DNA of 51,595 bases, from positions 72,051 through 123,645 of the forward strand of contig JAGXRQ010000017.1 of assembly GCA_018335675.1 (NCBI GenBank), written 5' to 3'. Each line of letters begins with the position of its first letter. Within the stretch, counting starts at the first letter, position 1. Of this stretch, positions 1-51,595 are shown piece by piece. A program made the translations under genes and the position numbers. The stretch is from Bacteroidota bacterium. Lineage in GTDB: Bacteria; Bacteroidota; Bacteroidia; Bacteroidales; UBA7960. The notes under the pieces are model-generated. The model did no database searches. It was given only the letters and a program-made list of their open reading frames with translations, and was not told the origin of the DNA.

Positions 1-1470
1 ATTGGAGGTGGCTTAGGCGGCTTACTTTGCGGAAACATTCTCAGCAGAGAGGGCCTAAGTGTTTGTGTTCTGGAGAAAAACAACAAACTTGGGGGATGTA
101 TTCAGTCCTTTTCAAAGAATAAAGCAATTTTTAATACAGGATTAAATTACACCGAAAGCCTTGGTGAAGGTGAAGTTCTTTATCAGTATTTCAAGTATTT
201 CGGAATAATGGACAAAATCAAGATTAAAAGACTTGATATTGAGCACTTTGACAAGATAAGTTTTGACAACGATAAAAACGAATATCCTTTTGCACAAGGT
301 TATGATAATTTTATAGAATCACTTTCACAGCACTTTCCTAGCGAAAAACAAAACCTTAAGAAATACATAAAAGACCTTGAAGAAGTTTGCAATATCTTCC
401 CTATGTATATGCTAAATGGGTCATCGGAAAAGTCGCATGAAAGCAAACTTCTAAACATAGGCGCATTTGATTATCTTGATTCTATTACAAAAAACCCAAA
501 ACTGAGGGAGATTCTTGGAGGTATGAATTCGCTATATGCCGGAGTAAAAGACAAAACTCCATTGTATATTCATGCTCTCATAAATTATTCGTTTATCAGA
601 AGTGCATGGAGATTTGTTGATGGAAGTTCACAGTTGGCAGCACGAATAGCTGATGTTATAAATGAAAACGGAGGCAAAATAATAAGATCGACCAAAGTGA
701 CAAAGCTTGGCGGAGCAAATAATGAGATAGAATATGCTGAACTGGAAAATGGAGAGAAAATATTTGCAAAAACCTTTATTTCTAACCTCCACCCTTACAA
801 TACTTTAAAAATCACTGAACCAACACTTATTAAAAAAGCATTTCACAATCGCATAAAATCATTAGATAATACTATTGGAATGTTTAGCATGTATATCGTT
901 TTGAAAAATAAAAGTTTCCCTTACATAAATTATAATCATCATCATTTTTCTGATGTTAATGTATGGACAACAAGATATAATAAAAAAACATGGCCGGAAC
1001 ATTACATGCTTTACACACCTGCAATTTCAAAATCGGATGAATGGGCCGATTCTATTATTGCTCTCACTTATATGGATTTTAAGGAGGTTGAGAAATGGAC
1101 TGATACTTACATTGAAGAGAGAGGAAGCGAGTATCTCGACTTTAAGCAAAGAAAAGCGGAATTGCTATTGGATAAAATTGAAGAGAAATTTCCTGATATC
1201 AGAAAACATATACATTGCTATTATACTTCTACCCCACTTACATACAGAGATTACACAGGAACACCTGAAGGATCTTCATATGGAGTTCTGAAAGATTTCT
1301 CAAAACCTTTAACAACAATTATAACTGCAAAATCAAGAATAAGCAATCTGTTTTTTACAGGTCAAAATCTAAACATGCACGGAATTCTGGGTGTAGCAAT
1401 AAGCTCTGCGCTAACTTGTTCGGAAGTTGTTGGATATGAATACCTTATAAACAAAATTATAAAGGCTTAA
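1..1470 (+). CDS. CrtI/RetSat-like FAD-dependent oxidoreductase (5' partial)
   Basis: The reading frame is open from base 1, so the true start lies left of the window. The first codons encode the end of a dinucleotide-binding loop (IGGGLGGLLCGNIL) followed by VLEKNNKLGG, the usual FAD ADP-binding fold of the phytoene desaturase / retinol saturase superfamily. The C-terminus has TPLTYRDYTGTPEGSSYG and FFTGQNLNMHGILGVAIS, the second FAD-contact region of this family. It probably oxidises or saturates a polyene or lipid-like substrate, but the substrate cannot be read from sequence. It is closely paralogous to the next gene, whose ATG lies one base after its stop, so they are surely co-transcribed. 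The 3' part is complete; superfamily is solid, specific function unknown. Confidence 0.85.
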   Translation: MGGGLGGLLCGNILSREGLSVCVLEKNNKLGGCIQSFSKNKAIFNTGLNYTESLGEGEVLYQYFKYFGIMDKIKIKRLDIEHFDKISFDNDKNEYPFAQGYDNFIESLSQHFPSEKQNLKKYIKDLEEVCNIFPMYMLNGSSEKSHESKLLNIGAFDYLDSITKNPKLREILGGMNSLYAGVKDKTPLYIHALINYSFIRSAWRFVDGSSQLAARIADVINENGGKIIRSTKVTKLGGANNEIEYAELENGEKIFAKTFISNLHPYNTLKITEPTLIKKAFHNRIKSLDNTIGMFSMYIVLKNKSFPYINYNHHHFSDVNVWTTRYNKKTWPEHYMLYTPAISKSDEWADSIIALTYMDFKEVEKWTDTYIEERGSEYLDFKQRKAELLLDKIEEKFPDIRKHIHCYYTSTPLTYRDYTGTPEGSSYGVLKDFSKPLTTIITAKSRISNLFFTGQNLNMHGILGVAISSALTCSEVVGYEYLINKIIKA

Positions 1471-1471
1471 A

Positions 1472-2974
1472 ATGAGTAACGAAAAAAAATATGATGTTGT
1501 AATAATTGGAAGCGGTATTGGCGGGTTGCTTTGCGGACTTATTCTTGCTAAGTCGCGGTATTCGGTTTGTATTCTTGAAAAACATCACCAAATAGGTGGC
1601 AATATTCAAACTTTCAAAAGAAAAGGATGCACTTTTACTACAGGCATGCATTATGTAGGCTCACTTGAAGAAGGTGAAATTCTCAATAAAGTTTTTAAAT
1701 ATTTGGGTATAATTGATAAAATTAAGGTAAGAAAGCTTGACGAAAAATGCTTTGAGAAAATCTATATTGAAGATGAAGAATTCAATTATGCGATGGGTAT
1801 GGATAATTTTAAAGCCCAGCTCCTTGAATATTTTCCTGAAGAAAAAGATGCAATCGAAAAGTATATAAAGAAGATTGAAAGCATTTGGAAAAACATTAAG
1901 CTGATAAACCTGGAAGAAGTAACTGAAGCTGATATCTTCAAACTCGATAGTCTTACTGAAAACGCATATGATTTTATTGAATCATTAACTGACAATAAAA
2001 AACTCAAGGCATTGCTTGTTGCAACAAATGGACTCTACGCAGGAGTTAAAGAAAAAACTCCAATGCATATTCACGCAATAATCAATAAGTTTTTTATTAA
2101 CAGCGCCTGGAAGCTAGACGAAAGTGAAGTATTACTTGCCGATGTAATAAAAAATGAAATTGAATCTTATGGGGGTGAAGTTTTAACAAACAAAGAAGTA
2201 AAGAAAATAAACTGTGAAAATGGCTTAGCTATTAATGCAGTTACTACCAACAATGAAGTATTTGAAGCACGAAATTTCATTTCCGACATTCACCCTGCAA
2301 AAACGACGGAATTATTAGAGGCGGGTTTACTCCGTAAAATATACGTAAACCGTATTAAAAACGCGGAAAATACAATCTCTTGTTTTTCTCTTTACATTGT
2401 TTTGAAGAAAAATTCTTTAAAACATATTAACTCCAACATATACTATTCCGACTCATGGAATGTTTGGGGTACCGACACTTACGATTCTAAAAACTGGCCA
2501 AAGGGATATATTTTCTACACTTCTCCAGACAAAGATAATGGTGAATATGCGGAAAGCGCTACTACCATTACGTATATGAAGTATGAAGAAGTTGAAAAAT
2601 GGGAAAATACAACAATAGGTAAAAGAGGAGATGATTATCTGGATTATAAAAAGATGAAGGCCGAAGCTTTTTTAAAAGTAATAGAGAAGAAAATTCCCGA
2701 CTTCAGAAGCCACATCGACACATATTATACAGCTTCTCCGCTAACATACCGCGATTACACAGGAATACCCGAAGGCTCGATGTATGGCATTATAAAAGAC
2801 TGCAACAACCCTTTAGATTCCTTTATCTCTCATAACACCAAAGTAACAAATCTATTCCTGACAGGACAAAACATAAACCTGCATGGTATTTTGGGTGTAA
2901 CCATGAGCGCTATGATATCGTGTTCTAACCTTATAGATATCAACAAACTTATTAAGGAAATTAAGAATGTTTAG
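1472..2974 (+). CDS. CrtI/RetSat-like FAD-dependent oxidoreductase, second copy
   Basis: This is a full-length 500-residue flavoprotein. The N-terminal FAD loop G13-S-G15-I-G17-G18 is followed by CILEKHHQIGGN; the C-terminal part carries SPLTYRDYTGIPEGSMYG and LTGQNINLHGILG near residues 463-476. These mark the phytoene desaturase / all-trans-retinol 13,14-reductase superfamily. It matches the preceding gene along its whole length, so the pair is a tandem duplication, possibly with two successive steps on one substrate. The ATG lies one base after the upstream stop, and the C-terminus overlaps the next gene by 8 bp, which suggests translational coupling. A true carotenoid desaturase is less likely, because no phytoene synthase or cyclase gene is nearby in the window. 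Confidence 0.87.
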   Translation: MSNEKKYDVVIIGSGIGGLLCGLILAKSRYSVCILEKHHQIGGNIQTFKRKGCTFTTGMHYVGSLEEGEILNKVFKYLGIIDKIKVRKLDEKCFEKIYIEDEEFNYAMGMDNFKAQLLEYFPEEKDAIEKYIKKIESIWKNIKLINLEEVTEADIFKLDSLTENAYDFIESLTDNKKLKALLVATNGLYAGVKEKTPMHIHAIINKFFINSAWKLDESEVLLADVIKNEIESYGGEVLTNKEVKKINCENGLAINAVTTNNEVFEARNFISDIHPAKTTELLEAGLLRKIYVNRIKNAENTISCFSLYIVLKKNSLKHINSNIYYSDSWNVWGTDTYDSKNWPKGYIFYTSPDKDNGEYAESATTITYMKYEEVEKWENTTIGKRGDDYLDYKKMKAEAFLKVIEKKIPDFRSHIDTYYTASPLTYRDYTGIPEGSMYGIIKDCNNPLDSFISHNTKVTNLFLTGQNINLHGILGVTMSAMISCSNLIDINKLIKEIKNV

Positions 2975-4562
2975 CCTGAAGAATATAAGACCATTCAAAA
3001 AGTTCTATCCTCCAAGGGTAGCAGACAAATCTGTAATTAATACCAAGAGAAAAGAAATTGCAGACAACTATTTTGTATGTGGCGATTGTAAGCTTAAGAA
3101 AAATAAGTTTGGGCTTTGGGATATGTATATAAATGTCAGTGGATTTGAAGCAGGTGTGAAAAACGGCATTTTAACCAAAGAACTAGCATACTTTCAGGAA
3201 GATTCCTTTATGAAAAGAATCAAAGAGCTTGTCCCATCTACGTTTTATCTTAAGTTTCTGAGGATGTTTGTGGGTATTTTCAACAGAAATATTGCATTGC
3301 ATGTCCCTGACGAATACAAAAAAGAGATTTATGGAGTTTCCTTAAGTGCCTCACCTGATTTTAACTTCGTATCCAAACCATATTTCCGGATGCTTAATTA
3401 TCATGCAGCTCACGATATTGGCCATGCTCTTCAGAATATGAATATGGTTTATTGCACTGCTTTTGGTGTAAAAGGGGATAAAACCGATGACGGTAAAATG
3501 CTTATAGGAAGAAATTTCGACCTTTATATTGGAGATGATTTTGCTCTTAACAAAATTGTGACTTTTGTTAATCCTGACAAAGGGCACAAATTTGTTTCAA
3601 TTGGCTGGGCAAGTATGATTGGAGTAATATCCGGGATGAATGAAAAAGGACTGACAATAACTTATAACTCGGCAAAATCAGCAATCCCATTTTCTGCAAA
3701 AACTCCGGTGTCAATTCTGGCAAGGAAAATCTTACAATATGCTTCAAATATTGACGAAGCCTATCAAATTGCAAAAGAATATAAAACATTTGTATCGGGT
3801 GCATTCTTTGTAAGTTCAGCTTCGGAAAAAAGATTCGTTATACTTGAAAAGACAACAAAAAATCTCGACATTTTTGAAAGCGGCACTGATGTTCTGATTC
3901 AAACAAACCACTTCCAGAGCAACAAGTTCAAAAACACAAAACTCAACCTAAAAAACATTGAAGAAAGCTCATCAATGTACCGATGGGAAAGAACACAAGA
4001 GCTCATAAATAAAAAGCAAAAACACAGCATTATCACTGTGGCCGAAATGCTTAGAGACCAAAAAGGCAAAAATGACGAGCATATTGGGATAGGAAACGAG
4101 AAAGCAATAAACCAACTTATAGGTCATCACTCTATAATCTTCAAGCCCGAGGAGTTAAAATTCTGGATTTCTAGCCATCCTTATCAGCTTGGTTGTTATG
4201 TAGCATATGACATGAATAAAGTCTTTGACAACCCAGAGGAATTTGGTTTAGAAATCTATGAAGAAAGCCAAAACATTCCTGAAGACAGCTTTATGCATAC
4301 AGAAGAATTTATCAATTTTAAAGATTTTCGAACCGAAACACACAGGCTTGAAAAATTGTTAAAGAAGAAAAACCATGGTATAACCGAAGAGCATATCAAC
4401 AAATATATAAAGTCAAATCCCAATTACTATCAAGCATTGTATGTTGCCGGCTTGTATTACAAAAGCTTAGGCAACAAAGAAAAAGCCAATGAATTATTCC
4501 ATAATGCCCTATCTAGGCAAATTCCCTGGCTGTCGGATAGGAGGAAGATTGAGAATTCTTGA
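2967..4562 (+). CDS. C45-type autoproteolytic acyltransferase/hydrolase with C-terminal TPR
   Basis: This 531-residue protein contains an Ntn-hydrolase domain of the acyl-CoA:6-aminopenicillanic acid acyltransferase / choloylglycine hydrolase type. The likely nucleophile is Cys163 in MVYCTAFGVKG, followed by DDGKMLIGRNFDLY and GMNEKGLTITYNSAKS, a characteristic pattern of the fold. Family members expose the Cys by self-cleavage, which would here remove about 162 N-terminal residues. Residues of about 490-525 (NYYQALYVAGLYYKSLGNKE) look like one TPR unit, an unusual addition. No signal peptide is visible, so a cytoplasmic role is likely. It overlaps the preceding oxidoreductase by 8 bp. An N-acyl transfer or amide hydrolysis on the product of this pathway is plausible, but the substrate is unknown. 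Confidence 0.78.
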   Translation: MFSLKNIRPFKKFYPPRVADKSVINTKRKEIADNYFVCGDCKLKKNKFGLWDMYINVSGFEAGVKNGILTKELAYFQEDSFMKRIKELVPSTFYLKFLRMFVGIFNRNIALHVPDEYKKEIYGVSLSASPDFNFVSKPYFRMLNYHAAHDIGHALQNMNMVYCTAFGVKGDKTDDGKMLIGRNFDLYIGDDFALNKIVTFVNPDKGHKFVSIGWASMIGVISGMNEKGLTITYNSAKSAIPFSAKTPVSILARKILQYASNIDEAYQIAKEYKTFVSGAFFVSSASEKRFVILEKTTKNLDIFESGTDVLIQTNHFQSNKFKNTKLNLKNIEESSSMYRWERTQELINKKQKHSIITVAEMLRDQKGKNDEHIGIGNEKAINQLIGHHSIIFKPEELKFWISSHPYQLGCYVAYDMNKVFDNPEEFGLEIYEESQNIPEDSFMHTEEFINFKDFRTETHRLEKLLKKKNHGITEEHINKYIKSNPNYYQALYVAGLYYKSLGNKEKANELFHNALSRQIPWLSDRRKIENS

Positions 4563-4650
4563 GTCCTTAATTTATTTCCTCCAATTGCAAAAACATCTTA
4601 CTTTTGCTCTAACAAATTGAATTGGAAAATTACTAATACAGTTTCTTATT

Positions 4651-5958
4651 ATGTTTACACCGGAATTTGAAGTTGGAAAACTGCCAATAAGCGAAATCAA
4701 GAAATATCAGGAAAAGGAATTAGGCAAAGCACTTGAGTATCTCGCAGCAAAGTCGAAGTTTTATATTGACTTTTTCAAAAACAACAAGATTGACATAAGC
4801 AAAATAAAAAAGATTGAAGATCTTAAGCATATTCCCTGCACAACAAAAACTGATTTACAATCCAGGAATATGGACTTTTTGTGTGTTGAGGAAAATAAGA
4901 TTATTGATTATATAACAACTTCAGGCACACTTGGCAATCCCGTTACTTTTGCAGCCACTGAAAATGACTTAAACAGACTTGCATTAAATGAATATTTATC
5001 ATTTGTTTGTGCCGATGGTACTCCTGATGATATTTATCATCTTATGATAACAATGGACCGAAGATTTATGGCCGGATTGGCCTATTTCATTGGGCTAAGA
5101 AAGTTGGGCGCAGGAATTGTCAGAGTCGGACCGGGAAATCCGGAGTTGCAATTTGATACTATCAAAAGGATTTCTCCAACTTTTATAATTACAATACCTT
5201 CTTTTATACCAACGCTTATCGAATTTGCAGAGGAGAGAAAAATTGATTTTCGCAATTCTTCTGTTAAAGCTGCAATCTGCATTGGAGAGCCGTTGAGAGA
5301 CAGCAACTTCAACCTCAACAAGCTCGGGCAACATATAAAATCAAAGTGGGACATAAACTTATATTCTACTTACGCATCTACTGAAATGGGAGCTGCTTTT
5401 ACAGAATGTAAGCATGGCATTGGCGGACATCATCACCCTGAAATGATTATTGCGGAATTTCTTGATGAGAAGGGCAACCAAGTTGCTGAAGGAGAACTCG
5501 GAGAAGTTACTATCACTAACCTCGGAGTTGAAGGAATGCCGCTTCTGAGATTTAGAACAGGTGATATTTGCACTTACTTCACAGAACCATGTGCCTGCGG
5601 CAGAAACTCTCTGAGAATTGGGCCGGTTGTTGGTAGAAAAAATCAGATGATAAAATATAAAGGAACTACATTATTCCCTTCTGCCCTTTTCGAGATTCTA
5701 AATGATATTCCTGAAGTTAAAAATTATATAATTGAGGTTTCAACAAACAACATTGAGACTGACGATATAATTGTAAAAATTGGGAGCACTATACAATCTA
5801 AAGTTTTCGAAAAAGATATTAAAGATCATTTCAGAGCAAAGCTAAGAGTTGCGCCAAATATTGAGTTTAAAGACCCAAAGGAAATTAGCAAACTACAAAT
5901 GCCTGAAAATAGTCGTAAGCCGATATTGTTTATTGATAGTCGGACTAAGAATTTCTAA
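4651..5958 (+). CDS. PaaK-like phenylacetate-CoA ligase family adenylate-forming enzyme
   Basis: The product has 435 residues, the usual length for phenylacetate-CoA ligases. It shows the AMP-binding P-loop motif TTSGTLGNP at residues 89-97, the YSTYASTEMG adenine-contact motif in the middle and FRTGDICTYF before the small C-terminal domain. It should adenylate a carboxylic acid and pass it to CoA or a carrier protein. A cysteine pair (EPCACGRNS) matches the C-x-C-G element often seen in this subfamily. It follows the C45-type gene after 88 bp on the same strand and overlaps the tail of the convergent histidine kinase by 14 bp. An aryl or acyl acid substrate fits the neighbouring oxidoreductases and acyltransferase, but this is inference. 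Confidence 0.85.
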   Translation: MFTPEFEVGKLPISEIKKYQEKELGKALEYLAAKSKFYIDFFKNNKIDISKIKKIEDLKHIPCTTKTDLQSRNMDFLCVEENKIIDYITTSGTLGNPVTFAATENDLNRLALNEYLSFVCADGTPDDIYHLMITMDRRFMAGLAYFIGLRKLGAGIVRVGPGNPELQFDTIKRISPTFIITIPSFIPTLIEFAEERKIDFRNSSVKAAICIGEPLRDSNFNLNKLGQHIKSKWDINLYSTYASTEMGAAFTECKHGIGGHHHPEMIIAEFLDEKGNQVAEGELGEVTITNLGVEGMPLLRFRTGDICTYFTEPCACGRNSLRIGPVVGRKNQMIKYKGTTLFPSALFEILNDIPEVKNYIIEVSTNNIETDDIIVKIGSTIQSKVFEKDIKDHFRAKLRVAPNIEFKDPKEISKLQMPENSRKPILFIDSRTKNF

Positions 5959-7462
5959 GCACAATACGAAATGTAGTGCCTTTTTTAATGCCGGAGCTTT
6001 TTACAAAAAGCCGCCCTTTGTGGTAATTTTCTATTATACGTTTACTTAATGAAAGTCCCAACCCCCAGCCACGCTTCTTGCTAGTGTATCCGGGCTGAAA
6101 AATTGATTTGAACTTTGATTTGTGAATCCCCTTACCTGTGTCAGTAATATCAACAAACACTTGAGTTTTGTGTTCCTGAACAAGTATAGACAACACTCCT
6201 TCGCCATCCATAGCATCAACAGCATTCTTAATTATATTCTCAATTACCCACTCGAAAAGATTGGAATTTAGCTTAACATTTATTACAGTATTAAGTTCTG
6301 GATATACTTTAAACTTAACCTTTTTGGAAGTTCTGGTTTTCATATATTCAACAACCTCATGGATAACCTCAACAATATTCAATTCTGTAAGGTTTGGGGG
6401 CGAACCAATCTTTGAAAATCTCTCAGTTATATTTTCAAGTCTCCTAATATCTTTTGATATTTCATTAATTGTTTCTTTGTCAATATTTCTCATTTTTAAT
6501 ATTTCCACCCAAGCCATTAAAGAAGATAAAGGTGTTCCAAGCTGATGTGCAGTTTCTTTAGACATACCAACCCATACCTGGTTTTGCTCTGCATTTCTGG
6601 CAGTACTAAAAAGAAGATATGATATTACAAGAAATATGGCAATTACGAATAACTGAGCAGGCGGATAATACCTCAATTGTTTTAGCAAAGCTGAATTTGT
6701 ATAATACACATAGCAAGTTCCATGTCCGGGCAAGTTGATAATTATTGATGGATTTTTATCAGTCATACGAGAAATAAGCTTTTTAGAAAAATCCGGATCA
6801 GAAATATCCATGTCTTCAATATTTCCATGTGCTATAATTTTTGTTTTCGTGCTGTCTGTAATTATGACAGGAACATTAGCAGAATTAATAACAACCTCAG
6901 AAATAAATGACTCAATAATATCATCTAAAACATCTCTTAGCTCAGTAAATAGCCTCGAATCGTTATAATAAATATATTCTGTGTTTTTTTCAACAGTAAA
7001 AGGTATAGGTGAATATTCAGAAAAGAAAGCTTTAAGCTTTCCGTCAAACTTGGTAAAATGGCTGTATTTACTATCCAAATTTGCACTGGTAATTATGTTT
7101 TCGTTTTCATCAACAAGAATTACAGGAATTGTTTTATTTCCTAAAACAATTTCTGAATAAAAAGTAATATCCTCATCCAATGCAGCTGCAAATATTTTGT
7201 GATATGCCGAAGCCCATATCTGAACCCTGTTTTTCTCTTCCTTTTTTATTTCCTCAAAAAATTCTTCGGTATATTTAACGAGGCTTGCTCTTTTCTGGAC
7301 TGCATCAGCCCACATAGCAACCTTAACACTTTCATCTCGGGCAATCTTCCTAACAACAACATCTGTATACCATAAAGATGCTCCTACTATAACAACCGCA
7401 AAGCCAAGAAGAAAAAACTTCCATCGTTGTTTTCGAGAATAAACATTAAATGCAATTTTCAT
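5945..7462 (-). CDS. Membrane sensor histidine kinase
   Basis: The 505-residue protein has an N-terminal membrane helix (about 15-37), a roughly 225-residue extracytoplasmic sensing region, a second helix (about 267-289, LFVIAIFLVISYLLF) and a kinase core. The H-box is SKETAHQLGTPLSSLMAW, with His near residue 307; the N-box is ENIIKNAVDAMDG, and G-boxes appear as DTGKGIHKSKF and GWGLGLSLSKRI. It lacks an obvious HAMP or PAS domain. No response regulator lies beside it, so it is an orphan kinase within this window. Its 3' end overlaps the converging ligase gene by 14 bp. The HQLGTP form of the H-box is common in Bacteroidota kinases. The signal sensed is unknown. Confidence 0.9.
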   Translation of the reverse strand: MKIAFNVYSRKQRWKFFLLGFAVVIVGASLWYTDVVVRKIARDESVKVAMWADAVQKRASLVKYTEEFFEEIKKEEKNRVQIWASAYHKIFAAALDEDITFYSEIVLGNKTIPVILVDENENIITSANLDSKYSHFTKFDGKLKAFFSEYSPIPFTVEKNTEYIYYNDSRLFTELRDVLDDIIESFISEVVINSANVPVIITDSTKTKIIAHGNIEDMDISDPDFSKKLISRMTDKNPSIIINLPGHGTCYVYYTNSALLKQLRYYPPAQLFVIAIFLVISYLLFSTARNAEQNQVWVGMSKETAHQLGTPLSSLMAWVEILKMRNIDKETINEISKDIRRLENITERFSKIGSPPNLTELNIVEVIHEVVEYMKTRTSKKVKFKVYPELNTVINVKLNSNLFEWVIENIIKNAVDAMDGEGVLSILVQEHKTQVFVDITDTGKGIHKSKFKSIFQPGYTSKKRGWGLGLSLSKRIIENYHKGRLFVKSSGIKKGTTFRIVLRNS

Positions 7463-7573
7463 AAAAAGGAGTTACTGAGTATTATTTTTAAAAGCATTTA
7501 CAAATATAACAACGATTGCTTACAACAAATATGATAATACAATGAATAAAAAAACAAATCACAATGATAAACC

Positions 7574-10090
7574 TTAAACCTTCAGCCCAATTATAAGAAT
7601 ATCATCAATTTGCTCATTGCCATTGCTCCATTCTTTATATTTTTCATCAAGTAAGTTAGGTTGTGATTTAAGAGGGGCTTCATGTATCTCGATTAACAGG
7701 TTTTTAAACCTCTCTGCATTGAATCTTCTGTTTGTCTCAGCATTTAGCTGATCAATAAATCCATCAGAAAACAAATAAAACGTATCATTTTGTGTCAGAT
7801 TAAACTCGTGATTTTGAAACTGCTTTTCAACAGACGATAGTGAAACCGACTGGTTATCGCCTTTAATCTCAATAAGAGAATGACCATTTACCTTTGTTTC
7901 TATAACTTTCTCAGAATCTATATTAAAGCTTAACTCATCAGATTTCCTAATTATGTATAATGGGCTTCTTGCTCCGGCAAACTGAACTTTCTGTGTTTTT
8001 TTATTTATAAACAAAACACTCATATCTATACCGTCATTAGCCTTTTCATCTTTTTCTTTCTGGTATAATGCGCTTTTAACTTCCTGCCTAAGAATATCAA
8101 GAATATCAGAAGCCTTGGCAATATCTTCTCTCCTGGCAATTTCATTAAGAAATGCAATTCCCAGCATACTCATAAATGCACCCGGAACACCATGACCTGT
8201 GCAGTCGGCACATATAACAACAGTGAAATCGTCTATACTCTTTACCCAATAAAAATCACCGCTAACAATATCTCTGGGTTTATAATAAATCATGGAATCT
8301 TGCAAAATATCATTCAATATTTCTTCAGATGGCAGCAGCGCAGATTGAATTAGCTTTGCATAATTAATGCTATCTGTAATCCTTTGGTGACTAGCTTCTA
8401 TATACTCCTTTTGCCTGACAACATAGTCGCGCTGTGAAGATATCTCGTCCCTTTGGGTTCTAATTTCTTCATTCTTTTGATTTATTTCTGAGTTCTGTAA
8501 CTCTAAAAGTTCATTTGCAGTTTTTTTAGCTTTATACTGTCTGTAAATAAGATAAGATAACCCTACAACCAAAATAAACCCTGATAGAAATATTATTGTA
8601 TATGTTCGTTGCTTTGCAACTTCTCCTTTTTGCAATGCAATTTCAGCCTCTTGTAATGCTTTTTCTTTTGTCAGATTTTCAATTTCCAGTTGCTTTCTTT
8701 CAGTTTGAAACCTTGCCTCCATTTCTGAAGTAGCCTTTGCCATGTCTGAACTAAATATACTATCTTTTAGTATTAGTGCATTATTCGCATAAATAAGAGC
8801 CGACTTAAAATCGCCAATTGCCTCATATGATTTAATTAGCCATTTTGTTGCATCAAGCTGGGAATTAATAAAGCCTGATTTATAAGCCAGGTCGAATGAT
8901 GATTTACCAAACACAACAGACTTTCTATAATTTCCTGTTAGAAAATACAATTCAGCCATTGCATTTTTTGTAGACATTACGCCATTAATATTACCTGTAT
9001 TCTCAAATATCTCCAACGCCTTATTGCTATATTCAATAGCCTTAAAATAATTCTGCAGATTTTTATTAACTAATGAAAGTCCGGAATATGAATGTGCAGT
9101 GCCCGACTGGTCTTTATACTCAATAGCTTTTTCTAATGCCTTTAAAAAATACTCTTCAGCAACTTTTGGCTGTTTATTCTCATCGCTCGACATTCCCATT
9201 ACTATCAATAGATTAATAATTCCTTTTCTATCCCCAATCTTCTCTCTAATCTCTAGCGATTTTCTAAAATATTCAAGTGCAATATCGTGGTTTTTCATAT
9301 AATAATGCAAAACTCCAATATTATAATAGCCGGTGCCCGACCTTGCGGCATCGTTGTTTTTTTCAAAAAGATCAAGTGCTTTTTGATAAAACTCTAACGC
9401 TTTTGAATAATTCCCTTGCACATGATAAACATTTCCGATATTGTTTAAAACTCCGGCCAAAAATGGTTCATTGCCTGATTTCTCATAAGACTCAAGAGCC
9501 TTCATGTTAAACTCTATTGCTTTATCAAGCTCCCCAAGATACCTGTATATAACTCCAAGATTATTATATGAATCTTGAAGTAGTTTTCCTTCTTCTCCAA
9601 GACTTTCTGCAATTTCCAATGCTTTCAAATAATCCGCTAAAGCATCATTATATAATCCTTTAAGTCTGTTGCAATTACCATAAATAATATAGCACTGACC
9701 GATTGCAACACTTGCTTTTCTGGCAATTTCAGAATTCTTTGATTTCTCAAGGTCTTTTATTAAAACAATTATGCTATCAATAATTTCAATTGACTTTTGC
9801 GGATTACTTTTATAAAGAGTATAAACATTTGCAATTGCTCTTTCGGCATTTAACGCCATCAACTTGCGTGAATCATCCATACCAAATAAAACTTCACGCG
9901 ATTGTTGAAAGTAATAAATTGCAGAATCAGGATATTTAACAGCAAGCTCTTGAGCAATATCAAAATATAATCTAGACTTAATAGTGTCTGATTTTGACTT
10001 TCCTAATTCATTTAATAAGCTGTCAACATTGGAAGTTTGCGGAAATGCAAACAGAGGCAAAATGGCGAAAAGAAGTGTGAAGCGCGACAT
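7574..10090 (-). CDS. TPR-repeat SpoIIE-type PP2C serine phosphatase, membrane anchored
   Basis: The 838-residue protein starts with a signal peptide (MSRFTLLFAILPLFAFPQ). About eight tetratricopeptide repeats follow (roughly residues 60-450; SYNNLGVIYRYLGELDKAIE is typical), then a coiled coil, one membrane helix (about 496-515), a second coiled coil and a C-terminal SpoIIE/PP2C domain. The phosphatase keeps its metal-site motifs: SGDFYW, ADCTGHGVPGAF, FSDGFID and the terminal QIDDILIIGL. TPRs would face the periplasm and the phosphatase the cytoplasm. Such enzymes dephosphorylate serine or threonine on partner-switch proteins. A paralogue of the same architecture lies at 47642-50005 and a SiaC-type substrate candidate at 30107-30481. 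No kinase or anti-sigma gene adjoins it. Confidence 0.9.
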   Translation of the reverse strand: MSRFTLLFAILPLFAFPQTSNVDSLLNELGKSKSDTIKSRLYFDIAQELAVKYPDSAIYYFQQSREVLFGMDDSRKLMALNAERAIANVYTLYKSNPQKSIEIIDSIIVLIKDLEKSKNSEIARKASVAIGQCYIIYGNCNRLKGLYNDALADYLKALEIAESLGEEGKLLQDSYNNLGVIYRYLGELDKAIEFNMKALESYEKSGNEPFLAGVLNNIGNVYHVQGNYSKALEFYQKALDLFEKNNDAARSGTGYYNIGVLHYYMKNHDIALEYFRKSLEIREKIGDRKGIINLLIVMGMSSDENKQPKVAEEYFLKALEKAIEYKDQSGTAHSYSGLSLVNKNLQNYFKAIEYSNKALEIFENTGNINGVMSTKNAMAELYFLTGNYRKSVVFGKSSFDLAYKSGFINSQLDATKWLIKSYEAIGDFKSALIYANNALILKDSIFSSDMAKATSEMEARFQTERKQLEIENLTKEKALQEAEIALQKGEVAKQRTYTIIFLSGFILVVGLSYLIYRQYKAKKTANELLELQNSEINQKNEEIRTQRDEISSQRDYVVRQKEYIEASHQRITDSINYAKLIQSALLPSEEILNDILQDSMIYYKPRDIVSGDFYWVKSIDDFTVVICADCTGHGVPGAFMSMLGIAFLNEIARREDIAKASDILDILRQEVKSALYQKEKDEKANDGIDMSVLFINKKTQKVQFAGARSPLYIIRKSDELSFNIDSEKVIETKVNGHSLIEIKGDNQSVSLSSVEKQFQNHEFNLTQNDTFYLFSDGFIDQLNAETNRRFNAERFKNLLIEIHEAPLKSQPNLLDEKYKEWSNGNEQIDDILIIGLKV

Positions 10091-10155
10091 AACTAAAAGA
10101 TTTTCACAATAATAACAAAAATAATGACATCTTTTAGTTAATGAAACAAAATCTC

Positions 10156-10812
10156 TTAGGGTATGTTCATAAATTTATGCGACTGCAGTGAGGTCTGCCA
10201 TTTGGGATTTTGCTTTATATAATCTACAATATCAGGGAGAATAATTCTAAATCTGCTCCATTCAGGTTGAAGAAAAAGTATGCATTTAGTTTTTACAAGA
10301 GCAGCATTGTCTTCTGCCCATTTAAAGTCGGATGTTTGCTGAACAATAACTTTCAATTCATCAGCCAATAGCAGCAATTCTCTTCTAGGTGGAGATTTTG
10401 GTTTGGGAGAAACGCAAATCCAATCGAAATGACCCGAGAGAGGATATGCTCCTGAAGTTTCAATAAAAATTTTCGCACCACCCTTCTTAAGCCCTTCGCA
10501 TAAAGGCCCGAGATTATACATTAGCGGCTCCCCTCCTGTTATAACAATAGATTTTGCCGGATACTCCAGAGCCCTTTTGATAATATCTTCCGTTTTTGCC
10601 AATGGATGCATGGCTGCATTCCAAGATTCTTTAACGTCACACCAACTACAAGCAATATCGCATCCACCTATTCTAAGAAAAAATGCAGCCTTCCCTGTAT
10701 TATAGCCTTCCCCTTGCAAAGAATAAAATTCCTCCATAACAGGAAGTAACAAGCCATTGTCAAGCTCTTTTTTCTGTTGTGAGGTTAGATTATATAATTT
10801 ATATTGGCTCAA
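10156..10812 (-). CDS. queE: 7-carboxy-7-deazaguanine synthase
   Basis: This is a 218-residue radical-SAM enzyme of 7-deazaguanine (queuosine precursor) biosynthesis. It converts 6-carboxy-tetrahydropterin to 7-carboxy-7-deazaguanine. EEFYSLQGEGYNTGKAAFF precedes the iron-sulfur motif in CDIACSWCD (C-x3-C-x2-C), and SIVITGGEPLMYN is the SAM-binding glycine motif. The start is a TTG one base after the folD stop, implying coupled translation with folD; the next in-frame Met is about 25 residues in, just before the conserved EEFYSLQGEG block, so a shorter form is possible. No other queuosine gene is in the window. Confidence 0.9.
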   Translation of the reverse strand: MSQYKLYNLTSQQKKELDNGLLLPVMEEFYSLQGEGYNTGKAAFFLRIGGCDIACSWCDVKESWNAAMHPLAKTEDIIKRALEYPAKSIVITGGEPLMYNLGPLCEGLKKGGAKIFIETSGAYPLSGHFDWICVSPKPKSPPRRELLLLADELKVIVQQTSDFKWAEDNAALVKTKCILFLQPEWSRFRIILPDIVDYIKQNPKWQTSLQSHKFMNIP

Positions 10813-10813
10813 C

Positions 10814-11695
10814 TTATCCGTAGATTTCTTTTTTTGAAGCCTTAAGAGTATTCATAAGCAACGACACTATTGTCATTGGCCCTACTCCACCTGGCACAGG
10901 AGTAATCATTGATGCTTTTGCCGAAACTTCATCATACTTAACATCACCTATCAACCTGAATCCGGTCTTTGAAGTTGAAGACTCAACCCTATGAATTCCA
11001 ACATCTATAACTACTGCACCTTCTTTAACCATATCCGCCGTAACAAATTCAGGCTTGCCTATTGCAACAATAAGTATATCTGCCTTTGAAGTAATTTCTT
11101 TTATCTTTTTTGTTTTGCTGTGGCATATTGTTACGGTAGAATTTGCATTTTCATTATTCATAGACATCAGTATGCTCATTGGTCTGCCAACAATATTGCT
11201 TCTTCCAAGAACAACACAATTTTTTCCGGAAGTTTCGATGCCCGACCTTTTGATTAGCTCCATAATACCATTTGGTGTAGCGGAAACGTACGAAGGTAAC
11301 CCTATTGTCATTCTTCCAACATTAACCGGATGAAATCCATCAACATCCTTAGCGGGGTTAATTGCCTGAATAACTTTATTCTCATCAATATGCTTTGGCA
11401 ATGGCAACTGCACAATAAAACCGTCTATTTCAGGATCATCATTCAAAAATTTCACAGTTTTAAGCAACTCTTCCTCAGATGTATCTGCAGGCATATTATA
11501 AACAGACGAATCGAACCCAACCTCTTTGCAAGATTTTTCTTTACTAGCAACATAAGTTTCACTAGCCGGGTCGTTACCAACCAAAATTGCAGCTAAATGT
11601 GGCACTTTCCCATCATTATCCTTAATCTTCATAACAACGCTAGCAATTTCTTCCTTTATGTCGTTGGCTATTTTCTTACCATCAATTATAGTCAT
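10814..11695 (-). CDS. folD: Bifunctional methylenetetrahydrofolate dehydrogenase / methenyltetrahydrofolate cyclohydrolase
   Basis: The 293-residue length and motifs fit FolD, which interconverts 5,10-methylene-, 5,10-methenyl- and 10-formyl-THF for purine and one-carbon metabolism. Visible features are the substrate-site block [17 protein letters not shown] with the catalytic Lys of the YxxxK type, [17 protein letters not shown], the nucleotide-binding [14 protein letters not shown] and the C-terminal signature [17 protein letters not shown]. It lies between ffh and queE, all on the minus strand, and its stop is one base from the queE TTG start. There is nothing unusual about the protein. 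Confidence 0.96.
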
Positions 11696-11759
11696 CCTAT
11701 TATTTTTTTATCTACATTAAAACAATAAACCTTATCAAAACCTAATTCAATAAAAGGCA

Positions 11760-13097
11760 TTATCTTTTCATTCCTGACATTGCCCTCATGATATTCTTCA
11801 TTTTGCCTTCACCGCCCGACATCATTTTCATCATCTTTCTAGTATCTTCAAATTGTTTGACCAATTTATTGACTTCCTGAATTGATGTCCCACTTCCTTC
11901 TGCGATTCTTTTTCTACGATTTCCGTTTAGAATCGTAGGATTCTTTCTTTCATGTGGAGTCATAGAGTATATTATAGCTTCAATTCCTTTGAAAGCATCA
12001 TCTTCAATATCCATGTCTTTAATTGCTTTGCCCATTCCGGGTATCATGCTAACCAGATCTTTAACATTGCCCATTTTTTTAATTTGCTGCAATTGGGCAA
12101 GAAAATCATCAAATCCAAATTGATTTTTAGCAATCTTTTGCTGTAATTTCCTGGCTTCTACTTCATCAAATTGTTCCTGAGCTTTTTCAACAAGAGAAAC
12201 AATATCGCCCATACCAAGAATTCTGTCGGCCATCCTTTGAGGATGAAAAAGGTCTATTGCTTCCATTTTCTCCCCAACACCAACAAATTTAATTGGCTTA
12301 TCAACTACCGCGCGAATAGTAAGAGCAGCACCGCCACGTGTATCACCATCAAGCTTTGTAAGAACAACACCGTCATAATCAAGTCTTTCGTTAAATGCAT
12401 TAGCCGTATTTACGGCATCTTGACCCGTCATAGCATCAACAACAAAAAGAATTTCCTGAGGGTTAAGTGCTTTTTTCAGGTTTGATATTTCGTCCATCAT
12501 TTGAGCATCAATAGCCAAACGGCCTGCAGTATCTATAATTACTACCTGATGCCCCATGTTTTTTGCATGGATTACAGCCTTTTTAGCAATTGAAACCGGC
12601 TCTTTGGAATCAATCTCTGAAAAAACTTCAACCTTTATCTGTTCACCAAGAACTTTAAGCTGCTCAATAGCTGCGGGTCTATAAACGTCACATGCTGTTA
12701 ACAATACTTTTTTGCCTTTTTTACTCTTAAGATAATTTGCAAGTTTAGCGGAAAAAGTTGTTTTACCACTACCCTGCAAACCAGCAATAAGAATAATAGC
12801 CGGACTGCCTTTAAGATTAATTTCCGTGTTTTCAGAACCCATAAGCAAAGACAGCTCTTCATGAACAATCTTTACCATAAGCTGACCCGGAGAAACTGCT
12901 GTTAACACATTTCGTCCTAGTGCTTTTTCTTTTATTGTTTCAGTAAATGTCTTAGCTATCTTATAACTTACGTCGGCATCAAGCAAAGCACGCCTAATAT
13001 CCTTTAACGTTTCTGCAACATTAATTTCTGTGATATGCCCCTGACCTTTCAGGAGCTTAAACGCTCGGTCAAATTTTTCTGTTAAGCTTTCAAACAT
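11760..13097 (-). CDS. ffh: Signal recognition particle GTPase Ffh
   Basis: Ffh binds the signal sequences of nascent membrane proteins and, with SRP RNA and FtsY, delivers ribosomes to the translocon. An NG GTPase domain shows the P-loop GLQGSGKTTFSAKLA, DTAGRLAID, the TKLDGD base motif and a Met-rich M domain at the C-terminus (SMIPGMGKAIKDMD, MMKMMSGGEGKMKNIM). I chose the ATG at 13097 because the protein then starts MFESLTEKFDRAFKLLKG, as usual for the family; a possible ATG at 13136 adds 13 residues that look non-native. That gives 445 residues. No 4.5S RNA gene was recognised nearby. Confidence 0.95.
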   Translation of the reverse strand: MFESLTEKFDRAFKLLKGQGHITEINVAETLKDIRRALLDADVSYKIAKTFTETIKEKALGRNVLTAVSPGQLMVKIVHEELSLLMGSENTEINLKGSPAIILIAGLQGSGKTTFSAKLANYLKSKKGKKVLLTACDVYRPAAIEQLKVLGEQIKVEVFSEIDSKEPVSIAKKAVIHAKNMGHQVVIIDTAGRLAIDAQMMDEISNLKKALNPQEILFVVDAMTGQDAVNTANAFNERLDYDGVVLTKLDGDTRGGAALTIRAVVDKPIKFVGVGEKMEAIDLFHPQRMADRILGMGDIVSLVEKAQEQFDEVEARKLQQKIAKNQFGFDDFLAQLQQIKKMGNVKDLVSMIPGMGKAIKDMDIEDDAFKGIEAIIYSMTPHERKNPTILNGNRRKRIAEGSGTSIQEVNKLVKQFEDTRKMMKMMSGGEGKMKNIMRAMSGMKR

Positions 13098-13309
13098 GGT
13101 TTCCAAATTTTTTGCAAAATTATCATTTATTTCCAAAAGTATCCTAAAGTTTATAAACTCAATTGATTAAATCAATGATTTATTATTATGTGAATTTATA
13201 ATGGAAAAGTGTTGAAAAGTTCTTTGCGAACAGCAAGTTTGACCTTTATATTTTGACTATATTTACAGCAAGGATTAAACCCCAAATAAATTATTGTAGA
13301 TTTTTTACG

Positions 13310-13317
13310 TATCTTTG
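13310..13317 (+). promoter_or_regulatory. Putative -7 promoter element TATCTTTG
   Basis: TATCTTTG matches the Bacteroidota -7 consensus TAnnTTTG and lies 70 bases before the TPR gene at 13388, in the divergent gap after ffh. I do not see a TTG at the normal 17-23 base distance upstream; the nearest, at 13294-13296, is only 13 bases away. Confidence 0.4.
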
Positions 13318-13387
13318 CAAGCTAATTTTGAAAGGGTGTTTATATGTCCATTCAGAGTAAGAGATTGAAAAATAACAACATTATTGG

Positions 13388-14788
13388 ATGGAAGAAGATT
13401 ACGGATTTATTATGGATAAGCCCCAACAGGTTGAAACATTTGAAAAAATGTTGAATGAGAATTTGGGTGTTTATTTTGACGTTGATGATTTTGAGCAAAT
13501 TATTGATTATTATCATTATGAAAGCTTATTCGAAAAGGCCATTCATGCTGCTGAGCTTGCTATTGATTTACATCCGGCATCAATTTCTCTAAAACTTAGA
13601 ATAGCGTCTCTTTTAGCATCATCTAATGATGAAAAAGGCGCACTATCATTAATAAATGAGATTGAGAATTCAGACCCTGACAATGTTGATATTTATTTAA
13701 CAAAAGGCGCTATTTATTCTCAACTTAAAGATTATAAAAAAGCCATAGATGCATACAACAAAGCCCTTCCTATGGCAGAAGAGCCTGATTATATCTGCTG
13801 CAATATAGCTTTCGAATACGAAAACCTGGGTGAATACAATAAAACTATTGAATATTTAAAGAAAGCGCTAGATTATAATCCAGATAATTATGTTGCAATG
13901 TTTGAAGCTGCTTATTGCTTCGATCTTCTAGCCCTAAATGAAGAAAGCATATCGTTTTTTATGAAACACATAGATAAACACCCCTACTCTACTGAAGCAT
14001 GGTTTAATCTTGGAGTTTCATACAATAACGCCAATATGCATGAGAAAGCTATTGAAGCATTAGATTATTGCCATGTTATTTTGGAAGACCACAAACCTGC
14101 ATATATTCAGAAAGCATTTGCCTATTCCGGATTGAATCAATATGACATGGCTATTGAATGTTATAAAAACAGCGTAGATAGTATTGAAGACAATCCAATG
14201 GTTCTTTATTACATCGCCGAAGCCTATGAGAAAATGGAGAATTTTTCTCAGGCTATAGTTTATTACAACCAGGCAATAGAGCTGGACGAAGAAATTACAG
14301 ATGCGTGGATTGGGTTGGGTGTATGTGAACTCGAGGCGGGAAATGTTTCCAAAGCAATTAATTCTATGCTTAAAGGACTGTCAATGGATCCAGAAAACAC
14401 TTCATACCTCTGCTTAGTGGCAGACGCTTATCATACTGCTGGGGATAAAGAAAACTTTATAAAATATTACGAGAAAGCACTGTATTTTGATAATATAGAT
14501 GCCGAAACATGGTTTGATTATGCTGATTCTCTGATTACTTTTAGAGATTTCGAAGAAGCAATAAATATTATAGTAAGAGGAACTGAAGCTATTAAAGAAC
14601 TGCCAGCATTTAATTACCGAACGGCAATTTGTCTTTATTTTTCGGGCAAACAAGGTGAAGCTGACTTTTTCCTTGAGGAAGCCCTGAGAGAAGATATTGG
14701 ATTCCTTGATTATAAGATTTTAGAAAAATATCCCGAATTAAGCAGCTTTGATTCCTACGTTAGAATAATTGGAAGTTACGGCCCTTGA
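13388..14788 (+). CDS. Cytoplasmic TPR-repeat protein
   Basis: The 466-residue acidic protein is almost wholly tetratricopeptide repeats from about residue 40 to 430 (for example AYCFDLLALNEESISFF, AWFNLGVSYNNANMHEKAIE and AWIGLGVCELEAGNVSKAIN). There is no signal peptide or membrane helix, so it is probably a cytoplasmic scaffold or adaptor. The ATG chosen gives MEEDYGFIMDKPQQVE; a second Met at residue 9 is an alternative. It is transcribed divergently from ffh and stands about 48 bp upstream of the DUF368 transporter, possibly in the same transcript. No catalytic domain is seen, and its partner cannot be named. Confidence 0.85.
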   Translation: MEEDYGFIMDKPQQVETFEKMLNENLGVYFDVDDFEQIIDYYHYESLFEKAIHAAELAIDLHPASISLKLRIASLLASSNDEKGALSLINEIENSDPDNVDIYLTKGAIYSQLKDYKKAIDAYNKALPMAEEPDYICCNIAFEYENLGEYNKTIEYLKKALDYNPDNYVAMFEAAYCFDLLALNEESISFFMKHIDKHPYSTEAWFNLGVSYNNANMHEKAIEALDYCHVILEDHKPAYIQKAFAYSGLNQYDMAIECYKNSVDSIEDNPMVLYYIAEAYEKMENFSQAIVYYNQAIELDEEITDAWIGLGVCELEAGNVSKAINSMLKGLSMDPENTSYLCLVADAYHTAGDKENFIKYYEKALYFDNIDAETWFDYADSLITFRDFEEAINIIVRGTEAIKELPAFNYRTAICLYFSGKQGEADFFLEEALREDIGFLDYKILEKYPELSSFDSYVRIIGSYGP

Positions 14789-14836
14789 TAAACCGCAAAT
14801 CTCACCCTATTAATCATTAATTCACTAGTTACTATT

Positions 14837-15781
14837 ATGTCTGAGAAAATCTTAAAGCACTTATTTATATTCTTTAGGGGGGTTGCGATGGGTACTGCCG
14901 ATATTATACCGGGTGTCTCTGGTGGAACCATTGCTTTAATAACAGGCATTTACGAAAAGCTGATTTCAAGTATTAAATCAATTAATCCGGCAATCCTAAA
15001 GTTTGCATATAAGGAAGGAATAGCTGCAGCCTGGAAAAAAATTAACGGAAATTTTCTATTAGTACTGTTTTCAGGCATACTGGTCAGTATCTTCTCACTA
15101 GCCAAAGTCATTTCATGGCTTATGGAAAACCACAAGTTACTAGTATGGGCTTTTTTCTTCGGACTTATTGCTGCATCAGCTATTTACATTTGGAAAAAGA
15201 TTAACGGACACAAACTTATAAGCTTATTATTTCTTATAATTGGAGCAGCAATCAGTTATTATATTACTATAGCAACTCCTTCCACAACTCCTGAATCATT
15301 AGGATTTACTTTCTTTGCCGGCTTAATTGCAATCTGCGCTATGATACTTCCGGGAATTTCCGGCAGTTTTATTTTACTGCTTATGGGCAAATACGAGTAT
15401 ATTTTAAATGCAGTAAATGAATTAAAAATTGAAGTATTAGCTGTGTTTGCTGCCGGATGTATTGTTGGTATTATAAGTTTTGCAAATATTATATCGTGGC
15501 TTTTTAAAAAACTGCCCAATATCACACTGGGTTTATTGACTGGCTTTATGATTGGCTCACTAAATAAACTGTGGCCTTGGAAACAAGTTATTGAAACAAG
15601 AATAAATTCAAAAGGAGAAATAATTCCTCTTATTGAAAAAAGCGTATCCCCCTTTTACTATCAACAAATTGAAAATTCTGACCCATTAATACTTTCAGTA
15701 ATACTTGTATCTTTTTCAGGCTTTATTTTAGTATTTTTGATAGAATATTTGGCCACTAGGAAGTTTGACAAAATAAAATAA
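14837..15781 (+). CDS. DUF368 membrane protein, PopT-like polyprenyl-phosphate translocase
   Basis: The 314-residue protein has about eight hydrophobic helices and the family signature GVAMGTADIIPGVSGGTIAL near the N-terminus, with a second inverted-repeat-like copy in the middle (CAMILPGISGSFILLLMGKY). The DUF368 family has been reported to recycle undecaprenyl phosphate across the inner membrane (PopT), so that peptidoglycan and glycan carriers can be reused. That family-level role is transferred here; it is not shown by this sequence. It is followed by aroE one base after its stop, so the two are probably one transcript. DUF368 is one of two alternative families for this job, the other being DedA-type. 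Confidence 0.85.
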   Translation: MSEKILKHLFIFFRGVAMGTADIIPGVSGGTIALITGIYEKLISSIKSINPAILKFAYKEGIAAAWKKINGNFLLVLFSGILVSIFSLAKVISWLMENHKLLVWAFFFGLIAASAIYIWKKINGHKLISLLFLIIGAAISYYITIATPSTTPESLGFTFFAGLIAICAMILPGISGSFILLLMGKYEYILNAVNELKIEVLAVFAAGCIVGIISFANIISWLFKKLPNITLGLLTGFMIGSLNKLWPWKQVIETRINSKGEIIPLIEKSVSPFYYQQIENSDPLILSVILVSFSGFILVFLIEYLATRKFDKIK

Positions 15782-15782
15782 A

Positions 15783-16529
15783 ATGAGAATTTTTGGCCTC
15801 ATCGGAAATACACTAACTCATTCATGGTCTAAAAAATACTTTGATGAGAAATTCAGTAATGAAAATATTACTGATGCTTCCTATGAATTATTTCCAATAC
15901 CCCGTATTAATGAGGTTTTTAAACTCATATTCCAAAACAAGGATATAGTAGGCCTTAATGTTACAATTCCATATAAAGAGCAAATTATGCCTTACCTTAA
16001 CGAAATTTCTGAAGAGGCAAAAAAGATTGGAGCTGTAAACACTTTAAAAATAAAGCATTTGGAAGATGAAATATCTATAAAAGCCTACAATACTGATATT
16101 TACGGATTTGAAGAATCAATAAGACCATACTTGTCTCCATCAATTAAAAAAGCTCTAATACTTGGCACTGGGGGTTCCTCCAAAGCTGTCGCATATGTCT
16201 TCGAAAAACATAAAATTGATTATACAATGGTTTCACGCTTGAAGAAAAGTGACAAAATAATTCTTTGGCATGAGATAAAAACAGAGGAATTCAAAGCATA
16301 CGATATAATTGTCAATGCAACACCTATAGGTATGTATCCAAATTCAGGAGAAAAACCTTTACTTCCCTACCATCTTCTAAATTCTAAACAAATATTGTTC
16401 GACTTAATCTACAACCCTGAAAAAACATGCTTCCTAAAGGAAGGCAAAAAAAAAGGGTGCACAATTATTAACGGGCTAGAAATGTTGAAAAAGCAAGCAG
16501 AAAAATCATGGGAAATTTGGAATGAATAA
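15783..16529 (+). CDS. aroE: Shikimate 5-dehydrogenase
   Basis: AroE reduces 3-dehydroshikimate to shikimate with NADPH in chorismate biosynthesis. The 248-residue protein shows the substrate motif GNTLTHSWSKKYF, GLNVTIPYKEQIMPYL with the catalytic Lys, NTDIYGFEESI with the catalytic Asp, the dinucleotide loop ILGTGGSSKAVAYVF and NATPIGMYPNSGEKP. Length and order are normal for a stand-alone AroE. Its ATG follows the DUF368 stop by one base. The next gene, a secreted nuclease, starts 41 bases downstream and is functionally unrelated. Confidence 0.95.
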   Translation: MRIFGLIGNTLTHSWSKKYFDEKFSNENITDASYELFPIPRINEVFKLIFQNKDIVGLNVTIPYKEQIMPYLNEISEEAKKIGAVNTLKIKHLEDEISIKAYNTDIYGFEESIRPYLSPSIKKALILGTGGSSKAVAYVFEKHKIDYTMVSRLKKSDKIILWHEIKTEEFKAYDIIVNATPIGMYPNSGEKPLLPYHLLNSKQILFDLIYNPEKTCFLKEGKKKGCTIINGLEMLKKQAEKSWEIWNE

Positions 16530-16570
16530 TAAACTTCGAAAAAAATAATAATTAACACAAATATTCATCA

Positions 16571-18241
16571 ATGCGCATTCTTAGAAAATTCTTTACAATA
16601 TATTTATTAGCGCTAGTTTTTCATTTAAGCGTTAATGCACAAATTCCAGCCAATTATTATAGTGGAACTGAAACCATTAACGGGCAAGAATTAAAAACAG
16701 CTTTATTTTACATCATTAAAGACCACACCGCTTTGTCTTATGCAGATCTTTGGTCAGCATTTTATTATACAGACAGAAAGCCTAACGGTAAAGTATGGGA
16801 TATGTATTCTGACAAACCGGGACAAACTCCTCCTTATGAATACACTTTCTTTTCTGACCAATGTGGCAATTATAATTCTGAAAATGACTGCTATAACAGA
16901 GAACATAGCTTTCCTAAAAGCTGGTTTAATGACGCTAATCCGATGTACACCGACATGTTTCATCTGGTTCCTACTGACGGTTATGTAAATGGCAAAAGGT
17001 CTAATTATCCATACGGAAGAGTTGGAACTGCAACATGGACATCTCTAAATGGAAGTAAACTCGGCAATAGCAACTTCCCTGGCTATACGGGCGTAGTATT
17101 TGAGCCAATTGATGCTTACAAAGGTGATTTTGCCAGAGCATATTTTTATATGGTAACAAGATATCAAGATAAAGTTGCAAATTGGAATTCAGCAATGCTA
17201 AATCACACATCATATCCGGCTTTTACTGCTTGGGCACTAGACCTTCTGATGCTGTGGCACGAGCAAGACCCTGTAAGCCAAAAAGAGATAGATCGCAATA
17301 ATGCTATATATTATGATTATCAAGGGAATAGAAATCCATTTGTCGACCACCCAACCTTTGCACAAAGAATCTGGGGTACTTTAGATGAAATTCTCATATT
17401 CTCTTCTCAGCCAATTTTAAACGCTGTTCCGGGAAATTTATATAGCTATACAATCACAACTCAATTAACATCAAAAAATAAATCTACAATAACCATTACT
17501 TGCGAAGAGCAACCAAACTGGCTAACTTTTGAATCGACCGGCAGCGGAACCGCATTATTGCATGGAACACCTGAGCTATCTGACATCGGCATTAGTGACG
17601 TAATTTTAAAAGCAACATACCTGGAACAAACAATATATCAATCATTTTCTATTGAAGTTACAGAAACTGAAATCAATTACCCGCCCGTATTTGGCGATAT
17701 TTATTTTGCACCAACAACTCCATATGATTACGAAAGCGTGACTGTTTATGCTGAAATTACTGACCCTAATGCAGACCCTATAGATGCAGAGTTAAAATGG
17801 GGCATTACTTCAACTGCTCTTAACAATACTCTTTTAATGACAAAGTCAGAAGATATTTTCTCGGCAACAATTCCACCCAATAGCAATGGAACAACAGTAT
17901 ATTTTAAAATTATTGCTTCAGACGATAACGATGGAGAAAGTCAATCAAGCATATATAATTACTCAGTAACTACAACAGAAATTGTGGAGCACCAAAACTG
18001 TCTGTCTAGTATTTATGCACATTGTTCAAATAACAATAGAGCTATAAGCATATACAACAATTGCTTTGCGATTCACCATGTAAAATTGTATTCTTTAGCT
18101 GGTCAGCTATTATATATAAAAGAAGTTAAAGGCTATAACAACCCAACAGTTATAGAAATCCCAGAACTTAAACCAGGATTGTATTTATTGAAAATAAACA
18201 ATAACACACATACCAAAACGATAAAGATTTTTATTAGATAG
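16571..18241 (+). CDS. Secreted endonuclease I family nuclease with T9SS sorting domain
   Basis: The 556-residue protein has a signal peptide (cleavage near VNA-QIP, residue 23). An endonuclease I domain follows (about 40-275) with the metal/His motif NREHSFPKSWF and TDMFHLVPTDGYVNGKRSNY. Residues of about 275-470 form Ig-like beta-sandwich linkers. The C-terminal 75 residues are a type IX secretion sorting domain (VKLYSLAGQLLYIKEV, LKPGLYLLKINN, ending KTIKIFIR). It should degrade extracellular DNA or RNA at the cell surface, for phosphate or nucleotide supply. It converges with the downstream J-domain gene, leaving only 29 bases between stops. Confidence 0.92.
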   Translation: MRILRKFFTIYLLALVFHLSVNAQIPANYYSGTETINGQELKTALFYIIKDHTALSYADLWSAFYYTDRKPNGKVWDMYSDKPGQTPPYEYTFFSDQCGNYNSENDCYNREHSFPKSWFNDANPMYTDMFHLVPTDGYVNGKRSNYPYGRVGTATWTSLNGSKLGNSNFPGYTGVVFEPIDAYKGDFARAYFYMVTRYQDKVANWNSAMLNHTSYPAFTAWALDLLMLWHEQDPVSQKEIDRNNAIYYDYQGNRNPFVDHPTFAQRIWGTLDEILIFSSQPILNAVPGNLYSYTITTQLTSKNKSTITITCEEQPNWLTFESTGSGTALLHGTPELSDIGISDVILKATYLEQTIYQSFSIEVTETEINYPPVFGDIYFAPTTPYDYESVTVYAEITDPNADPIDAELKWGITSTALNNTLLMTKSEDIFSATIPPNSNGTTVYFKIIASDDNDGESQSSIYNYSVTTTEIVEHQNCLSSIYAHCSNNNRAISIYNNCFAIHHVKLYSLAGQLLYIKEVKGYNNPTVIEIPELKPGLYLLKINNNTHTKTIKIFIR

Positions 18242-18270
18242 TGAAAATTTATATTGTTTTGTAATACTTT

Positions 18271-18804
18271 TTACGACCTTCCGGAACTTGCAGTGTTTTT
18301 TCCTCTTCTTTGGTAAAAGAGAAGAAGCAATGCAGTAAAAACAAAACCTCCAATTAATCCGTTTACAGGCCTAATATCAGGATTTTCAGGTGGACTAATA
18401 AACATCCTGTATAAACCAAAAGCTATTCCATAAACTCCCACTAACAGCAATAAATAAAAGAGAATCTTATCAAACATTTTTTCAAGAGGAGTTTCGGGCT
18501 CCGGCTTTTTCCTAACATATCTAACCCATCTTTTCTGACCTGTTGGCTGAGATTTTGTTGTTGCAGGCCTGTAATAAACTTTAGTAATTACAATCCCGTT
18601 TTTTAGCCTTAAATCATATTGTCGTTTTTTTATTGGGTCAGTTAGTATCTGATGAGCCTCATTGAGTTTTTGAAACTTCTCTTTTGAGCCTTGATCTTTA
18701 TTAATATCAGGATGGCATTCTTTAGCTTTTTTCCTGAATGCTTTTCTAATCTGATCAACAGAAGCGTCCTTGCCAACCTCTAATATCTGATAATAATTTG
18801 CCAA
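18271..18804 (-). CDS. J-domain protein with C-terminal membrane helices
   Basis: An N-terminal J domain (about residues 2-66) contains the HPD tripeptide in KKAKECHPDINKD, needed to stimulate an Hsp70 ATPase. The rest lacks the Gly/Phe region and zinc fingers of DnaJ proper; it is a basic linker and two membrane helices (about 107-130 and 145-165) with an RRGKNTASSGRS tail. It is therefore a membrane-anchored type III J-protein, 177 residues. The start is TTG at 18804: an in-frame TAA lies six codons upstream with no ATG between, and MANYYQILEV is the normal J-domain beginning. It may recruit the DnaK encoded at 24030-25931, but that is inference. It lies just upstream of no (-) partner and 30 bases downstream of the MscS gene. 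Confidence 0.85.
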   Translation of the reverse strand: MANYYQILEVGKDASVDQIRKAFRKKAKECHPDINKDQGSKEKFQKLNEAHQILTDPIKKRQYDLRLKNGIVITKVYYRPATTKSQPTGQKRWVRYVRKKPEPETPLEKMFDKILFYLLLLVGVYGIAFGLYRMFISPPENPDIRPVNGLIGGFVFTALLLLFYQRRGKNTASSGRS

Positions 18805-18834
18805 TCGATTGCCCTTTAATTACTGCCACAAATT

Positions 18835-20106
18835 TTATTTAGTGACATCAACTTGCATTTGTAACTCTGTTGGATATTGAAAAACTTTAAGATCAAAGAA
18901 TGGAATAACTGCAAAAATATGATCAAAAATATCCGCTTGTATGTTTTCAAAATTCTTCCAAACAATATCATTTGTAAAAGCATATATCTGAAGAGGAATT
19001 CCTTTTTCATCAGGCTGCAACTGCCTTACCATAAAAATCATTTCTTTATGAATTTTTGGATGACCTGCAAGATAGTTTTCAATATAGGCCCTGAAAGTAC
19101 CAAGGTTTGTTAATCGACGCCCATTTACAGGGCTTGAAACATCGACATTGTTAATCTTATTATACTCATCTATTTCTGCTTTTTTTGATACGATATAGTC
19201 TTTCAAATAATGTATTTTGCTATACTTCTCAATCATTTCATCGTCGCAAAACCTTACACTTTTCAGATCAACATACACAGAACGCATAATTCTTCTGCCA
19301 CCGGTTTGAACCATTCCTCTCCAGTTTTTGAAAGAGTCACTAACTAATGCATAAGTTGGGATTGTTGTTATTGTTCTATCAAAATTTTGAATTCTAACAG
19401 TATGTAAAGAAATATCAATTACATCACCATCGGCGCCATATTTAGGCATTTCAATCCAGTCGCCAATCTGAACAAGATCATTAGAAGTGACCTGAACCCC
19501 ACCAACAAAATTCAAAATAGTATCTTTAAAAACCAACATCAGAATAGCTGTAGCTGCACCCAATCCAGTAAGAAGATATACAGGAGATCTATCCAATATT
19601 ATAGATAAAACTAAAATTGCAGCAATTATTCCAAGAATAATTTTCAACCCTTGAATATACCCTGAAATTGGGCGTGATTTCGACACTTCATAAGAGTCAT
19701 AAACTCCTTTAACAACATCCAAAAAAGAATAAAAAACTAATAAGCCAAAGATTACAATATAAATATTGGTTGCAATAAATGTTTTATCAACAATTACGGG
19801 ATATTCCGACATAAGCGCCGGCCCCATCCAGTAAATTACAAACACCGGAGCAAGGTGAGATAATTTCAGAAATAGTTTTTTATCCAATAAATTCTTGGTC
19901 CAAACACTTGGCTTTTTACCAAGCATTTTCCTTACAAACACTAGAATTACATTTTTTGCTATCCAATTAACAACGTAGCAGAGTATAAATAGAATAATTA
20001 CAAAAAGAACTGCTTTTGCATTATAAACTCCAACATCAGACATTCCAATTTTTTCAAGTAATTTCTGAAGTATCTTCCCTAACCCTAAAATATCTAATAC
20101 AATCAT
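18835..20106 (-). CDS. MscS-family mechanosensitive channel (YbdG-like)
   Basis: The product is about 423 residues, with five hydrophobic helices in the first 200 residues and the pore/beta-domain signature FKDTILNFVGGVQVTSNDLVQIGDWIE split around residues 200-230. The tail (RRIMRSVYVDLKSVRFC, HKEMIFMVRQLQPDEKGIPL) resembles the YbdG/MscM miniconductance subfamily. It should release solutes during osmotic downshock. I set the start at the ATG at 20106 (MIVLDILGLGKIL), since the 25 codons upstream add an unneeded hydrophobic leader beginning at an ATG at 20181. It stands divergent from rpmB. Confidence 0.88.
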   Translation of the reverse strand: MIVLDILGLGKILQKLLEKIGMSDVGVYNAKAVLFVIILFILCYVVNWIAKNVILVFVRKMLGKKPSVWTKNLLDKKLFLKLSHLAPVFVIYWMGPALMSEYPVIVDKTFIATNIYIVIFGLLVFYSFLDVVKGVYDSYEVSKSRPISGYIQGLKIILGIIAAILVLSIILDRSPVYLLTGLGAATAILMLVFKDTILNFVGGVQVTSNDLVQIGDWIEMPKYGADGDVIDISLHTVRIQNFDRTITTIPTYALVSDSFKNWRGMVQTGGRRIMRSVYVDLKSVRFCDDEMIEKYSKIHYLKDYIVSKKAEIDEYNKINNVDVSSPVNGRRLTNLGTFRAYIENYLAGHPKIHKEMIFMVRQLQPDEKGIPLQIYAFTNDIVWKNFENIQADIFDHIFAVIPFFDLKVFQYPTELQMQVDVTK

Positions 20107-20337
20107 TTTGTTTAGTTTAAAGTTTATTAAAATGCTAAGATACAAAGAGAAAAGTAAATAAAAAAATATAGAGGCCTGCATAAATGCTCGTAATCGAGGA
20201 AATCAATGCGCAAAAACAATTATTTACATACTTTTTTAGAAAAACTCTTAAAAACATTTGTAATATAAAAATATTTTGCCGAATTTTGCACTCCTTAAAA
20301 AGAAGTAGTTATTATTCATCATATAATTGAATTAGAA

Positions 20338-20574
20338 ATGTCAAAAGTTTGTCAGATATTAGGGAAAAAAACGATCTCCGGGAATAATGTTTCACATTCA
20401 AACATTAAGACAAAAAGGAAATTTAAGCCTAACTTACATACTAAAAGGTTTTTTATTCCCGAAGAAGGTCAATGGATTACATTGAAAGTTTCGGCTAAAG
20501 GTATTCGCCACATAAACAAAAAAGGCATTAAAGCATGCCTCGTTGATGCTATTGAAAAAGGGAACATTAAATAA
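20338..20574 (+). CDS. rpmB: Large ribosomal subunit protein L28
   Basis: The 78-residue basic protein begins MSKVCQILGKKTISGNNVSHS, the L28 signature, and ends with a KKGIKACL-type segment. It is a 50S structural protein. A strong terminator follows 22 bases after the stop, so it is monocistronic here. In many Bacteroidota rpmB is followed by rpmG (L33) and a DUF4295 gene; these are absent beside it in this genome. It is divergent from the MscS gene. Confidence 0.95.
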   Translation: MSKVCQILGKKTISGNNVSHSNIKTKRKFKPNLHTKRFFIPEEGQWITLKVSAKGIRHINKKGIKACLVDAIEKGNIK

Positions 20575-20596
20575 GCAGGAATTTTTGTCAAGATCT

Positions 20597-20628
20597 AAAG
20601 GTTGTCATAATTGGCAACCTTTTTTTAT
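20597..20628 (+). terminator. Rho-independent terminator of rpmB
   Basis: Stem AAAGGTTGTC (20597-20606) pairs with GGCAACCTTT (20613-20622), including one T-G pair, around the 6-base loop ATAATT; a run of T follows to 20626. Confidence 0.88.
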
Positions 20629-20729
20629 ATTGCAAACAAATTACCGGACAATACAATAAATTCTACTGCAATTTGTTATTCTTTGTGTAACCTCTTATTT
20701 TTACAAGCTTAAACACATCTTTTTAGCTA

Positions 20730-21389
20730 ATGAGAAAAACGATATCCGGAATATTTATTACATCGGCAATTATTCTCCTTGCTGTTTTTCTGATGTCATC
20801 TTCAGGTAAGGACCCAAGACCAAGCAGACAGGTTGTTCAACTATCCGGACTTATAGTTACAGGAGACAGTCTAAAACCGGTTTCTTTTGCAACAATTTGG
20901 GTTAAAAACACCAGAAGAGGTACGGTATCTGACTATTACGGGTTTTTCAATATAGCTGTAAGAGAACTTGACACTCTCAGATTTTCAGCTGTAGGATATG
21001 ACGAAGTTTTATATGTTATTCCTGATACTTTGAGCTCAATAAGATATTCTATAATTCAGGTTATGACTCAAGACACAATTGTTTTACCTGAAACAGTTAT
21101 ATACCCTTGGCCATCAAGAGAGCAGTTTCGCAGAGCATTCCTAACAGTAGATGTTCCGGAAGATGATTATGAAAGAGCTATGAGAAACTTAGCCCGCGCC
21201 GAGATGAAAGAGCGAATGGAGAATATGGCACTAGATGGGGCTGGCAATTTCCGGAATTACATGAATCAACAAAATCAACAACTATATTACGCAGGTCAAA
21301 TGCCACCTATGCGCATTTTTGACCCATTGGCTTGGGCTGAGTTTTTTAAAGCTTGGAAAGAAGGAAAATTTAGGCGTAGTAATGACTAA
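20730..21389 (+). CDS. Exported carboxypeptidase-regulatory-like domain protein
   Basis: The 219-residue protein has an N-terminal hydrophobic segment (about 5-24, ISGIFITSAIILLAVFLM) that acts as a signal or anchor. A CarboxypepD_reg-like beta domain follows at about 38-115 (LSGLIVTGDSLKPVSFATIW, TVSDYYGFFNIAV). The C-terminal 100 residues are charged, helical and Gln/Met-rich. This domain type is usual in Bacteroidota envelope proteins. The following TonB-dependent receptor begins 5 bases after its stop and carries the same domain type, so the two form an operon and may work together at the outer membrane. No catalytic residues of a peptidase are present. Confidence 0.8.
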   Translation: MRKTISGIFITSAIILLAVFLMSSSGKDPRPSRQVVQLSGLIVTGDSLKPVSFATIWVKNTRRGTVSDYYGFFNIAVRELDTLRFSAVGYDEVLYVIPDTLSSIRYSIIQVMTQDTIVLPETVIYPWPSREQFRRAFLTVDVPEDDYERAMRNLARAEMKERMENMALDGAGNFRNYMNQQNQQLYYAGQMPPMRIFDPLAWAEFFKAWKEGKFRRSND

Positions 21390-21394
21390 TTAAT

Positions 21395-23857
21395 ATGTTT
21401 AATCAAATTAAAAGAATATTATTTCCAATAATCCCTTTGTTTTTTGTTGCATTTTTTGCACAAAACACATTCTCGCAAAATGCAACTATACAAGGCATTA
21501 TTGTTGGAGAAAACAATACCCCTTTGGAATCTGTAAACATAGCAGTAAAGGGAACAACTTCAGGAGCAACTTCCAATAAAGATGGATTCTACTCTTTATT
21601 GCTTAACTCAGGAACAAACATTACACTTGTTTTTTCGAGCGTTGGTTATTATACATTTGAGAAAAACATTATACTTGAAGAAAATGAAGTTAAAATCCTC
21701 GACATTGAATTAATGCCTTCAGCAACTGTTTTGCCTGAGGTAGAAATAACAGAGAAGCAGATTATGTCGTCGGATCTGGTGAGGCTTGACCCAAAGCATA
21801 CACAATTCATACCGGGCCCTTCGAGTGGTGTTGAGAATATAATTAAAACTATGCCGGGCGTATCTGTTTCAAGCGAACTCTCTTCGCAATATTCGGTGAG
21901 AGGGGGGAATTTTGACGAAAATCTGGTTTATGTTAATGGAATAGAAATTTACAGGCCATTCCTTGTTAGATCTGGTCAACAAGAAGGCTTAAGCTTCATT
22001 AATTCAGAACTTGTTTCTTCAATTACATTTTCAGCAGGCGGGTTCAATTCTGAATATGGCGATAAAATGTCGTCAGTTTTAGACATACAATACAAGCAGC
22101 CAAAAGAATTTGCAGGCTCTGCATCTGTAAGTTTACTTGAAGGCTCAGTGCATCTTGAAGGTGACATTGCAAATAACAAAGCTTATTACTTATTCGGATT
22201 CAGGCATAAATCAAATCAATACCTTCTTGGAACTTTCGACACAAAAGGAGATTACAAGCCATCATTTACAGATGTTCAGGCATTGCTAAACTGGAATTTC
22301 AAAGAAGATTGGGACATTACTTTCCTTGGAAACTATTCACGGAATAATTATCAGTTTATTCCGGAAGTACAGAAGACCAGATTTGGTTACATTACTGACG
22401 TAAGAGAACTTACTGTATATTTCGACGGACAAGAAGTTGACAGATTTACAACCAGTCTGGGAGCATTGTCATTGCAATACAAACCTCACCAGGATCTTAA
22501 GCTTCAATTTATTTCGTCATTATTCCAATCCGACGAAAAAGAAACCTTTGATATACTTGGTCAATATTGGATACAAGAAATTCAAACTGATTTTGGTCAA
22601 GACGATTTTGGTCAACCAACCGGTCGGTCATTAGGCGTAGGAACTTTCCATAATCATGCAAGGAATTATTTAAATGCAATTGTTTGGAATGCAGAACATA
22701 AAGGGATTTATATCCATGATAATAACATTATCAAATGGGGCGTAAAATATCAATATGAGGATATATATGACAGATTAAATGAATGGACAATGCTTGACTC
22801 TGCCGGCTATTCTCTTCCTCAAATACCACAGAATAATATTATTTTGCATGAAAGCATAAACAGTAATATAAACTTAATTTCTTCTCGCTTTTCTGGCTTT
22901 TTACAAACAACATCAGAATTTGAACGCGATCACGGAAGATTCTTATTTACAGCAGGGCTGAGAGGAAATTACTGGAATTATTCTAATCAGTTTGTTCTTA
23001 GTCCACGAATGACTGTTTTATACAAGCCATTGTGGGCTCCAAAATTCACATTCAGAGCGTCCGGCGGACACTTCAGTCAGCCTGCGTTCTACAGAGAGCT
23101 TCGCGATTTTGAGGGAAACCTTAATCCCAATATTAAAGCTCAAGAATCATGGCATATAGTTTTAGGATCTGAATATATCTTTTTGGCATGGGACAGACCA
23201 TTTAAATACACAACAGAAGTATATTACAAAATCCTTAAAAATCTTATCCCATATGAAATAGACAATGTTAGAATTAGATACCATGCAGAGAATTCGGGAA
23301 AAGGCTATGCAGCTGGATTAGATATGAGGATTAACGGTGAATTTGTCCCCGGAATAGAATCATGGGCAAGTTTTTCATTTATGAAAACTGAAGAAATTAT
23401 TTCCGGTTATAACTACATTGACTCGCTGGGAAATTTTGTAAACCTCGGATATATACCTCGACCAACCGACCAAAGGTTAAGTTTCAACCTTTTCTTTCAG
23501 GACTTTCTACCAAGAAATCCAAATTATAAAGTACATTTAGGATTGATATACGCAACAGGCCTGCCATTTGGACCGCCAAATTCAGTTCAGTACAAAAATG
23601 CGCTTCGTATGCCATCATACAGAAGAGTAGATATTGGATTCTCAAGGCAACTAATTGGCCCCGAATCTAAGTTTAAGGAATCTAATCCATTAAGATATCT
23701 GAAATCTTCATGGATATCACTGGAAGTATTTAATTTGTTCGGGATTAATAATACGATATCCTACATGTGGGTCAAAGATTTTGATAATAGATACATGGCA
23801 ATTCCTAATTATTTAACTACAAGACTTATTAACCTGAAACTTCTGACATATTTCTAG
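21395..23857 (+). CDS. TonB-dependent outer-membrane receptor
   Basis: The 820-residue protein has a signal peptide ending near FSQ (residue 28), a CarboxypepD_reg-like domain (about 32-110), a plug domain (about 125-235) with VENIIKTMPGVSVSS, YSVRGGNFDENLVYVNG and GFNSEYGDKMSSVLDIQYK, and a 22-strand-type barrel ending in aromatic YLTTRLINLKLLTYF. It should take up a ligand with TonB energy. There is no SusD partner, which argues against a glycan-utilisation SusC and for a siderophore, metal or oligopeptide ligand; the ligand itself is unknown. It is transcribed after the small exported protein at 20730. Confidence 0.92.
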   Translation: MFNQIKRILFPIIPLFFVAFFAQNTFSQNATIQGIIVGENNTPLESVNIAVKGTTSGATSNKDGFYSLLLNSGTNITLVFSSVGYYTFEKNIILEENEVKILDIELMPSATVLPEVEITEKQIMSSDLVRLDPKHTQFIPGPSSGVENIIKTMPGVSVSSELSSQYSVRGGNFDENLVYVNGIEIYRPFLVRSGQQEGLSFINSELVSSITFSAGGFNSEYGDKMSSVLDIQYKQPKEFAGSASVSLLEGSVHLEGDIANNKAYYLFGFRHKSNQYLLGTFDTKGDYKPSFTDVQALLNWNFKEDWDITFLGNYSRNNYQFIPEVQKTRFGYITDVRELTVYFDGQEVDRFTTSLGALSLQYKPHQDLKLQFISSLFQSDEKETFDILGQYWIQEIQTDFGQDDFGQPTGRSLGVGTFHNHARNYLNAIVWNAEHKGIYIHDNNIIKWGVKYQYEDIYDRLNEWTMLDSAGYSLPQIPQNNIILHESINSNINLISSRFSGFLQTTSEFERDHGRFLFTAGLRGNYWNYSNQFVLSPRMTVLYKPLWAPKFTFRASGGHFSQPAFYRELRDFEGNLNPNIKAQESWHIVLGSEYIFLAWDRPFKYTTEVYYKILKNLIPYEIDNVRIRYHAENSGKGYAAGLDMRINGEFVPGIESWASFSFMKTEEIISGYNYIDSLGNFVNLGYIPRPTDQRLSFNLFFQDFLPRNPNYKVHLGLIYATGLPFGPPNSVQYKNALRMPSYRRVDIGFSRQLIGPESKFKESNPLRYLKSSWISLEVFNLFGINNTISYMWVKDFDNRYMAIPNYLTTRLINLKLLTYF

Positions 23858-23948
23858 CCCTGACTTTTTGTCACCTCATTGCTTCTATAATTTCTCTTAC
23901 TGCCAAATACATAATTCATTTTATTAAAATCCTGACATAATTGCAACA

Positions 23949-23989
23949 AAAATCATTGATTTTGGCAATGGCATAATCATTGAATGCCA
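23949..23989 (+). promoter_or_regulatory. Inverted repeats upstream of dnaK
   Basis: AAAATCA (23949-23955) and TGATTTT (23957-23963) form a near-perfect palindrome about one base. Next to it, TGGCAT (23969-23974) and ATGCCA (23984-23989) flank exactly 9 bases, the spacing of CIRCE heat-shock operators, though the arm sequences are not those of CIRCE. Both lie 41-81 bases before the dnaK ATG, where a heat-shock regulator could act. Confidence 0.4.
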
Positions 23990-24029
23990 AAGAGCAAACA
24001 ATGAATACTCACATAAAAACATCATAAAA

Positions 24030-25931
24030 ATGGGAAAAATTATTGGAATAGACTTAGGAACAACTAACTCATGTGTTGCTGTAATGGAAGGAAACGAGCC
24101 TGTTGTAATACCTAACAGTGAAGGTCGCAGAACTACTCCTTCAATTGTAGCTTTTACAGAAAACGGAGAAAGAAAAATTGGTGATCCGGCAAAAAGACAG
24201 GCCATTATTAATCCTACAAAAACCATATCTTCAATAAAGAGATTTATGGGTGAAACTTTTGACTCTACATCTCATGACAGAGGCAAGGTTTCATACATTG
24301 TAGAAAAAGGAGACAACAATACTCCTAGAGTAAAAATTGACGACAGACTTTACAGTCCGCAAGAAATTTCCGCAATGGTTCTTCAGAAAATGAAAAAAAC
24401 TGCCGAAGATTATCTTGGACACGAAGTAACTGAAGCTGTTATTACTGTTCCAGCATACTTCAACGACAGTCAGCGTCAGGCTACAAAAGAAGCAGGAGAA
24501 ATTGCCGGTTTAAAAGTAAGAAGAATCATAAATGAACCGACAGCTGCATCATTAGCATACGGACTTGACAAGAAAAACAAAGACATTAGAATTGCCGTTT
24601 ACGATTTAGGTGGCGGTACGTTTGATATTTCAATCCTTGAGCTAGGCGACGGAGTTTTTGAAGTAAAATCGACAAATGGCGACACTCATCTTGGAGGTGA
24701 CGATTTCGATAATGCAGTTATAGATTGGTTGGCAGACGAATTTTTAAAAGACGAAAACATTGACCTTCGTAAAGATCCTATGGCTAAACAAAGGCTGAAA
24801 GAAGCTGCGGAGAAAGCAAAAATAGAACTTTCAAGCTCAACTTCTACTGAGATAAACCTGCCTTATATAATGCCTGTTGATGGAATTCCAAAACACCTTG
24901 TTCGTACTCTAACAAGAGCAAAATTCGAACAATTAACTGACAAATATATTCAGGCCACTATTGAGCCTTGTAAAAAAGCACTTAAAGATGCAGGATATAC
25001 TTCAGCTGATATTGACGAAGTTATTTTAGTTGGTGGATCAACAAGAATTCCTGCAATTCAAAAAATTGTTGAAGACTTTTTCGGCAAAAAACCATCTAAA
25101 GGCGTAAATCCTGATGAAGTGGTTGCAGTTGGTGCAGCTATTCAGGGCGCAGTTTTAAGCGGAGAAATCAAAGATGTGCTTTTACTTGACGTAACACCTC
25201 TTTCTCTAGGAATTGAAACGCTTGGTGGAGTATTGACTAAACTTATTGAATCTAACACAACTATTCCAACTAAAAAAGCTGAAGTTTTCTCAACTGCTGC
25301 TGACAGTCAAACATCTGTTGAAATTCATGTTCTACAGGGAGAAAGACCAATGGCAAAAGACAACAGAACTATTGGCAGATTCCATCTTGACGGTATTCCG
25401 CCTGCGCCAAGAGGAATTCCTCAAGTTGAAGTTACATTTGATATTGACTCAAATGGTATATTAAATGTATCTGCAAAAGATAAAGCAACAGGAAAAACTC
25501 AGAATATCAGAATTGAAGCTTCAAGCGGATTAAGCGATGAAGAAATCAGCAGAATGAAAAAAGAAGCTGACGAGAATGCTGAGTCAGATCGCAAATTGAA
25601 AGAGGAAACTGAGAAGATTAACTCAGCAGATAGCATGATATTCCAAACTGAGAAACAATTGAAAGAGTTTGGAGATAAAATCCCTGCTGACAAAAAGTCT
25701 GCAATTGAAGGTTCCCTTGAACAACTAAAAGAAGCTCACAAAAATCGTGATCTTGCCGCTATTGACAGTGCTTTAGCTAACATTAATCAGGCATGGCAAG
25801 CTGCTAGTACAGATATGTACCAAGCATCACAAAATTCGCAAGGACAAGAAGAGCAACCTCAAGGAGAGCCAAAAGCAGAAAAAGGAAACGAAGGAGATGT
25901 AACTGACGTTGATTATGAAGAGGTAAAATAG
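24030..25931 (+). CDS. dnaK: Hsp70 chaperone DnaK
   Basis: This is a full 633-residue Hsp70. The nucleotide-binding domain starts [20 protein letters not shown] and contains [15 protein letters not shown] and [14 protein letters not shown]. The substrate-binding domain follows ([18 protein letters not shown]), then a helical lid ending in the conserved tail [12 protein letters not shown]. It refolds and protects proteins with a J-protein and GrpE. No grpE or dnaJ adjoins it, so in this window it is a single-gene unit, upstream inverted repeats at 23949-23989 and a terminator at 25949-25985. The membrane J-protein at 18271-18804 is a possible client-specific partner. Confidence 0.98.
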
Positions 25932-25948
25932 GTTGATTTAATAATGCA

Positions 25949-25985
25949 AAAAGAGGGTTGAAATATTCTTCAGCCCTCTTTTTTA
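25949..25985. terminator. Bidirectional terminator between dnaK and tpx
   Basis: AAGAGGGTTG (25951-25960) pairs with CAGCCCTCTT (25971-25980), with one T-G pair, around the loop AAATATTCTT. T runs flank the stem in both directions (25979-25984 on plus; the complement of 25948-25952 on minus), so it can end both convergent transcripts. Confidence 0.9.
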
Positions 25986-26017
25986 TTAACCAATCAAACC
26001 AAAACCAAACAACATTA

Positions 26018-26530
26018 TTATATAAATTTCTTCACAGCTGCAAGAGCTTTATCATAATCAGGATGATCTGCAATTTCTTTAACTATTTGAACATGTCTGA
26101 TTATATCTTCACTGTCTATTACAATAATAGCACGAGCAAGCAACCTGTACTCTTCAATAAGCAACCCATATTTAACAGCAAAGTCAAGATCCTTATGATC
26201 TGAGATTAGTGTAATATTTTTTACACCTTCTGCTTCGCAGAAACGCTTCAAAGCAAATGGTAGATCTACAGAAACTGTAATAATCTGAACATTTTTAAGC
26301 TTGTCAGCTTCTTTATTAAACCTTAAGGTTTGAGCGGAACAAACGCCAGTGTCAACACTGGGAACTGAAGATATAATTCTTACTTTTCCAGAAAAGTCAC
26401 TTAATTTCACATGCTTTAAATCCTGCCCTATGCAAATAAAGTTCTTTGCGTTAATGCCAGCTTTTGCCGATTTTCCTAATAAAGTTACCGGATTCCCTCC
26501 GAAAGTAACCAAATTTGTGCTTCTTTTCAT
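26018..26530 (-). CDS. tpx: Thiol peroxidase, Tpx-type 2-Cys peroxiredoxin
   Basis: The 170-residue peroxiredoxin reduces hydrogen peroxide and lipid hydroperoxides using thioredoxin. The peroxidatic Cys64 sits in SVPSVDTGVCSAQTLRFN and the resolving Cys98 in KRFCEAEGVKN; their 34-residue spacing is that of E. coli Tpx (61 and 95). It is a single gene, convergent with dnaK and sharing its terminator, and divergent from ubiD-type gene 26675. No OxyR-like operator was recognised upstream. Confidence 0.96.
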   Translation of the reverse strand: MKRSTNLVTFGGNPVTLLGKSAKAGINAKNFICIGQDLKHVKLSDFSGKVRIISSVPSVDTGVCSAQTLRFNKEADKLKNVQIITVSVDLPFALKRFCEAEGVKNITLISDHKDLDFAVKYGLLIEEYRLLARAIIVIDSEDIIRHVQIVKEIADHPDYDKALAAVKKFI

Positions 26531-26674
26531 CTTATTAGTTTTAGAGTATTAATTTTGCGTATTATAACAAGTGTCAAATCTAATTATTTTTATTTTTTTA
26601 TATGTTATTTTTTAGACAATTTTTAGTATTCAAAACGTTTATAGTTATAACTAAACACTTTAAGAAATAAAAAA

Positions 26675-28579
26675 ATGCCTTATAACGGATTCAGAAACTT
26701 CATGCAAACCTTAATCGAAACAGATAATATTGATATAATCAATGAATTTGTTTCACCTGACTTAGAAATTAGTGAAATAACCGATCGTTATTCTAAAAAC
26801 AAAGGAAGAGCTATTTTGTTCACAAACACTGGAACAAAATTTAGTGTCATCACAAATGCAATGGGAAGTGAAGAAAGAATATGCCTTGCATTAAACACAA
26901 ATAATCTAGACGATTTCGCAAAAGACATAAAAGAGCTATTCAATACATTCAACAAACCTCACTCTTCTTTTTTTGAAAAGATAAAACTACTGCCCAAATT
27001 AAAAAAAATAGGTGGCATGATGCCAAAAGTTATAACAAAAAGAGGCAAATGCCAGGAAGTAGTAATGAGTAATTTGGATATTAACCAGCTCCCTATTCTA
27101 AAGACCTGGCCTTATGATGGCGGGAAATTTATCACCCTCCCTGTTGTTCATACCAAAGATCCTGAAACAGGTAAACGAAATGTTGGAATGTACAGAATGC
27201 AGGTATTTGGCCCTGATACTTGCGGAATGCATTGGCACAGGCACAAAGGCGGAGCAAAACATTTCGAAAAATACAAAAAGGCCGGATTAAAAATGCCAAT
27301 TGCGGTTATTTTAGGTGGGGACCCTGTTTACACATATGCAGCCACAGCGCCAATGCCTGACAATTTTGACGAATATCTTTTGGCTGGCTTTATGAGAAAA
27401 AAGCCTGTGAAACTTGTAAAATGCCTCACACAAGACATAGAAGTACCGGAAGATGCAGATTTTGTAATAGAAGGATATGTAGACCCAACTGAAGATTTTT
27501 TATTAGAAGGTCCTTTTGGCGACCACACAGGCTTTTATTCTCTGGCAGATATGTATCCTGTATTTCATATAACTGCAATAACTCACAGGAAAGATGCAGT
27601 TTATCCTGCAACTATTGTAGGGATACCCCCCCAAGAAGATGAATGGATGGGAAAAGCAACCGAAAGAATTTTCCTTGCACCAATGCAATTGGCTATTACT
27701 CCGGAAGTTACTGATATGAATATGCCGGTAGAAGGTGTCTTTCATAATATTGTTATTGTAAAAATTAAGAAAGAATACCCGGGGCATGCATCAAAAGTAA
27801 TAAGTTCATTGCTAGGTGCCGGACAAATGATGTTTAGCAAAATTTTAATTGTTGTTGATGATGAGGTTGATATTAATAATTATGTGGAAATTGGGAAATG
27901 CATTTCAGAGAATGTTAACATAACAACAGACATTCAATTAGGGAGTGGCCCAATGGACGTTCTGGATCATGCTGGAGATAAACCCTCGATAGGCGGTAAA
28001 ATGGGCATTGATGCTACAAGAAAATTCAGCGAAGAAATAAGTCATACTATTATTAATGAAAAAAGGAATGAGTTTAACTCTGAAATTTTTGCAAAAAAAT
28101 TGTTTAAAAATTTCCCCGAAGCTACAGCAATAAACACTGACCTTTTTAAAATTGGCATTAGAGTTATTTTTATTGGAGTGAAAAAAAACAAATCGGGTAT
28201 AATCAGAAAAATGCATTCCGAAATATGCAGCTATAAAGAATCGGAAGGAATCTTTAGTTTAGTATATATCGATGATGTGGCTGATATATCTGATATTAGG
28301 ATGCTAATTTGGAGAGCAGCAAATAATTTCGACCCCAAAAGAGATAGTATTATCAATCAAAATGATGCAGCAAATATTATAGGGATTGATTCTACACGAA
28401 AGTCAAAAGAATTCGACGGATTTCAACGCCCATGGCCGAATATTGTTGTAATGGATGAAAACACAATCAAGACTATTGATGAAAAATGGTCAACATTTGG
28501 GTTAAAGGAATTTTATACATCACCTTCAAAAAAATATATGACGCAGCAATATAAAGGAAAAGCAATTGCTGAAGATTAG
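26675..28579 (+). CDS. UbiD-family decarboxylase
   Basis: The 634-residue protein belongs to the UbiD family of prenylated-FMN-dependent (de)carboxylases. Typical pieces are YNGFRNFMQTL, ITDRYSKNKGRAILFTNTG, LPILKTWPYDGGKFITLPV, YRMQVFGPDTCGMHWHRHKG and PFGDHTGFYS, plus PPQEDEWMGKATERIF. Such enzymes decarboxylate 4-hydroxybenzoate, menaquinone-pathway or aromatic acids; the substrate cannot be settled here. Bacteroidota homologues are often labelled menaquinone-biosynthesis decarboxylase, but no menaquinone gene or UbiX is in the window. It is convergent with the DUF2148 gene, whose stop abuts its own. Confidence 0.85.
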   Translation: MPYNGFRNFMQTLIETDNIDIINEFVSPDLEISEITDRYSKNKGRAILFTNTGTKFSVITNAMGSEERICLALNTNNLDDFAKDIKELFNTFNKPHSSFFEKIKLLPKLKKIGGMMPKVITKRGKCQEVVMSNLDINQLPILKTWPYDGGKFITLPVVHTKDPETGKRNVGMYRMQVFGPDTCGMHWHRHKGGAKHFEKYKKAGLKMPIAVILGGDPVYTYAATAPMPDNFDEYLLAGFMRKKPVKLVKCLTQDIEVPEDADFVIEGYVDPTEDFLLEGPFGDHTGFYSLADMYPVFHITAITHRKDAVYPATIVGIPPQEDEWMGKATERIFLAPMQLAITPEVTDMNMPVEGVFHNIVIVKIKKEYPGHASKVISSLLGAGQMMFSKILIVVDDEVDINNYVEIGKCISENVNITTDIQLGSGPMDVLDHAGDKPSIGGKMGIDATRKFSEEISHTIINEKRNEFNSEIFAKKLFKNFPEATAINTDLFKIGIRVIFIGVKKNKSGIIRKMHSEICSYKESEGIFSLVYIDDVADISDIRMLIWRAANNFDPKRDSIINQNDAANIIGIDSTRKSKEFDGFQRPWPNIVVMDENTIKTIDEKWSTFGLKEFYTSPSKKYMTQQYKGKAIAED

Positions 28580-29119
28580 CTATTGCCTATCGAAAAATGG
28601 ATTTTTGCTTGATGCAGACAAAGGTATTCCGAACATAATATTATAATTACTATCTAGGAAATTCAACTCTCTAGCTGCCATTCCTATAGTATACATTATG
28701 CGATTATCTAATCTTAAATCAGCCGCCTTAGAAACAGCCGAGCCCAATGCTATTCCAAGATCAATAACATTAAAAACACAGGGAGTATTTGGGTGATTAT
28801 TTTTCTCATCACAATTTTCAAAACCACACAACCCACAATATTTTAAACCAACAGGATTTATCTGGCATCCAATTATTACAACAGCAAGAGCCCCATCAAT
28901 AAGGTTCTGAGCATCTCTGATAAAAAACCCAACATCTTTACTGTTGCCGATTTTTTTCATAACATCAGACAATGAAATTATTTCATTTTCGGTAATAACA
29001 ACAGCTGCAATATTGTCTAAGCCCCTGGCCTTGGGAGCAGTTCTAACTGCTACAACTATTTGCTGTGCTAAATTTTGAACAGAATTTTTAATAATTTCCT
29101 TTTCCTTTAAAACCGCCAT
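28580..29119 (-). CDS. DUF2148 ferredoxin-like domain protein
   Basis: The 179-residue protein carries the DUF2148 cysteine cluster YCGLCGFENCDEKNNHPNTP followed by CVFNVIDLGIALGSAVSK and AADLRLDNRIMYTIGMAAREL. The cysteines could bind an iron-sulfur cluster. The family is common in anaerobes and its biochemical role is unknown to me. It starts 3 bases after the stop of the DnaB-like ATPase gene on the minus strand, so the two are co-transcribed and probably co-translated. Its stop directly abuts that of the convergent UbiD gene. Confidence 0.8.
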   Translation of the reverse strand: MAVLKEKEIIKNSVQNLAQQIVVAVRTAPKARGLDNIAAVVITENEIISLSDVMKKIGNSKDVGFFIRDAQNLIDGALAVVIIGCQINPVGLKYCGLCGFENCDEKNNHPNTPCVFNVIDLGIALGSAVSKAADLRLDNRIMYTIGMAARELNFLDSNYNIMFGIPLSASSKNPFFDRQ

Positions 29120-29122
29120 TGC

Positions 29123-30019
29123 TTAATTATCAGTAAATTTTGCAATACTTTCAATATATCTTATTGTAATAGTTTTATTGGGAGACACATCCTTGTTTTT
29201 AGCAACAATAATTTCAACAGGCTTACCTTTTGAATTTCCCACAACCGGTTTATTGTAGATATCACATCTATGTAAGAATAAAACCACATCTGACAATTCG
29301 TTTAGATATTGAGGAATGTCATTAAATTCAGGTTTAACCTCAGATATAATCCCAGGATATAATTGTTGCTGAGAAAATAACAAAACAGGAATGTTTAAAT
29401 CCCTAGCCAATTCTTTGAGAGATTCTACAATTATGCGGAATTTTTCTTCGATTGGGATATCCTCATTACTTCCTGTTGATATTAACTCAAGATAATCAAC
29501 AATAATAAGATTAACATCATTGACTTGCTTCAGATTAATTGCCTTTTGACTTAATTCGAAGTGGGTCAATTCAGTTGAATCGTTGATGAAAATATTAGAT
29601 TTAGCAATTGTATTAATCAGAGTGTTTATATGCTCTTTATCTTCAGCTTTAAATTTGCCATTTTGGATATTATTCAATGACATGCCAGTTTCACTTTCAA
29701 TAATGCGCTTAGCGATTCTTTCTTTACTTCTTTCTGCCGAGAAAATTGCTATTGAGTGGTCTTTTTTAAGAGCTAGGTTGGTCGCTATTGAAAGGAGTAA
29801 AGCGGTTTTTCCCATTCCAGGCTTAACAATAATTGTGGTAAGATTTCCATTTTGTAAGCCACCTATTTCTTTATCCAAAATTTCAAATCCGGTAGATATT
29901 CCGTTTTCGATGGGTTTAACTTTGAAGTCTTGTCCCAGTGTCTGATTTACTACATCTTCCAAGGTAGAGAAATCAGCCACTGCAGATTGCTCTGTGACTT
30001 CCAGGGTGTTTTCAGCCAT
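29123..30019 (-). CDS. DnaB-C-like RecA-fold ATPase lacking the helicase N-terminal domain
   Basis: The 298-residue protein is the DnaB C-terminal ATPase module only. It has Walker A KPGMGKTALLL (66-76), the catalytic-Glu block FSAERSKERIAKRI (Glu96), Walker B LIIVDYLELI (171-180), a sensor Gln in LLFSQQQL, an arginine-finger-like HR in VVLFLHRCDIY and AKNKDVSPNKTITI. DnaB normally has a further 150-residue N-terminal domain; here residues 1-38 are only a short acidic extension. All ATPase residues look intact. It could be a ring-forming ATPase or a KaiC-like signalling ATPase, not the replicative helicase. The SiaC-like gene lies 87 bases upstream and DUF2148 3 bases downstream, suggesting one transcript. 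Confidence 0.82.
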   Translation of the reverse strand: MAENTLEVTEQSAVADFSTLEDVVNQTLGQDFKVKPIENGISTGFEILDKEIGGLQNGNLTTIIVKPGMGKTALLLSIATNLALKKDHSIAIFSAERSKERIAKRIIESETGMSLNNIQNGKFKAEDKEHINTLINTIAKSNIFINDSTELTHFELSQKAINLKQVNDVNLIIVDYLELISTGSNEDIPIEEKFRIIVESLKELARDLNIPVLLFSQQQLYPGIISEVKPEFNDIPQYLNELSDVVLFLHRCDIYNKPVVGNSKGKPVEIIVAKNKDVSPNKTITIRYIESIAKFTDN

Positions 30020-30106
30020 ACCAATATGATTTAATTAATTTTTTGTTAGATAATTTGTCCTATGTAATGCAGAATTAGGACTTATTAAACTGTGGAGATT
30101 TCAAGC

Positions 30107-30481
30107 CTAGCTCATTACAATTTCGTAATCTAGGTCGAGCTCATCAACAAGTTCTTTCCATGCATCAAGAAGATCTTCTTCACCTTCTATATAGTTCCAG
30201 TAAATTTCGACTTTCTTCCCGCCTTTCTTGTACTCGTCAATTATTTCAAGTATTTTAAAAAGATACTTAGAGGAGCTAGTATTGAAATAATTAACATTGA
30301 AATTCACGATAAGAGTCCTGTCTTGCGTTTGAGTGAATTCTTTTACCCAGTCGGTAAGAGGTTGAAAAAACTCAATTGCATTATCCGGATAGCTAGTACC
30401 TGAAAAAGACATAACTCCGTTGAGAAAATCGAAGTTGATTCCAAAAGTTGTTTTTGTGGGGGCTAATATCAATTCTTTCAT
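30107..30481 (-). CDS. SiaC-like regulatory phosphoprotein (DUF1987)
   Basis: The 124-residue protein opens MKELILAPTKTTFGINFDF and contains FNVNYFNTSSSKYLFKIL, the DUF1987 / SiaC signature, with Thr68 in NTSS at the position reported for phosphorylation of Pseudomonas SiaC. There SiaB phosphorylates SiaC, SiaA (a SpoIIE-type PP2C) dephosphorylates it, and unphosphorylated SiaC activates the cyclase SiaD. This window has two SpoIIE phosphatases (7574-10090, 47642-50005) but no SiaB-type kinase or diguanylate cyclase. The next gene on the strand is a DnaB-like ATPase, so its partner may be different here. Confidence 0.88.
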   Translation of the reverse strand: MKELILAPTKTTFGINFDFLNGVMSFSGTSYPDNAIEFFQPLTDWVKEFTQTQDRTLIVNFNVNYFNTSSSKYLFKILEIIDEYKKGGKKVEIYWNYIEGEEDLLDAWKELVDELDLDYEIVMS

Positions 30482-30839
30482 ATTCTTCAGAATTTTATTG
30501 CTTATTTTCTTGTAAATCTAATTTTTATTATGTTAATAAACAGATTTTTTTTAAAATCATAAACTTATTTCATTATTCAAAATATCAAATCACTGATTAT
30601 CAGGCGATTTAATATTTTAAACCAAGGCGTCATTTACACTGCAAAATATAAAATTAAAAACAAATTCGCAATATTTGTTCAATTCTTTTTTAAAACTTAA
30701 CAATTTATTGAAATATTTAAACAAAAATAATGAACTATTTCAATCCTTTCTTTGTTTCATATCAAAACAAGTAAAAGTATTTCAATTATTGAAATACTTT
30801 TGTTTCAATTATTATAAAACACTTTAAACAGAATTCTAA
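30482..30839. promoter_or_regulatory. AT-rich divergent control region with repeated TATTTCAAT / ATTGAAATA sites
   Basis: This gene-free stretch separates the divergent siaC-like and MerR/B12 genes. It holds a perfect inverted repeat at 30773-30801 and further half-sites ATTGAAATA (30707-30715) and TATTTCAAT (30736-30744); a partial one, GTTTCAAT, is at 30802-30809. The two TATTTCAAT copies at 30736 and 30778 are 42 bases apart, about four helical turns. It is very AT-rich and carries no plausible ORF. Confidence 0.65.
30773..30801 (+). promoter_or_regulatory. Perfect 14+1+14 palindrome, candidate MerR/B12 operator
   Basis: AAAAGTATTTCAAT (30773-30786) and ATTGAAATACTTTT (30788-30801) flank a single T at 30787. 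It lies 38 bases before the GTG start of the MerR-type regulator, which fits autoregulation by a MerR/CarH dimer or tetramer. Confidence 0.7.
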
Positions 30840-31715
30840 GTGAATAGGTATTCAATAAAGGATCTTGAGAAAATAACCGGCATTAAGGCGCATACAATTA
30901 GAATGTGGGAAAAGCGCTATAATATTATTGAGCCTAAAAGAACGGTTACCAACATTAGGTTTTATTCAGATGAGGATTTGAAAAAACTTATGAACATAAG
31001 TACATTAAACAAGAATGGGATAAAAATATCTGAGATTGTTGAGCTTTCGTCAAATCAGATTTGCGAGAAGATTATTGAATTAAATAGTTCTTACGGTGGA
31101 ACAGACACATATATAAATAGTTTGATTATTGCTACCGCAGAATTGAATGAATCACTATTTAACAAGATAATATCTGGAAGTATAGTAAAAAATGGGTTTG
31201 AAAAAACATATACTTCAATTCTGCAACCATTTCTTGAGAAGATAGGCATTATGTGGCAGTCGGGCTCTATAAATCCTGCTCAAGAGCACTTTATATCTGG
31301 CCTTATTAGACAAAAACTGATTGTATCTATAGATAATCTTGAAGAAAGCGAAACGGACTTTAAAAATAAAATTATACTGTTTTTACCTGAAAATGAACTG
31401 CATGAAATAGGATTGTTATATTATTATTATTTGCTTAAAAAATCAGGCTATAAGGTTATTTATCTTGGCCAATCGGTACCTTTAGATGATCTTAAAAAAG
31501 TTCAATTAATAAAGAATGTAGATTATTTCTTAACTATTATAACTACCGGGCAAACGAAAGAAAAGCTAAAATCATACATAAGCAGACTTTCTGATTTATT
31601 GCCAGATAAAACAATTTTTGCAACAGGTTTGCAAATAAAAGAGTACAACATCGATTTTCCTTCCAACATTTTACCTGTTTCAAACTTCAATGATATTAAA
31701 GAAAAAATTAAATAG
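30840..31715 (+). CDS. MerR-family regulator with cobalamin-binding domain (CarH/LitR-like)
   Basis: The 291-residue protein has an N-terminal MerR helix-turn-helix (1-70; YSIKDLEKITGIKAHTIRMW), then a four-helix cap and a B12-binding Rossmann domain. The CarH motif W-x9-EH is exact (Trp139, Glu149-His150) and ELHEIG (Glu186-x-His188-x-x-Gly191) matches ExHxxG, with His188 the likely lower cobalt ligand. CarH-type proteins bind adenosylcobalamin and release DNA in light, or respond to B12 level; that is family knowledge. The start is GTG at 30840, because an in-frame TAA sits just before it. A perfect palindrome lies upstream and an ECF sigma gene downstream, a pairing seen in Bacteroidota carotenoid clusters, though crt genes are absent here. 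Confidence 0.9.
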   Translation: MNRYSIKDLEKITGIKAHTIRMWEKRYNIIEPKRTVTNIRFYSDEDLKKLMNISTLNKNGIKISEIVELSSNQICEKIIELNSSYGGTDTYINSLIIATAELNESLFNKIISGSIVKNGFEKTYTSILQPFLEKIGIMWQSGSINPAQEHFISGLIRQKLIVSIDNLEESETDFKNKIILFLPENELHEIGLLYYYYLLKKSGYKVIYLGQSVPLDDLKKVQLIKNVDYFLTIITTGQTKEKLKSYISRLSDLLPDKTIFATGLQIKEYNIDFPSNILPVSNFNDIKEKIK

Positions 31716-31982
31716 TAATATTTAATTGAAGGTGGAAATTTTTTCGAAAACAATTTAGTTACCGTCATTTAAATTTCTCCAATCATCCAAAACTCTCTCA
31801 AAGCGCTTATTTATAATGGTTTTAAATAGAATTAATTTCATTTTTCATTTAACAAGGCTTAAACAAAACATTTTCAAATATTAATTATATCAAATCGAAT
31901 TATTTATATATTTGCAACATGAAATAGCTGTCAATTATACCTTTCAGTATTTATTACGCTTTTTTACATATGTTAAATATTG

Positions 31983-32039
31983 CAAATTTTGTTGAGGTAA
32001 TATATTTTCTGTTTAACTTTACCTCAAAATTTGTTAAAC
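31983..32039 (+). promoter_or_regulatory. Overlapping alternative hairpins before the ECF sigma gene
   Basis: TTGAGGTAA (31992-32000) pairs with TTACCTCAA (32019-32027), extended by CAAATT and AATTTG at the outer ends. GTTTAAC (32011-32017) pairs with GTTAAAC (32033-32039). The second hairpin encloses the 3' arm of the first, so they cannot both form; they could work as a leader switch or overlapping operators. Confidence 0.4.
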
Positions 32040-32049
32040 AACAAAAAAG

Positions 32050-32056
32050 AAAGGAG
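32050..32056 (+). promoter_or_regulatory. Shine-Dalgarno sequence AAAGGAG
   Basis: AAAGGAG lies 7 bases before the ATG at 32064 and decides this start over an in-frame TTG at 32031. Clear Shine-Dalgarno sites are rare elsewhere in the window. Confidence 0.75.
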
Positions 32057-32063
32057 TCAAAAA

Positions 32064-32573
32064 ATGACAGCAATTGAATTTAATTATAAGCTTCTTAGCT
32101 TACAGAAGAATCTAAAATACTTCGCATATACACTTACCTCAAATTACGAAGACGCTCAAGACCTGGTTCAGGAAACATATTTAAAAGCTCTTAGCAATAG
32201 AGATAAGTTTGCAGATGACACAAACTTGAAAGCATGGACTTTCACAATAATGAAAAACACCTTTATTAACAACTACCGTCAGAATGTAAGAAGTAATACT
32301 ATCGTTGACAAAACCGACGATTTGTATTATCTTAATCTGCCAAAATCTAGCAAGGTAGGTATTCCGGATGCAGACATTTCAGTAAAAGAAATTGAAAGGG
32401 AGATTCAAAGAATTGATGAAGAACAACGTACTCCTTTTGAAATGTACCATGCAGGATATAAATACAAGGAAATAGCAGATCATTTGAATCTAAACATAGG
32501 AACGGTAAAAAGTAGAATTTTCTTTACAAGAAAAAAATTAATGGAAACATTAAAGGATTTCAGAAATTCTTAA
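32064..32573 (+). CDS. ECF-type RNA polymerase sigma factor
   Basis: This 169-residue sigma-70 family protein contains region 2 (TLTSNYEDAQDLVQETYLKA, with the DAQDLVQET core-binding and -10 contact segment) and region 4 (EIADHLNLNIGTVKSRIFFT, a helix-turn-helix). It lacks regions 1 and 3, which defines the ECF class. No anti-sigma gene follows; downstream is aspartokinase. The upstream MerR/B12 regulator is on the same strand, so regulator and sigma probably act in one cascade, perhaps controlling carotenoid, photoprotection or DNA repair genes elsewhere. The chosen ATG has a Shine-Dalgarno match; the longer form from the TTG at 32031 is rejected. Confidence 0.92.
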   Translation: MTAIEFNYKLLSLQKNLKYFAYTLTSNYEDAQDLVQETYLKALSNRDKFADDTNLKAWTFTIMKNTFINNYRQNVRSNTIVDKTDDLYYLNLPKSSKVGIPDADISVKEIEREIQRIDEEQRTPFEMYHAGYKYKEIADHLNLNIGTVKSRIFFTRKKLMETLKDFRNS

Positions 32574-32589
32574 TTAGCATCAAGTCTTT

Positions 32590-32642
32590 AGTTCTTAGCC
32601 CTATGTCATAAACAATAATTGACTGACATGGGGCTAGGGACT
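32590..32642 (+). repeat. Long stem-loop between sigma gene and aspartokinase
   Basis: Arms at 32590-32608 and 32624-32642 form 19 consecutive pairs, three of them G-T wobbles when read as plus-strand RNA, around a 15-base loop. No T run follows the stem, so it is not a standard terminator. It begins 17 bases after the sigma stop and ends 50 bases before the lysC-type ATG. Confidence 0.75.
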
Positions 32643-32664
32643 CTGGACTAAGAATACTTTTTAC

Positions 32665-32672
32665 TACTTTTG
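32665..32672 (+). promoter_or_regulatory. Putative -7 promoter element TACTTTTG
   Basis: TACTTTTG fits TAnnTTTG and lies 20 bases before the aspartokinase ATG, immediately after the long stem-loop. No clear -33 TTG is present. Confidence 0.35.
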
Positions 32673-32692
32673 CGCTACTAAACGTATTTCCT

Positions 32693-33973
32693 ATGAAAGT
32701 TTTCAAATTTGGTGGTGCATCAGTACAAAGCGCGGATGGTATAAAAAATGTTGCTTCTATTATAAGCCAACATTCTAACCAGCCGCTTCTTATTGTTGTT
32801 TCAGCAATGGGCAAAATCACCAACCAGCTTGAAATTCTTACCGAGGCTTTTATGGAAAGTAATGTGGTTGCCAGAGAGCATTCTTATGCAGCTATAAAAG
32901 ATTATCATTACAACATACTAAATGAGCTTTTCGAAAAAAATCACAACGTATTTTTAAAAATAGAGCAGATATTCCACCATTTAAAACTATATATTGAACA
33001 ACAACCTGGAACAAATTACAATTTTGAATATGACAGAATAGTTTCAACCGGAGAAATATTATCTTCTCAGATTTTAAGTCATTATTTGAATAAAGTTGGT
33101 TTGAACAACCAATGGATGGACTCCAGAAACCTAATTATAACTAATGCATCCTACAGAGATGCTCAACCTGATTGGAATCAAACGTCTCAAGCAGTAAAAA
33201 ACAAGATTCTCCCCTATCTTTCAAATTCACTTGGCGACAATAAACATCCCATAGTTGTCACCCAGGGATTTATAGGTGGGACAACACAGGGATTTACAAC
33301 TACTCTTGGAAGAGAGGGTTCCGACTTTTCGGCAGCAATATTTGCTTTTTCATTAGATGCAGAAGAAGTCACTATCTGGAAAGATGTTCCAGGATTATTA
33401 AATGCTGACCCAAAGATTTTCAAAGAAACAGTTTTATTGCCAAAAATATCATATCAGGAAGCAATTGAATTATCATATTATGGAGCAACGGTAATACATC
33501 CAAAGACATTAAAGCCCTTGCTTAGTAAAAATATTCCTTTAAGAGTAAAGTCATTTATTCATCCTGAAAAAGAAGGCTCGTTGATACATAAATTACCGGT
33601 AACTGCAAAATATCCGGCTTCGTACATTTTCAAGTTTAATCAGGTTCTTTTATCAATTATGCCAAAAGATTTCAGTTTTATAGCTGAAGACAACCTTTCA
33701 TTAATTTTCTCATCCTTTGCTAGAATAGGAGTCAAAATAAATCTGATGCAAAATTCTGCCATTAGTTTTTCTGTATGTTTCGACAAAGACAAAACAAAAA
33801 CGCCAGCTTTAATGAAAGATTTGGAAAAAAATTTCAACTTAAGGCACAATGAGAATCTTGAGCTTATTACCATTAGACATTATGAAAATGCAGTTATTGG
33901 CAATATTATTAAAGACAGAAAAGTTTTATTGGAGCAAAAAAACAGAACAACTTTACAACTTGTAGTTTCATAA
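32693..33973 (+). CDS. Aspartate kinase, monofunctional
   Basis: The 426-residue protein phosphorylates aspartate in the first step of lysine, threonine and methionine synthesis. It begins MKVFKFGGASVQSADGIKNV, with the KFGG nucleotide motif, and shows GFIGGTTQGFTTTLGREGSD, AIFAFSLDAEEVTIWKDVPG and YYGATVIHPKTLKPLL. The C-terminal 120 residues resemble ACT regulatory domains but are poorly conserved by eye. It is separate from a homoserine dehydrogenase, so it is not the ThrA fusion. It stands alone behind a long hairpin (32590-32642) and ends 6 bases before the heptamer array. The lysC symbol is not assigned because Bacteroidota usually have paralogues. Confidence 0.93.
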   Translation: MKVFKFGGASVQSADGIKNVASIISQHSNQPLLIVVSAMGKITNQLEILTEAFMESNVVAREHSYAAIKDYHYNILNELFEKNHNVFLKIEQIFHHLKLYIEQQPGTNYNFEYDRIVSTGEILSSQILSHYLNKVGLNNQWMDSRNLIITNASYRDAQPDWNQTSQAVKNKILPYLSNSLGDNKHPIVVTQGFIGGTTQGFTTTLGREGSDFSAAIFAFSLDAEEVTIWKDVPGLLNADPKIFKETVLLPKISYQEAIELSYYGATVIHPKTLKPLLSKNIPLRVKSFIHPEKEGSLIHKLPVTAKYPASYIFKFNQVLLSIMPKDFSFIAEDNLSLIFSSFARIGVKINLMQNSAISFSVCFDKDKTKTPALMKDLEKNFNLRHNENLELITIRHYENAVIGNIIKDRKVLLEQKNRTTLQLVVS

Positions 33974-33979
33974 GACACC

Positions 33980-34105
33980 CCTATACCCTATACCCTATAC
34001 CCTATACCCTATACACTATACACTATACACTATACACTATACCCTATACCCTATACCCTATACCCTATACCTTATACCTTATACCTTATACCCTATCCCC
34101 TATCC
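33980..34105. repeat. 18-unit heptamer tandem array, CCTATAC type
   Basis: Exactly 126 bases form 18 units of 7: five CCTATAC, four ACTATAC, four CCTATAC, three CTTATAC and two CCTATCC. Variants are grouped in blocks, which suggests stepwise expansion. The minus strand reads as GGG-TATA repeats: 5 GGG tracts in one block (near 33978-34009) and 4 in another (near 34042-34065), each enough for a G-quadruplex. The stop codon of the neighbouring dehydrogenase lies inside the last unit. Confidence 0.95.
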
Positions 34106-35056
34106 TAACTTAAACAAATCCAAAATCTTCTCAGCCAGCACACGCGACAATTTTATATTAGATTCATGTGTCCAGCCACCAATATGTGGGGTTAGAATTA
34201 CTCTGTAATCATGTCTTAGATATACAAAATCACCATCGAGCATTTCAGAATTAAGCGAATAAAAAGTAGGCGACTCATATTCAAGAACATCCAGCCCAGC
34301 GCCTCTAATCATATCTTTTTTGAGAGCCCAAACCAAATCAGATGTTTTTACAACATTCCCTCGACTAGTATTTAAAAGGATTATTGGTTTTTTGAATTTG
34401 CTCAAATAATCTTTATTTACAAGGTAATTTGTTTCCTCAGTAAGTGGAACATGAAGACTCAATACATCAGACTCATTAAAAATTTCATCCATTTCAACTT
34501 CTTTAACAAACTCATTTCCAAAGCCTTTTTTATACTTATCGTATGCGATTACATTTGCTTCAAATCCTCTAAGACGCTGAGCAAATGCAGAACCCATATT
34601 ACCATACCCAATTATCCCTACAGTTTTTCCATGAATCTCATAACCTCTATTTTCTTCCCTATTCCAAATTGTTTGTTTTACTTGCATACTAGCACGGCAA
34701 ATATTTCTCATAAGAGCAAGAAGCATTGCCAATGTATGTTCGCCAACGGCATCGCGGTTACCTTCAGGCGAATTAAGGCATCTTATCCCTTTACTTTGTG
34801 CAAATTCAACATCTACATTTTCCATTCCGCTACCTACTCTGCCAATAAACTTCAATGTGTTTGCATTTGAAATTATTTCCTTATTGATTGGAAGTTTGCT
34901 TCTAACGATAAGTCCTTCAAATTGATTTATTATGCTAATAAGCTTTACCTGATCTACTCCGGGCTCATAGATACATTCAAAACCATTTTCAGAAAGTATT
35001 TTTTCAAGCTCAGGATGAACAGTATCAATAAATAGTATTCTACCAAGTTTTTTCAT
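34100..35056 (-). CDS. D-2-hydroxyacid dehydrogenase (SerA-like)
   Basis: The 318-residue protein is a D-isomer 2-hydroxyacid dehydrogenase. VGIIGYGNMGSAFAQRL is the NAD loop; catalytic Arg lies in LLNTSRGNVV and the catalytic His in TPHIGGWTHES. The substrate domain (GRVGSGMENVDVEFAQSKGI, PEGNRDAVGEHTLAMLLAL) resembles D-3-phosphoglycerate dehydrogenase, the first enzyme of serine synthesis, but it lacks an ACT domain and no serC is adjacent, so another hydroxyacid is possible. Its TAG stop is formed by the last unit of the heptamer array. It starts 8 bases after the PP2C/LysM gene stop, so it is the last gene of that operon-like run. Confidence 0.88.
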   Translation of the reverse strand: MKKLGRILFIDTVHPELEKILSENGFECIYEPGVDQVKLISIINQFEGLIVRSKLPINKEIISNANTLKFIGRVGSGMENVDVEFAQSKGIRCLNSPEGNRDAVGEHTLAMLLALMRNICRASMQVKQTIWNREENRGYEIHGKTVGIIGYGNMGSAFAQRLRGFEANVIAYDKYKKGFGNEFVKEVEMDEIFNESDVLSLHVPLTEETNYLVNKDYLSKFKKPIILLNTSRGNVVKTSDLVWALKKDMIRGAGLDVLEYESPTFYSLNSEMLDGDFVYLRHDYRVILTPHIGGWTHESNIKLSRVLAEKILDLFKLG

Positions 35057-35064
35057 ATTCGATA

Positions 35065-36336
35065 TTATTGCCTTCCCTTTTTCACAGCCTCAAATGCTTT
35101 CAAGAAGTTTTCATTAGCATTTTGACAAGTTCCACCAACTTTTTCCGTTGAAAATTCCTGATAAAAGTCGGGGTTCAAATTTTGTTTAGAGCTATACTGA
35201 AGAGGAATATTAATTCTAGTTCCTGCCACAGGATTATTTGCTCTATCAAATTTACCAGCATTTGATTTATGGGTTCTAACAAACCACGAACAAACACCAA
35301 ATTGTTGATAAATTTTTCCCCAGGTATCACCGGTTTTAACAACATAGATTTCATCTGCGGGGATTGTTACTTTAGTTGTTTTAGCAGTTTCAACGGCAGA
35401 TTTAATCTCAATGTCAGTGGCAGTCTCAATAATAGGCTTTTCTTCAATTTGTCCTGTTATCTCAATTCTTTTTGCAGGTTTAGGATCATAAATAAACAAA
35501 TCGTAAACCATATACATAAAAAACAGAATTATGGCGCCAATCAGAACCATATTCCATTTCGGGTCTTTAATGATTTTCGGCAATTTTACTTTATCGACAA
35601 AAGAACCTTTATCAGATTCAGCAGACGGGGTAAATGACCTTTCTTCATTTTCAATATTATAAAAATTAATAAGCTGAACAGAAACATTATCATCGCCACA
35701 ACTTTGACCTGCGAGGTCTACCAGTCGGCTAACCTTAGTTAGAAGAGGCATTGGGTCGGAAAGTATGCTTTTAACTGATTTTTCAGAAACACAGTTAAGA
35801 AATCTTTCAGAACAAATGAACAAAGTATCATCATCAACAGGCACAAACGGATGCTCGCAAATAAACGGATTAATTTCATTACTTGCTCCCAGTAATTTAT
35901 CTTGAGCCTCATCAGCAGAAGCAGCGAGCGGATAAAGTTTTTTTCCATTAAAAAAGTACAATCCATTTCCTCCAACATTTGCAAAATAGACTTTACTGTT
36001 TCTAATTAGAGTAACTATGCAGGCAGCTTGCATTCCCTCACAACCCTCATTTTCGCTGGCATATTTTTGAATAAAGCCATTTGTATAAACGATGGCATAT
36101 TGAAGTGCTTCAATAGGATTTTCAATATATTCACTTTCAAAGAAATAAGAAATTCTTTCTAAAGCTATCTCTGCTGCTTTGGCGTCTCTGGCTTCATTTG
36201 AAGCACTACTGCACAAAACAAACAAATAATCTTCTCCTGTTTCAAACACACCGCTAACTTCTCTTGTTTGCTGAGTTCCCTTATATTCCTGCGAATGAAA
36301 AGCGTATTCAAAATTCCTCAATTTTCTAGTAGCCAT
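35065..36336 (-). CDS. PP2C-like pseudophosphatase fused to a membrane helix and LysM domain
   Basis: Residues 1-228 follow the PP2C fold order but the metal-site residues are lost: the usual DGxGG block is VLCSSASNEARDAK (37-50), GDS is VGGNGLYFF (121-129), and SDG is ICSERFLN (174-181); only GDDNVSVQLI (214-223) survives. A helix at about 263-283 (MVLIGAIILFFMYMVYDLFI) is followed by a linker and a LysM domain at about 330-379 (YVVKTGDTWGKIYQQFGV to GTRINIPLQY). Topology puts the dead PP2C domain inside and LysM, which binds peptidoglycan, outside. It may link wall status to a cytoplasmic partner. It lies between rsmA and the dehydrogenase on the minus strand. The lack of catalytic residues is read by eye only. 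Confidence 0.82.
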   Translation of the reverse strand: MATRKLRNFEYAFHSQEYKGTQQTREVSGVFETGEDYLFVLCSSASNEARDAKAAEIALERISYFFESEYIENPIEALQYAIVYTNGFIQKYASENEGCEGMQAACIVTLIRNSKVYFANVGGNGLYFFNGKKLYPLAASADEAQDKLLGASNEINPFICEHPFVPVDDDTLFICSERFLNCVSEKSVKSILSDPMPLLTKVSRLVDLAGQSCGDDNVSVQLINFYNIENEERSFTPSAESDKGSFVDKVKLPKIIKDPKWNMVLIGAIILFFMYMVYDLFIYDPKPAKRIEITGQIEEKPIIETATDIEIKSAVETAKTTKVTIPADEIYVVKTGDTWGKIYQQFGVCSWFVRTHKSNAGKFDRANNPVAGTRINIPLQYSSKQNLNPDFYQEFSTEKVGGTCQNANENFLKAFEAVKKGRQ

Positions 36337-36441
36337 AATCTTTTACTTAAATATGCAGAATGTTTAATTTTGTTGTAAAATTAAGAATAAAACAATAAAT
36401 CTCTCAATATAGCTAAACAAAATAGGCTTGACTTATCCAAA

Positions 36442-37221
36442 CTATCTGATTACTGCATTGGTAATTAAAAAAAATGTTTCAAAACCTAATTGTTCCGGTC
36501 TTTCACCATGTAAGCCTTCAGGCAATGCTTCCCAATTAATATTTATTCCTTTTAAAGAGTTTCTTATAGTTTTTCTTCTTTGATTAAAAGCAGATTTCAC
36601 TACTGAAAAAAACAATTTTTCGTCGCAGGGCAAACTATGCTGAGACTTTCTTTGCAGTCGTATGACAGCAGATTTAACTTTAGGTGGTGGATTGAATACA
36701 TTTTCATTAACCTGAAATAAGTATTCAACATTATAATAAGCTTGAGTTAAAACGCTAAGAATTCCATAAACCTTACTACCCGGTTCAGAGCAAATACGCT
36801 GAGCTACTTCTTTTTGGAACATTCCTACCATTTCAGGAACAATATTTCTATTCTCTATTACTTTAAAAACAATCTGAGTTGAAATATTATAAGGAAAATT
36901 TCCAATAATGGCAAATTTTTCCAAGCCCGATAATTGTTTGAAATTTAAAGCTAAAAAATCAGCCTCAATTATATTAGAGCTTTTAGTGGGATACCTCTGC
37001 AAAAGATAGCTTATTGACTCTTTGTCTATCTCAACGCCATACCAGTTGAACTTTTCTTCTGATAATATAATATCGGAAAGAACGCCCATGCCTGGTCCAA
37101 CTTCTATTACGTCAGCATAATTATCATAACCCGTTAGGCTATTTACAATTTTAACAGCAATGTTTTTATCTTTTAAAAAATGCTGCCCAAAGCTTTTCTT
37201 GGGTGTTACAAAATCTTGCAT
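36442..37221 (-). CDS. rsmA: 16S rRNA dimethyladenosine transferase
   Basis: RsmA (KsgA) dimethylates the two adjacent adenosines near the 3' end of 16S rRNA during 30S maturation. The 259-residue protein begins with KKSFGQHFLKDKNIAVKIV, has SAM motif I DVIEVGPGMGVLSDIIL and the adenosine-binding NFPYNISTQIVFK, and NPPPKVKSAVIRL. Length is normal. It follows the TPR gene after 6 bases and is probably in its transcript. Confidence 0.96.
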   Translation of the reverse strand: MQDFVTPKKSFGQHFLKDKNIAVKIVNSLTGYDNYADVIEVGPGMGVLSDIILSEEKFNWYGVEIDKESISYLLQRYPTKSSNIIEADFLALNFKQLSGLEKFAIIGNFPYNISTQIVFKVIENRNIVPEMVGMFQKEVAQRICSEPGSKVYGILSVLTQAYYNVEYLFQVNENVFNPPPKVKSAVIRLQRKSQHSLPCDEKLFFSVVKSAFNQRRKTIRNSLKGININWEALPEGLHGERPEQLGFETFFLITNAVIR

Positions 37222-37227
37222 AAAATA

Positions 37228-39051
37228 TTAGTTTACAAGGCTTTCCCTTAGCCTACGAAAATGATTTCGGGAAGCAACCGAATTAATACTGCCGGGATAT
37301 GATGTAAGTAATTGTTGGTACAAACTCATTGCCTTCTGAGGATCGTTAAGATGCTTTTCTCTGATTTCAGCTCTTAAAAACAAAGCTTCATCAGCAAGCA
37401 ATCCATCCGGGAAATGTTCAACAATAAAAGCCAAAAGACTGTCGGCATCAGCATATTGCCCATGTTTAAGTTTTATGTCAGCTTTTGAAAATAACACATC
37501 ATCAATTATTTGATGAGTTGGATATATTGAGGAAATACTATCAAGGACGGCTTTTGCTTCCTCAAATCTGTTCATAAACAATAGCCTCTCAGCTCTTGAA
37601 AACATTGCAAGCGGCTTTGTATCTTCATCAAAATCAATGTTATCCTGAATTCTTAGCGATAGCTTCATTGCATCATTAGCGATAAGTTTTGAAGTAGCTG
37701 CTTTTAAAACGTCAAGCTGAGCTTTAGCCCAATCAAATTCACCAATAAAATAAGACAAGCGAGCATTTTTAAATCTTGCTTCATGTGCAATAGGGTCGTC
37801 TTTAAAAGATCTGTCGACCAATGCATATAACAAATTTGCCTCCCAGATATCCCCGGTAAGTACTAAAATATCAGCTAACTCTATCCTACATTCCGACTTA
37901 ATTCTATTGGAAAGAGTAGGCAATTCAATTGCTTTTTCGAGAAGAGCGATTGCCTCATCTGTTTTCCCAAGATAAAATGCTTTCAAATTGGCCAAGTTTC
38001 TTAATAACCGGACAGACTGTGCGTGCAAAGCAATTTCCTTTAATGCTTCTTCATATTCCTTTTCAACCGGAAATAAATATTCTTTATCAAATCTGTGGTC
38101 GGAAATAGCCAGCTGGAACTTAGCATCAAGCAAGCCAATATAAGCATCAAGATAATACTGATATTCCTTGCCAAGCGATATTACATAATTAAATGCATCA
38201 ATGGCGATTTTATATTCTCTATTTGATGAGCACAACCTTGCAACATTAATCACAATTTCACCACCTCTCATCATTCTCCTATCAAGAATTCTAGCCTGAT
38301 TAAATGCTAAAGAAAAATCCTTTTGCTGAATAGACAGCCACATTAGCATTTCGGAATAGATGAAATTAGATGGTTCTTTTTGCGTTTTGGAAAGCAAAAC
38401 TTGCCTTAGAGCATTGTTTTTACTGTAATCGGGATCATTATTAATTTCATCCTGCAGAATACCCTGTGCTTGCTCATAATAAGACTGCCCCAAATTCAGC
38501 ATATCAACATACTCTTCCATCATAGAAACATAATCCTTCTTTTTTTCATATATTTTGGCAACATACCTATTAAAAGGCTGCATGTTGCCAAATTTCTTAC
38601 GACCATTCCTATATGTATCTAGCGCAAAATCAAGATAACCCCTGAATTCGAAGGCGTCAGCAAGAGCAATAACATGTCGAGGAGAGGGCATTTCTAAAGA
38701 AATAAGATTTTCAAAAAACCTTTTAGCTCTACGTTGATTTCCGCTCAAATCATTTATCCAACCATCATCTACAGCATATCTAACTTGATCCGGAAAGCGT
38801 TTTAGCTGGTCACTAACAATTTTCTGAGCTTGTTTAAAGTCTTTCAATTGAATATAACACTCAAGCAGATTGTTATAAAAAACGGGAGATGCAGGATTTT
38901 TTTCAAAAAGATCTCGATACAACAAAACAGCCTTATCGTATTCTTTACTTCTAAGATACTGAGCTGCCAATAGTTCATCAGTATTCTGTTGTGCAACGGA
39001 ATAGCCGAATAAACAAATCAACAATCCAATAAAAATAAAAGAAGCCCGCAT
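37228..39051 (-). CDS. Periplasmic TPR-repeat protein
   Basis: About 607 residues from the ATG at 39051. A TTG at 39066 adds five residues and is less likely. A signal peptide (MRASFIFIGLLICLFGYSVA, cleavage before QQNTD) precedes TPR-like helices along the whole length (YLRSKEYDKAVLLYRDLFEK, LLSSYPTHQIIDDVLFSK-type segments, and a final QKAMSLYQQLLTSYPG). It is probably periplasmic and scaffolding; a Bacteroidota lineage protein. It lies between serS and rsmA. No catalytic motif was found. Confidence 0.85.
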   Translation of the reverse strand: MRASFIFIGLLICLFGYSVAQQNTDELLAAQYLRSKEYDKAVLLYRDLFEKNPASPVFYNNLLECYIQLKDFKQAQKIVSDQLKRFPDQVRYAVDDGWINDLSGNQRRAKRFFENLISLEMPSPRHVIALADAFEFRGYLDFALDTYRNGRKKFGNMQPFNRYVAKIYEKKKDYVSMMEEYVDMLNLGQSYYEQAQGILQDEINNDPDYSKNNALRQVLLSKTQKEPSNFIYSEMLMWLSIQQKDFSLAFNQARILDRRMMRGGEIVINVARLCSSNREYKIAIDAFNYVISLGKEYQYYLDAYIGLLDAKFQLAISDHRFDKEYLFPVEKEYEEALKEIALHAQSVRLLRNLANLKAFYLGKTDEAIALLEKAIELPTLSNRIKSECRIELADILVLTGDIWEANLLYALVDRSFKDDPIAHEARFKNARLSYFIGEFDWAKAQLDVLKAATSKLIANDAMKLSLRIQDNIDFDEDTKPLAMFSRAERLLFMNRFEEAKAVLDSISSIYPTHQIIDDVLFSKADIKLKHGQYADADSLLAFIVEHFPDGLLADEALFLRAEIREKHLNDPQKAMSLYQQLLTSYPGSINSVASRNHFRRLRESLVN

Positions 39052-39077
39052 TTTAGAAATTAACAATAAAACATATA

Positions 39078-40349
39078 TTAATCAACGTATTCAAAACCTG
39101 TATATTTCACAAGAGCTTTAGGTATTTTTATTCCCTTGTCGGTTTGATTATTTTCCAATAAAGCAGCCACAATTCTTGGAAGAGCAAGCGCACTACCGTT
39201 TAAAGTATGTGCGAGCTGCATTTTACCTTCAGCATTTCTGTACCTCAACTTCATTCTATTGGCCTGAAAAGCTTCAAAATTGGAAACAGAGCTAACCTCT
39301 AGCCATCTCTTCTGCGCGGCAGACCATACCTCCATATCGTAAGTCATGGCAGAAGCAAAGCTAATATCACCACCGCAAAGCTTAGCGACTCTGAAAGGAA
39401 GTTCTAACTTTCTCAACAAACTTTGCACATATTTAGACATTTCCTCAAGAGCATTATAACTATTTTCCGGAGTAGTAATCTGCACAATTTCAACCTTATC
39501 AAACTGATGCAATCGGTTTAGTCCCCTAACATCTTTGCCGTATGACCCTGCTTCTCTGCGAAAACACTGAGAATATGCAGCACATTTCAACGGCATTTCA
39601 TTTTCATTGAGAATCATATCTCTGAAAATGTTAGTTACAGGTACTTCTGCAGTTGGAATAAGATAAAAATTATCAATCTGAACATGATACATTTGACCAT
39701 CTTTATCAGGCAGCTGACCGGTTGCAAATGCAGAAGCCTCATTAACCATAAGAGGAGGCTGATACTCGGTATAGCCTGCCGCAATGGCTTCTTCCAGGAA
39801 AAAAGAGATTAGCGCCCTTTGAAGTTTTGCGCCTTTGCCTTTATATAAAGGGAATCCGGCTCCAGTAATTTTGGTTCCCAGTTCAAAGTCGATAATATTA
39901 TACTTTGCAGCGATTTCCCAGTGAGGAAGAGCTTTTTCATCAAGATTTACGACTTCACCCTCAGAGTAAACAATAGCATTTTCTTCAGAAGATTTACCAG
40001 TTGGAACAGAAGCATTTGGCAAATTTGGGAGAAGAACAAGTGTTTTATTTTGATCGGCAGAAAGCTCATCTAACTTTGTTGCCAAATCTTTGGCTAATAC
40101 CTTTAGCTGAGCCGTTTTATCTTTAAGGGCTCCTGCCTTGTCAGCCTGTCCGGTTTTAAACAATTCCCCAATTTCCTTTGAAATTGCGTTGCTTTCGGCC
40201 AATACATCATCGAGTTGCTTTTGGGTTTCTCTCCTTTTCACATCAGTATCCAAAAGTTTATTGATGAGATCGGCAGCCTCAAAATTCTTGATTTTAAGTC
40301 GTTGAACGACTTCCTTACTATTTTCTCTGATTTTAGAAATTTCAAGCAT
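39078..40349 (-). CDS. serS: Seryl-tRNA synthetase
   Basis: This class II synthetase charges tRNA-Ser. The 423-residue protein has an N-terminal coiled-coil arm (about 30-100, with MLEISKIRENSKEVVQRLK at the start) and a catalytic domain: motif 1 region near TKITGAGFPLYKGKGAKLQRA, motif 2 FRREAGSYGKDVRGLNRLHQ and motif 3 NGSALALPRIVAALLEN. It follows rpmA on the minus strand, separated by a terminator-like hairpin, the usual Bacteroidota order rplU-rpmA-serS. Confidence 0.97.
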   Translation of the reverse strand: MLEISKIRENSKEVVQRLKIKNFEAADLINKLLDTDVKRRETQKQLDDVLAESNAISKEIGELFKTGQADKAGALKDKTAQLKVLAKDLATKLDELSADQNKTLVLLPNLPNASVPTGKSSEENAIVYSEGEVVNLDEKALPHWEIAAKYNIIDFELGTKITGAGFPLYKGKGAKLQRALISFFLEEAIAAGYTEYQPPLMVNEASAFATGQLPDKDGQMYHVQIDNFYLIPTAEVPVTNIFRDMILNENEMPLKCAAYSQCFRREAGSYGKDVRGLNRLHQFDKVEIVQITTPENSYNALEEMSKYVQSLLRKLELPFRVAKLCGGDISFASAMTYDMEVWSAAQKRWLEVSSVSNFEAFQANRMKLRYRNAEGKMQLAHTLNGSALALPRIVAALLENNQTDKGIKIPKALVKYTGFEYVD

Positions 40350-40369
40350 AGTATTAATAGATTATATTG

Positions 40370-40414
40370 ATAAAAATAAACAAAGCCGCTCCACGATTAA
40401 GATCACGGGCGGCT
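40370..40414 (-). terminator. Terminator or attenuator between rpmA and serS
   Basis: On the minus strand, AGCCGC pairs with GCGGCT (plus 40384-40389 and 40409-40414). An inner seven-pair stem follows after a one-base bulge with two wobbles, and a T-rich TTGTTTATTTTT stretch comes next. Most rpmA transcripts could stop here while some read on into serS. Confidence 0.7.
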
Positions 40415-40445
40415 AAGATTTACGTATTTTTTTTCCTGTTTTTTA

Positions 40446-40712
40446 CTATTCTTCGGTAGCAACAGGTTCAATGTTAACGAAAGATTTGTTATCAGCCTTC
40501 TTTTTGAAAACAACTTTACCGTCAACAAGCGCAAACAAAGTGTGGTCTTTGCCCATACCGACATTTTTGCCAGGATTATGAACAGTACCTCTTTGTCTAA
40601 CAATAATGTTACCGGCAGTAGCAATCTGGCCTCCAAAAAGCTTAACGCCCAGTCTCTTACTGTGGGATTCCCTACCGTTACGCGAACTACCTACTCCTTT
40701 CTTATGTGCCAT
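40446..40712 (-). CDS. rpmA: Large ribosomal subunit protein L27
   Basis: The 88-residue protein starts [20 protein letters not shown], the diagnostic L27 N-terminus, with the conserved [21 protein letters not shown]. It sits near the peptidyl-transferase centre of the 50S subunit. It is 30 bases downstream of rplU and followed by a hairpin terminator before serS. Confidence 0.97.
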
Positions 40713-40742
40713 ATCAGTTTAATTTTTTGTGTTGAACATTAA

Positions 40743-41054
40743 TTAAGCAACTATCTCAGCGATTTGAATTCGCGTCATAGGTTGCCTGTGGCCATTAAGT
40801 TTCTGATAGCCTTTTCTTCTTTTTTTCTTAAAAACCAGAATCGTGTCTGATTTAACGTGTGCCAAAACTGTTGCTTTAACTTTAGCACCGTTCACAACAG
40901 GAGCGCCTACTTCGATCTTTTTATCATCAGCAACAAGAAGTACTTTGTCGAATTCAACTTCAGCACCAACTTCTTGAGGTAAACGATTTACATAGATCTT
41001 CAGGTCTTTTTCAATCTTAAACTGCTGTCCTGCTATATCTACAATTGCGTACAT
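40743..41054 (-). CDS. rplU: Large ribosomal subunit protein L21
   Basis: This 103-residue 50S protein starts MYAIVDIAGQQFKIEKDLKI. I chose the ATG at 41054, since 16 extra residues from the ATG at 41102 are not L21-like. The KVLLVADDKKIEVGAPVVNG and KRRKGYQKLNGHRQP segments are typical. It is first in the rplU-rpmA-serS run; a TATCTTTG element lies 46 bases upstream at 41100-41107. Confidence 0.96.
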   Translation of the reverse strand: MYAIVDIAGQQFKIEKDLKIYVNRLPQEVGAEVEFDKVLLVADDKKIEVGAPVVNGAKVKATVLAHVKSDTILVFKKKRRKGYQKLNGHRQPMTRIQIAEIVA

Positions 41055-41099
41055 GTTTATAAATTTATTTGATTGATAAATAACTTGAATATTGGGGTG

Positions 41100-41107
41100 C
41101 AAAGATA
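41100..41107 (-). promoter_or_regulatory. Putative rplU -7 element TATCTTTG
   Basis: The minus strand reads TATCTTTG from 41107 to 41100, matching TAnnTTTG, about 46 bases before the rplU ATG. No clear TTG is seen 17-23 bases further upstream. Confidence 0.45.
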
Positions 41108-41262
41108 TGATTATTTTTAATAAGAATTTATTTTGTGGTAAAAAATTTTACTAATTAATTCTTTTTTATCAAATAAAAAACCCCGAAAATTCAAAGTAAA
41201 ACTATATCTCAATTTATCTTTTTTATTAACCCAGAAGAAGCAAAAATTCAAGACAAATATGT

Positions 41263-41288
41263 AGAGACGCGCCAAAAGGCTCGTCTCT
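41263..41288. repeat. REP-like hairpin AGAGACGCGCC-AAAA-GGCTCGTCTCT
   Basis: Arms at 41263-41273 and 41278-41288 pair at 10 of 11 positions around AAAA. Similar GAGACGCGCC-type palindromes are common dispersed elements in Bacteroidota and cyanobacteria, as I recall; copy number elsewhere in this genome cannot be seen. Confidence 0.7.
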
Positions 41289-41396
41289 GCATGCCTTTAA
41301 ACAACATTTCTTAATTTCAACGGAATCCCTCCCTGACGGTCGGGTTGACAGCGCAACGGAGAAAGCGGCTTAGAACGCGGGCAAAATCATTCTCTA

Positions 41397-42731
41397 TTAA
41401 TAGCTTCCTTTAAGGCCGACAAAAAGGCCAATATTATTATGAAAATAATCATTATATAAGAAAGATGAAGGAGGAACATCAACGCTGTTTCTCATATACT
41501 CATATCTAATATTTGAGAAAAAGCTTATATTGGAATATAGATGTTTTTCGAAACCAATAGAAGCAAAATAACTTAAAGCATAGTTTTTCCCAAATATTGT
41601 AATGTAATTGGAGCTGGAGTTTTGAAGAATATCATTATGATAAACACTAAAAAACCAATATTGGTATTCATTTGCCAAAATAGCATTACCGCAGATACCG
41701 GCTGACACAACAGGCTGATAAGGCAACTTTTTAAATTTTACATTTAGAGAAAGTGGAACTTTCAACTGGCTTAATCTAAATACATATTTATCCTTCCTAT
41801 AATGATTCTCAGTCCATATTGGCGAAATAATTTCAAATTCTTGCAAATTTGCAGACAAATATGACAACCCAAACCCAACAGAAAAATCATAATCAAAATA
41901 TTGCTTTCCAATTTCGATTGAAACCTCAGGCATTATCGTATAACCGGAAGCAAAACTATTCCCAACATAATCATACACTTCAGGAATCAAATCCAGAGCA
42001 ATATATGTTCCGACAACACCTAGCCCAACATAAGATTTTGTAAATAAAACTTTATTTCTAACGTATTTTTCATAATCCACATCAATGCATTCATGATATT
42101 TCATAATGGTATTTGTAATATCATTTGAATTTAACTTGGTTCTTGAAACTCTTTTATTTATACTCGGGCAATCAGCGGTAAGTGAGAGTAAAACGTTTAT
42201 ATAATCCTAATTAGTTTTTGCTTTTTCTAAATTACCTGAATCATCACCTAACACTATCTTATTATCATTTCTTAACAGCAAATATGCTTCATGACCGGAT
42301 TTATGCACAAACAAATTGTCTTTATAACTAAGTAATGAAATTTTGCCGTTTAGTAGCACTTTCAAAAACAAGGGTTGAATTGCAGCAGGGTTGTGATCAT
42401 AATTTATGTCAGAGTCTGAATTTTTCAAGACATCTGATATTTGGACAGAAGCTGACCTATATGATATGTCCCCAAATCCGTACCCCTTTATATCGAGTGG
42501 AGAATAGTTTAACACCTCATCCTCCAATGAATGCTTAAACCTACACTGATAATGATTATGGTATTCTCGTTGGTTTAAAACAAAACCATAAACAGTGTCG
42601 TTTTTATTATTAATTAAATATCCATGAATAAACCCATAGGGAAGATTACTCCCATAAGAGCTTAAAGATGTCAATACAATAACAAATCTCAGAATAAAGA
42701 TTATTGCAATATATTTCATCCATTTTGACAT
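41397..42731 (-). pseudogene. Outer-membrane beta-barrel protein, interrupted by one in-frame TAG
   Basis: An ATG at 42731 (alternatively 42719) begins a signal peptide (KYIAIIFILRFVIVLTSLSSYGSN) and a domain with YGFIHGYLINNKNDTVYGFVL and YSPLDIKGYGFGDISYRS, found at the N-terminus of a Bacteroidota outer-membrane family. A TAG at 42207-42209 stops it after ...LEKAKTN. The same frame then continues, with no other stop, through DYINVLLSLTADCPSINKRV into the C-terminal barrel (TKSYVGLGVVGTYIALDLIP) ending at 41397. Total 444 codons with one stop. It is either a nonsense-mutated gene, a read-through gene or a base error. It neighbours a paralogue with the same defect. Confidence 0.8.
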
Positions 42732-42793
42732 AGCACAATTACCCTTTCATCTAAACCACAATAATTTGATTTTTTAAAGCAATTAAAGATTAC

Positions 42794-43912
42794 CTAGAAT
42801 CTGACAAGACTTGCCTTAAATTTTATATACCATCTATCAAGATAATATCCGTCTAAAGAGAGAATATATGGTTTATTAAATTCAATTGCAAAGAATCTGT
42901 TTCTTAAATAATAACACTTTATTCCGCCGCCGATATTCCCACCATAAAACAACCTTGGGATATTAAGAAAATCAATTTCTTCTCTAACCTGATCTTCGTA
43001 TTGTCCAAAAATGGTTTCTCTTAATTTACTGCCTGAATTAAGATTAATAAATACTTCGGGACCTAAAAAAATGTATGGAACAATAATATTTGTATTAAAA
43101 TTATAAATTGGAGTAACACTAACATTGACGCCGGATGCATTAAGCCAAAACTCCTGATGCTTGTATGAGTTTGCAGTTTCAAAAATATATTCAAATCCGG
43201 AATATTCTGCTGAAATCCTGAGGTCAATTCTTGTTTTAGACCATAATGGCATTTCGTAAAAAACTCCGGATTTCTTAGAAACATCTCCCATTATCATGTG
43301 AGTAACAATTGATTTAGGAAATGCTTGTAATGTCATAGTCAACTCTGAATTCCCTAATGAATAAGCATAACCCAATTGATGCATTGGGATATTAACACAA
43401 TCGTCATTATTAATAGCCATAACAGCAAAACTTAAATCCAGCATTCTAAATCTCAGATTCTTGATTTGCCTTTTCCATTTCCTATTGCATGCAGGATAAT
43501 TATCTAGAATAGTTTTACAATAGTTTTCTTTTGCAATCTCAATTAATTGATTTGTTTCAAGGAAAAATCTATCCTCTTGACCTTTAAGATATAATAGATT
43601 AACGCGCCCCGAAACGACCAACAACAAAAATACATTTTGCTTTAAATCATTATAAAAAATACTCCTTGAGACATATTTATTTCCTTGGGTATTGTTAATT
43701 TCAACAACCTGATCAGCAGTGAAAGTTCTTAAACGACCGGTCCCATCTTTAACTGATACTAAGCCCGGGGTTTCGTAATTATAAAAAATCTGGCCATCAA
43801 TAGTTTATTTTTCCTTTGTAAGTATGAACCCGTAAGTTTCTTGTTGAGCGTATGAGTTGCTCAGGCCTGTTAGAATCATTGTTATAAAACAAAGAAGTCT
43901 GATTTTATTCAT
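42794..43912 (-). pseudogene. Second outer-membrane beta-barrel protein gene, interrupted by one in-frame TAA
   Basis: An ATG at 43912 starts a clear signal peptide (MNKIRLLCFITMILTGLSNS, cleavage after SYA) followed by QQETYGFILTKEK and a TAA at 43805-43807. The frame then runs on without another stop (TIDGQIFYNYETPGLVSV, FTADQVVEINNTQGN, FLLLVVSGRVNLLYLKGQ) into a C-terminal barrel region that ends FKASLVRF at 42794. The domain order matches its neighbour at 41397-42731: short beta domain, QNLIEIAKENY-like and YPACN-type linker, barrel. The alternative is that translation begins after the stop, but then no signal peptide would be made. Its function is unknown to me. Confidence 0.8.
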
Positions 43913-43983
43913 AAATAATATCATTAATTTGCAAACATTACAAATATAAAAACATTATTTACAAAATAAGCAAATAATTTAAC

Positions 43984-44868
43984 CTACCTCCTATTTGCCA
44001 TATACACACCGGCAAGAATAACAGCAATCCAGAGCAAGAATATCAGGAGGAAATTTTCACCGTCTAATATCCCCCAAAGTATAGCAATGATAGGCATAAG
44101 ATATGTTACGCTTGAGGCAAAAACTGCGGTTGTTCTTTTAATAACTCTGACATTAAGGATAACAGCCAGTGAAGTGCCAATAAATGAGAGCAAAATGATA
44201 AACCCTAGGCTTGAAAAAGCATAAGAATGCGTTTTCATTATAAAGACAAAATCAGTAAATCCAAATAAGAATATTGCAGCAGGAAGACCAATAAATAAAA
44301 ACGCGATAGATACAATTGTAAGAGTATCGTACTTACTAAGAAACTCTTTAATAATATTCATATTGAGCGCATACATAATTGTTGCAGCAATAATTGCAAG
44401 AGAATAAAATGAGTTTAACACCAAATTACCGTTTGAGCTTGACCACAATAACCCAATTGCTCCAAGCAGTCCAATAATAATTCCCAAAATATTAAACCAT
44501 CTTGCTCTAAGAGAAAAGAATGCAACACCAACAACAAGAGTAAACACAGGCGTTAGTGAGTTTAAAATTCCAGCCATAAGGCTATCCAGTCTGGTTTGAG
44601 CTATGGCAAACAAAAAAGCCGGAATACCATTACCAAGCAACCCGGCGATGAAAAATATTTTAAGGTCTTTTCTCTTAACGTTTTTGATTTTACTTATGGC
44701 AAAAGGCAGTAATACTAATGAAGACAGAGCTACTCTAAGAGCTCCAACTTGAAGGGGAGAAAAAGCTACTAAGCCCCTTTTTATAAAAATAAAAGAACTG
44801 CCCCAAACGAAAGTGAGAAAAATAAGAGTTGCCCAATCAACAAATTTAGGGCGATTATCTGTATTCAA
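43984..44868 (-). CDS. EamA-family (DMT) transporter
   Basis: The 294-residue protein has ten predicted membrane helices in two EamA repeats; the first starts with FLTFVWGSSFIFIKRGLVAF and the second follows LLWSSSNGNLVLNSF. Members of the drug/metabolite transporter superfamily export amino acids or other metabolites; the substrate is unknown. The start must be the TTG at 44868, as an in-frame TAA lies two codons upstream and the next Met is past the first helices. It is divergent from rpsF. Confidence 0.88.
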   Translation of the reverse strand: MNTDNRPKFVDWATLIFLTFVWGSSFIFIKRGLVAFSPLQVGALRVALSSLVLLPFAISKIKNVKRKDLKIFFIAGLLGNGIPAFLFAIAQTRLDSLMAGILNSLTPVFTLVVGVAFFSLRARWFNILGIIIGLLGAIGLLWSSSNGNLVLNSFYSLAIIAATIMYALNMNIIKEFLSKYDTLTIVSIAFLFIGLPAAIFLFGFTDFVFIMKTHSYAFSSLGFIILLSFIGTSLAVILNVRVIKRTTAVFASSVTYLMPIIAILWGILDGENFLLIFLLWIAVILAGVYMANRR

Positions 44869-44947
44869 TATTAGAATATATAATGGTACAATGACTTTCG
44901 ACTTACGACTTTCTCAACGAAAGTAAGATATTTTTCAATTCATATAG

Positions 44948-44975
44948 TTGTGTTCAATAAAATTTCATATCTTTG
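44948..44975 (+). promoter_or_regulatory. Bacteroidota-type promoter of rpsF operon
   Basis: TTG at 44948-44950 and TATCTTTG at 44968-44975 are 17 bases apart, fitting the TTG / TAnnTTTG consensus. It lies about 49 bases before the rpsF ATG and is the best promoter in the window. Confidence 0.75.
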
Positions 44976-45023
44976 CCCTCCGTTTTTAATAAAATTTTAT
45001 TTAACAATCTAAAAATCAATAAA

Positions 45024-45377
45024 ATGTTAAAACAGTACGAAACCGTTTTCATTATGACTCCCGTTTTGTCTGATGAACAGATGAAGGAAACGGTAAGTAA
45101 GTTTCAAAAATTCTTAAAAGAAAAAGGCGCCGAGATCGTTCATGAAGATCACTGGGGCTTACGCAAACTTGCCTACCCTATCCAGAAAAAGTCAACAGGT
45201 TTTTATCACCTGATTTATTTCAAGGCTGAAGGTAGCCTAATTGCAGAGTTGGAATTAGAATATAAGCGTGACGAACGCATTATTCGTTTCTTAACTGTAT
45301 CTCTCGACAAGCATGCTGCTGCATACAACGAGAAAAGGAGAAAAGACAAAGAGGTACCAACTCCCCAGGAATCTTAA
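45024..45377 (+). CDS. rpsF: Small ribosomal subunit protein S6
   Basis: The 117-residue S6 starts [20 protein letters not shown] and carries [20 protein letters not shown]. It binds the 30S central domain with S18, encoded next. The ATG at 45024 is chosen because 17 earlier residues are unlike S6. It begins the rpsF-rpsR-rplI operon behind a consensus promoter. Confidence 0.97.
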
Positions 45378-45402
45378 TTAAAAATTTAAATTTGAATTGA
45401 TT

Positions 45403-45675
45403 ATGGCAACTCAGCAAAATTCGGAAATAAGATATCTGGCGCCAATCGCAGTTGATATCAAGAAGAAAAAATACTGCCGTTTTAAAAAATCGGGTATAAA
45501 GTATATTGACTACAAAGACGCGAATTTTCTATTAAAATTCGTAAACGAACAGGGGAAAATTCTTCCTCGTCGTCTTACAGGCACATCTGTAAAATATCAG
45601 CGTAAAGTTTCAAAAGCTATTAAAAGAGCAAGGCATCTGGCTATATTGCCTTTTGTTGCAGACTTACTAAAATAA
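45403..45675 (+). CDS. rpsR: Small ribosomal subunit protein S18
   Basis: The 90-residue protein begins [20 protein letters not shown] and contains [19 protein letters not shown] and [20 protein letters not shown], the S18 signature. It starts 25 bases after rpsF and pairs with S6 in the 30S subunit. An upstream in-frame TTG at 45397 is not used. Confidence 0.97.
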
Positions 45676-45681
45676 GGAGGT
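45674..45681 (+). promoter_or_regulatory. Strong Shine-Dalgarno sequence AAGGAGGT of rplI
   Basis: AAGGAGGT starts within the rpsR stop region and ends 5 bases before the rplI ATG at 45687. It is an unusually complete match for a Bacteroidota gene. Confidence 0.8.
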
Positions 45682-45686
45682 AAAAA

Positions 45687-46136
45687 ATGGAAATTATTTT
45701 AAGAGAAGACGTTCCTAATTTAGGATTCAAGGACGATATAGTAAATGTAAAGCCGGGCTATGCACGCAATTTTCTTATCCCAAAAGGTTTAGGAATTCTT
45801 GCAGTTAGTTCTGAAAAGAAAAAACTTGCAGAAACTATCAAACAAAGAGCTTTCAAAGAAGAAAAAATAAAGAAAGAAGCTCAGGCTCTTGCAGATAAGA
45901 TTAAAGATGTAACTGTTAAAGTTGGCGCAAAAGCCGGAACTTCAGGAAAAATTTTCGGATCTGTTAACTCATTGCAAATTGCAGAAGCTATCAAAGCTCA
46001 GTTTGAGATTGATATTGATCGCAAGAAAATTGTTGTTGACGGAGATTCAGTTAAAGAAGTTGGAACTTATTCAGCAAAAATCAACCTTCACAGAGAGGTT
46101 AAGGTTGACCTTAAATTTGAGGTTATTGCAGAGTAA
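45687..46136 (+). CDS. rplI: Large ribosomal subunit protein L9
   Basis: The 149-residue protein has the L9 N-terminal RNA-binding domain (MEIILREDVPNLGFKDDIVN, KPGYARNFLIPKGLG), the long connecting helix and the C-terminal domain (KVGAKAGTSGKIFGSVNSLQ). It closes the rpsF-rpsR-rplI operon; a hairpin at 46158-46221 follows 22 bases later. Confidence 0.97.
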   Translation: MEIILREDVPNLGFKDDIVNVKPGYARNFLIPKGLGILAVSSEKKKLAETIKQRAFKEEKIKKEAQALADKIKDVTVKVGAKAGTSGKIFGSVNSLQIAEAIKAQFEIDIDRKKIVVDGDSVKEVGTYSAKINLHREVKVDLKFEVIAE

Positions 46137-46157
46137 TTCCGAAAATATTTGAGAATT

Positions 46158-46227
46158 AAAGCTCAAAATTGTAAGTTTGGATACGGGAAAATTCTCTTTT
46201 CAAATTATGATTTTGAGCTTTTTTATT
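46158..46227 (+). terminator. Terminator-like long stem after rplI
   Basis: AAAGCTCAAAAT (46158-46169) pairs perfectly with ATTTTGAGCTTT (46210-46221), and the T run begins at the 3' arm (46219-46224). The 40-base loop is longer than usual, so efficiency is uncertain. rlmB-type gene 46248 starts 27 bases further. Confidence 0.7.
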
Positions 46228-46247
46228 TCTAATTAAAACAATGCGAT

Positions 46248-47012
46248 ATGCTGACTAACGCAATTATAAAGCAAATCAAATCTTTACATAGCAAATCTGA
46301 AAGAAAAACAACAGGATTGTTTATTTCAGAAGGCGACAAGATTTGTAAGGAAATTATTAGCAGCAATTTGAACATCAAAGGAATATACGCATTACAACAA
46401 TGGATTGATGAAAACAAAAAACCTCTAGAGCATTTTTCCAATGTTAATATTATTTCAGAAAAAGATTTATCCAGAATTAGCGGACAAAAAACGCCTAATA
46501 AAGTTTTAATTGTTGCAGAGATTCCCAAACCTTCAATTCAAGACTTAATTATTTCAAACAATATCACAATAGTTTTAGAAAACATTCAGGATGCCGGAAA
46601 CCTCGGAACAATAATAAGAACCGCTGATTGGTTCGGCATAAAAAACATTGTATGTTCACCAGACACTGTAGAGCTTTTCAACCCAAAGGTTGTGCAATCA
46701 AGCATGGGCTCAATTCTTCGAACAAAGGTTATTTATACACCTCTTGAAGAATTTTTCAACACAATTAGTAAAGAAATAAAAGTTTACGGTGCATTTCTAA
46801 AGGGAGAAAGCATAAAAGACATCAACTTCCCTTCTGAGTGTATTTTGGTTTTCGGGAATGAATCTAATGGCATCTCTGAGAAATTATTGAAATTCATTAC
46901 AAATAAAACTACTATCCCATCATTTCTTGCCAACGATTACGACTCAGGCGCAGAATCACTAAATGTGGCAATCGCTGTAGCAACATATCTTTCGAGAATA
47001 AAACTCTCATAA
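46248..47012 (+). CDS. TrmH/SpoU-family RNA 2'-O-methyltransferase
   Basis: The 254-residue protein is a SPOUT methyltransferase: a short N-terminal substrate-binding domain (LTNAIIKQIKSLHSKSERKT), then ENIQDAGNLGTIIRTADWFG, VQSSMGSILRTKVIY, VFGNESNGISE and GAESLNVAIAVATYLS, the three motifs of the fold. RlmB (23S Gm2251) is the commonest match for this length, but tRNA targets are possible, so no symbol is given. It follows the rplI terminator and may share its promoter by read-through. Confidence 0.92.
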   Translation: MLTNAIIKQIKSLHSKSERKTTGLFISEGDKICKEIISSNLNIKGIYALQQWIDENKKPLEHFSNVNIISEKDLSRISGQKTPNKVLIVAEIPKPSIQDLIISNNITIVLENIQDAGNLGTIIRTADWFGIKNIVCSPDTVELFNPKVVQSSMGSILRTKVIYTPLEEFFNTISKEIKVYGAFLKGESIKDINFPSECILVFGNESNGISEKLLKFITNKTTIPSFLANDYDSGAESLNVAIAVATYLSRIKLS

Positions 47013-47121
47013 AAAAATAACATATATAATTTAATTGCATATTCAGGCATTGCAATACTCAATTGTTCTATTTTTTTTATTTTTGTGTGTTATAAATAAT
47101 TATTAACTAAACTTTACGGTT

Positions 47122-47529
47122 ATGAGTTTTATAAAGTGGCATCCGGTTTTATACAGTATTAATAATACTGAATTTGACAATCACCATCAGAAACTTGTTG
47201 ATATTATTAATAAATTTCACAAAGCAATGATGGAAGGAAAGGGAGTTGATTCTCTAGAGCAAATTTTCTTTGAGTTAAAAAACTACACAAACTTTCACTT
47301 CAAAGCTGAAGAAGAAAAAATGCTAGCAATAAATTATCCATTTTACGAATCTCACAAAAAAGAACATGATAAACTTATTGCTCGCATGGAAGAACTTTCA
47401 GTAAGAGCAAAGACTGGAGAAAAACTTGTTTCTATCGACACATTTAAGTTTTTAAAAGATTGGCTTTTCACTCACATCAGCCGTGTTGATAAACAAATGG
47501 GTGAATACATCATAAACAACAAAACATAG
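47122..47529 (+). CDS. Bacteriohemerythrin
   Basis: The 135-residue all-helical protein has the di-iron ligand pattern of hemerythrins: HH at 21-22 with the DNHHQKLVDIIN context, FHFKAEEEKM (59-66), SHKKEHDKL (77-85) and THISRVDKQM (117-126). Single-domain forms bind oxygen reversibly, and may buffer oxygen or supply it to enzymes in microaerophilic or anaerobic cells. A terminator follows. It lies before the second TPR/SpoIIE gene but is independently terminated. Confidence 0.93.
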   Translation: MSFIKWHPVLYSINNTEFDNHHQKLVDIINKFHKAMMEGKGVDSLEQIFFELKNYTNFHFKAEEEKMLAINYPFYESHKKEHDKLIARMEELSVRAKTGEKLVSIDTFKFLKDWLFTHISRVDKQMGEYIINNKT

Positions 47530-47552
47530 CAATTCTGATTTTAAAATATTTA

Positions 47553-47598
47553 AAAGGAGTTTCTGATGAGTTTTTCATAAGAAGCTCCTTTGTTTTTA
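47553..47598 (+). terminator. Rho-independent terminator after hemerythrin gene
   Basis: AAAGGAGTTTC (47553-47563) pairs with GAAGCTCCTTT (47581-47591), 11 pairs with one T-G, around a 17-base loop; a T-rich tail TGTTTTTATT follows. Confidence 0.82.
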
Positions 47599-47641
47599 TT
47601 ATTTTTGCCGCTTATAGAAAACATTAAAACTTATCCAAACC

Positions 47642-50005
47642 ATGAAGATTCGGATTTCCCTGTTTATTTATATCCTTTCATTTTCACTTTCTTTTGTAGT
47701 ACAAGCTAGTTCTACTAGCAAAACAGACTCATTAAGGGTTTTGCTTTATAAAGCAGAAAATGATTCAACAAGAAGCAGCTTATATTTAGACATGGGAGAT
47801 TCCTTTGGATACTCAACACTTGATTCGTCAATCTATTTTTACAAAAAGAGTTTGGAAATATCTGTAAAGAAAGGATATAAAAGACAACAAGCCATGGCAT
47901 TCTTAAATATGGGTATTGCTTTCCACTACCAAGGCGAGCTTGATAGTGCTTTGGTAAATTACCAGAAGGCATTGGTTATTAGAGAAGATCTTGGAGACAA
48001 TTTAGGGATGGCCAGATCTTACAATAATATGGGTATTATTTACAGGATACATGGGAATTATGAAAACGCCATTTTAGCATATGAAAAGTGCCTTGAAATA
48101 TATGAGGAATTCAATGACCCTGACGCACTTTCAAGAGCTTTTAATAATTTAGGCATTGTTTATCATGACATGGGCAACTATGACAAATCTGTTGAGTATC
48201 AATTCAAGTCATTAAAAGTAAATGAAGATGCCGGAAATAAAGAGGGCATGTCGAGGGCATACAATAATATTGGATTAATATATCAGAATCAGGGTGATTA
48301 TGATAGTGCTATAAAATATCTTGAGCTATCCCTAAAGCTTGTTGAAGAGCTTGGAGATAAAAGAGGGATGGCGGCAAGATACAACAACCTTGGCATAATT
48401 TATTCTGACTTGAAAGAATATGAAAAAGCACTCGATTTTCATACAAAATCACTTAAAATAAAAGAAGAAATTTCGGATAAATTAGGCATGTCTTCTAGTT
48501 ATACAAACCTTGGGAACATATACAGAAGCATTGGTGATTATCCAAAGTCGATTTCTTTTTATCAAAAAGCATTAAAAATTGATGAAGAAATGGGAGATAA
48601 AAATGGGATGGCTATTGTTTTTAACAATATATCTAACCTTCATCTGATAATTGCAGACTCTGTCCCAGGTGCCGATTTTGACGACAACATAAACAAGGCT
48701 ATCTACTATGGCAATAAATCATACCAATTGGCGGTTGAAATAGGCGCCATACCTGTTCAAAACAACACGTCTGAGAATATGCTGAATGCATTTAAAAGAA
48801 TTGGCAACTATAAAGAAGCTCTGAAATTTGCTGAGATATATATAAAAACCAACAAGCAAATGTTTAATGAGGAAAAGACACAGGCTTTGACGGAGATGCA
48901 GACTAAGTACGAAACAGAAAAAAAACAGCAGGAAATAGAAAATCAAAACCTTATTATTGAGAAGCAAGATTTGGAAAACAAAAGGCAAAGAACTCAGATT
49001 TCATTTTTTATTGCAGGTTCAATTTTATTAATTGTTTTAGTGATTTTCATTTTCACAGGATATCAGCAAAAAAAGCGCAGCAATATAATTATTACAGAGA
49101 AAAATGCTCTTCTAATTGAAGCGAATGAAGAGATAAACGCTCAAAAGGAAGAAATTGAGGTTCAGCACAATATGGTTATTAAGCAGAAAGAGCATATTGA
49201 AATTCAGAAAGAAAAGATTGAATCTTCAATTAGATATGCCAAGAGAATTCAAACTGCGGTTCTGCCAAAAGACAACAAGATAGACCAAATCATTGGTGAT
49301 CATTTTGTTCTTTTCAGACCAAAAGATGTGGTTTCGGGCGACTTTTACTGGGCAACAAATATTGGGGAATGGCTTTTTGTTGCGGTGGCAGACTGTACCG
49401 GACATGGTGTTCCTGGAGCATTTATGAGTATGTTGGGCGTAAGCTTCCTAAATGAGATAGTTAGAAAAAAAGATGTAAACAATCCATCACAGGTTCTTGA
49501 TCATTTGCGAGCATCCATTATTGACGCACTAGATCAATCATCTGCAGAAGGCTCTCAAAATGATGGAATGGATATAAGCTTTCTAGCCCTTAACAAAGAA
49601 AAAAATGAGTGTTTATGGGCAGGAGCCGGACTTCCAATTTGGATAATCAGAAAGAATAAGATATCTGAGGGTGCTGATCAAGATATTATTGAGGTAATTA
49701 AACCGGATAAAATGACAATTGCTATTAGCCCGAGAATGAACGAATTTACTTATCACAAATTCAGCATTGAAAAGGGCGACAGAGCTTATATGTTTACCGA
49801 CGGCATATTGGATCAATTTGGTGGACCGGAAGAAAAGAAATTTATGTCGAGACAGTTAAAAGCAATAATTTCTTCCACTTCTACATTAACAATAAGAGAA
49901 CAACATATTGCCATTGAAACCGCACTAAACAATTGGATTAGTCCATTTGAAGGATTCTCATTTAATCAAATTGACGACATCACTTTATTAGGTTTAGAAT
50001 TTTAA
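47642..50005 (+). CDS. TPR-repeat SpoIIE-type PP2C serine phosphatase, second copy
   Basis: The 787-residue protein repeats the architecture of 7574-10090: signal peptide (MKIRISLFIYILSFSLSFVV, cleavage near VQA), about seven TPRs with highly regular 40-residue units (ARSYNNMGIIYRIHGNYE, SRAFNNLGIVYHDMGNYDKS), coiled coil, one membrane helix (about 458-478, ISFFIAGSILLIVLVIFIF), coiled coil and SpoIIE/PP2C domain (SGDFYWATN, ADCTGHGVPGAFMSML, MFTDGILDQFGG, QIDDITLLGL). The near-identical repeats suggest recent internal duplication. It may counteract a Ser/Thr kinase on a partner such as a SiaC-type protein. No regulator adjoins it; the next gene starts 48 bases later and is unrelated. Confidence 0.92.
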   Translation: MKIRISLFIYILSFSLSFVVQASSTSKTDSLRVLLYKAENDSTRSSLYLDMGDSFGYSTLDSSIYFYKKSLEISVKKGYKRQQAMAFLNMGIAFHYQGELDSALVNYQKALVIREDLGDNLGMARSYNNMGIIYRIHGNYENAILAYEKCLEIYEEFNDPDALSRAFNNLGIVYHDMGNYDKSVEYQFKSLKVNEDAGNKEGMSRAYNNIGLIYQNQGDYDSAIKYLELSLKLVEELGDKRGMAARYNNLGIIYSDLKEYEKALDFHTKSLKIKEEISDKLGMSSSYTNLGNIYRSIGDYPKSISFYQKALKIDEEMGDKNGMAIVFNNISNLHLIIADSVPGADFDDNINKAIYYGNKSYQLAVEIGAIPVQNNTSENMLNAFKRIGNYKEALKFAEIYIKTNKQMFNEEKTQALTEMQTKYETEKKQQEIENQNLIIEKQDLENKRQRTQISFFIAGSILLIVLVIFIFTGYQQKKRSNIIITEKNALLIEANEEINAQKEEIEVQHNMVIKQKEHIEIQKEKIESSIRYAKRIQTAVLPKDNKIDQIIGDHFVLFRPKDVVSGDFYWATNIGEWLFVAVADCTGHGVPGAFMSMLGVSFLNEIVRKKDVNNPSQVLDHLRASIIDALDQSSAEGSQNDGMDISFLALNKEKNECLWAGAGLPIWIIRKNKISEGADQDIIEVIKPDKMTIAISPRMNEFTYHKFSIEKGDRAYMFTDGILDQFGGPEEKKFMSRQLKAIISSTSTLTIREQHIAIETALNNWISPFEGFSFNQIDDITLLGLEF

Positions 50006-50053
50006 ACAATAAGAGAAGTATATTGTTTCATCCTTTATAAAACTTCACAATAA

Positions 50054-50257
50054 ATGGAAATAATAATTCTTGCAATAATATTGTTGGCATTAGCTATCGG
50101 AGGACTAGCAATAAAAATGTTTATCAAACCAGGATCCCAGTTTACAAAAACATGCGGGAGTTCATTTGACCCAAAAACCGGAAAAGCAAGACCATGCACA
50201 TGCGCTTCGGAAAAGGATAATGAATGTGAGAACCTTATAATTGAAAAGAAAGATTAA
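50054..50257 (+). CDS. Small Cys-containing membrane protein, NqrM-like
   Basis: The 67-residue protein has one N-terminal helix (IIILAIILLALAIGGLAIKM) and a short tail with Cys34 in FTKTCGSSFD and three further Cys in RPCTCASEKDNEC. The layout of helix followed by Cys-rich tail resembles NqrM (DUF539), a maturation factor of Na+-NQR, though I cannot confirm homology. It lies three bases from the stop of convergent apbE, whose product attaches FMN to NQR subunits, which supports this reading. It would otherwise be a small membrane protein of unknown role. Confidence 0.55.
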   Translation: MEIIILAIILLALAIGGLAIKMFIKPGSQFTKTCGSSFDPKTGKARPCTCASEKDNECENLIIEKKD

Positions 50258-50260
50258 TAA

Positions 50261-51265
50261 TTACTTTTCCCTTTCTACAACTAAAATTCCAGATGATTTA
50301 AAAGTTCCTAATTCATCTTTTGTTTTGGAATAAATAAAGAAAGCCTCAATATCCTGTTTTGCTTCTACAAATTCAATAGCTTTCTCAAGTCCCATTACCA
50401 TAAAAGCAGTAGCATAAGCATCGGCAGTCATAGCATCACCGGCAATTACAGATGCACTTAGAAGAGTATTTTCGGTTGGATATCCTGTTTGAGGTGTAAT
50501 AGTATGAGAGTATTTTATGCCATCTTTTTCGTAATACCTTCTGTAGTTTCCTGATGTAGCTATTGCTTGATTATGCAGCTCAATTAAATATTGCCAATCC
50601 TGAGGATCATCAAACTCTTTTGCAGGTCTTTCAATGCCAATTCTCCATTTTTTATCTCCGGGTTTTAATCCTTTGGCAATTAAATCTCCTCCTATCTCAA
50701 CCATAAATGAGCTAACGCCATTCATTTCAAGAAACTCACCAATTACGTCAGCAGCATATCCTTTTGCGATAGCATTAAAGTCGAACATAACTCTAGGGTC
50801 ATCTTTCACAATTCGGCCGGATTCAATTCTTGCTTTGTTGTATCCTACAAAATCAAGAACGCTATCTATTTTTTTTCTAGTAACATCAGATTTTTTCTCA
50901 AAACCAAAACCCCATAAGTTTACAAGCGGAGTAACAGTAACATCAAATGCACCATTGGTTTCCTCAGATATTTGTTTAGCTTTATTAAGCACCTTCAAGA
51001 AATATTTATCCGGGATATCAGTTTCATTCCTGTTTATTCTCGAAATCAGTGACTGTGGTTGATAGTATGATAGTGAATTATTAAATTCATTGAATAAGCT
51101 ATCTATTTCTAACTTATAGTTTTTCCCATCAGGACTAAAATATGAAATGGAATAAATAGTTCCAAATACTTCACCTCTAATAATAATATTTTGAAATGGC
51201 TTATCCTTTGTGCTGCATGAAATTAGGACAACAATAAACGACAGAAAAACAATAACTTTTTTCAT
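50261..51265 (-). CDS. apbE: FAD:protein FMN transferase lipoprotein (ApbE family)
   Basis: The 334-residue lipoprotein has a lipobox, FIVVLISC, with Cys17 as the lipidation site. ApbE moves FMN from FAD onto a threonine of flavoproteins such as NqrB, NqrC or RnfG. Motifs visible are GAFDVTVTPLVNLWGFGFE, VMFDFNAIAKGYAADVIGEF, VEIGGDLIAKG and KYSHTITPQTGYPTEN, then DAYATAFMVMG. It acts on the periplasmic face. It is convergent with the small NqrM-like gene; no nqr or rnf genes lie in the window. Confidence 0.93.
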   Translation of the reverse strand: MKKVIVFLSFIVVLISCSTKDKPFQNIIIRGEVFGTIYSISYFSPDGKNYKLEIDSLFNEFNNSLSYYQPQSLISRINRNETDIPDKYFLKVLNKAKQISEETNGAFDVTVTPLVNLWGFGFEKKSDVTRKKIDSVLDFVGYNKARIESGRIVKDDPRVMFDFNAIAKGYAADVIGEFLEMNGVSSFMVEIGGDLIAKGLKPGDKKWRIGIERPAKEFDDPQDWQYLIELHNQAIATSGNYRRYYEKDGIKYSHTITPQTGYPTENTLLSASVIAGDAMTADAYATAFMVMGLEKAIEFVEAKQDIEAFFIYSKTKDELGTFKSSGILVVEREK

Positions 51266-51294
51266 TCTTTCTTGAATTAAGTTTATTAATACGG

Positions 51295-51595
51295 CTAAGT
51301 TCTAATATTAACAGCATTATCTTTAAATTGCAAAAACAGCTCATATGCGTATGGCGTAGCAAGAATTGCGTAGAACCATTGTTTAATGGTTGACTTCGTT
51401 CCATATAGTTTATCTTTATATGCAAACCAGTTTAGATAGTTTTGTAGATATTTTGAACTTACACCATTAAATGGTCTTAGGAATTTACGCAGTTGAGCAT
51501 GAAGGTTGTTTACATGTTGAAGGTGGATATTGTTATTTTCCTTGCTTATGTGTTCCTTAGCCAATATAGACTTATGTTTGATTGTTTTATTTTGT
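51295..51595 (-). mobile_element. IS1595-family transposase, C-terminal part (partial)
   Basis: The frame on the minus strand is open from the window edge to a TAG at 51295-51297, with no start needed inside the window. It contains LQHVNNLHAQLRKFLRPFNG, VSSKYLQNYLNWFAYKD and KQWFYAILATPYAYELFLQF, a pattern like the end of IS1595/ISXO2-type DDE transposases, which have H-x-N-x-x-H followed by F-x-GV and YLxNYLxWF. The catalytic part lies outside the window. The terminal inverted repeat, if present, should fall between the TAG and apbE (51266-51294), but I cannot identify it with one end only. Confidence 0.65.

Follow-up and report, generated by a model that had tools for sequence, protein, structure and literature searches.

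A SiaC-family gene beside a DnaB-derived ATPase and a DUF2148 protein in Bacteroidota: a possible output operon of a SiaABC-type partner switch

Introduction

For Pseudomonas aeruginosa, two reports describe phosphorylation of SiaC at Thr68 by SiaB and removal of the phosphate by SiaA; the cyclase SiaD is bound and activated by SiaC in its unphosphorylated state, and phosphorylation of Thr68 blocks this (PMC8457831, PMC7647112). The SiaC target described in PMC8457831 is a diguanylate cyclase, and the same paper reports SiaC-domain proteins to be widespread and suggests for them a common role in modulating adjacent proteins. What might SiaC control, then, where the adjacent gene encodes something other than a cyclase? 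The question is raised by a locus in the draft genome of a Bacteroidota bacterium of the order Bacteroidales (150 contigs, 98% complete, 3.4 Mb), in which a SiaC-family gene lies next to genes for a short DnaB-type ATPase and a DUF2148 protein. An earlier reading made from the DNA letters only (here, the sequence-only reading) had proposed that a SiaC switch may act here on the ATPase and on a putative iron-sulfur protein. In a literature search whose coverage left out most subscription journals, SiaC and DnaB were not found together, DUF2148 was not mentioned, and COG4739 did not occur among the 10 papers listed.

This work examines the locus within the window, that is, the whole stretch of 51,595 nucleotides that was analysed, and follows its genes into related genomes. 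The ATPase and the DUF2148 protein appear to form an old, widely kept pair to which SiaC was added later, and partner switching of the SiaABC type with a possible new output is considered as an account of the locus.

Results

Gene order and its conservation. The open reading frames bear out the layout given by the sequence-only reading: three minus-strand genes in the order SiaC, ATPase, and DUF2148, separated by gaps of 87 and 3 bases (Table 1). All three products score above their Pfam cut-offs, which are 24.5 bits for SiaC, 27 for DnaB_C, and 25 for DUF2148.

Table 1. Features of the window discussed in the text
Feature	Position	Strand	Evidence
SiaC-family phosphoprotein, 124 aa	30107..30481	-	Pfam SiaC 107.5 bits
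DnaB-derived RecA-fold ATPase, 298 aa	29123..30019	-	Pfam DnaB_C 181.6 bits
DUF2148 protein, 179 aa	28580..29119	-	Pfam DUF2148 104.8 bits
Divergent MerR regulator with B12-binding domain (CarH-like)	30840..31715	+	Pfam MerR_1 + B12-binding_2
CarH-like MerR-B12 regulator followed by sigma-70-family (ECF-like) sigma factor	30840..32573	+	
SpoIIE-domain protein, 838 aa	7574..10090	-	
SpoIIE-domain protein, 787 aa	47642..50005	+	

A survey of gene neighbourhoods, proposed in the sequence-only reading as a check, shows that the adjacency recurs in other genomes; its absence there would have spoken against that reading. The scan used one genome per species, an alignment of eight ATPase members, and one peptide pattern, members without the pattern being missed; it returned 54 ATPase loci, all in Bacteroidota MAGs. 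A DUF2148 gene lies downstream of the ATPase gene in 49 of these loci, at a gap of no more than 229 bases, and a SiaC gene lies upstream in 18, with a further partial SiaC at the contig end of L045. The five loci without DUF2148 are L071, L072, L074, L079, and L087, the last of which ends inside the ATPase gene; the other four hold a short ATPase gene with no adjoining DUF2148, in genomes that gave no SiaC or SiaB-family match.

The pair of ATPase and DUF2148 is also kept in nine outgroup loci with other neighbours. This persistence in altered surroundings is better evidence for a link between ATPase and DUF2148 than any we have for SiaC. Chance adjacency of the two was considered and rejected, given the 49 of 54 loci and the retention of the pair where surroundings differ.

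Outside the locus scan, matches were sparse. Searching a phylum sample of 395 genomes with the ATPase (E 1e-75) gave a match only in the source genome, and an order sample (E 1e-45) gave matches in 9 of 198 genomes, source genome included, 8 of the 9 being the short form. DUF2148 occurs in 3 of 296 sampled genomes, again counting the source genome. The DUF2148 genes on G059:C15 (L137) and G427:C66 (L138), from the same phylum, have no short ATPase gene in the stretch, that of L138 ending 147 bases past the gene.

The history of SiaC at the locus looks different. Mapped onto the ATPase tree, its presence requires two changes, which we interpret as a single gain and a single loss; L045 counted as having SiaC on its partial match, which was assigned to the L045 contig by length and strand, four loci whose upstream region is short or cut (L038, L052, L078, and L083) were left unscored, and the window's own ATPase sits on a long branch of unsure placement. 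The surroundings are shared as well: in the 54 stretches compared, window included, dnaK was found in 36, a MerR gene in 32, and aspartokinase in 27 (dnaK and aspartokinase being named from sequence likeness only). Since the block around the locus is itself syntenic, the 19 occurrences of SiaC do not count as independent. Against this, SiaC stays beside the ATPase gene in L065 and L085, where the neighbours differ and an upstream MerR gene was not found. A further 19 genomes of the clade lack SiaC and still have both ATPase and DUF2148. Judged from this tree, SiaC appears to have been gained once, inside a syntenic block, and the ATPase-DUF2148 pair appears to be older. The three-gene linkage seen at the outset thus recurs, with the qualification that the older and wider unit is the pair and that SiaC is a single later addition.

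A family of short DnaB-type ATPases. The ATPase consists of a linker region and a C-terminal domain. Its match to TIGR00665 (DnaB) begins at profile position 138 of 435, and the helicase N-terminal domain is therefore absent, as had been noticed from the translation. Among proteins of known structure, it is closest in sequence to DnaB helicases (2r6a, E 6.7e-64). The sequence-only reading had also identified Walker A, Walker B, and catalytic Glu96, and these are confirmed: Gly70, Lys71, Thr72, Asp175, and Glu96 are invariant in all 52 full-length members, window included. An "arginine-finger-like" His-Arg was a misassignment, as His250-Arg251 aligns with a Tyr-Arg of the genome's true DnaB and not with the finger column.

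In DnaB, the D-L-R-E-S-G stretch holds DNA-contacting residues (the RES loop), and the Arg of A-K-H-R-N-G (A-K-x-R-N-G) is the arginine finger. All 52 members of the short family have a deletion of the RES-loop Arg-Glu. The finger column holds Lys in the window and Arg in a single member; counting any Arg in the finger loop, where the alignment is loose, raises this to 7 of 52. Because the RES-loop Arg-Glu and the finger Arg are lost while the ATP site is kept, the ATPase is probably not a helicase, and it seems to be a DnaB paralogue that has left DNA.

Other residues mark the family. Arg97, directly after Glu96, and Glu178 are invariant, at positions where the genome's DnaB has Met and Gln, and M1, T9, F17, and L28 near the N terminus are kept in 50 to 52 of the 52 members. 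All members are 295 to 327 aa long, measured from the first possible start. The source genome encodes a separate full-length DnaB on contig C72, which is 30% identical to the short ATPase. In a tree of 51 loci, the window, and two DnaBs (L065 and L086 were excluded for interrupted frames and L087 for its contig end), the 52 full-length members without an N-domain form their own branch, apart from the two DnaBs. An N-domain only recently lost would, by the sequence-only reading, have counted against its proposal; a recently shortened DnaB is rejected on this tree, in which the ATPase appears as a family of its own.

A predicted model of the ATPase has a pLDDT of 83, with residues 1 to 16 unreliable. 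Ten alignment columns shift between SiaC-bearing and SiaC-less members, among them residues 12 (Ser to Pro) and 14 (Val to Gly) near the N terminus; being based on one evolutionary event, these shifts are only a hint of a SiaC-binding surface. Either decay or assembly error has interrupted the ATPase frame at L065:8001-8885 and L086:6552-7765, two loci with open SiaC and DUF2148 frames. A phage origin was also considered and set aside, a search of phages only having given 866 matches, all below 60% identity, of which the best 20 were 29 to 34% identical.

A predicted nitroreductase fold for DUF2148. An AF2 model built from 25 sequences has a mean pLDDT of 91. In a Foldseek search of the PDB, the best matches of this model were iodotyrosine deiodinase (E 7.6e-7) and FMN nitroreductases; VIA-align gave Z scores of up to 14.1, with an rmsd of 4.9 over 147 residues. 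Sequence searches did not point the same way: a Pfam search of the protein gave no nitroreductase match, and a sequence search of the PDB gave no clear relative, the best hit being an LGR4 entry at E 0.048. From the model, DUF2148 is predicted to have the fold of the FMN nitroreductase superfamily.

Four cysteines (Cys95, Cys98, Cys103, and Cys114, spaced C-x2-C-x4-C-x10-C) are invariant in 49 of 49 aligned proteins, window included, as is A28-P29-K30; the alignment omits L058, which is cut at 133 aa. An iron-sulfur flavoprotein with putative cofactors is the natural reading of DUF2148. The earlier suggestion of a putative Fe-S protein is amended by the modelled nitroreductase fold, under which the protein is not just ferredoxin-like.

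The SiaC protein of the locus. The locus SiaC matches P. aeruginosa SiaC at E 4.4e-17 (6kko_C), and its Thr68, in Asn67-Thr68-Ser69-Ser70, aligns with Thr68 of that protein in 6kko and 6k4f. All four residues are kept in 19 of 19 locus SiaCs, window included, in agreement with the first assignment of the gene as SiaC-like with Thr68 in an NTSS motif. Its score against the NCBIfam equivalog "biofilm regulation phosphoprotein SiaC" is 85.3 bits, below the cut-off of 150, which suggests a member of the family other than the Pseudomonas equivalog.

The locus copy is one of seven SiaC genes in the source genome, three of which, on contigs C120, C95, and C69, adjoin a DUF6272 gene. A SiaC tree of 49 rows (19 locus SiaCs, 24 non-locus SiaCs, and 6 source-genome paralogues, which is not every paralogue of those genomes) places the 19 locus SiaCs on one side of a branch with an SH-aLRT support of 95. 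Next to them is a group of three, comprising the source genome's PCMT-linked SiaC and the rows from G208 and G198, all with SiaB next door. Both the SiaC and ATPase trees are quick ones, with SH-aLRT support only.

Switch components across genomes. SiaC, SiaB-family, and GGDEF surveys covered the genomes of 50 of the 54 loci (all except L052, L082, L083, and L087); the SiaB-family and GGDEF surveys also included the source genome, giving 51 genomes in the latter. A survey of TPR-linked SpoIIE proteins covered 40 genomes of the MerR-linked clade. As these are draft genomes, each single absence is of limited weight.

SiaC was found in 27 of the 50 ATPase-bearing genomes, 11 of which have exactly one copy, and in six (G205, G206, G210, G211, G212, and G247) that single copy is the one at the locus. 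A single SiaB-family gene is present in five of these six, always beside PCMT, as in the source genome; a Gfo/Idh gene follows PCMT in four of the five and in the source genome, the contig of G210 ending first (PCMT and Gfo/Idh are named from likeness outside G212 and the source genome). The sixth, G211, gave no SiaB-family match. More broadly, of the 21 clade genomes with SiaC, a total that includes G202 with its locus cut upstream, 20 encode SiaB-family kinases. DUF6272 proteins of three loci pass the cut-off of the NCBIfam SiaB family (NF038262, 85 bits), with scores of 140.8 bits in G212 and 154.0 for the source-genome protein on C120.

A TPR-SpoIIE protein is encoded in all six single-copy genomes, adjoining an ispG-like gene in G205, G206, G210, G211, and G247 (named from likeness outside G205); in G205, the phosphatase part matches SiaA best, at 149.3 bits and below the equivalog cut-off of 700. 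At E 1e-30, TPR-SpoIIE matches occur in 21 of 21 clade genomes with SiaC versus 0 of 19 without, some matches (e.g., that of G216) covering the SpoIIE part only. The 19 SiaC-less clade genomes likewise gave no SiaB-family match. SpoIIE proteins of some kind are present in all 51 genomes searched, these 19 included.

GGDEF matches were found in 3 of 51 genomes, G216, G229, and G230; G216, which carries a locus SiaC, is the only one among the 21 SiaC-bearing genomes of the clade. The 51-genome search gave no GGDEF match in the source genome or in the six single-copy genomes. As a control, the same search gave matches in 8 of 14 control genomes.

The source genome has four DUF6272 (SiaB-family) matches and 22 SpoIIE matches. 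Together with its SiaC genes, these amount to a large partner-switch network in 3.4 Mb with no detected c-di-GMP cyclase. Two of its SpoIIE-domain proteins are encoded in the window (Table 1) and match the TPR-SpoIIE proteins of the single-copy genomes; both are candidate SiaA-like partners.

In seven outgroup genomes, the ATPase-DUF2148 pair is present, SiaC genes lie elsewhere beside SiaB (one SiaC each in G236, G238, G239, G240, and G244; two in G241 and G243), and no GGDEF match was found. As SiaC-SiaB pairs occur there away from the ATPase and without GGDEF, SiaC has other targets in these bacteria, and the absence of a cyclase therefore does not single out the ATPase as the target.

A divergent CarH-like gene. 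The regulator gene divergent from the operon encodes a protein that matches the CarH structure 5c8d (E 4.1e-19) and scores 99.9 bits against NCBIfam CarH, under the cut-off of 400. It is followed by a gene for a sigma-70-family (ECF-like) sigma factor, an arrangement conserved in relatives. In the larger clade, 34 of 41 loci have the gene adjoining the unit; a contig end truncates 5 of the 7 that remain. It is a possible regulator of the operon.

Discussion

We tentatively read the three genes as the output operon of a SiaABC-type partner switch, with a confidence that stops somewhat short of an even chance. It is plausible for a switch of this kind to have an ATPase/redox output. The phosphorylation of SiaC at Thr68 would be set, in response to some signal, by a SiaB kinase and a TPR-linked SpoIIE phosphatase whose genes lie outside the operon. 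SiaC in its dephosphorylated form would then dock on the ATPase, possibly around the N-terminal segment and the linker helix of the latter, and alter the oligomeric state of the ATPase or its turnover of ATP. Having given up its action on DNA, the ATPase may activate or gate DUF2148 in an ATP-dependent manner. The pair of ATPase and DUF2148 would be the core machine and SiaC an add-on control, which one sublineage may have lost along with the rest of the switch. The kinase is named by elimination and phylogeny, and the binding of SiaC and the direction of its effect are inferred.

Several observations agree with the output-operon reading. The order SiaC-ATPase-DUF2148 is conserved on one strand, and the locus SiaCs group in their tree beside the source genome's PCMT-linked SiaC. 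Six genomes have only the locus SiaC, five of them with one PCMT-adjoining SiaB-family gene and none with a GGDEF match; TPR-SpoIIE proteins track SiaC throughout the clade (21 of 21 versus 0 of 19). The ATPase keeps its ATP site and has lost its DNA-loop residues, and its pairing with a protein of predicted nitroreductase fold survives in other surroundings. Some of the evidence pulls the other way. G216 combines a locus SiaC with GGDEF, G211 has a locus SiaC without a SiaB-family match, and the 7 SiaC, 4 SiaB-family, and 22 SpoIIE genes of the source genome leave the pairing ambiguous.

The remaining difficulties also support the main rival, under which the SiaC gene entered a stable chromosomal block a single time and its product acts on an unlinked target instead of regulating the neighbouring ATPase. 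One gain and one loss in a block that is syntenic throughout would produce the 19 linked cases, ATPase and DUF2148 occur with no SiaC in 19 clade genomes, and the seven outgroup genomes with unlinked SiaC-SiaB pairs and no GGDEF match point to other SiaC targets. This is a real possibility, although we lean against it: SiaC still adjoins the ATPase gene in L065 and L085, where the upstream MerR gene is missing, and six genomes without a GGDEF match retain the locus SiaC as their only copy.

Alternatively, ATPase and DUF2148 could be a self-contained, ATP-driven redox enzyme whose transcription answers to light or B12 through the divergent CarH-like regulator, SiaC being a minor or different part. 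The wider distribution of the pair than of SiaC is consistent with this, as is the position of the CarH-like gene beside nearly all uncut loci of the larger clade (34 of 41, with 5 of the other 7 cut). This regulator does not adjoin the pair in the outgroup loci, and we consider such an enzyme unlikely.

We judge it rather improbable that the ATPase still acts on nucleic acid, as a loader or a recombination or primosome accessory, with DUF2148 as its redox sensor. DnaB helicases are its best matches of known structure, and the linker segment and ATP site are kept; against this stand the RES-loop deletion in every member, the near absence of Arg from the finger column, and an inspection by eye of the first residues of the most conserved neighbours, in which no replication or repair gene was seen. 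That the ATPase is a decaying phage or plasmid DnaB remnant with chance neighbours, to which the frames interrupted in 2 of 54 loci might speak, is barely credible given its distance from the phage matches, its conserved motifs, and its chromosomal synteny in dozens of genomes.

A more specific version of the output-operon reading holds that a paralogue of the replicative helicase became a ring driven by ATP and independent of DNA, that this ring powers or gates an Fe-S flavoenzyme, and that a SiaABC switch acts on it through direct binding of SiaC, in bacteria most of which have no detected c-di-GMP cyclase. Taken whole, this is a somewhat unlikely chain. If true, the range of SiaC outputs would widen by a new kind, and the DnaB fold would have a role new to it. 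Where a genome keeps one SiaC beside one candidate target and no cyclase is detected, as in some of those studied, a SiaC role without c-di-GMP can be tested with few proteins, and DUF2148 gains a probable fold and an ATPase partner.

Comparison with known systems

The proposed switch resembles SiaABCD of Pseudomonas aeruginosa in the Thr68 of SiaC within N-T-S, in the SiaB-family kinases, and in a SpoIIE phosphatase with a SiaA-like catalytic part. It differs in its linked candidate partner, an ATPase, and in the scarcity of GGDEF cyclases, detected in no more than 3 of 51 genomes; in addition, the five single-kinase genomes encode kinase and phosphatase away from the locus, and the sensor part of the phosphatase is of the TPR type. 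The ATPase shares with the DnaB replicative helicase (2r6a) a linker segment, a RecA-fold domain, Walker A and B motifs, and the catalytic Glu, whereas it lacks the N-domain, RES loop, and arginine finger, and has invariant E-R and L-E where the full-length DnaB retained by the genome has E-M and L-Q. DUF2148 is modelled with the fold of FMN nitroreductases and iodotyrosine deiodinase (5ko8, 3gfa, and 4ttb); unlike those nitroreductases, it has four invariant Cys and no Pfam nitroreductase match. Finally, the divergent gene encodes MerR and B12-binding domains like those of the light-dependent B12 regulators of the CarH type (5c8d), but its score falls below the NCBIfam CarH cut-off.
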